36,702 bases of DNA from Acidobacteriota bacterium (GTDB lineage: Bacteria; Acidobacteriota; UBA6911; JACQSX01): NCBI GenBank assembly GCA_016199665.1, contig JACQGG010000227.1, positions 1 through 36,702 on the forward strand, in the 5' to 3' direction. Below the pieces are notes generated by a model. The model made no database searches. It had not been told where the DNA came from and worked only from the letters and a program-made list of their open reading frames with translations. Each line of letters starts with the position of its first letter. Positions within the stretch are counted from its first letter, which is position 1. Positions 1-36,702 of this stretch are shown here, in pieces. The position numbers were made by a program, and so were the translations under genes.

Positions 1-110
1 ATGAACGCGAATGAACGCGGACAAACACCAGCCGACCCCAACCCGCCCAACTACCCCCAACCCGCCCGAATGACCCCAACCCCCTCTTACGAGCGCAAAG
101 AAACATTTCC

Positions 111-210
111 GTTCATTCGCGTTAATTCGCGGCCCGTTCATTCGCGTTAATTCGCGGCCCGTTCATTCGCGTCAATTCGCGGCCCGTTCATTCGCGTTAA
201 TTCGCGGCCC
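111..210. repeat. Tandem array, 4 copies of a 25-bp unit (gttcattcgcgttaattcgcggccc)
   Basis: Copies begin at 111, 136, 161 and 186 with one substitution visible (gtcaattcgc in copy 3); an inverted-orientation relative (gaacgcgaatgaacgcgg) lies at about 3-20. Confidence 0.9.
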
Positions 211-297
211 ATTTTACGCCGCAATCCGCCCTATGCTAAGATCTTTCGCTTTCGCAGTTCAGAACCAATCGGGCACAACCTGGAGGAAACTGCCGCT

Positions 298-2391
298 ATG
301 AAAGTGACCGACCCTGAGAACATCCGGAATGTTGCCTTGGTGGGGCATGGAGGCGCCGGCAAGACATCGCTGGTCTCTGCCATCCTGTACTCAGCGGGCG
401 CGGTCAACCGTTTGGGCCGGGTCGATGACGGCACTACCGTCACCGATTATGATGAAGACGAAATAGCGCGCAAGATCACGCTGAATTCCGCGCTGGCCTA
501 TTGCGAGTGGAACAAAACCAAGGTCAATCTGATTGACACTCCCGGATATCGCGCATTCATGCACGACGCCAAGTCAGTGATGCCTGCCGTGGAAGGCGTG
601 ATCGTGGTGGTCGACGCGGTGAGCGGAGTCGAAGTGCAGACCGAACTGGTTTGGGAATACGCCGATGAGTTTGCGCTTCCTCGCATGATTGTCATCAACA
701 AGATGGATCGGGACCGCGCCAGCTTTGACCGCACTATTCAGTCCATTGAGTCCACCTGGGGACGGGTCGCAGTCCCCATCCAGATACCCATGGGAGAAGA
801 GAAGGATTTCGGCGGCGTGGTGGACCTGGTCAGGAACAAGGCATACCGCTATTCGCTGGATGGTTCTGGCAGCTTCCGTGAAGAGCCGATCCCGGTGAAT
901 CTCGATGAAGCGGCGCGTTCGTCGCGCGAGAGGCTGATCGAGGTGGTGGCCGAGTCGAGTGATAGCCTGATGGAAAAGTTCTTCGACTCGGGGACCATCG
1001 GCGATGAGGATCTCGTCGCCGGACTCACAAGGGGGATTGCGGAAAACAAAGTGATACCGGTGCTGGTTGTTTCTGCCACGTTCAACGCTGCGGTAAGGCA
1101 GCTGTTGGATCACATGGTTGCGCTGCTCCCCTCTCCGCTGCAGCGCGGGCCGGTCGAGGCCACCGATGCGCGGCTGCAGCAGCCGGTGAGCATCCCGGTC
1201 GATCCCGGCGGCCCCGCCGCCGCCTTCGTGTTCAAGACAATTGCCGATCCGTTCGCGGGACGAATCTCGTTGTTTAAGGTTTTTTCCGGCGTCTTGAAGT
1301 CGGACAGCTCAATTCACAATGTGAACCGGGACTCAACCGAACGACTGGGCGCCTTGCAGCTTACGCAAGGGAAGTCCCATGAGAATATCGCCGAGGTCAG
1401 GGCAGGAGACATCGGCGCCGTCGCAAAACTTAAGGACACCGCAACCGGAGACTCGCTGGCGGACAAAGCGCACCCGCTTCTCTTCAAGAAGGTTTCCTTT
1501 CCAGAACCCGCCATCAGCTTTGCCATCGAGCCCAAGAGCCGGGGCGACGAAGATAAAATCAGCAGCGCCATGGCCAAGATTCTGGAAGAAGACGGATCGC
1601 TTCGCTTTCAGCGAGACCCGCAAACGAAGGAATTCCTGCTCTCGGGGTCCGGCCAACTGCACGTGGAAGTCATGGTAGAGAAGCTGAAAAAGAAGTATGG
1701 CGTCGGAGTAACTTTGAAGCCGCCGAAAGTTCCCTACCGCGAGACGATCACTGCCCGGGCGGAAGCCCAGGGGCGCCACAAGAAGCAGACCGGCGGTCAT
1801 GGCCAGTACGGCGACTGCTGGATTAAGGTAGAGCCCCTGGCCCGCAGCGCCGGTTTCATTTTCGAGGACAAGATATTCGGCGGCTCAATCCCGAAGAATT
1901 TCATCCCTGCGGTAGAAAAGGGGATCGTTGAGGCGTCCCACCGCGGGTTCCTGGCAGGTTATCCGATGGTGGACTTTAAAGTCATCCTGTTTGACGGCTC
2001 TTATCACGATGTCGACTCCTCAGAGCTGGCATTCAAAATCGCAGGGTCGCTGGCTTTTAAGAAAGCCATGGAGCAATCCAAACCGGTGCTGCTGGAACCG
2101 GTCATGAACGTCGAAGTCTACGCTCCCGAGGAATCTGCGGGCGATTTGATGGGCGATCTCAACAGCCGGCGGGGTCGGATCCAGGGCATGGATTCCAAGG
2201 GGCACACCCAAATCATCCGGGCACAAGTTCCCATGGCCGAGATGCTCACCTACGCTCCGGATCTCACCTCCATGACCGGCGGTCGCGGAAGCTTCCACAT
2301 GGAGTTCTCCCACTATGACCAGGTCCCGTCTCACATCGCCGCCAAGATCATTGAGGAGCGAAAGAAGAGTACCGGGGAAGAGACTGCCTAG
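298..2391 (+). CDS. Elongation factor G-like GTPase (EF-G type II / FusA2-like)
   Basis: 697 aa; P-loop GHGGAGKTSL, DTPGY, NKMDRDRASFD; EF-G domain IV/V-like C-terminus (GGHGQYGDCWIKVEP, MGDLNSRRGRIQGM). Confidence 0.9.
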   Translation: MKVTDPENIRNVALVGHGGAGKTSLVSAILYSAGAVNRLGRVDDGTTVTDYDEDEIARKITLNSALAYCEWNKTKVNLIDTPGYRAFMHDAKSVMPAVEGVIVVVDAVSGVEVQTELVWEYADEFALPRMIVINKMDRDRASFDRTIQSIESTWGRVAVPIQIPMGEEKDFGGVVDLVRNKAYRYSLDGSGSFREEPIPVNLDEAARSSRERLIEVVAESSDSLMEKFFDSGTIGDEDLVAGLTRGIAENKVIPVLVVSATFNAAVRQLLDHMVALLPSPLQRGPVEATDARLQQPVSIPVDPGGPAAAFVFKTIADPFAGRISLFKVFSGVLKSDSSIHNVNRDSTERLGALQLTQGKSHENIAEVRAGDIGAVAKLKDTATGDSLADKAHPLLFKKVSFPEPAISFAIEPKSRGDEDKISSAMAKILEEDGSLRFQRDPQTKEFLLSGSGQLHVEVMVEKLKKKYGVGVTLKPPKVPYRETITARAEAQGRHKKQTGGHGQYGDCWIKVEPLARSAGFIFEDKIFGGSIPKNFIPAVEKGIVEASHRGFLAGYPMVDFKVILFDGSYHDVDSSELAFKIAGSLAFKKAMEQSKPVLLEPVMNVEVYAPEESAGDLMGDLNSRRGRIQGMDSKGHTQIIRAQVPMAEMLTYAPDLTSMTGGRGSFHMEFSHYDQVPSHIAAKIIEERKKSTGEETA

Positions 2392-2417
2392 TGGATCCCG
2401 GGGGTGACTCTGGTTTG

Positions 2418-3383
2418 ATGCGTCAACATCTCGTGGTGGCGGAAACGGATACCGGGATCCGCCTTGACCGCTTTCTCGCCCAGAACCTGCCCGATTACAG
2501 CCGCACATACTTTTCCCGCAGGATCGAAGGCGGAGATGTGGCTGTTAACGGCAGGATTGAGCTGCGATGCAGGCAGGCGGTGCAGGCCGGAGACCGCGTG
2601 GATGTTGATTTCCCTGTCATCCAGCCGGCTGCGGTACGGCCGGAAGAGCTGCCGCTGGATATCTTATTCGAAGATGACTGGCTTGCGGTCGTGGTAAAGC
2701 CGGCGGGACTCGCGGTTCATCCCGGAGCTGGCCGCAAGAGCGGGACTCTGGCCAACGCTCTGGCACACCATTTCAACCGCCTCTCCCGGCGTGACCCGCA
2801 ACGCCCGGGAATCGTTCACCGGCTGGACCGGGACACTTCCGGTCTGTTGGTCATTGCCAAGTCTGAGCGCGCGCATCACCGGCTCGCGCGGCAGTTCCAG
2901 CAACGGCTGGTGGAAAAGTATTATCTGGCGCTGGCGTATGGATCCGGCCTGCAGGCGCACGGTCGAATCGAAGCGCCGATCGGGCGCCACCCCGTCCATC
3001 GCACGCGTATGGCCGTTATCCGCAGCGGTCGCCCCGCCTTGACACAGTATGACGTGCTCGAGAGATTCCACGGCTTTATTTACCTCAGAATCAGCCTGAA
3101 GACGGGTCGGACCCACCAGATCCGGGTACACTTGAGCCATCTAAACCACCCGGTCGTGGGTGACGCCGTCTATGGGAAGGGCCGACTGCAGACCCTTCCC
3201 AACAAGCAAATTCAGGCCTGTCTCCAGCAGTTGAACCGCTTGTTTCTGCACGCAACCCTTCTGGAGTTCTCCCATCCCGTGACCGGCCAGCGCATGCGGT
3301 TCGAATCTCCTCTTCCCCAGGACCTGGAAGGGACGCTGAACTTCGTGAGGAAGCACGATCTTACGATAGACATGATAAAATAG
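2418..3383 (+). CDS. rluD: Pseudouridine synthase, RluD/RluA family, with S4 domain
   Basis: Catalytic motif HRLDRDTSGLLVIAKS, S4-like N-terminus (RLDRFLAQNLPDYSRTYFSRRI). The ORF extends to 2391 but the ATG at 2418 is the likelier start. Confidence 0.88.
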   Translation: MRQHLVVAETDTGIRLDRFLAQNLPDYSRTYFSRRIEGGDVAVNGRIELRCRQAVQAGDRVDVDFPVIQPAAVRPEELPLDILFEDDWLAVVVKPAGLAVHPGAGRKSGTLANALAHHFNRLSRRDPQRPGIVHRLDRDTSGLLVIAKSERAHHRLARQFQQRLVEKYYLALAYGSGLQAHGRIEAPIGRHPVHRTRMAVIRSGRPALTQYDVLERFHGFIYLRISLKTGRTHQIRVHLSHLNHPVVGDAVYGKGRLQTLPNKQIQACLQQLNRLFLHATLLEFSHPVTGQRMRFESPLPQDLEGTLNFVRKHDLTIDMIK

Positions 3384-3392
3384 GCTTTCCCT

Positions 3393-4331
3393 ATGACACG
3401 ACGTCTGTGCATTATCCTGCTGGCGGCCAGTCTGAGCGGTCGGGCCGGCTTCCCGCAAGCCTCCAACTCTTCCCAGGATTCCAGGGCACCCCAAGAATCC
3501 AATCCCCAGTTCTTTGCCAGTGTCGACGTGGTCAACGTCCTGGTGACGGCGACCGACAAAAAGGGCCGTTTCATTACCAATCTGGAGCGGAATGACTTTC
3601 AGATCTACGAAGACGGAAAACCGCAGCAGGTTGCGAACTTCAACAAGCAGACCAATCTGCCCTTGGTCCTGGCGTTTTTGATTGATACCAGCAGCAGCGT
3701 ATCGGTCAAGTTGAGCTTTGAAAAAGAGGCCGCCACTAATTTCATTTATTCGATCATGCGGGAGAAGGACCGGGCCCTGCTGATCGAATTCGACACCGGA
3801 GTGACGCTGCTGCAGGACCTGACCTCCAGCGCCAACGAAATAGTCAGGAAGATTGCCAGGCTCACCGCGGGCGGCGGTACGGCGTTGTACGACGCGATTT
3901 ACGAGGTCACCACCAAGAAGCTCCAGAATCTGCCGGACCGAAAGGTGATCGTCATTCTGTCTGACGGCGCGGATGAGAATTCCAAATCAACGCTCCAGGA
4001 AGGACTCGAAAAGCTCCGCCAGATGGATATCGCGGTCTACGCCATAAGCACTTCCAGCTACGGCGCCAGCGGGGACCAGAGGGGCGACAAGGCGCTGGCA
4101 AAACTGGCCGAAGAAACCGGCGGCAAGGCTTATTTTCCCTACACTCCGGCGCAGATGGAACAATACTTTGATTTGATCAATCAGGAGCTGCGCAGCCAAT
4201 ACAACCTCGCCTACGAGTCGACCAACCGCAAGAGGGACGGATCCTATCGCACCATCGAAGTCCGCACCAGTCGCGATGATGTCCGATTGCGCCACAAGAA
4301 GGGCTACGTAGCCCGCCTCCAGGCCAATTAG
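3393..4331 (+). CDS. VWFA-related domain protein (Acidobacteria-type), secreted
   Basis: Signal-like N-terminus; FLIDTSSSV MIDAS-like motif and ILSDGADENSKST; resembles the acidobacterial VWFA-related family. Confidence 0.8.
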   Translation: MTRRLCIILLAASLSGRAGFPQASNSSQDSRAPQESNPQFFASVDVVNVLVTATDKKGRFITNLERNDFQIYEDGKPQQVANFNKQTNLPLVLAFLIDTSSSVSVKLSFEKEAATNFIYSIMREKDRALLIEFDTGVTLLQDLTSSANEIVRKIARLTAGGGTALYDAIYEVTTKKLQNLPDRKVIVILSDGADENSKSTLQEGLEKLRQMDIAVYAISTSSYGASGDQRGDKALAKLAEETGGKAYFPYTPAQMEQYFDLINQELRSQYNLAYESTNRKRDGSYRTIEVRTSRDDVRLRHKKGYVARLQAN

Positions 4332-4434
4332 CCCAACTTCGTCACCGAACCACGACCGTCAGGGAGCGGCGCGGAATATCAATGGGTTACCGCGCCGCTT
4401 GCCGACGCGCGCGGCTCTGTGACAAAGTCGGGCT
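4330..4434. repeat. Dispersed hairpin element, copy A
   Basis: Outer inverted repeat agcccaacttcgtca (4330-4344) / tgacaaagtcgggct (4420-4434), 13/15 complementary; inner perfect 10-bp stem agcggcgcgg (4365-4374) / ccgcgccgct (4390-4399). 76-bp core 4341-4416 is about 83% identical by eye to 25190-25265. Confidence 0.8.
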
Positions 4435-4459
4435 AGGAGTAACGCCGGCGGCGGGCGCC

Positions 4460-5443
4460 TCAATCCTCGAGTGCCTTGCCCACCCCGCAAGCGCGGTTGA
4501 GGCCGTCGAGATCAGGGCTGTCAAAAAGCGCCGGAAATTCTGGCGGAAGTTCAGCCCGAGGCGCGCCCTCCGCAACCAGGCGCCACCACCGGCGCACGGC
4601 TTCAAGAAAGGCTTCCAGGCGTTCCATTTCCATGCTGCGCCCGCGCCTGGCGTAACCCAGGCGCAGCACGTCCAGCTTGCGCCGCATCTCGACGTATGCA
4701 GCGGCGCGATAATTTCGGGGAATGTTGGGAGAGCAGACCTGGGAGTAGAGTGCACGGGCGCGCCAGCGATCCATCCCCCAAAACCTGCGGGAGAGCTGGT
4801 CCGCCTCGCCCCCAAATTTCATCACCAGCTTTTCCGCCACCAATGACACGCGGTAGCGGGCGGCCACGCGCAGCCACAAGTCATAATCCTCGCATACCAC
4901 ATAGGATTCGTCGAAGGGGCCGGTCACGTCGAGAACCGAGCGGTGCAGCATGACCGAGGAGGGACTTAGAACGCAGAGCGGCAGGCACCGTTCGAAAATC
5001 CAGCCTGCGGGCTTGCTGTGTTTTTTCATAGGGTTGACCCGGAGACCCCGCCGCAGCCATATTTCGTCTGTATGACAAACCTTGTCGCCGGTCGCGCCCA
5101 CGCAAGAGAGCTGTTTTTCGAGCTTGGCCGGCATCCAGACATCATCGGAGTCCAGGAAAGCAAACCATTCGCCTCTTGCCAGCGCAAGGCCGACGTTGCG
5201 GGCGGCGCTCACGCCCCGGTGTGCAGTTCGGTGATATCGAACCCGCGGGTCCTCCGGGCAGGACCCGATAGCCCGTCCGCTGCCGTCGTCCGATCCGTCA
5301 TCCACCACGATCAGCTCCCACTGGGGAAACGTCTGGTTCACAACAGACTCCATTGCTCTGGCAAGGACGGTTGCTCTGTTGCGAGTCGGGATTACGACGG
5401 AAACCTGGGGGTTCAAGCGCAGCGCACGTCGGGCAGCATTCAA
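4460..5443 (-). CDS. Glycosyltransferase family 2
   Basis: VSVVIPTRNRATVLARAMESVVNQTF, ELIVVDDGSDDGS, AARNVGLALARGEWFAFLDSDDVW are canonical GT2/GT-A motifs. Confidence 0.9.
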   Translation of the reverse strand: MNAARRALRLNPQVSVVIPTRNRATVLARAMESVVNQTFPQWELIVVDDGSDDGSGRAIGSCPEDPRVRYHRTAHRGVSAARNVGLALARGEWFAFLDSDDVWMPAKLEKQLSCVGATGDKVCHTDEIWLRRGLRVNPMKKHSKPAGWIFERCLPLCVLSPSSVMLHRSVLDVTGPFDESYVVCEDYDLWLRVAARYRVSLVAEKLVMKFGGEADQLSRRFWGMDRWRARALYSQVCSPNIPRNYRAAAYVEMRRKLDVLRLGYARRGRSMEMERLEAFLEAVRRWWRLVAEGAPRAELPPEFPALFDSPDLDGLNRACGVGKALED

Positions 5444-5459
5444 ACCGGCGGACGGGCTC

Positions 5460-7925
5460 CTAGGCAGACGAACGCTCCGTCAGCGGGACGGTGGGTTGCG
5501 GCTTTGTCTTCAAGTCTCGGTCGGCGCGCCGCACCTTGTCGGCATACATGTTCTGGTCCGCCAAGGCAATCAAAACCTGGCTGTCCCGTCCGTCATCGGG
5601 GAACGTGGCGCATCCAACACTGATGCCGACGCTGACGATGGCATCGCCCGCCGGGAGTTCGAACCTGTCGACGCTCCTCTGGATCCGGCCAATGTTGTCT
5701 TCTGCCTGCTGGCGATTGGCCCCGGAGAGCACGGCGACGAACTCATCGCCCGCATAGCGGACGCAGGTATCGGATTTTCGCATCTGGTTGCGCAGAACCT
5801 GGGCAATCCCCATCAGCATGCGGTCTCCAGTCTGATGGCCGTACAGGTCATTGACCGACTTGAACCGCTCCAGATCCATGACCAGAATCGAGACGGGATA
5901 ATTCAGCCTCTCGGCGCGGCGAAATTCCTGCTCCAGAAACGTGTAAAGGTATCGCGAATTGGGGAGTCCGGTCAGCAGGTCGGTAAACGCATCTTCCTGA
6001 GTTTCCTCAAATATGAGCGAGTTGTTGATGGCGATAGCCGCCTGGCGGCTGATTGTTTCCAGAAGGCGGAGATGGTCCTGAGTATATCCATTCTCAAACT
6101 CTGAATACAGCGTGATCACTCCGACGAGATTCTGGTCCATGGACAACGGGACCGAAAGACAGCTCTTGAAATGGCTCTGCAGGTCGCGGGCGGGAGATGC
6201 ATTCAACAACGGCTGATTGTGGGCTGCCACCCATCCGGTGATGCTCTCGCCCTTGAAGAGATGCTGATTTTCAATCAACTGGGCATGGCGTCCCGAGGAG
6301 TAAAAGCAGGTCAGCTTATCCCCCCCCCTCTCCAGCAGGAAAATTCCGCAAGCCGTGTACGGAACAATGTTCTCGATCTTGCTGCCAATGAGCGCCATCG
6401 TTTCAGAAACCTTCAACGACCTGCCAACGTTCTGGGAAAGCTCGTAAATCGCCTGGATTTCCCTGTGGCTGGCGGCGATATCGTGAAAAACCGTCGCATC
6501 GATCCGCTTGCTGACGCTGTTTGGCTCAGCGATGACCGATTCACCGATACTCTTCAACGCCCTTTCCGGGAGAGTACTTTCCGCGTGCCGGGCGCGCGCT
6601 TCCAGGATCTCGATGTTGTCCGAAAACAGTCGTACCAGATGAGGATCGTACGACCGGCCGGCTTCTTTCTGGAGATAGTCAAGCGCCATCTCGCGGCTCA
6701 ACTCGGCGCGGTAGGGTCGATCGGATCGCAACGCGTCATAGCAATCGGAGATGGAGAGAATCCGGGCGCTGATAGGAATATCTTCCGCTCGCAGCCCGTC
6801 CGGGTAGCCGCTGCCGTCCCATTTCTCGTGGTGGTGGCGTACCGTGGGAACAACCGGAAACGGGAAGTTGACCGAGCTCAAAATATCGGCGCCGACATTG
6901 ACGTGCGCCTTCATCTTCTGGAATTCGCTGGGAGTCAGCGCCGTCGGCTTGTTTAAGATGTACTCCGGAATGGCCAGCTTGCCCACGTCGTGGAGGAGCG
7001 AGGCAGCCTTCAGCCCTTCCACGTCGTCTGAATCGGTCACTCCTGCAAGCTCCGCAAGACCGAGGGCAAAGCTCTGCACGCGCCGGACGTGGCCGTGCGT
7101 GGTCTGGTCTTTGGCGTCAATGGCCATGGCCAGAGAGCTGATTGTAGAGTGATACAGCTCGCTCAGCTTCTCAACGTGCTTCTTGGCCTGCACGATGTTG
7201 TCAAGAGAGACCTTGTACGCAAAATAAATCAGCAGGACAATCGGGACGGTGGCTGTGACAAAGTAAACCCTCTCCCGAGGGAGATAAATCACCGTCAGCG
7301 CCGCCGAAGCGGCGCCCGCAAAGTTGGTCAGGGACGTCCACAGAAAATCGGTCTTCCAGAGCTCCAAAAACTGCGTCCGGGTAACCAGCGAAATCGCCAG
7401 CGCCACGGATCCGCTGTTTAACAGGAAAAGAGCGATCGACGCCGCGGCAAGCGGCACAAACAGGCGGGTCTTATCCTCGGCAGAGCCGACTGGAAAGTTC
7501 CCGGCACTGTAGAGATGATAGAAAAGATTGGAGGCGATCAGGGTGGTGATTGCCAGGTTGGAGAAATTGAACAGGATCTTGTACAAGCCTCGCTGGCGGT
7601 TCCGCAAGCTGCCGAGCAGTGTGTCCAGTGCGGAGATAATGACCGCGATGTAGGGTCCCCACCAGAGCATTGCGACGTAGATGAAAACGTCGGAGAGCGT
7701 CAGCGTCACCGACTCGGATCCTTCTCCCCGTGTGGGGATCTTCACCGAGAAGAATCCGCCCATGGAGGCCAGGACGGCGAGGAAAATCCACTCCGAAGTG
7801 CTTCTCGAAGCCTGGTAGAGGGAAAACACCAGAACGGCGCACCCCAGAAGGTTCACCGAATAAATGTACGCCCTCGCTGTCAGGCGCAAGGGCAGGCGGG
7901 AGGCTCTTCCCTCACTGACGACCAT
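5460..7925 (-). CDS. Membrane HD-GYP - GAF - GGDEF cyclic-di-GMP signalling protein
   Basis: Multi-TM N-terminus; HDVGKLAIPEYILNKP and HHHEKWDGSGYPDGL (HD-GYP); GAF-like middle; RYAGDEF with RKSD five residues upstream (I-site). Confidence 0.92.
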   Translation of the reverse strand: MVVSEGRASRLPLRLTARAYIYSVNLLGCAVLVFSLYQASRSTSEWIFLAVLASMGGFFSVKIPTRGEGSESVTLTLSDVFIYVAMLWWGPYIAVIISALDTLLGSLRNRQRGLYKILFNFSNLAITTLIASNLFYHLYSAGNFPVGSAEDKTRLFVPLAAASIALFLLNSGSVALAISLVTRTQFLELWKTDFLWTSLTNFAGAASAALTVIYLPRERVYFVTATVPIVLLIYFAYKVSLDNIVQAKKHVEKLSELYHSTISSLAMAIDAKDQTTHGHVRRVQSFALGLAELAGVTDSDDVEGLKAASLLHDVGKLAIPEYILNKPTALTPSEFQKMKAHVNVGADILSSVNFPFPVVPTVRHHHEKWDGSGYPDGLRAEDIPISARILSISDCYDALRSDRPYRAELSREMALDYLQKEAGRSYDPHLVRLFSDNIEILEARARHAESTLPERALKSIGESVIAEPNSVSKRIDATVFHDIAASHREIQAIYELSQNVGRSLKVSETMALIGSKIENIVPYTACGIFLLERGGDKLTCFYSSGRHAQLIENQHLFKGESITGWVAAHNQPLLNASPARDLQSHFKSCLSVPLSMDQNLVGVITLYSEFENGYTQDHLRLLETISRQAAIAINNSLIFEETQEDAFTDLLTGLPNSRYLYTFLEQEFRRAERLNYPVSILVMDLERFKSVNDLYGHQTGDRMLMGIAQVLRNQMRKSDTCVRYAGDEFVAVLSGANRQQAEDNIGRIQRSVDRFELPAGDAIVSVGISVGCATFPDDGRDSQVLIALADQNMYADKVRRADRDLKTKPQPTVPLTERSSA

Positions 7926-7982
7926 GGCTGCCTTAAGTATTTAGAACATCGACCTGAAACCGCGGGATCAGGACCGCCGACG

Positions 7983-8006
7983 GGAAAGGCGCCCAATAGC
8001 CTTTCC
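7983..8006 (-). promoter_or_regulatory. Hairpin in the putative 5' leader of the HD-GYP/GGDEF gene
   Basis: ggaaaggc (7983-7990) / gcctttcc (7999-8006), perfect 8-bp stem with 8-nt loop. Confidence 0.4.
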
Positions 8007-8036
8007 TACTTGTGATATGTTAGCACGAAATCCATG

Positions 8037-8056
8037 GGAGCATTCTGGTATGCTCC
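8037..8056. promoter_or_regulatory. Perfect palindrome ggagcat-tctggt-atgctcc upstream of the HD-GYP/GGDEF gene
   Basis: 7-bp perfect inverted repeat with 6-nt spacer in the intergenic region 7926-8239; operator or leader hairpin. Confidence 0.4.
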
Positions 8057-8148
8057 GGCGAAAGTCAATTATCCCAATGAACGATCTTTCCGGTGCTCAC
8101 TCCGCTTCTCCATCAGATCTATCAATCATTGGGCCAGCACTACCCCTC

Positions 8149-8242
8149 TTAGTCCGTCCAGTAAACAATTTGTACCATCACGATTTTTCCCCCTTTAGTC
8201 CGTCCAGTAAACAATTCGCACCATCACGATTTTTCCGCTTTA
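8149..8242. repeat. Two tandem copies (45-46 bp period) just 3' of the subtilase stop codon
   Basis: ttagtccgtccagtaaacaattYgYaccatcacgatttttcc occurs twice; successive tta (minus-strand TAA) triplets at 8149, 8195 and 8240. Confidence 0.9.
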
Positions 8243-10276
8243 GCCAAGGTTTCCGTTGATAATGTCACTCCAAAGAATTTGATCCGACCACAAAATCTGA
8301 TCGGACCAGAGGATCTGATCGGACCAGAGAATCTGATCCGACCAGAGAATCTGGTCCGACCACAAAATCTGGCTTGACTTCAGGCCTGACTGCAACAGCA
8401 GCTTGAGTAGATCCGTCCAAAGAATCTGATCCGTCCAGAGAATTTGATCTGTCCAGAGAATTTGATCTGTCCAGAGGATCTGATCCGACCACAGAATCTG
8501 GTCGGACCAGAGAATCTGGTTGGACCACGCCAGCTTTCCGCCCCACGTCGATCCCGGATTGAAGGGCGGCTGGTAGATCTGAATAAGAGAGTCGCTCCAG
8601 AGAATCTGATCGCTCCAAAGGATCTGGTCAGCCCAATTTACGCCATTACCCCACACAGCCGGGGCCCTCGACGAGATGTGCTGCCCGTAAACGATGGCAT
8701 TGCCCACCACCATTGCCATGCCCCACGGGACGCGCTCGCCTCCGATATACGAAACCGGCTTGGTCGCGCCGGCGGCGATAATCCGCTCCCAGACACTGGC
8801 CCTGCTTACCCTGCGGCTGATCACCGAAGCCAGACGGGCGGCGCCTTCCGCATTCAAAAGACCATTCCCCTGCTCGAACAGATTCGGGCTTGTCATCTTC
8901 TGGGCCGTGTAAAGGATCACGGCGCGCGCCAGGTTCGGGTTCACGCCAGAATTGGCCTCGAGAACCAGGGCCAGGGTCCCGGAGACCTCCGAGGCCGACA
9001 TTGAGGTTCCAGTCAAAGTGATGTACTTGTTGTCTCTTGAAACCAGATTCGGGAAATTCCTGGCCAGATACGAACCGGGCACGTTCAGTGACGTGATCCT
9101 GTAACCGGGCGCGACAAGGTCAGGTTTGGCAAGCAGATTCGGATAGCTCGGCCCGCGCGAGCTGAACCTGGTGATTGTGTCGTCGGAGCGCTTCACCGTG
9201 CCATTGGAATTGGTGGCCCCCACGGCAATCACCAGCGGATTGTGCGCGGGCGAGTTGATTCCGCCGAGAACGGTGCGTCCCTGCAGGAAGCCGTTGTTTC
9301 CTGCAGAGGCGACTACAAGAATGCCCGCCTCGACGGCTCGCTGCGCGGCCAGCGAAAGGGGATCTGTCTTATAGCTTTCCTTGGGCGGGTGACCGGCCGA
9401 GAGATTGATAATTCGGATGTTGTACTTACTCTTGTTCGCCACGCACCAGCCGAAGGCTGCAATGACGTCGCTGGTGCGGCCGGTCCCTTCATCACCCAGC
9501 GCCTTCAACGAGAGCAACTCCGCATCGGGCGCCATCCCGCTAAAACCTGAATTGGACCCGCGTAGATTGGCCGCGATAGTCCCTGCGACATGAGTCCCGT
9601 GGCCAAAGTTGTCCCGGTTGGGATAGCCGGTGAAGTTTTGGGCGGCGCGGAGCTTGATTCCGAAACCCCCTGCGATGCCGTTCTCAATTCCGCTGTCGAT
9701 GACCGCAACCACAACTTCCTCGCCGGTCACTCCGAGCTGTGAATGGGCCTGGTCTGCTCCAGTTGTCAGAATGGTTGGGTTGGGGAGTCTCGATCCGTCA
9801 TCGCCCCGGTTATTTTTCTCATCGTCACTCTCAGCCCGGACCACAGCGTCCGATGAGATCCGAACCACGTCGTCCTGCTCTGCCAGATTAATCAGCCTCT
9901 CCAGCGGGATTTCGACGGCCATGCCCTCGATAAGCGACAAATCCCGGAGGGCGTGTCCTCCCATCGAAGCGACCAGGCTGTCGCGCTCAAGCTGCCGTAC
10001 TCCGGCATCGCGCTTTTCCCTGGAGGAAACATCGCCGGCAAATTGAACGATGACTTGAACAGGGCGCCCGGATTCTCCGGCCGCCATCCCGTTGGCGAGT
10101 TCCTCAAGGATGTCCGGCGACAGGCGGAGAATCAAGCGGCCAACAGAGTTCTGCGACGCAGAAACGGAGGGAGCCAGAGGACCGACCCCCTCGGAAATAA
10201 ACGAGATTGCGCCTAACGCCGTTAAGATCGCGGCGACTTTTCTGGACAGGCACGCGCCAAACACTTTGCGCGCCAT
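8240..10276 (-). CDS. Secreted subtilisin-like (S8) serine protease with I9-like propeptide and C-terminal ILWSDQ hexapeptide repeats
   Basis: Catalytic motifs VAVIDSGIE (D), NFGHGTHVAGTIAA (H), SAGNNG (oxyanion N), GTSMSASEVSG (S); signal peptide MARKVFGACLSRKVAAILTALGAISF. ATG at 10276 preceded by aaggaggccacc; the listed ORF start at 10369 runs into the riboswitch and is probably wrong. Confidence 0.93.
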   Translation of the reverse strand: MARKVFGACLSRKVAAILTALGAISFISEGVGPLAPSVSASQNSVGRLILRLSPDILEELANGMAAGESGRPVQVIVQFAGDVSSREKRDAGVRQLERDSLVASMGGHALRDLSLIEGMAVEIPLERLINLAEQDDVVRISSDAVVRAESDDEKNNRGDDGSRLPNPTILTTGADQAHSQLGVTGEEVVVAVIDSGIENGIAGGFGIKLRAAQNFTGYPNRDNFGHGTHVAGTIAANLRGSNSGFSGMAPDAELLSLKALGDEGTGRTSDVIAAFGWCVANKSKYNIRIINLSAGHPPKESYKTDPLSLAAQRAVEAGILVVASAGNNGFLQGRTVLGGINSPAHNPLVIAVGATNSNGTVKRSDDTITRFSSRGPSYPNLLAKPDLVAPGYRITSLNVPGSYLARNFPNLVSRDNKYITLTGTSMSASEVSGTLALVLEANSGVNPNLARAVILYTAQKMTSPNLFEQGNGLLNAEGAARLASVISRRVSRASVWERIIAAGATKPVSYIGGERVPWGMAMVVGNAIVYGQHISSRAPAVWGNGVNWADQILWSDQILWSDSLIQIYQPPFNPGSTWGGKLAWSNQILWSDQILWSDQILWTDQILWTDQILWTDQILWTDLLKLLLQSGLKSSQILWSDQILWSDQILWSDQILWSDQILWSDQILWSDIINGNLG
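8264..8638 (-). repeat. 18-bp coding repeats (QILWSD/QILWTD) in three blocks
   Basis: Block C 8264-8371 (6 copies), block B 8411-8533 (7 copies, some degenerate), block A 8591-8638 (3 copies, one degenerate). Confidence 0.92.
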
Positions 10277-10361
10277 GGTGGCCTCCTTAGCGGAGCTGCA
10301 AGTGTCCAACGCGGATGGAATACCGACGCGGGCACCGTAGCATCCCCATGAACGACTTCCA

Positions 10362-10458
10362 CTTGGCAACCCAGCTTCCCTGTCCCTCGCAGGATTTAGG
10401 TCCCGGGCTTTGCGCCCCCAGCCTTTCGACCGGGTTAGCCTTTGTCAGTGGCCATGCC
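10362..10458 (-). ncRNA. Cyclic-di-GMP-I (GEMM-I) riboswitch aptamer, proximal copy
   Basis: Minus-strand RNA: ..ACAAAGGCTAACCCGGTCGAAAGGCTGGGGGCGCAAAGCCCGGGACCTAAATCC...GACAGGGAAGCTGGGTTGCC; GNRA-capped P1b, GCGCAAAGCC, CCTAA and AGC-N-GGGTT-GCC match the class consensus (compare Vibrio Vc2). Confidence 0.9.
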
Positions 10459-10467
10459 TCCTTGTTT

Positions 10468-10563
10468 CGGCAACCGCAACGGCCTTATTCTGATTCGAAC
10501 TTAGGCTTACGGCTTTGCGCCTCCAGTCTTTCGGCTGGAGTGGCCCTTTCGTACCGGCTCCTT
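10468..10563 (-). ncRNA. Cyclic-di-GMP-I (GEMM-I) riboswitch aptamer, distal copy
   Basis: Minus-strand RNA: GAGCCGGTACGAAAGGGCCACTCCAGCCGAAAGACTGGAGGCGCAAAGCCGTAAGCCTAAG...AAGGCCGTTGCGGTTGCC; same conserved blocks as the proximal copy. Confidence 0.88.
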
Positions 10564-10614
10564 TAATACTCCAAGGATGCTACAGCGTGACTACGTTCTA
10601 CAAACGCGCTCCAG

Positions 10615-10642
10615 GCTATAATTCCGGAAAGATCTGTGTCAA
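10615..10642 (-). promoter_or_regulatory. Sigma70-like promoter for the riboswitch-subtilase transcript
   Basis: Minus strand TTGACA (10642-10637), 16-nt spacer, TATAGC (10620-10615), about 50 nt upstream of the distal aptamer. Confidence 0.7.
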
Positions 10643-10743
10643 GTATTTTTTTCGAGCTTTTTTCTTCGCCCATTGCCCCCCCTCCGGCAGGCCGATCTTG
10701 GGGAGCCCGCTCCTTCCCATGGAAGGCACCGCCAGAAGCCCCG

Positions 10744-11904
10744 TCAGTCCGCTTTCCGCCTCAGGAAGGCCGGCACCTCAAAACTGTCGTCCCGACCCCG
10801 CTCCGAAACGCCCCCAAGGTCCGCCGGTCTTCTCGCTTCGCCCTTGTCGAATGGATAGACGATTCGACGGTGGCCCTTGTCTCCCGCGGGCAGCAGCGAA
10901 TGCGACGGTGAAATCTCGAAACCGGTGGCAATTACGGTGATCTTGACCCGGTCACCGAGCGAATCATCAAACACCGAACCAAAAATAATATTGGCCTCGC
11001 TATCCGCCGCCTCCTGAATGATCCTCGTGGCTTCGCTAACCTCATGCAAAGTCATCGAATGGCTGCCGCTGATGTTAATCAGCACTCCTTTGGCTCCCTG
11101 GATGGATCCCTCCTCCAGCAGCGGACTGCTGATCGCCTTCTGAGCGGCCACCACCGCCCGGTTTTCACCCGAGGCGACTCCCGTCCCCATCAGCGCCATG
11201 CCCATCCCGGTCATGATGGTCTTGACATCCGCAAAATCGAGATTGATGACACCGGTCACCGTAATGAGGTCGGAAATCCCCTGGACCGCCTGGCGCAGGA
11301 TGTCGTCCGCGATTTTGAAGGCATCCAGCAGAGTCGTCCCCGCCTCTACTGTCTGCAGGAGCCTCTCGTTAGGTATGGTGATCACGGTATCCACTGAATC
11401 TCTCAACTCCGCCAGCCCGGCCTCTGCCTGGGCCATGCGCCGCCTGCCTTCAAAATGGAACGGCTTGGTCGCGACCGCCACGGTCAAAGCGCTCAGCTCG
11501 GACGCCAGGCTGGCTACAATGGGTGCGGCGCCCGTCCCGGTGCCGCCGCCCAGTCCCGCGGTGATGAAAACCATATCGGCGCCGTCGACCAGTTCGATGA
11601 TTTTCTCGGTATCTTCCAGCGCGGCCTGCCTTCCTACCTCGGGATTGGCCCCTGCGCCCAGCCCCTTGGTCAGCCGGGAGCCGAGTTGCAGCTTGATCGG
11701 AGCAAGCGAGGTCCGAAGCGCCTGCGCGTCGGTATTGGCCGAGATGAACTCAACACCTTCAATACCCGCCTCAATCATGCGGTTGACGGCATTACCGCCG
11801 CCACCGCCGATTCCCACCACCTTGATTCGAGCGCCAGTAACGGCACCTTCATCAAAGCAGAATCGAATGTTCTTGTCACTGTCTCGCACTCGGTCTTTCT
11901 GCAT
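10744..11904 (-). CDS. ftsZ: Cell division GTPase FtsZ
   Basis: [23 protein letters not shown] tubulin signature, C-terminal [11 protein letters not shown]. Confidence 0.97.
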
Positions 11905-11969
11905 GGCACCTCCCTAGATGATCCGCCGGCCGGATCCTCCTCCGTTTTGAAAAGGAAGCCGCGCCGGGA

Positions 11970-13223
11970 TTAAGTCATAAACTGCAAAAACCAATGTCGC
12001 ATCTTCCCGGAGGCCTTTTCCAGGAAGCCCGCCGGAGCAACGGGCCTGATCACCTTGTTTTCGCCACCGCTCAGCGTGTCCCGTGCATACAGCAGCAACC
12101 CGGCCGCCGTCGCGTATGCGGGGTGGGTTGCAACTTCCTCCGATCCGAGGATCGCCGAGGCAGAAGCGACCCGCACCGGCGTCTCCAGGACCTGCTCGGC
12201 CACCATGTCCATGCCCTCCAGCGCGGACATCCCCCCGGTGATCACGGCGCCTGCCGCCAGCTCACGACGGCACTGCCAGGCTTCCAGCCGCTTTCTGACC
12301 AAGCCGAACAGTTCCTCGGCGCGCGCCTGGATGACCTGGCATAGCATTTCGCGGCTGATCAGGCGGAGTCCGTTGCCCGCGATCGAGCTCACTTCCAAAA
12401 GTTCCTCCAGGGCCACCAGAGACGCGTGAGCGCATCCCTGGTTCTTCTTCATAGCTTCCGCCTCTCCCAGCGGAGTCCGGAGTCCCACCGAGATGTCCTT
12501 GGTGAAGTGGTTCCCTCCCATCGGGATACTGTCGGAATGCCACAGGCTGCGTTTGGAGAAAACTGCGATGTCGGCGCTCCCCCCCCCGATGTCGATCACC
12601 ACCGCCCCCAATTCCTTCTCATCGTCCGACAGCACCGCCATCGAAGATGCGACCTGCGGCATCACCGTACCGGCCACAATCAGCCCGCTCTTGTTGACCG
12701 CGTTGATGATGTTCTGCACGGCGCCGGAAGCATTAACCATGATGTGAATCCGCACCCCCAGTTGTTCCCCCATCATGCCCAGCGGATCCCAGATGCCGGC
12801 TTGCCCGTCCAGCGTAAATTCCTGCGGCAGAACGTGGATTACAACCATGCCGTCGGGAATCTTGCAGTCTTTGGCCGCGTCGGTCACGGCATAGATGTCT
12901 TCCTGAGTGACCTCGCGCCCTTTGCCTTTCAACGTTAGACGCCCGCTTCCGTTGATCCCCGGCTGCGGACTGGCCCCGGTGCTTACGTAGACCGATTCGA
13001 CAACAGTCTGCGCCTGCTGCTCGGCCCGATGGACCGACTGGCGGATGGAATCAACCAGCGCTGATACATGGGTCACCACTCCGCGCTTGTATCCTTGGGT
13101 CGCTGACACCCCCATTCCAAGCACGCAAATGCCTTCAGGCTTCGGCTCCCCAATGACGGCGCACACGTTGGATGAGCCGATGTCCAATCCCGCAATCACA
13201 TTCATCCTTCTGGCCAGTTTCAT
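11970..13223 (-). CDS. ftsA: Cell division protein FtsA
   Basis: IAGLDIGSSNVCAVIGE, VVIDIGGGSADIAVF actin-like motifs; position next to ftsZ. ATG at 13205 (MNVIAGLD) is an alternative start. Confidence 0.95.
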   Translation of the reverse strand: MKLARRMNVIAGLDIGSSNVCAVIGEPKPEGICVLGMGVSATQGYKRGVVTHVSALVDSIRQSVHRAEQQAQTVVESVYVSTGASPQPGINGSGRLTLKGKGREVTQEDIYAVTDAAKDCKIPDGMVVIHVLPQEFTLDGQAGIWDPLGMMGEQLGVRIHIMVNASGAVQNIINAVNKSGLIVAGTVMPQVASSMAVLSDDEKELGAVVIDIGGGSADIAVFSKRSLWHSDSIPMGGNHFTKDISVGLRTPLGEAEAMKKNQGCAHASLVALEELLEVSSIAGNGLRLISREMLCQVIQARAEELFGLVRKRLEAWQCRRELAAGAVITGGMSALEGMDMVAEQVLETPVRVASASAILGSEEVATHPAYATAAGLLLYARDTLSGGENKVIRPVAPAGFLEKASGKMRHWFLQFMT

Positions 13224-13234
13224 CCGCCCCTTTG

Positions 13235-14113
13235 CTAACCCGTTTGATCTGTTTCGACGTGAATGCCCGAATCACTCCCGTTTTTGGTATGGAAAATGAT
13301 TCTGTGCTCCACGCTCAAATCCACTGAATCCATGGCGCCGTACTTGGCGGCCAAGTCGGCCATAAGAGGCAACTTCGCCAGGTAAGTCAGGTAGCGGATC
13401 CGGAAGTCGGAATCCCCCAGAAGCACGCGGATCGGCTGTTCCAGGGGAACCAGCGCGACCCGATTGGGATCACTCACGTCGATTTCCGAAACCTTGTCGG
13501 AGAGTCGCTCCGGACCTGAGTCCAGCTCCAAGATTACCCGCATCACGGTTTCCATCCTGGCCTGGTTTGTGGAAGCAACATTCTCCTGCGTGGAGTTTTC
13601 CAGTCCCCGAATCACGGGCAGATCCAGATGCTCGAATCCACTTCCATAGCTCTGCAAAACAACGCCAAAACGGTCTACCAGAAACAGCTCACTTTCGATT
13701 TTCGCCAGGCCGACCGGACGGCGCTCCACCACCAAAATCTTCAGCTTGTTGGGAAACACTCGTCGCACCTGGCAGGAAAAGACCCAGGGCTGCCCTTCCA
13801 CAAGCTGCCGTACTTTCTCCAGCCGGATTCGGAAAAGGTTGCGCGGAAATTCCTTTTCCAGCGCGTGCCGGATCTCCGCCGTGTTGACATGCTGAGCGCC
13901 CAGCATCTGGACCTCCGCCAGGCTGAAGATTTCGCTGCGAAGGACAAACATTGAGAGGGCGATCGCGGAGCCCACCAGCAACAGCGCGGCCGTCAGGCGG
14001 ACTGACCCGATCAGCAGTCTCTTCCAAAGCGGACGGCCCTCGCGATTTCTTTTAATGTCTCGTTTCTTCTGTCTTCTCAGGTGCTGCCCTCCCACTTCAG
14101 GATCTACCGCCAT
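13235..14113 (-). CDS. ftsQ: Cell division protein FtsQ (POTRA domain)
   Basis: Single N-terminal TM, POTRA-like EVQMLGAQHVNTAEIRHAL, position between murC and ftsA. ORF extends to 14164; ATG at 14113 preferred. Confidence 0.85.
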   Translation of the reverse strand: MAVDPEVGGQHLRRQKKRDIKRNREGRPLWKRLLIGSVRLTAALLLVGSAIALSMFVLRSEIFSLAEVQMLGAQHVNTAEIRHALEKEFPRNLFRIRLEKVRQLVEGQPWVFSCQVRRVFPNKLKILVVERRPVGLAKIESELFLVDRFGVVLQSYGSGFEHLDLPVIRGLENSTQENVASTNQARMETVMRVILELDSGPERLSDKVSEIDVSDPNRVALVPLEQPIRVLLGDSDFRIRYLTYLAKLPLMADLAAKYGAMDSVDLSVEHRIIFHTKNGSDSGIHVETDQTG

Positions 14114-15485
14114 GACGCACACTCCATTTCCCAAGAATTTCCTCCCCCAGGGTGTACACATCACCTGCGCCCAGGGTGAGCAGCAGGTCGCCTTTTTTCA
14201 GCGAGCTCAGAATCCCGCGTACCGCCCCTTCCTTTGGAACAAATTGAACGCTGTCATGGCCGGCGCGCATGACCTCTTCTGCCAGCCGGGAAGCAGTGAT
14301 TCCTGCCAGAGGCGCTTCGCCTGCGGGGTAGATGTCCAGCAGAAACAAGACGTCTGCGTCCTCGAAACACGTAGCAAAATCCGCGAAAGCTTCGCGAGTG
14401 CGGGTGTATCGGTGCGGCTGAAAGATCACGACAAGCCTGCGATCGGACTTTCTTGCAGCGCTCAAGGTGGCCCGAATCTCCGTGGGGTGGTGGGCGTAAT
14501 CGTCATAAAAAACGACCCCTCCCGCGGCGCCTTTCCTTTCCATTCGCCGCGCGACCCCCTCAAAGCGGGACAGGGATTGGAGGGTCGCCTCCGGGGCGAT
14601 TCCCAGCAGCAGTGAGATTCCAATCACCGAGAGCGAGTTGAGAATGTTGTGGGAGCCGGCAACGTGCAGGCGAACATCCCCCCAGATTCTCCCCTTCCTC
14701 CAGACCCGAAACGTCGAGCCATAAAAGCTCTGCTCCAGGCATTCCGCCGTCAGTTCAGCCGAATTCCCCTTCAGGCCATAGGTGACCGGCTTTCCAGGGA
14801 TGCGGGAAAGGATTCGGCGAATCCGCGCATCCTCCAGGCAGAGCACGCATTGCGACGGGTCAGGCAGGCGCGCGATAAATTCCTGAAAGGAACTCACCAG
14901 ATCCTCCTCATCCCGATAGGTCGCCATATGCTCCAGATCGATATTGGTGATGACAGCCATTTGAGGCCGCAACTTTAAAAAGGACCGATCGCTTTCGTCT
15001 GTTTCCGCGACCAGAAACTCTCCCCGACCCAGCCGCGCGTTGCCCCCAAGCTGCGCCACCACCCCTCCCACCAGGCAGCTCGGGTCACGGCCGGCATCGA
15101 CCAGCAGCACGGCAATCATCGCCGCAGTTGTCGTCTTGCCGTGGGATCCGGCCACCGCGATCCCTTTCTGGCGGGTCATCAATTCCGCCAGCACGTCGCC
15201 GCGATGCACTACGGGGATTCCCCGCCGTCCGGCTTCGCGCACTTCCTCGTTGTCTTGAGCGACGGCGGAACTGGTGATGACCAGCTCCGCGTCTCCAAGA
15301 TTGCCGGCCCGATGCTCTCCGATAAAGACTCGCGCTCCCAGTTCCTTCAATCGCTCCGTCTGTGATGACGCCTTCAGATCGCTCCCCGCAACTTCGTGGC
15401 CCAGCCTCGCCAGCAGCAGCGCAATCGCGCTCATGCCGATGCCGCCGATACCCACCAAGTGGACGCGGGACTGACGCTCCAGCAT
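14097..15485 (-). CDS. murC: UDP-N-acetylmuramate--L-alanine ligase
   Basis: VHLVGIGGIGMSAIALLL, AGSHGKTTTAAMIA, YDDYAHHPTEI. ORF extends to 15506. Confidence 0.96.
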   Translation of the reverse strand: MLERQSRVHLVGIGGIGMSAIALLLARLGHEVAGSDLKASSQTERLKELGARVFIGEHRAGNLGDAELVITSSAVAQDNEEVREAGRRGIPVVHRGDVLAELMTRQKGIAVAGSHGKTTTAAMIAVLLVDAGRDPSCLVGGVVAQLGGNARLGRGEFLVAETDESDRSFLKLRPQMAVITNIDLEHMATYRDEEDLVSSFQEFIARLPDPSQCVLCLEDARIRRILSRIPGKPVTYGLKGNSAELTAECLEQSFYGSTFRVWRKGRIWGDVRLHVAGSHNILNSLSVIGISLLLGIAPEATLQSLSRFEGVARRMERKGAAGGVVFYDDYAHHPTEIRATLSAARKSDRRLVVIFQPHRYTRTREAFADFATCFEDADVLFLLDIYPAGEAPLAGITASRLAEEVMRAGHDSVQFVPKEGAVRGILSSLKKGDLLLTLGAGDVYTLGEEILGKWSVRHGGRS

Positions 15486-15489
15486 GGCC

Positions 15490-16575
15490 TTACGCTGCGT
15501 TCGCACCCATCAGGCCAACCGCCAGATCAATAATTTCTTCAGCGCTTCGCGCATTAAAAAATCGACGGATCGCAGATTCCATTTCCTTTCGCTGCTCCGG
15601 GCGCCGGTGCAACTCCAGTACGCTGTTCGCCAACGCGCCCGCCGTCAGTTCCGATTGCGGCAGAAGGCGCGCCGCACCCTGTGACGCAAGGCAGCGGGCA
15701 TTGACCATCTGGTGGTCATCGGCGGCAAAGGGAAACGGCACCAGGACGGCACACTTTCCCGCGGCGGCCAACTCCGCCAGGGTTGAAGCGCCCGCGCGGC
15801 AAATAACCAGGGAAGCCTGAGACATGGCCCGTGGCATGTCGTCGATAAACGGCCGTACCTCCCACCACGCCGAGCCATACCGGCGACAGGACTCAAACTC
15901 AGCGGTGCCCGTCTGATGAATCACCCGCAGGTCGGGGATCTGTTCCCTCAGCCTGGGGATCGCTTCGATGGCCGCCGCGTTGATCGCGCGGCTTCCCTGG
16001 CTGCCTCCGAAGATCAGGAGAGTGAAACCCGGCGGTGGCGGCGCGCACGCCTGAAAGAATTCCCTGCGCACTGGAATTCCGGTGAGGCGGGTTTTTTCAC
16101 CAAAGTAACGGCGCGCCTCCGGAAAAGCCACCGCCGCGAGCCGGATGCTGCGCGACAGCCAGCGGTTGGCCAGTCCCGGCCTGGCATTGGGCTCTACAAT
16201 CATGGAGGGAGTCCCCAGCAGGGTCGCAGCCAGGAGAACGGGACCCGAAGCGTACCCCCCCACCCCGATCGCCACATGCGGACGGAAGGACCGCGTGATT
16301 TGCAGGCAGCGCAGCAGCGATCCGGGCAGCTTCATCAGGTTTCTCAAGAGGCAAAGCGGCGGCACACCCTTCAGTTGAGCCACATCCAACAACTGCAGCG
16401 GAATTCCGGCCGGAACCAGAAGCCGCTCCTCCAGCCTGCCGCGCGCTCCCACAAACAGCACTTCATTCCCCGCCATCCGGCTCTTCCACTCCTGCGCCAG
16501 CGCAATGCCTATGAAAATGTGCCCTCCCGTGCCTCCCCCGCCTACCAGCAGCCGCAACGGTCCGGTCTGACCCAC
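15490..16575 (-). CDS. murG: UDP-N-acetylglucosamine--N-acetylmuramyl-(pentapeptide) pyrophosphoryl-undecaprenol N-acetylglucosamine transferase
   Basis: GGGTGGHIFIGIALAQEW, GGSQGSRAIN, CRAGASTLAELAAAGK. Confidence 0.96.
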   Translation of the reverse strand: MGQTGPLRLLVGGGGTGGHIFIGIALAQEWKSRMAGNEVLFVGARGRLEERLLVPAGIPLQLLDVAQLKGVPPLCLLRNLMKLPGSLLRCLQITRSFRPHVAIGVGGYASGPVLLAATLLGTPSMIVEPNARPGLANRWLSRSIRLAAVAFPEARRYFGEKTRLTGIPVRREFFQACAPPPPGFTLLIFGGSQGSRAINAAAIEAIPRLREQIPDLRVIHQTGTAEFESCRRYGSAWWEVRPFIDDMPRAMSQASLVICRAGASTLAELAAAGKCAVLVPFPFAADDHQMVNARCLASQGAARLLPQSELTAGALANSVLELHRRPEQRKEMESAIRRFFNARSAEEIIDLAVGLMGANAA

Positions 16576-16589
16576 CTAAGTATCCCCAT

Positions 16590-17774
16590 TCATTCGGTGC
16601 GATGGTCCATCCGCGAAGAAATGTTCAACAACAGTCCGACGCTCAACAAGGTTGCCATCAACGAAGATCCACCCAGACTGATAAAAGGCAGCGGAAGACC
16701 CTTGTTGGGCATCAGGCTGAGAACGACGCTGGCATGGATGAGCGCCTGAATCACAATCAGATGGGTCAGTCCCAGCGCGAGGTAGCGCTCCAAAGGATCT
16801 CGCGCATACCGGGCAATGCGCAGTCCCCGCCAGTAAAACGCCATAAACAGCATCAACACCAGAAGACACCCCCACAAACCCAGCTCTTCCCCAATCACGG
16901 CGTAGATAAAGTCAGTGTGGGGCATGGGCAGAAAGAACAGTTTTTGCTTGCCGCCAGCCAAACCGGTTCCCCAGGGCCCCCCGCTGCCCACCGCGATCAG
17001 GGACTGGTGGATCTGGTAGCCGATGCCCAGCGAGTGCTCGAAGGGATTCAAAAATGCAAGCATGCGGTTTCGGCGGTAGGAAACGCTGAACACCAGCGCG
17101 TACGCCGCCGGGATTACCGCAGCAGCAGCGGCCAGCAAATAGCTCAGCCGGAGACCGGCCGCAAACAATAGAATCGCCGCGGACAGGAGTACGCAGAGGG
17201 TGGTTCCCAAATCCGGTTCGTTCAGAATCAGCGCGGCAAAAACGCTCACCACTGCAACGCACGGCAACAGTCCCCGGCGCCAATGATTGACGACCGGCTG
17301 TCTGCGGCTGAGATACGAAGCCAGGAATACGATGAGAAACACCTTCACAAATTCCGACGGCTGCAAGGTGATTCCCGGCAGCCGAATCCAGCGCCTGGCG
17401 CCATTGACCGGAGGGAAAAAATAGACCGCGACCAGCGCGGCCAGCGAACCCCCAAGCATCCACATCAGCAACCGGGGCGAACCGAGCTTGCTGCAGTTGA
17501 GCTTCATGCCGAAGAGCATCAGCAGAATTCCTCCCACAGCAAACACGCTCTGTCTCAGAAAGTAGTAAAAGCCGGCGCCGTGCTCTTCGCGGGCCATCAC
17601 CATGGACGCGCTGTAGACCATGGCGAGCCCGAAAAACAGAAGGGTCAGGCTCACCCAGAGCAGGATCTTGTCTGACGGAAACGCGCCGGGCTCATCCTGC
17701 GGCAGCGAGGCGTGAGAATAGACGGCGCCACTTTCGCGGTTCCCGCCGCCCTGAATTTCCCCAGTCCGGCTCAT
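16590..17774 (-). CDS. ftsW: SEDS peptidoglycan glycosyltransferase FtsW
   Basis: Polytopic; GARRWIRLPGITLQPSEFVK, GLPLPFISLGGSSLM. Confidence 0.95.
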   Translation of the reverse strand: MSRTGEIQGGGNRESGAVYSHASLPQDEPGAFPSDKILLWVSLTLLFFGLAMVYSASMVMAREEHGAGFYYFLRQSVFAVGGILLMLFGMKLNCSKLGSPRLLMWMLGGSLAALVAVYFFPPVNGARRWIRLPGITLQPSEFVKVFLIVFLASYLSRRQPVVNHWRRGLLPCVAVVSVFAALILNEPDLGTTLCVLLSAAILLFAAGLRLSYLLAAAAAVIPAAYALVFSVSYRRNRMLAFLNPFEHSLGIGYQIHQSLIAVGSGGPWGTGLAGGKQKLFFLPMPHTDFIYAVIGEELGLWGCLLVLMLFMAFYWRGLRIARYARDPLERYLALGLTHLIVIQALIHASVVLSLMPNKGLPLPFISLGGSSLMATLLSVGLLLNISSRMDHRTE

Positions 17775-19153
17775 TTCGCGTTCTTCTCTTTCAGTTCACA
17801 CACCGCCGCCTTGAAAACCTGCCCCCGTTCCTGGTAGTCGCGAAACATGTCAAAACTGGCGCACCCGGGCGCCAGCAGCACGATGTCTCCAGCCCGCGCC
17901 ATCGAAAACGCGACCCGCACTGCTGCGCGCATGTCCGCAACACAGCTTGCCGCGATCTGCGCTCCCAGGGCCGACTGAATCTTGGGCGCCGCCTCCCCCA
18001 GGAGAACCAGATGGCGGACGCGCCCTTTTGCAATCTCGCGCAGCGTGGCAAAATCAGCGCCCTTGTCCCGTCCTCCCATGATGACAACCAGGGGCTCGCG
18101 GAAAGCCTGCAGCGCTTTGGCGGCTGCGTCGACATTGGTCGCCTTCGAATCATTGAAGAATGCAACCCCGGCGACGGTTTCCACCTGCTCCAGGCGGTGC
18201 TCCATGGCTTTGAAGTCTCGCACCGCCTCGGCAATTCGCTCCGGCTCGACTTGGGCCGCGACCCCCGCCGCGGTGCAGGCCAGAACGTTTTCCACGTTGT
18301 GATCTCCCCGCAGCCGGATGTCACTCAGTGGAAGCAGCGCTGCCTCGCCGTCGTCGGTCCGGATGAAAATTCTCGCGTCTTTTACAAATGCTCCCCGGCA
18401 TACCGGCCGCTGCCTCCCAAACCAGAGGACTCGCGCGCGAAGAGCCGCAGCCATCGAGGCCACCCGGGCATCGTCTGCGTTCAGAACCGCCACATCGTCC
18501 TGCCGCTGATTGGCGAAGATTCTTGACTTGGCGCTCTGATACGCTTTCATGTCTTTGTACCGGTCCATGTGGTCCGGCGTCAGATTCAGCAGGACTGCCA
18601 CATTGGGGCGGAACTGATCAACGGTCTCCAATTGAAAGCTGGACAACTCGATCGAGTGCCAGCAGGTCTCGTCCTCCGCTTCCACCCGGTCAATCAACGG
18701 CACGCCGATGTTTCCGCTTACGAAGGTTTTCCGATACTGCTTTGCGAGGATCAAGCCGATCAGCGCCGTACAGGTGGTTTTCCCATTGGAACCGGTGATC
18801 CCGACGGTGCGTCCCTTCAGAAAGCGATAGGCGAGTTCGATTTCCGAGATTACCGGAACTCCACATGCGACCGCCCATCGCACGCTCGGATGCGTGACGG
18901 GCACGCCCGGGCTCAGGACCACCAGAACGAGCTTGCCGAACTGCAGCGGCAAGGTCCCTCCCAAACAAAGCTTCACCCGAGAGGAGTCGTGGCCCGCGGC
19001 GGCCCATACCTGCCCGATCTGCCCTGACAATTCCGGCTCGTTCTTGTCGTCCGTCACGAGGATGTTGGCGCCCCGCATGAGAAGAAATCGCGCCACAGAC
19101 ACTCCGGTTCTTCCCAGCCCGACCACAAGAATCGACTTGCTCGCCAGATCCAT
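17771..19153 (-). CDS. murD: UDP-N-acetylmuramoylalanine--D-glutamate ligase
   Basis: GLGRTGVSVARFL, GITGSNGKTTCTALIG, FNDSKATNVDAA. Confidence 0.96.
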   Translation of the reverse strand: MDLASKSILVVGLGRTGVSVARFLLMRGANILVTDDKNEPELSGQIGQVWAAAGHDSSRVKLCLGGTLPLQFGKLVLVVLSPGVPVTHPSVRWAVACGVPVISEIELAYRFLKGRTVGITGSNGKTTCTALIGLILAKQYRKTFVSGNIGVPLIDRVEAEDETCWHSIELSSFQLETVDQFRPNVAVLLNLTPDHMDRYKDMKAYQSAKSRIFANQRQDDVAVLNADDARVASMAAALRARVLWFGRQRPVCRGAFVKDARIFIRTDDGEAALLPLSDIRLRGDHNVENVLACTAAGVAAQVEPERIAEAVRDFKAMEHRLEQVETVAGVAFFNDSKATNVDAAAKALQAFREPLVVIMGGRDKGADFATLREIAKGRVRHLVLLGEAAPKIQSALGAQIAASCVADMRAAVRVAFSMARAGDIVLLAPGCASFDMFRDYQERGQVFKAAVCELKEKNAK

Positions 19154-19159
19154 GTCGCA

Positions 19160-20272
19160 TCACCGCAACTTGAGAGTGGTTAAGCTGAACAAGGCGAAGA
19201 TCAGCGCGAGGATCCAGAATCTAACTACGACTTTGGGCTCTTTCCACCCCCGTAACTCGAGATCGTGGTGAACCGGCGCCATTCGGAAAATCCTTTTGCG
19301 GCGCAACCGGTACGACCCCACCTGCATGATCACCGAGAGCGCCTCAACAACGAAAATGCCGCCGATGAACGGCAGCAGCAGTTCCTGCTTGACCAGCACC
19401 GCGACGGTGCCGATTGCGCCTCCCAGTGCGTTGGAACCCACGTCGCCCATGAATACTTCGGCCGGATACGCGTTGTACCAGAGAAATCCCAGGGTGGCTC
19501 CCGACATGGCCCCGCAAAAGATGGTCAGCTCGCTGGCGTACGTGTTCTTGATGAGATCGAGATAGACGGCAAAAGTGGCGTGAGCGGTCACGTAGGTCAG
19601 CACGGTGAGGGCGGACGCCGCAATCACTACTGATCCGGCGGCCAGCCCGTCCAGTCCGTCGGTCAAATTCACCGCGTTGGAACAGCCGACGACTACCAGG
19701 ACGACAAACGCAATAAAAGGCAGATAGGTTGAGTACCCCACGACATGGAAATCCATGGTGGGGGTGATCTTCTTGAAAAATGGGACGCTCAACTGAAGAC
19801 TGTAGAGCCCGTGGTGATGGAGCAGAATCAGCACGACCGCCACGGCCAGCGCGGCCAGCACCTGGCAGCCGAACTTGGCACGCCCGGTCATCCCCAGCGA
19901 CTGCTTGCGCGCCACTTTCAGGTAATCGTCGCGAAAGCCGATCAGCCCGAACAGCAGCATCGATGCCAGCGCAATCCAGACATAGTAGTTCGACAGGTCC
20001 GCCCAAAGCACGGTGGGGGCGAGCACGTTGGCCACAATCATCACGCCCCCCATGGTGGGGGTGCCGGCCTTGGTCTGGTGACCTGCCGGCCCTTCTTCAC
20101 GGATGTACTGTCCGATTTGAAACTGCTTGAGCCGCCGGATCATCCACGGCCCGACAACCAGGCTCAACACCAGGGCAGTGAGCGAGGCGCACGCCGTGCG
20201 AAACGTGATGTAGCGAACCACGTTGAGCAGAGTAAATTCCTGGTGAAACTGATAAAGCAGATGATAAATCAT
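19160..20272 (-). CDS. mraY: Phospho-N-acetylmuramoyl-pentapeptide transferase
   Basis: KAGTPTMGG, NAVNLTDGLDGLA, APVHHDLELRGWKE. Confidence 0.97.
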   Translation of the reverse strand: MIYHLLYQFHQEFTLLNVVRYITFRTACASLTALVLSLVVGPWMIRRLKQFQIGQYIREEGPAGHQTKAGTPTMGGVMIVANVLAPTVLWADLSNYYVWIALASMLLFGLIGFRDDYLKVARKQSLGMTGRAKFGCQVLAALAVAVVLILLHHHGLYSLQLSVPFFKKITPTMDFHVVGYSTYLPFIAFVVLVVVGCSNAVNLTDGLDGLAAGSVVIAASALTVLTYVTAHATFAVYLDLIKNTYASELTIFCGAMSGATLGFLWYNAYPAEVFMGDVGSNALGGAIGTVAVLVKQELLLPFIGGIFVVEALSVIMQVGSYRLRRKRIFRMAPVHHDLELRGWKEPKVVVRFWILALIFALFSLTTLKLR

Positions 20273-21660
20273 GCCGCTTCCATGCAGCCGTAATCACTCA
20301 CCAGACGCTGCACCACTTTCTCCGTATGCACGCCGCGCGAACCCTTCACCAGCATCAGATCGCCCGAGCGGCACAGCGTTGACGCGAATCCAGCCGCCGT
20401 GTCGCTGTCCGGAAAAAAACGGACCTGGGATGCGGGGACGCCGCCATAGCGGGCCCCTTCGCAAATGTCTGCCGCATGCCCCTGAACTCCGATGATCCAG
20501 TCAAACCCCATCTCCGCCAGCTCCACACCGGCGGTAAAGTGGTACTCACGGCTGCGGGAACCCAGCTCCAGCATCTCTCCAAGAACCGCAATTCTGCGGG
20601 AATATCCGGCCAGTGCCGCGGCCGCGGCCGCGACTTCGCGCAGGGCGGCCGGATTGGAATTGTAGGAATCATCCATCACCGTGGCGGAGACCTTCAAATG
20701 CACGATGCGCCCGCGCATGGGCGCCGGGCTGAGGGACCCAGCCGCGGCCGCTATTTCTTCCAAAGCCAATCCCAGCAGCGAGCCCGCCGCGGCCGCAGCC
20801 AGGAAGTCATAGACGAAATATCTGCCCGCGGCTGGAAGGGTGACGCGGGCTCGAGAGGGCCCCAGCGACAACTCAAAATCAGTGCGGTGCAGATTTATGA
20901 CCTGGATTTTCTCGGCGCGCACCCCGGCGCCCTGGGAAGTTCCAAAGCTGATTTTCTCGCCACGGAATTCTTCGGCACGCCGGGCCAGAAGTGCATCGTC
21001 GGCGTTGTAGATCCAGGTGCCCCGATCCTCAAGGAAATCGGCCAGCTCGGTCTTGGCCTTGGCAATTTCTTCCAGCGATCGGAAAAATTCCAGGTGTACC
21101 GGCTGCACATTGGTGATCACTCCGACGTTGGGCTCGGCAATGCCGCAGAGCGCGGTGATCTCGCCGGGAGAGGACATGCCCATCTCCAGGACTGCCACTT
21201 CGCTGGTCTCTGGCATGCGCAGCAGGGAGAGGGGAAGGCCGTAACGATTGTTGAGGTTGCCTGGATTGGAATACACCTGGAAGCGGGCATGGAGAATCGA
21301 CGTGGCGAAAGTCTTGGTCGTGGTCTTACCCGAGCTGCCGGTGACCGCGATCAGTTTCCCGCCCCACTGGCGCCGATACTCCAGCGCCAGTCCCTGCAGC
21401 GCCCGGGTCGTGTCGGCCACCAGCAACTGTGAGTTGCTGGGGGAGATCTCCGGCCGCACCCTGGAGACGACCGCCGCCGCGGCGCCCTTCTGAAATGCTG
21501 CATAAAGAAAGTCGTGACCGTCAAAGCGCCCTCCCTTGATGGCGAAGAAAAGGTCGCCGGGCTGGAGCGAGCGGCTGTCAATGGAAAAACCGGTAATGGC
21601 GGGAAGCCTGGCGCCCACAAGCCTGGCGCCCAGCGCCCGGATCACCTGCTCGGCCGTCAT
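20269..21660 (-). CDS. murF: UDP-N-acetylmuramoyl-tripeptide--D-alanyl-D-alanine ligase
   Basis: VTGSSGKTTTKTF, DDSYNSNPAALR; ATG at 21660 overlaps the murE stop (ATGA). ORF extends to 21729. Confidence 0.95.
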   Translation of the reverse strand: MTAEQVIRALGARLVGARLPAITGFSIDSRSLQPGDLFFAIKGGRFDGHDFLYAAFQKGAAAAVVSRVRPEISPSNSQLLVADTTRALQGLALEYRRQWGGKLIAVTGSSGKTTTKTFATSILHARFQVYSNPGNLNNRYGLPLSLLRMPETSEVAVLEMGMSSPGEITALCGIAEPNVGVITNVQPVHLEFFRSLEEIAKAKTELADFLEDRGTWIYNADDALLARRAEEFRGEKISFGTSQGAGVRAEKIQVINLHRTDFELSLGPSRARVTLPAAGRYFVYDFLAAAAAGSLLGLALEEIAAAAGSLSPAPMRGRIVHLKVSATVMDDSYNSNPAALREVAAAAAALAGYSRRIAVLGEMLELGSRSREYHFTAGVELAEMGFDWIIGVQGHAADICEGARYGGVPASQVRFFPDSDTAAGFASTLCRSGDLMLVKGSRGVHTEKVVQRLVSDYGCMEAA

Positions 21661-23111
21661 CGCGTCTCCTCCAGAGCCCGGCGCGCCTCCTCCCGGTCTG
21701 AGAACGGGATTCTTTGACCGCCCACCCACTGGCAGTCTTCATGACCTTTACCGGCCAGGATCACCACATCGCCGGCTCCGGCCCGATGGATCGCATGTCG
21801 GATGGCTTCTCGGCGGTCGGCAATTCTCACGTAAGGCGTGGCGGCCATCTTAAGCGGCGCTTCAATTTCATCCAGGATGACTTCCGGATCCTCACTGCGG
21901 GGATTGTCCGAAGTCAGCGCCACAAAGTCGGCGTATCGCGCGGCTACTTCACCCATAAGGGCGCGCTTGCCTCGATCCCGGTCCCCTCCGCAGCCGAAAA
22001 CCACAAACACGCGTCCCCGAGTGACGGTACGGGCTGTAAGCAGCGCATTCTTCAGCGCGTCATTCGTGTGGGCGAAGTCGACAAAAAGTTGGATGCCTCT
22101 GTCATTGGCGATGCGCTCCATGCGACCCGGCACCGATCGCAGGCGGGCGACACCCTTCTGAACCCCGTTTTCCGCCAAACCCATTTCCAGGGCTGCGGCA
22201 CACGCGCCAAGGATGTTGTAGACGTTGGGAACGCCGATCAGCGGCGATTCAACCAACATGTTATGTTTCCCCGAAAGGCGGAATGCCACGCCATCCGGCC
22301 CATAGCCCACATGCTCGGCTCGGAATTCATTTGCGGGATTCAAGCCGAAGCTGACCCTTTCATGGGCGACCTCGCCCCAGAGACGTTCCCCGTAGGGATC
22401 GTCCCGATTGATGACGCAGATCGGGGCGCCAAAAGCGGCCTCCGTGAAAAACCGGCGCTTGGCATGGTAGTAGCCTTCAAACGTCCGGTGAAAATCAAGA
22501 TGCTCGCGCGTCAAGTTAGTGAAAATCGCAGCTTGGAATTGCAGCGCATCGCAGCGGCGCAGCTCCAGCGCATGGGAAGAAACTTCCATGCTGGCAAACT
22601 GACAGCCGGCGGCCACCGCATTGCGCAAAAACTGCTGCGTGTCAGGAGACTCCGGCGTGGTGTGCTCGACCGGCGCCGAATCGTCGCCGATGCGCCGCTC
22701 GATCGTCCCCAGCATCGCCGTCCTGCTCCCGCAGGCTCGAAAAATCGAGTCCAGCAGGAAGGCCGTCGTTGTCTTGCCGTTGGTCCCGGTCACTCCTACC
22801 AGGGCGATCTCCCGGCTGGGGTGGGAATAGAAATTCGCGGCAATTCCGGCCATTGCGGTCCGGTCATGCGCCACTTGAACCCAGGCAGCCGCCGGATGAA
22901 TCCCCGGGCGCTCGGACACGACGGCCGCCGCTCCCCGCCCCAGGGCCTCATTCACGAACTGGTTTCCATCCGACCGAAAACCGCGGATGGCAAAGAACAG
23001 AAATCCGGGTTTGACCGCCGCGGCATGGTAGGCCAGTCCCGTGATCTCCCGGCTTGGCTCTCCCGCGACCCCCTTCATTTCAATCCCTTTCAGCAGTTGA
23101 ACCAAGTTCAA
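21657..23111 (-). CDS. murE: UDP-N-acetylmuramoyl-tripeptide synthetase MurE
   Basis: GVTGTNGKTTTAFLLD, DFAHTNDALKNAL, ALTSDNPRSEDP (DNPR motif usual for meso-diaminopimelate-adding enzymes). Likely TTG start at 23111 (LNLVQLLKGIEMKG) with upstream AAGGA; the annotated ORF to 23225 reads into ftsI. Confidence 0.93.
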   Translation of the reverse strand: MNLVQLLKGIEMKGVAGEPSREITGLAYHAAAVKPGFLFFAIRGFRSDGNQFVNEALGRGAAAVVSERPGIHPAAAWVQVAHDRTAMAGIAANFYSHPSREIALVGVTGTNGKTTTAFLLDSIFRACGSRTAMLGTIERRIGDDSAPVEHTTPESPDTQQFLRNAVAAGCQFASMEVSSHALELRRCDALQFQAAIFTNLTREHLDFHRTFEGYYHAKRRFFTEAAFGAPICVINRDDPYGERLWGEVAHERVSFGLNPANEFRAEHVGYGPDGVAFRLSGKHNMLVESPLIGVPNVYNILGACAAALEMGLAENGVQKGVARLRSVPGRMERIANDRGIQLFVDFAHTNDALKNALLTARTVTRGRVFVVFGCGGDRDRGKRALMGEVAARYADFVALTSDNPRSEDPEVILDEIEAPLKMAATPYVRIADRREAIRHAIHRAGAGDVVILAGKGHEDCQWVGGQRIPFSDREEARRALEETR

Positions 23112-25155
23112 GCGATGTCCTTGCCCCCAGAAGCTTCGGCGCAGCAGCCCGAAAATTAAAGAATACCTCACACACCGTGTCCCGGGAGACGGTCGATCCA
23201 GGCTGGGGACGCTGCGCGACGGCATGGCCGGCGCCGATGACTTTGAGCTTCAGACCGAGCTGCGAACACTGCCGGGCCACTTCACGAACGCTCTTGCCAG
23301 TGAAATCCGGAAGCCGGCTACTCACCAGCGGAACCACCACGAAGCCTCTGGCACCGGCGGCCCGCAACTGCGGCTCCTCTCTGAGTGCACTCTGCACGAC
23401 TTGCCGGATATCGATCCAGTCGCTCTCTTCAGCCGGGCGAGCCTTGGAGGGCGCGCGTTGGGATTGGGCAAACTGCAAGGTCTCCTTTTTCTGGGGTACG
23501 CCAAGCTGCACCAGCGAACGCTCCACAATTTCCTTGAACACAGGGGCCGCAACGGACCCGCCGTAAATCGCCCCCTCCGGTTCATCGATCATCACCAGCG
23601 TCACGATCGCGGGACTCTCTACCGGGGCAAATCCGACAAAGGAGGCGATGTATCGGGAATGTGAGTAGGCGCCGTCGACAAATTTCTGGGCGGTCCCGGT
23701 CTTGCCCGCCGCGGTATACCCGTAGGGTTTGGCCAGTTTACCGGTCCCTTCCTCGATCACCAGGTTGAGGGCGGCGCGGAGCTTGGCCGCCGTGTCCCGG
23801 CTGAGCACGCGATGCCGCTTCGGGGAGGGCACCCGAACTGTCTCCCCGTTGGGCGCAAGAACGCGATTTATGACCTGAGGTTGAATCCACTCCCCGCCGT
23901 TGGCCACAGCGGCAAAGGCGGAAACCAGTTGGAGGGACGTGACTCCGATTTCCTGGCCGATGGAGATGGCGCCGATGGAAAGACTTGACCAACTCTCCGG
24001 AGGGCGCAGCAGCCCGCTCTGTTCGCCGGGAAGCTCCACGCCGGTTGGCTCGCCGAAGCGAAAGCGGCGGATATACTGATACAACCTTTCTTCTCCAAGT
24101 CTGAGCCCGAGCTTGATGCTCCCGACGTTGCTTGACTTTGCCAGAATCTCGTTGAAGGTCAGCATGCCATAGGAATTGTGGGCTTCGCGGAACACCTTGC
24201 CGCCCAGAGAAAGTGTTCCCACGGCACAATTGATCCGCTCCTCTGGGGTGACCACCGCTTCTTCCAGCGCAGCCGAAGCGGTCACGATTTTGAAAGTGGA
24301 GCCGGGCTCGTAGCTATCCAGAATGGCGCGATTGCGCCTTGCTTCCTGTGAAGCCGCGCCATACTGATTGGGATTGAACGTCGGATAGGATGCCATGGCC
24401 AGTACTTCACCCGTGTGGGCGCGAACCACGACTGCCGCGCCGCCGGCCGCGTGAAACTTCTCGACTGCCCCGGCCAGCTGCTGCTCGGCGATGTATTGGA
24501 TGTTCTTGTCCAGATTCAGTACGACGATATTGCCCGCATGTGAATCGGGGTCGGGGACTCCAAACAGAATATGCCGCTTTGCATCCCTGGTGACGGCAAC
24601 CGTCTTGGTATCCCCACGAATCTCGCCGTCCAGCAAGAACTCAATGCCGGCAAGACCGGCGTGGTCAACGCCTACAAAGCCGACTACATGGCTGGCGAGC
24701 TCATGATTGGGGTAAAAGCGCTTGCTTTCTTTCTGAAAGTACACCCCCGGCAACGCCAGGGCCCGGACCTGCTCCGCTTCGCGAGGGGTTATTTTCCTTT
24801 TCACGTAAACAAAAGGCGCGCCCGAGGTGAACTTCTCCACCAAGCTCTCTTCCTCAAGACCCAGGATCGAAGCCAACTGGCGGGCGGCAAGCCGAGCATC
24901 CTTGAGTTCTTTGGGATGCGAATAGACTGAGTCGAGGCTGAGGCTGACGGCAAGTTCCTCCAGGTTCCGATCCAGGATGTCGCCGCGACGCGGAGTGATC
25001 TGGACATATCCCTGCTGTTGCTGCCGGGCCTTTTGAAGAAAAGCGCGGTGCTGGAAAACCTGGAGCTGCACCAGGCGCGCCACGATAATGAGCGCCCAGA
25101 GTAAAACCACTGCCGCCAGGAAAAACAGCCGGTGTGGGTTCAATTGGTTTTCCAT
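23080..25155 (-). CDS. ftsI: Penicillin-binding protein 3 / FtsI with C-terminal PASTA domain
   Basis: STFK (SXXK) in YEPGSTFKIVTA, SSN, KTGTAQK; PASTA-like C-terminus LPDFTGKSVREVARQCSQLGLKLKVIGAG. ORF extends to 25221; MENQLN start at 25155 preferred. Confidence 0.95.
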   Translation of the reverse strand: MENQLNPHRLFFLAAVVLLWALIIVARLVQLQVFQHRAFLQKARQQQQGYVQITPRRGDILDRNLEELAVSLSLDSVYSHPKELKDARLAARQLASILGLEEESLVEKFTSGAPFVYVKRKITPREAEQVRALALPGVYFQKESKRFYPNHELASHVVGFVGVDHAGLAGIEFLLDGEIRGDTKTVAVTRDAKRHILFGVPDPDSHAGNIVVLNLDKNIQYIAEQQLAGAVEKFHAAGGAAVVVRAHTGEVLAMASYPTFNPNQYGAASQEARRNRAILDSYEPGSTFKIVTASAALEEAVVTPEERINCAVGTLSLGGKVFREAHNSYGMLTFNEILAKSSNVGSIKLGLRLGEERLYQYIRRFRFGEPTGVELPGEQSGLLRPPESWSSLSIGAISIGQEIGVTSLQLVSAFAAVANGGEWIQPQVINRVLAPNGETVRVPSPKRHRVLSRDTAAKLRAALNLVIEEGTGKLAKPYGYTAAGKTGTAQKFVDGAYSHSRYIASFVGFAPVESPAIVTLVMIDEPEGAIYGGSVAAPVFKEIVERSLVQLGVPQKKETLQFAQSQRAPSKARPAEESDWIDIRQVVQSALREEPQLRAAGARGFVVVPLVSSRLPDFTGKSVREVARQCSQLGLKLKVIGAGHAVAQRPQPGSTVSRDTVCEVFFNFRAAAPKLLGARTSLELGSTAERD

Positions 25156-25189
25156 GAGGAGCGCCTGCTTCGAGGTTGGGGCCAGGTTT

Positions 25190-25265
25190 GTCACCGAACC
25201 GCTACCCTCAGGAAGCGGCACGGAATTTCAATGAGTTGGCGCGCCGCTTGCTGCCGCGCGCAGTT
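25190..25265. repeat. Dispersed hairpin element, copy B (between ftsL and ftsI)
   Basis: gtcaccgaaccgctaccctcaggaagcggcacggaatttcaatgagttggcgcgccgcttgctgccgcgcgcagtt aligns without gaps to 4341-4416 (about 63/76 identical by eye). Confidence 0.8.
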
Positions 25266-25391
25266 TCGAAACGAACTTTGGGCGAAACCTTACCGGACAA
25301 AACGCTTGGACCCGTCCCAGAGCGGAAATTGCGGGGTCGGATTCCGGCCAGTTCTGATCGGGATTTCCTCGCCAGTCGTCCTACCGCATCG

Positions 25392-25802
25392 TCATTGACG
25401 TGTCTCCTTGGATGGAACCCGCGGAGGGGCCTGCGACTCCGCCAGAATTTGCTGGGCAGGAAACACCTCTGCGTCCTGGATGAAAATGACCTGGGCTGAA
25501 CTGGCCGGAATCAGTCCTAGCTGATTGCGAGCATACTGATCGATACGCTGCGGGGACGTGTAGGCGGCTTGTTCCAGCAACAGCGCCTGGCGCTGTTCCC
25601 GCAAAACGGCATTCTCGCGCTTCAACTCCTGAATCTGATAGCCGAGGGCAATGATCTCGGAATGAACCCAAGGATAGGTGATCACCAGCGCCGCCATGGC
25701 CGCGGCCAGCATCAGATACCGGCAGGTCTCGCCCAGGCGGATCTGGGCCGCTGGGTTCACCGTAATCCGATTGCAAATCCGCTGCCGATGATAGTCCTTC
25801 AT
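25392..25802 (-). CDS. ftsL: FtsL-like septum-formation protein
   Basis: 136 aa, single TM followed by coiled coil (IALGYQIQELKRENAVLREQRQALLLEQAAY), located between rsmH and ftsI. Confidence 0.75.
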   Translation of the reverse strand: MKDYHRQRICNRITVNPAAQIRLGETCRYLMLAAAMAALVITYPWVHSEIIALGYQIQELKRENAVLREQRQALLLEQAAYTSPQRIDQYARNQLGLIPASSAQVIFIQDAEVFPAQQILAESQAPPRVPSKETRQ

Positions 25803-25940
25803 CGCTCCATCTCCCGGGGGGCTTCACCGGGTTCCCGCCCCCGACAGAAACCTTTACCCGGCTTGGCCCTGGTGCTGGATGGAAACGCCGGGCCAAAAAG
25901 GCAAGGCAGTACAAACAATTAAGATAATGGGTCCCGCAGC

Positions 25941-26873
25941 TCAGAGCTTCTCCACCGAGCGAAGCCTGGCGCTGCGGGACCTTGGATTCCGGTGTACCTC
26001 CTCCTCCGTCGGTCTCACCGGTTTCCTTGTCAATAACCGAACCACCTGCTTTTTTGGGCAGCTACATTCTTCGGCGGGACGAAAACAGACACACTTCCCG
26101 CCCAGCAGATTGAATTCGGTCTTAACAATTCTGTCTTCCAGGGAATGAAAGCTGATGGCCACCATGCGGCCGCCGGCCTTGAGAAAACTCACGGCATCCC
26201 CTATGAAATTCTTTAAATTCCCCAATTCGTTGTTGACGGCAATGCGCAGCGCCTGAAACACACGAGTCGCCGGATGAATATGCCGGTTTACAAAGCCGGC
26301 CACGGATTCGACGATTCGAGCCAGTTGCCCGGTCGTTACAATCGGCTCGGTCGCCCGCGTCTCTACAATGCGCCGCGCAATCCGGCGAGATTTTCCCTCT
26401 TCGCCGTACTTAAAAAAGACATCCGCCAGTTCCTTTTCCGAAAGCTGTCGAACCAGATCGGCCGCCGTAAGCTTCTGCGTTGTATCCATCCGCATATCGA
26501 GGGGACTTTCAATCGCAAAACTGAAGCCACGTTGAGGGGACATCAATTGGAGGGAAGAGACCCCGAGGTCCAGAAGGATGCCATCGACCCCGGAGACGTG
26601 GAGGTTTTTCAAGACCAGAGGCAGGTTTTTGAAATTTTCGTGGAAAAGCTTAATGCGGCGGCCGTTGGTTAACCGTTCCCGTGCCAGCTGTAAAGCGTGG
26701 TCGTCACGATCCAGACCAATCAAGGATCCTTCTGGACCGATTTCCCTGAGAACGGCTTCAGAGTGACCACCCAGGCCAACAGTACAATCGACATACGTTC
26801 CACCGCGCTTGCACGCCAGGTACTGAATCACTTCAGCAAGCATCACCGGGGTGTGGAGCGCGGTTGTAAACAT
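25941..26873 (-). CDS. rsmH: 16S rRNA (cytosine1402-N4)-methyltransferase RsmH (MraW)
   Basis: HTPVMLAEV, YVDCTVGLGGHSEAVL, DGILLDLGVSSLQL, SFHSLEDRIVK. Confidence 0.97.
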   Translation of the reverse strand: MFTTALHTPVMLAEVIQYLACKRGGTYVDCTVGLGGHSEAVLREIGPEGSLIGLDRDDHALQLARERLTNGRRIKLFHENFKNLPLVLKNLHVSGVDGILLDLGVSSLQLMSPQRGFSFAIESPLDMRMDTTQKLTAADLVRQLSEKELADVFFKYGEEGKSRRIARRIVETRATEPIVTTGQLARIVESVAGFVNRHIHPATRVFQALRIAVNNELGNLKNFIGDAVSFLKAGGRMVAISFHSLEDRIVKTEFNLLGGKCVCFRPAEECSCPKKQVVRLLTRKPVRPTEEEVHRNPRSRSARLRSVEKL

Positions 26874-26894
26874 CGCTGTAATCTTTCCCTGTCG

Positions 26895-27335
26895 CTAGAG
26901 TCCAAGATCCGCCAATACTTCCGCATCCTTGTCAGTGTAAGGATCGGCCTGCAGCAGTTTGGTGAATCGTTCGTTGTTCCAGACCTCCAAATAGCTCAGG
27001 TTGCCCATGACCGCCACTTCGCCGTTCATGCCGGCTCCCTGCCTGAGGAGGGGTCGAATGAGAACCCGTCCCTGCTTGTCCATCTGCGCCAGTTGGCCGT
27101 AGTAATTGGCGTTTCTAAGGAACTTTACCTTTTCCGGTTTCATCTTTGGCGGTGCGGACAGCTTGGCCTCAATTTCTTCCCATTCCGAAAGCGGATAGAC
27201 AAGCACGTTGTTGCCTGTGAGGCTGGTGACGTACAGATCCACCCCGTACTTGTCCTCAATGAACTTGCGAAATTCCGCGGGGATCTTGATCCGCCCCTTT
27301 TCGTCAATCTTCGCCGGAAAGTTTCCCCGCAGCAT
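26895..27335 (-). CDS. mraZ: Transcriptional regulator MraZ
   Basis: MLRGNFPAKIDEKGRIKIPAEFR and second MraZ/AbrB-like half QMDKQGRVLIRPLLR. Confidence 0.95.
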   Translation of the reverse strand: MLRGNFPAKIDEKGRIKIPAEFRKFIEDKYGVDLYVTSLTGNNVLVYPLSEWEEIEAKLSAPPKMKPEKVKFLRNANYYGQLAQMDKQGRVLIRPLLRQGAGMNGEVAVMGNLSYLEVWNNERFTKLLQADPYTDKDAEVLADLGL

Positions 27336-27387
27336 CTCACACCCGATTCAACGGTCAACAGAATGCCAAAATTTTTACAGGTTTCAG

Positions 27388-27422
27388 ACCGCTTTACTCT
27401 ACTTTGGTCCAATCTAGTCCAC
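27388..27422 (-). promoter_or_regulatory. Putative MraZ operator: four pentamers with 10-bp period upstream of mraZ
   Basis: Minus strand GTGGA-N5-TTGGA-N5-GTAGA-N5-GCGGT at 27418, 27408, 27398 and 27388; geometry matches known MraZ operators. Confidence 0.5.
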
Positions 27423-27653
27423 AAGAGAATAGGACGAGGTTGCAGGCGAGTCAAGCATTTTTTTTCAATCGCTTCACGCCCGCATCGCGCCCCCGGCAAG
27501 CAGGTAAGACTGGATCGGGCCGCGACGGGGTCGGCCGCTCAAGCCCGGGTTTCCTCCCTCGCGTGCTCCTCTGGTACTATGACCGCGTCCTGGCGCGCCT
27601 TTTTTGAGACTGCACCGGCGGTCGGGAGAACACGGCTTGAAGGCAGGGATCAC

Positions 27654-28733
27654 TTGAAAGCAGGGATCATAGGTTACGCCCAGTCGGGAAAGACAACGCT
27701 TTTCAATATCCTGACTCAAGCCGGCGCGCGAACCGGTTATGCGGGAAAGGATGAATTCAATGTCGGCATCGCCCGGGTGCCCGATCCCCGCCTCAGCAAG
27801 CTTTCAGAAATGTTCCGCCCCCAAAAGACGACTCCAGCCACCATCGAATATGTCGATCTTCCCGGCGTCGCGAAAGGAGAATTCAAGACCGCCTCGCAGC
27901 TGAACAGCCTCAAGACCGCCGATGCCCTGGTCCACGTCGTCCGCGCCTTTGAAGACGCCGGAAATCCGCACCCGGAAGGCTCGATCGATCCGGCGCGAGA
28001 CGTGGCAAACTTCGAGCTGGAGATGATCTTCGCGGATCTGGCAGCGGTGGAGAACCGGCTGGAGCGCCTGGAAAAGGAACTGAAAAAATCAAAGACCGCC
28101 GACCTGGAAAGCGAAAACAAGCTGCTGCAGCAGCTCAGGAGCCATCTGGAAAACGAGAAGCCGCTGCGCGAACTGGAGATGGGACCGGAACAGATGAAGC
28201 GCATGCGCGGGTTCGCCTTCTTGTCCATGAAGCCGGAAATCATCGTTCTCAATCTTTCCGAGTCCGACATCCGGAGCATCGACAGCGCGGTTGAGAAGTT
28301 CAACCTTGCATCCTGGACCGCGCGGCCGCGCCTTGGGTTTTCAACCGTCTGCGGGAAGATTGAAGCTGAGATCTGCGAGCTCCCGCCGGCGGACTCGCCA
28401 GCATTTCTCGAGGCGCTGGGTTTTGCCGAACCGGGGTTGAACCGGGTCATCCGGGACACCTACCGAATCTTGAACCTGATCTCCTTCTTTACCGTGGGAG
28501 AAGATGAAGTGCGCGCCTGGACAATTCAGCGCGGAACGCCGGCGCAAAGAGCGGCCGGTGAAATCCATTCCGATATCGAACGAGGATTTATTCGCGCCGA
28601 GGTGGTCAGCTGCGCCCACCTGATCGCCGCCGGATCCATGGCGGCGTGCAAGGAAAAGGGCCAGATGCGACTGGAGGGGAAGGAGTACGTCGTGCAGGAC
28701 GGGGACGTCATCAATTTCAGATTCAACATATGA
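27654..28733 (+). CDS. ychF: YchF-like (Obg-related) GTPase/ATPase
   Basis: KAGIIGYAQSGKTTLFNILTQ, VDLPGVAKGEF, VVRAFED, C-terminal TGS-like GKEYVVQDGDVINFRFNI. TTG at 27654 or in-frame ATG at 27579; the ORF start at 26697 is artefactual (antisense to rsmH/mraZ). Confidence 0.88.
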   Translation: MKAGIIGYAQSGKTTLFNILTQAGARTGYAGKDEFNVGIARVPDPRLSKLSEMFRPQKTTPATIEYVDLPGVAKGEFKTASQLNSLKTADALVHVVRAFEDAGNPHPEGSIDPARDVANFELEMIFADLAAVENRLERLEKELKKSKTADLESENKLLQQLRSHLENEKPLRELEMGPEQMKRMRGFAFLSMKPEIIVLNLSESDIRSIDSAVEKFNLASWTARPRLGFSTVCGKIEAEICELPPADSPAFLEALGFAEPGLNRVIRDTYRILNLISFFTVGEDEVRAWTIQRGTPAQRAAGEIHSDIERGFIRAEVVSCAHLIAAGSMAACKEKGQMRLEGKEYVVQDGDVINFRFNI

Positions 28734-28881
28734 AGTTCTCCCAGTGTGCCGGCGCGCCAGGACAGAGTGGGTACGCTGCCTCCCGCGGGGGGCCGCCGCG
28801 CGCCGCGATGCAGATCCTGAAATTTTCCGGCCGCGCCGGCGCGCCCGCGCCTTTCCTCCGGCCAAACGCCTGAGACACGCC

Positions 28882-29619
28882 ATGCCACAACATCTTTATC
28901 CGGTGCTTGCTCTGGGGTTGGTTGCCGCAGGCGCAAATATTCTGGGCGGCTACGTCGTGTCCTATCAGAAGGTAGGAAGCCGCCTGCTGCTGTGCATCCT
29001 GGTCGCGCTTGGAGCCGGCTTCCTGCTGGCTGCCACCTTCGTCGTGGTGCTCCCGGCGAGCATGGCTCTCACGCCGCGCACCCCCTGGATTCTCCTGGCC
29101 GGTTATCTTTTCGTGCAGTTTTTTCAGCACACCGTCGCTCCGCATTTTCATTTCGGAGAGGAAACGCACCTGGAACGTCACAAGCGGGCTCATGTGGGAT
29201 ACGTCGCCGTGCTGGGAATGGCGTTGCACGCCTTTTTCGACGGCACGCTGATTGCCTCCGGCTTTCTCATTTCCAGCAGGATCGGGGCCCTGCTGTTTGT
29301 TGCCGTGCTGTTGCACAAGATTCCCGAGGGTTCCACTGCGGCCTCCATCATGCGCGCGGCCGGCCAGAGCCCCCGGGCCGCCCGCTTTTCCGCAGAGATG
29401 ATTGCGTTAGCTACTTTCCTGGGCATTGTGTCTCTGTCCTGGACGGCAGGCATTGTGACTTATGCGCTTCCGTTCAGCGCCGGAGTCACTCTTTACGTGG
29501 CTGCTTCCGACCTCATCCCGGAAGTCAACAAGGAGGAACGGGTCTGGGTGAGCGGGGTGGTATTTTTGGGGGCGCTGCTCTATTTTCTTACCGATTCCCT
29601 GCTGGATTCCCTGCTATAA
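28882..29619 (+). CDS. ZIP-family metal cation transporter
   Basis: Polytopic; HAFFDGTLIASGFLISS, LHKIPEGSTAASIM motifs typical of ZIP TM4/TM5. ATG at 28882 rather than 28744. Confidence 0.85.
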   Translation: MPQHLYPVLALGLVAAGANILGGYVVSYQKVGSRLLLCILVALGAGFLLAATFVVVLPASMALTPRTPWILLAGYLFVQFFQHTVAPHFHFGEETHLERHKRAHVGYVAVLGMALHAFFDGTLIASGFLISSRIGALLFVAVLLHKIPEGSTAASIMRAAGQSPRAARFSAEMIALATFLGIVSLSWTAGIVTYALPFSAGVTLYVAASDLIPEVNKEERVWVSGVVFLGALLYFLTDSLLDSLL

Positions 29620-29666
29620 AGTAGACGGCTCAAGCAAGGTAACTCATGACACTGGAAACCTGACCC

Positions 29667-31373
29667 ATGAAATGGTCTGAGGCCTTCATCCCTACCTTGC
29701 GGGAGCTTCCCGCCGATGCAGAGGTCAAGAGCCATCAGCTGCTTCTGCGTGCCGGGTTTGTTCGCCAATTGGGCGCCGGAATTTACTCCTATCTGCCATT
29801 GGCGCAACGCGTGATGGAGCGTATCGCGCGAATCATCCGCGAAGAGATGAACCGAATCGGCGCGCAGGAGTTTTATCTGCCCGCCCTGCATCCGGCGGAA
29901 ATCTGGAAGGAAAGCGGCCGGTGGGGCGTGATGGGTGACAACATGTTTCGGCTGAAAGACCGCTACCAGCGCGAGATGTGCCTGGGAATGACGCATGAGG
30001 AGATTTTCACGGGGATCATTCGCGACTCGGTGCGGTCCTACCGGGAGCTTCCTCAGATCTGGTACCAGATCCAGGTAAAATTTCGGGATGAACCCCGGCC
30101 CAAGTCCGGCCTGCTGCGCGTGCGCCAGTTCATTATGAAGGACAGTTATTCCTTCGACGCCGACTGGGAAGGACTGGACCGCAGCTACCAGAAGCACTAC
30201 CAGGCCTACTGCGCCATCTTCCAGAGGTGCGGGCTTAAGTATATCGCTGTCGAAGCTCACAGCGGCGCCATGGGAGGGTCCGGTTCTCAGGAGTTCGTTG
30301 TCAGATCAGATGCCGGCGAGGACTCCGTGGTCTCCTGCCCCGCCTGCGGTTACGCCGCCAATCTGGAGAAAGCCGCCACGCTGGCGCCGCCCTTGGCTGA
30401 CGCAGCGGTTGACCTGGAGCCGGAGTTGGTGCACACGCCGGGACAAAAGACCATCGCCCAATTGACTGAGTTCCTGAAGATCAGCCCGGCACAGCAGATG
30501 AAGTCGGTCGTATACATGGGCGATGGCGCCCCTCTGCTGGCGCTGGTGCGGGGAGATCATGAAGTGAATGAGGCAAAACTGCAGTCGGCAGCCGGCGCCG
30601 CCGAGTTGCGCCCGGCTCACGGTGAGGAGATCCGCCGGTTCTTTGGCGCCGATCCCGGCAGTCTCGGCCCGTATCGCCTCAGCGGTGTGAGGCTTCTCGC
30701 CGATACGGCGCTGCGTGGCCGCAGAAATCTGGTCAGCGGCGCCAACCGCGACGACTATCATTACCGGAACCTCACTCCTGACGAAGATTTCACCCCGGAG
30801 TACTGTGACCTGCGCAGCGCTCAATCCGGGGATCTTTGCGCCCTGTGCCGGCAGCCCGTGGAGGTTTTTCGCGGCATGGAAATCGGACATATCTTCAAGC
30901 TCGGCCTCAAGTACTCCGAATCCATGGGAGCGCATGTGCTCAACGAAGCCGGGGAGAGGATCCCGCTGGTCATGGGCAGCTACGGAATCGGCCTGGAGCG
31001 AATCCTTTGCGCCGCCATTGAACTTTACTCCGATGAGGATGGAATAGTCTGGCCGGAAAGCATCGCTCCCTTCGACGTCGTCATTTCCCAGGTCAACAGC
31101 TCCGACTCCGGGCAGACCCGCGTCGCCGGCGAGTTTTATGCGCAGCTTGAGGCATCCGGTCTTGACGTGATCTGGGATGAACGCCGCGAGCGTCCCGGGG
31201 TAAAATTCAAGGACGCAGATCTGGTCGGAATCCCGTATCGCATCACCGTCGGCAACAGGATCAAGGAAGGAAAGGTGGAGATTTTCCGGCGCGCAGACCG
31301 CAGCCGGCAGGAGTGTCAAGTCGGCGACGCGCTGCAGAAGCTGGCCGAGCTTCGCGAGGCAAGGCAGACGTGA
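29667..31373 (+). CDS. proS: Prolyl-tRNA synthetase
   Basis: RAGFVRQLGAGIYSYLPLAQRVMERI, EMCLGMTHEEIFT, FRDEPRPKSGLLRVRQFIMKDSYSFD, insertion domain and anticodon-binding C-terminus. Confidence 0.96.
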   Translation: MKWSEAFIPTLRELPADAEVKSHQLLLRAGFVRQLGAGIYSYLPLAQRVMERIARIIREEMNRIGAQEFYLPALHPAEIWKESGRWGVMGDNMFRLKDRYQREMCLGMTHEEIFTGIIRDSVRSYRELPQIWYQIQVKFRDEPRPKSGLLRVRQFIMKDSYSFDADWEGLDRSYQKHYQAYCAIFQRCGLKYIAVEAHSGAMGGSGSQEFVVRSDAGEDSVVSCPACGYAANLEKAATLAPPLADAAVDLEPELVHTPGQKTIAQLTEFLKISPAQQMKSVVYMGDGAPLLALVRGDHEVNEAKLQSAAGAAELRPAHGEEIRRFFGADPGSLGPYRLSGVRLLADTALRGRRNLVSGANRDDYHYRNLTPDEDFTPEYCDLRSAQSGDLCALCRQPVEVFRGMEIGHIFKLGLKYSESMGAHVLNEAGERIPLVMGSYGIGLERILCAAIELYSDEDGIVWPESIAPFDVVISQVNSSDSGQTRVAGEFYAQLEASGLDVIWDERRERPGVKFKDADLVGIPYRITVGNRIKEGKVEIFRRADRSRQECQVGDALQKLAELREARQT

Positions 31374-31412
31374 CACCTGATCTGGGTCCTTCAGATTCCA
31401 GCTCGTCGGCTT

Positions 31413-31466
31413 GCGGAGCGGCGGTCGAATATCCCGATGGGCGGTCAATTCCTTCCAGGCCGCTTC
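31413..31466. repeat. Possible diverged third copy of the dispersed hairpin element
   Basis: gcggagcggcggtcgaatatcccgatgggcggtc..ccaggccgctt shares agcggc/gccgct arms and a GAATATC..ATGGG loop with copy A. Confidence 0.3.
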
Positions 31467-31680
31467 AAACTGCGAGAAATGGAGGAAGGGTGGGATGCCC
31501 GCGACCCTCTGATAAACTGGTGTCCAGAAAATCACTGGACAGTCGCTGCTGCTCGGTTTTGTATCAGAAAGGCATAAAACGGCTGCCCTGTTAACTCGGG
31601 ACACGACCGGAGGGGATCATTCGCGGATCAGGCGCCCTGGGGGCGAGAATGAAAGACCCCCAGCCTGCTGATGACCGACA

Positions 31681-31785
31681 GCGGATGGCTGATGGCTGAA
31701 CGCCGATGGCTGATGGCTAAACGCGGATGGCTGACGGCTGACAGCGGATGGCTGACGGCCGAACGCAGATGGCTGGCGGCTGAAA
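31681..31785. repeat. Tandem minisatellite, 5 copies of 21 bp, upstream of glyA
   Basis: gcggatggctgatggctgaac-like units start at 31681, 31702, 31723, 31744 and 31765; array ends 9 bp before the glyA ATG. Confidence 0.92.
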
Positions 31786-31794
31786 GGACGGAAA

Positions 31795-33066
31795 ATGAAC
31801 CATCTGAAAATGAACCTGGGGCAGCGCGACCCGGAGATCGCTGAGGCGATTGCCAGCGAAGCGCGACGCCAGCACACCCACCTGGAACTTATCGCGTCGG
31901 AAAACTTCGTGAGCGAGGCGGTCCTGCAGGCGCTGGGCTCGGTTTTCACCAACAAGTACGCGGAAGGCTATCCCGCCAAACGCTACTATGGCGGTTGCGA
32001 ATTCGCGGATCGAGTGGAAGCGCTCGCGCTCGAGCGCGCCAAGCTGTTGTTTGGCGCCGACCATGCCAATGTGCAGCCGCATGCCGGCACCCAGGCCAAC
32101 ATGGCGGTTTATCTGGCCGCGCTCCAGCACAGGGACAAGGTGCTCGGCATGAATCTGTCCCACGGGGGACACCTTTCACACGGCCACCCTTTGAACTTTT
32201 CCGGCAAGATGTTTCACATTGTCGCTTACGGCGTCAGCCGCGACACTGAGACGATCGACTACGACGAGTTGCAGCGCCTTGCGGAACGGGAACGGCCCAA
32301 GATGATCATCACCGGAGCCAGCGCGTACTCGCGCATTATCGATTTCAAGCGGGTCGGGGAGATATCCCGCTCCATAGGCGCGGTTCACATGGCAGACATC
32401 GCTCACATCGCCGGCATGGTGGCGACCGGGCTCCATCCGAGTCCGGTTCCCCACGCAGAGTTTGTCACGAGCACCACCCACAAGACCCTCCGCGGCCCGC
32501 GCGGAGGAATGATCCTGTGCCAGGAGTCGCGCGCCAAGGATCTGGACCGAACTCTTTTTCCGGGTATCCAGGGAGGGCCGCTGGTGCATGTCATTGCGGC
32601 CAAGGCGGTCTGCTTTCTGGAAGCGCTGCAACCTGATTTCAAGCACTACCAGCAGCAAATCATCCGCAACGCGGCTGCGCTGTCCCGGGCCATTGCTGCG
32701 GCCGGATTTCGCGTTGTTTCCGGCGGGACCGACACTCACCTGTTCATCGTGGACGTGTTTGCGCGCGGCATCACCGGCAAACAGGCGGAAGAAGCCCTGG
32801 ATCGCGCAAATATCACGGCCAACAAGAACGCGATTCCTTTTGATACGAATCCTCCATTTGTCGCAAGCGGGATCCGGATCGGGACGCCCGCACTGACGAC
32901 TCGTGGGATGGGAGAACCGGAAATGGAGGAAATCGGCGAGTGGATTGCCTATGTCCTCCAGGACATTCAGGACTCATCACGACAGGTGAAAGTAAAGGAG
33001 AAGGTTCTCCACCTGTCACAACGTTTTCCGCTGTACCTGTCGCGCCAGGTGGTGGCCGGTGGGTAG
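31795..33066 (+). CDS. glyA: Serine hydroxymethyltransferase
   Basis: [54 protein letters not shown]. Confidence 0.97.
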
Positions 33067-33121
33067 CGGGGAGCAGGGGTAGCTGCGGAAGGCGGAAGAA
33101 GGCAGAAGGCAGCCACAAGCC

Positions 33122-35020
33122 ATGAACTACCAGTCAATCTTCGGACCCAAAGGAGCCTTGGCAAGTCACCACCCCGGCTTTGAATTCCGCCCCAGTCAGG
33201 TGACCATGGCCGATGCGGTCGACTCGGCCATCCGCGACCGGCATCATCTTTGCGTGGAAGCCGGAACCGGGACAGGCAAGACGCTGGCGTATCTGTTCCC
33301 GGCGATTGCAAACAGAAGGCGGACGGTCATCAGCACCGCCACCAAGGCGCTGCAGGAGCAGCTTTTTTTCAAGGACATTCCGTTTTTGCAGCGCACCATG
33401 GCGCCCGATCTCAAAGCGATCTGCATGAAGGGGCGCAACAACTACCTTTGTCTGAAGAAGCTGGAAGGACACATGCAGAATCCGACGCTCCTCCCTGGAG
33501 AACGGGGCGAACTGCTGCAGGCCCTCGATGGATGGGCCCGCAAGACCGAGACGGGTGACCGCGCCGAATTGGACCTTTTGCGCGAGGATGACCCGTTTTG
33601 GAGAGACCTGGATGCGCGCCGGGAAACCTGCCTGGGACAGAAGTGCCTCCATTACGAGGCTTGTTTCATTACCCGGATGCGCCAGCAGGCTTTCGGCGTC
33701 GACCTGATCGTGGTCAACCATTCGCTGTTTTTCGCCGATCTGGCGCTTCGCCGACAGGGAGTCGGGGGCGTCCTGCCGGACTATGCCGCGGTCATTTTCG
33801 ATGAAGCCCACGAGGTTGAAGATGTGGCGACCAGTTTCTTCGGCCGCCAGATCAGTAACTACCGGTTCCAGGACTTCGACCGGGATCTCCAGGTTGCATT
33901 CCAGCCCGAGCGCCCTGTGCTGCGTACCGGGGCGCAGGCACTGGATGCAGTGCGGCGTCTTCTCGAAGCCTTTGAAAACGGCGGGACGGAGCAGCGGCAG
34001 AGCATCCTCCCCATAGTCCGGCGCTCCGATTTTCCGAAACTTCTAGCTGCAGTCGAGGCTCCGCTGCAGCTTCTGATCGCAAAAATGGGGAAGATGACCC
34101 GCCGCACCGAAGAGCAGGAAGCCTTGGGGTCCCGGGCCGGGGAACTTCTTTCTGACCTCGTTTTCATTTGTCGGGGTGAGGATCCGGCCTACGTCTACTG
34201 GTCGGATCGCAAGGGTCGAGGAATCTTCCTCAACGCATCGCCGATCGATCTCGCCCCGATTTTATCGCGGGAGCTTTTTGACCAGCCGATCAGCGTGATC
34301 CTGACGTCGGCAACTTTGAGCACGGATGGAAGTTTCCGTTACGTCCGCGACCGGCTGGGCATTCGGGAAGCTGAGGAGCTGGTTTTGGGCTCTGAGTTTG
34401 ACCTCAGTTCCCAGTCCGTCCTGTACATCCCCGATCTCCCCGAACCTCGCGAGCAAGGGTACCTCCAACGCGCCTGCGCGGAAATCCAGAAGGTGCTGGA
34501 AGTGTCGCGCGGACGCGCCTTCCTCCTGTTCACCAGCTTTTCTCAGATGGAAAAGTGCTACCAGCAGCTTGCGCCGGCGCTGCCCTTTCCCCTTTTCAAG
34601 CAGGGGGACCTGCCCAAGAACCTGCTGCTGGAGAAGTTCAGGAATACGTCTTCGGCCGTATTGTTCGCCACCGCAAGCTTCTGGCAGGGTGTGGATGTGC
34701 AGGGGGAAGCACTGAGCTGCGTCATAATTGACAAGCTGCCGTTCGCAGTGCCGACCGATCCGGTTGTGGCGGCACGACTGCACTATCTGAAAACCCAGGG
34801 AAAAAACGCATTCGAGGAATACAGCGTTCCCCAGGCCATCATACAGTTGAAGCAGGGATTGGGCCGGCTCATTCGCAGCCGGCAGGACCGTGGCATTCTC
34901 TCGATCCTGGACAGCCGGATCCTGACCCGCACCTACGGAAAGCACTTCCTGAGAAGCTTGCCAAAGTGCCCCATAATCGATAACATTAAGGCGTTGAGCA
35001 ACTTTTTTGAAGCCCGGTAA
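33122..35020 (+). CDS. DinG/XPD-like ATP-dependent DNA helicase
   Basis: VEAGTGTGKTLAYLFPA, VIFDEAHEVED, QLKQGLGRLIRSRQDRG; cysteines CMKGRNNYLC...CLGQKCLHYEAC are consistent with an Fe-S domain. Confidence 0.88.
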   Translation: MNYQSIFGPKGALASHHPGFEFRPSQVTMADAVDSAIRDRHHLCVEAGTGTGKTLAYLFPAIANRRRTVISTATKALQEQLFFKDIPFLQRTMAPDLKAICMKGRNNYLCLKKLEGHMQNPTLLPGERGELLQALDGWARKTETGDRAELDLLREDDPFWRDLDARRETCLGQKCLHYEACFITRMRQQAFGVDLIVVNHSLFFADLALRRQGVGGVLPDYAAVIFDEAHEVEDVATSFFGRQISNYRFQDFDRDLQVAFQPERPVLRTGAQALDAVRRLLEAFENGGTEQRQSILPIVRRSDFPKLLAAVEAPLQLLIAKMGKMTRRTEEQEALGSRAGELLSDLVFICRGEDPAYVYWSDRKGRGIFLNASPIDLAPILSRELFDQPISVILTSATLSTDGSFRYVRDRLGIREAEELVLGSEFDLSSQSVLYIPDLPEPREQGYLQRACAEIQKVLEVSRGRAFLLFTSFSQMEKCYQQLAPALPFPLFKQGDLPKNLLLEKFRNTSSAVLFATASFWQGVDVQGEALSCVIIDKLPFAVPTDPVVAARLHYLKTQGKNAFEEYSVPQAIIQLKQGLGRLIRSRQDRGILSILDSRILTRTYGKHFLRSLPKCPIIDNIKALSNFFEAR

Positions 35021-35079
35021 TCTTGAATTTGAGGGAAGTTTCATTTATTTCTCATCATCCCTTCAGGAGGAATTTTTCA

Positions 35080-36108
35080 ATGGCCACATTCACAAAGACC
35101 GTTGGCCGCTTGGCGGCATTGTCGGTTATGTTGGGATTAGGTCTTGTCGCTCCGGTTTTGGGCCAGGTTCGTTCCGTCAAGGGCAAAGTCTTGGACGAGC
35201 AGGGAAACCCCATCGTGGAGGCAAGAGTCACCATCAGCGGCATGGACATGAAGCGGAACTATACGACCAAAACAAACAAGAAGGGCGAGTACTTCTACGG
35301 CGGTCTGGCTGCCGGTCGCTATTACGTTGGAGCGGAGGCGGAGGGATTTCAGTGTGATTTTGCCCAGGGAATCTCGCCGGCCGCCAACGATCCTTCAAAT
35401 GTGGACTTCACTTTGAGGAAGGGGGGCTGTCTCAAGCTGCCCTTTCTCATGACGGAAGAAGAAAAGCAGAAGCTGCTGGAGCAGCAAGAGGAGGCCAGGA
35501 AGCTGCAGGCCGCAGCAGGAGCGGTTAAGGCGGATTTTGAGACGGGACTGGCTGCCGCGCAGGCCGGCAATTATGACGGGGCGATCGAGTCCTTCAAGAA
35601 AGCTCTGGAGAAGGATCAGACGCAGCCCTATGTCTGGGCAAACCTGGCCGATGCCTACGGCAAGAAGAAGAACTATCCGGAAGCGATTGCCGCTTTCAAC
35701 AAGGCTGTTGAGCTGAAGCCGGACGATTCAAACTTGCTCCAGAACCTCGGCAACATTTACGGCGCCAGCGGAGACACCGCCAAAGCTCAGGAAATGTACA
35801 CCAAGGCGGCTTCAATGGCTCCGGCGGGAGGCGGCGGAAACGCGGCCGCCTATTACAACCTGGGCGTGACCCATTGGAATGCCAACAAGACTCAGGATGC
35901 GATCGACGCCTTCAACAAGGCGCTCGCGGCCGATCCAGCGTACTCGAACTCCAATCCGGAGATTTATTATAACCTTGGCATGGCCTATATCAACGTAGGC
36001 AAGACAGATGAAGCTCTTAAAGCTCTCCAGGACTATCTGAAGCTGACATCCAAGGGCAAAAACGCTGAGGACGCCAAGAACTGGATCGGCCTCCTGGGCA
36101 AGCAGTAA
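35080..36108 (+). CDS. Secreted carboxypeptidase-regulatory-like (CarboxypepD_reg) plus TPR protein
   Basis: Signal peptide; VKGKVLDEQGNPIVEARVTISG beta-sandwich; repeated TPRs (YDGAIESFKKALEKD, YPEAIAAFNKAVELKPD, TQDAIDAFNKALAADPA). RBS aggagg upstream of ATG 35080. Confidence 0.85.
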   Translation: MATFTKTVGRLAALSVMLGLGLVAPVLGQVRSVKGKVLDEQGNPIVEARVTISGMDMKRNYTTKTNKKGEYFYGGLAAGRYYVGAEAEGFQCDFAQGISPAANDPSNVDFTLRKGGCLKLPFLMTEEEKQKLLEQQEEARKLQAAAGAVKADFETGLAAAQAGNYDGAIESFKKALEKDQTQPYVWANLADAYGKKKNYPEAIAAFNKAVELKPDDSNLLQNLGNIYGASGDTAKAQEMYTKAASMAPAGGGGNAAAYYNLGVTHWNANKTQDAIDAFNKALAADPAYSNSNPEIYYNLGMAYINVGKTDEALKALQDYLKLTSKGKNAEDAKNWIGLLGKQ

Positions 36109-36128
36109 CACCGAACTATTGTCGGGGC

Positions 36129-36193
36129 GGAGGGCCGACAGGAAGGTAGCAGGGGTGAGCGTTTTTTGCGAACCCCTGGATGACGGGCCCTCC
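36129..36193. repeat. REP-like palindrome with GTAG head, nested in a larger inverted repeat
   Basis: GTAG (36146-36149) then caggggt...acccctg (36150-36178); outer ggagggcc (36129-36136) / ggccctcc (36186-36193). Confidence 0.6.
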
Positions 36194-36203
36194 TCACAAC
36201 AAC

Positions 36204-36223
36204 CCGGCCCCGGCAGGGGCCGG
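36204..36223. terminator. Strong hairpin 3' of the transposase gene
   Basis: ccggcccc-ggca-ggggccgg, perfect 8-bp stem and 4-nt loop; no convincing U-tract, so terminator function is uncertain. Confidence 0.4.
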
Positions 36224-36227
36224 CGGA

Positions 36228-36674
36228 TCAATCGAGAAAACGCTCGTCATACGTAATCCCGCTCCGCCCAAGCAATTCTATCAGCTCATTGCGAAAGCTC
36301 CTTCGCCGATGGTGTTCCCTTTGCGTCTGAATGTACCGGCGCACACTGTCTCTGGCCGAGGGACTGACCGTAACGGCTGCATATCCTGTTTGCCAGGAAA
36401 ATCTCGCAAGGCCCTTCTGCTCATGTAGCCATTGTGACGACCCGGCCTTGAGCTCCCGCATGACGGCAGCCACCGAGTGGATCGGCTTGAGTCCGGCCAG
36501 AATGTGGACATGATCGGCGATCCCTCCAGTGGCCAGAGCCATCCCTCCCAGACTACGCAGAATCCCTCCCAGGTAGGCATACAGGTCGGGTTCAAGGCAG
36601 TCAGTGATAGCAGGGCACCGGTTCTTGGTGCAGAAGACCAGGTGGTATTGAAGCTGGAAATACGTCGAAGGCAC
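36228..36674 (-). mobile_element. REP-associated tyrosine transposase (RAYT) / IS200-like Y1 transposase
   Basis: YHLVFCTKNRCPAI, DHVHILAGLKP (HUH motif), YIQTQREHHRRRSFRNELIELL; RAYT-like sequence. Confidence 0.88.
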
Positions 36675-36702
36675 ATCCAGCAGAACCGGGTCTGGATAGA
36701 AA

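Follow-up and report, generated by a model that had tools for sequence, protein, structure and literature searches.

Hexad-tailed subtilases of Acidobacteriota, the micro-ORFs that copy their repeat and a neighbouring MASE9 sensor gene: a candidate signalling module

A tailed subtilase and its downstream neighbours

The window, i.e. the whole stretch of 36,702 nucleotides that was analysed, is contig C192 of a fragmentary acidobacterial genome (2.54 Mb in 259 contigs, 78% complete). Its minus strand carries a gene for an S8 subtilase of 678 amino acids (8240..10276; ATG at 10276, TAA at 8240-8242). By inspection, the N-terminus is signal-peptide-like and includes an I9-like propeptide. The peptidase S8 domain (residues 185-472; 8861..9724, minus strand) matches the Pfam model Peptidase_S8 over its full length (E 2e-47, profile positions 1-288 of 288). 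Its triad D194/H226/S425 occupies columns that are invariant in alignments, and the protease core has a pLDDT mostly above 90 in an AlphaFold model of the whole protein. Among solved structures the closest are Tk-SP (3afg) and pro-subtilisin E (3whi), which share its catalytic domain, triad and propeptide fold. We infer that the enzyme is secreted, and that it comes from a soil-type acidobacterium. An identity as a mycosin of a T7SS was dismissed, as the score against TIGR03921 (127 bits) falls short of the cut-off of 278.75.

What distinguishes the protein from other S8 subtilases (PF00082) is a hexad tail that no Pfam or NCBIfam model covers. Within the last 130 residues there are 14 exact QILW[ST]D hexads, arranged in blocks of two, six and six (residues 551-562, 587-622 and 636-671), all encoded on the minus strand. 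The first block (2 x QILWSD; 8591..8626) follows PAVWGN GVNWAD in register. Then comes a 24-residue linker, SLIQIY QPPFNP GSTWGG KLAWSN (8519..8590), which is four hexad lengths long and likewise in register, and leads to the second block (6 x QILW[ST]D; 8411..8518). A helical-looking 13-residue loop, LLKLLLQSGLKSS (8372..8410), separates it from the third block (6 x QILWSD; 8264..8371), after which the protein ends with IINGNLG. When the four degenerate in-register hexads (PAVWGN, GVNWAD, GSTWGG, KLAWSN) are included, the tail comprises 18 Trp hexads. The initial annotation had counted about 16 hexads in three blocks; the blocks and their C-terminal position stand, whereas the number becomes 14 or 18, depending on whether degenerate units are admitted. 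TRF detected an 18-bp period in the array. A 30-base pattern for a pair of QILW hexads has 20 matches in the genome, all of them in the window gene and its paralogue, and the reversed control has none; the array is therefore far beyond chance. A superperiod of 12 or 18 residues, from which the number of hexads per coil might have been inferred, did not emerge, as identities at spacings of one to four hexads barely differ. Two further tandem repeats lie elsewhere in the window: at 109-210, ahead of an EF-G-like gene, a 25-bp unit in four copies (97% matches), and a 21-bp unit in 5.6 copies between open reading frames (31667-31784).

Directly downstream of the subtilase are features that the initial annotation overlooked. 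Between its stop codon and the next gene, three micro-ORFs on the same strand end with IVYWTD, IVYWTD and IVHWDN, each thus carrying one stand-alone hexad. These are MVRIVYWTD-stop (8195..8224, with an ATG start and a GTG one codon earlier), MVQIVYWTD-stop (8149..8178, with AGGGGG upstream) and (GTG)STGKIVHWDN-stop (8065..8100, with GGAG upstream); TRF calls the first two as a 46-bp tandem repeat. The gene that follows (5460..7925, minus strand) encodes a membrane signalling protein of 821 amino acids with the order MASE9 - HD-GYP - GAF - GGDEF, our candidate receptor. It scores above the cut-off for MASE9 (26.0 versus 24.3 bits) and matches HD_5 (2.5e-39) and GGDEF (5e-42), and we aligned it with 13 homologues encoded downstream of other tailed subtilases. 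It thus belongs to the MASE9-HD-GYP/GGDEF c-di-GMP membrane enzymes (PF20972); the literature searched names no partner for MASE9, which in this case is linked to a protease and micropeptides.

An old array within a widespread tail family

No two of the 14 units have the same 18-bp DNA sequence. Their pairwise identity averages 79.6%, with a minimum of 61%, and the differences are all synonymous or Ser/Thr changes. Codon identity between units (0.57) hardly exceeds the 0.51 that codon usage elsewhere in the gene predicts; in recently amplified arrays of relatives it amounts to 0.82-0.92 (L009, L018, L027, L075, L088). A paralogue on contig C50 (locus L036), 67% identical over the protein, keeps the 2+6+6 layout and, as its alignment shows, the lengths of both spacers. 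The 13-residue loop is also equally long in a relative from the same genus, in which the last block has five units. Since the units have diverged synonymously while the layout is kept in the paralogue and the loop length in the genus relative too, the array is old and held by selection. These results replace the former picture of nearly identical 18-bp units that had recently expanded or been homogenised; the proposed comparison of copy numbers points to conservation instead. As two paralogues and a second species carry the same array, it is neither missing from close relatives nor likely to be an assembly artefact.

A search with the single window protein retrieved no related loci, and an alignment as query retrieved 80 named loci. 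Of the 396 genomes sampled from the phylum, 123 encode homologues. Among 132 distinct S8 proteins, 107 have Trp hexads and 19 aliphatic ones, and these 126 tailed proteins use 97 dominant hexads of the general form [GSTNQ]-phi-phi-W-[GSTA]-[DEN]. The consensus is [GSTNA]-[VIA]-[VLI]-W-[GTSA]-[DNE], with V, L, I, A or M in place of W in the aliphatic set. This phylum-wide family bears out the suggested kinship of the window tail with tails of the IVWGD/IVWGT type. In a midpoint-rooted tree, 18 of the 19 proteins with aliphatic tails group in a single supported clade nested among the Trp-tailed ones. Tailed S8 peptidases come mostly from Acidobacteriota, and the named relatives include members of Gammaproteobacteria and Chloroflexota, too. 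At the non-Trp positions, hexads of one protein resemble each other (0.68) and those of different proteins do not (0.26), and even cores that are 74% identical can bear hexads with only 17% identity, a pattern that indicates concerted evolution.

A search for arrays of four or more W-[SGTA]-[DN] hexads was positive in 44 of 297 genomes; its reversed control matched once among the genomes listed. Every Trp-hexad array that could be seen in full showed S8 features, and the remaining arrays are fragments at contig edges. Such a restriction to S8 proteases is not what a general sorting tag would lead one to expect, and we thus disfavoured a C-terminal sorting or anchor signal of the PEP-CTERM or T9SS-CTD type. 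The tails represent a widespread repeat family that lacks a model, evolves in concert and is found only on S8 proteases.

Several features of individual loci deserve mention. Tandem or multiple hexad-tailed subtilases are encoded at L211, L142, L113, L121, L098 and L090, and one genome (G059) has at least eight hexad arrays of different flavours. Tailed subtilases of several phyla share a terminal motif [IV]NxWVx[QE][ED] (L090, L114, L131, L135, L142, L181), and many from Terriglobia end with GE[NKQ]. An actinobacterial S8 protease (L145) has a tail of five-residue Trp-Ser repeats (TSWSG/ISWSA type), possibly a pentad analogue.

Conservation of the micro-ORFs and their linkage to MASE9 genes

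Comparable micro-ORFs accompany the closest relatives of the window gene. The paralogue is followed by VTDQIVYWTD and MNKLEIVYWDD, and in the genus relative (G095) MIAQIVYWTD, MNTEKIVYWGD and MNNGKIVYWDD precede its own MASE9 gene, the last being the counterpart of the third window micro-ORF. A second locus of that genome has MIAQIVYWTD and MNREKIVYWGD. The G095 starts lie behind a clear Shine-Dalgarno sequence (GGAGG), e.g. GGAGGAACC-ATG. Across window, paralogue and genus relative the DNA differs silently while IV[YH]W[TGD][DN]-stop is kept, and in the genome of the window the IVYWxD-stop pattern, with four occurrences, is confined to the stretches that follow the two tailed subtilases.

On the scale of the phylum, we searched 396 genomes with a degenerate 30-base pattern for M-x-x-phi-[VI]-x-W-[GSTA]-[DE]-stop. 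Of its 17 matches (reversed control: one among the genomes listed), 15 immediately follow hexad-tailed S8 genes. Besides the window pair, they encode MNKIVHWTD, MQFIVYWGD, MAFIVYWTD, MVAVIIWGD, MKPLIIWGE, MSRLIIWGE, MAKLIIWGE, MRKLIIWGE and MQYVIIWGD. Of the other two matches, the one in G173 was discarded because it is located inside another coding frame, and the one in G334 because it ends in TGG and has no stop codon. In 21 distinct micro-ORF cores, change is highest at codon position 3 (0.55) and lowest at position 2 (0.18). With nine codons plus stop, the micro-ORFs are far below usual annotation limits, yet their amino acid sequences are conserved; this conservation and the ribosome-binding sites suggest that they are translated. 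A precedent for a functional gene of fewer than ten codons is the seven-codon gene of the microcin C precursor MccA, although no adenylating MccB-like gene was seen beside the micro-ORFs.

The order of tailed subtilase, micro-ORFs and MASE9-HD-GYP-GAF(-GGDEF) gene recurs in unrelated contexts. Other lineages encode, next to the tailed subtilase on its downstream side, a MASE9-like domain joined to HisKA-HATPase-REC or to PAS-GGDEF-EAL, or standing alone (about 240 amino acids), some of these domains being recognised only by a model built in this analysis and not by Pfam. Thus, across distant families the output domains vary while MASE9 stays. Of 75 tailed S8 genes in named loci, 23 have a MASE9 gene directly downstream on the same strand, four upstream and eight on the opposite strand; the excess of downstream over upstream positions has a p value of 3e-4, computed on tailed S8 genes only. 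Conversely, 10 of 30 Pfam MASE9 matches examined, drawn from 199 genomes, are directly downstream of a tailed subtilase. Where a tailed S8 gene lies upstream, 16 of 50 MASE9 genes have micro-ORFs in front of them; among 50 without such a neighbour there is a single case, which sits at a contig edge where the fragment carries the hexad array. Since the loci from the genome draw and the named loci are partly the same, all these counts are to some extent dependent on one another.

We consider it very probable that tailed subtilase, micro-ORFs and MASE9 gene constitute a linked module. Several findings count against the recognition model set out below: the flank examined contains no MASE9 gene for many tailed subtilases, among them those of Gammaproteobacteria, Chloroflexota and a large part of Acidobacteriota; next to the paralogue on contig C50 there are micro-ORFs, but a MASE9 gene is missing; the micro-ORFs are restricted to a few families; and MASE9 also occurs apart from subtilases, Thermus and Thermotoga included.

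Fold of the tail and possible roles of the hexad

The initial annotation had proposed a regular beta-type structure for the tail. In the full-length AlphaFold model every hexad forms a four-residue strand (EEEE--), though at a pLDDT of 30-50, whereas the tail modelled alone has a pLDDT of 40 and no strands, so that a beta-type structure is a possibility only. A triangular coil of three hexads, as in left-handed beta-helices, would likewise have to be read from these low-confidence tail models. The six-residue period is shared with the left-handed beta-helix of Hexapep proteins (PF00132), and aliphatic tails such as GVLIGD fit the Hexapep pattern [LIV]-[GAED]-x2-[STAV]-x in register; a tail of 11 GVLIGD units matches the Pfam model with 52.5 bits (cut-off 27, E 2.9e-14). 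The match is weak for a GVILSD tail and absent for the Trp tails tested, the window tail giving none at E values up to 10. Unlike Hexapep, most tails have Trp at the core position, and the window tail has neither a model match nor a confident fold. A search of the PDB with the tail profile found no relative. With no Hexapep match, no PDB relative and a tail-alone model devoid of strands, we did not assign the Trp tail firmly to the beta-helices.

Since the micropeptides copy one hexad between protease and sensor, and since MASE9 stays while the output changes, the hexad itself may be what MASE9 recognises. Given the micro-ORFs and the MASE9 gene, the likely meaning of the tail thus shifts from surface retention to recognition or signalling. 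According to this recognition model, the hexad (phi-phi-W-[STG]-[DE]) would be a short recognition motif in a module ordered from the hexad-tailed secreted subtilase through micro-ORFs of 9-11 residues with one hexad to a MASE9 membrane sensor. The tail would present the motif many times on the protease, outside the cytoplasmic membrane, and each micropeptide would offer a single copy whose C-terminus is free. As the partner of the hexad, the transmembrane domain MASE9 could then read whether the protease is present, whether its tail is intact or cleaved, or whether the peptide is present, and would pass this state to the fused output, which would be c-di-GMP turnover in the window and a phosphorelay or GGDEF-EAL proteins elsewhere. 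Whether the hexad is read by MASE9 in this way we regard as close to evenly balanced. It is slightly more doubtful that hexads on subtilase arrays and as 9-11-residue micropeptides are MASE9 ligands that define a new class of signalling in Acidobacteriota with c-di-GMP, histidine-kinase or other outputs. The lack of a signal peptide on the micropeptides counts against an extracellular action.

Other explanations have to be weighed against the recognition model. The tail could have a structural role only, as a stalk or anchor resembling a left-handed beta-helix in which stacking keeps the hexads uniform, the neighbours being a regulatory coincidence. The strand per hexad in the full-length model, the Hexapep matches of a clade that nests within Trp-tailed proteins, and the uniformity of hexads within but not between proteins are all consistent with such a solenoid. 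Nevertheless we deem it unlikely, as the window tail and other Trp tails resemble neither Hexapep nor any PDB entry found, and as micro-ORFs that copy one hexad and the linkage to MASE9 would be left unexplained. Moreover, AlphaFold 2 tends to over-predict beta-solenoids for perfect repeats (PMC11795689), for which reason even a confident solenoid model would be weak, and despite this tendency the tail alone yielded no strands. By-products of replication slippage can be set aside with near certainty: slippage does occur, as nearly identical DNA repeats in some family members illustrate, but the window units differ synonymously throughout with their protein hexad kept, copy number is conserved in the 67% identical paralogue, and every fully seen array sits on an S8 peptidase.

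The remaining two readings concern the micropeptides. If the tail were a polyprotein that the subtilase, or some other protease, cuts to free hexapeptides, the micro-ORFs would encode the same class of signal, and the flavours would be strain-specific pheromones read by MASE9. The shared phi-phi-W-x-[DE] end of tail hexads and micropeptides (closest e.g. in the tail hexad SIIWGE and the peptide MKPLIIWGE), the adjacency of protease, peptide and receptor, and the 97 internally uniform dominant hexads in 126 proteins, which resemble signal diversification, would suit this scenario. We rate it as rather improbable nonetheless, for neither a cleavage site nor an exporter was identified, and the micropeptides are more conserved than the tails, unlike typical pheromones diversified in specificity. 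Lower still is the probability we give to a role as regulatory leaders or coupling ORFs, in which the act of translation would control how strongly the MASE9 gene is expressed and the peptides themselves would be inactive. Their tiny size, ribosome-binding sites and position directly upstream of that gene are as expected of leaders, but the conservation of amino acids despite synonymous change, the resemblance to the tail of the adjacent protein, the occurrence of as many as three consecutive copies and the persistence behind a paralogue that has no MASE9 gene are not.

Very many c-di-GMP enzymes and kinases of bacteria carry a MASE domain, and to our knowledge an input has been identified for few of these domains. 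For MASE9, a linked protease tail and micropeptide offer a concrete candidate ligand that can be synthesised (QILWSD, IVYWTD, LIIWGE). Peptide signalling modules such as agr, Rap-Phr and Rgg-SHP resemble the present one in that the gene for a very short peptide neighbours a protease and a sensor, located either in the membrane or in the cytoplasm. Here, however, the proteins are unrelated to those of such modules, no exporter was seen, the peptide reproduces the tail motif of the protease encoded next to it, and the output is c-di-GMP, a phosphorelay or GGDEF-EAL. Each protein family is known, while the arrangement is not of a described kind: the literature searched, which left most subscription journals outside, held no description of the tails, of MASE9 partners or of such micropeptides, nor a paper on the MASE9 domain.

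Two variants of the MASE9 proteins were noted in addition. At L037, downstream of the S8 stop codon, there is no separate micro-ORF, and an N-terminal extension of the MASE9 protein contains NRFWGE, possibly a fused micropeptide. In Terriglobia-type genomes, stand-alone MASE9-like membrane proteins of about 240 amino acids with no output domain (L091, L095, L099, L102, L117, L128, L134, L148, L152) are encoded close behind a hexad-tailed subtilase.
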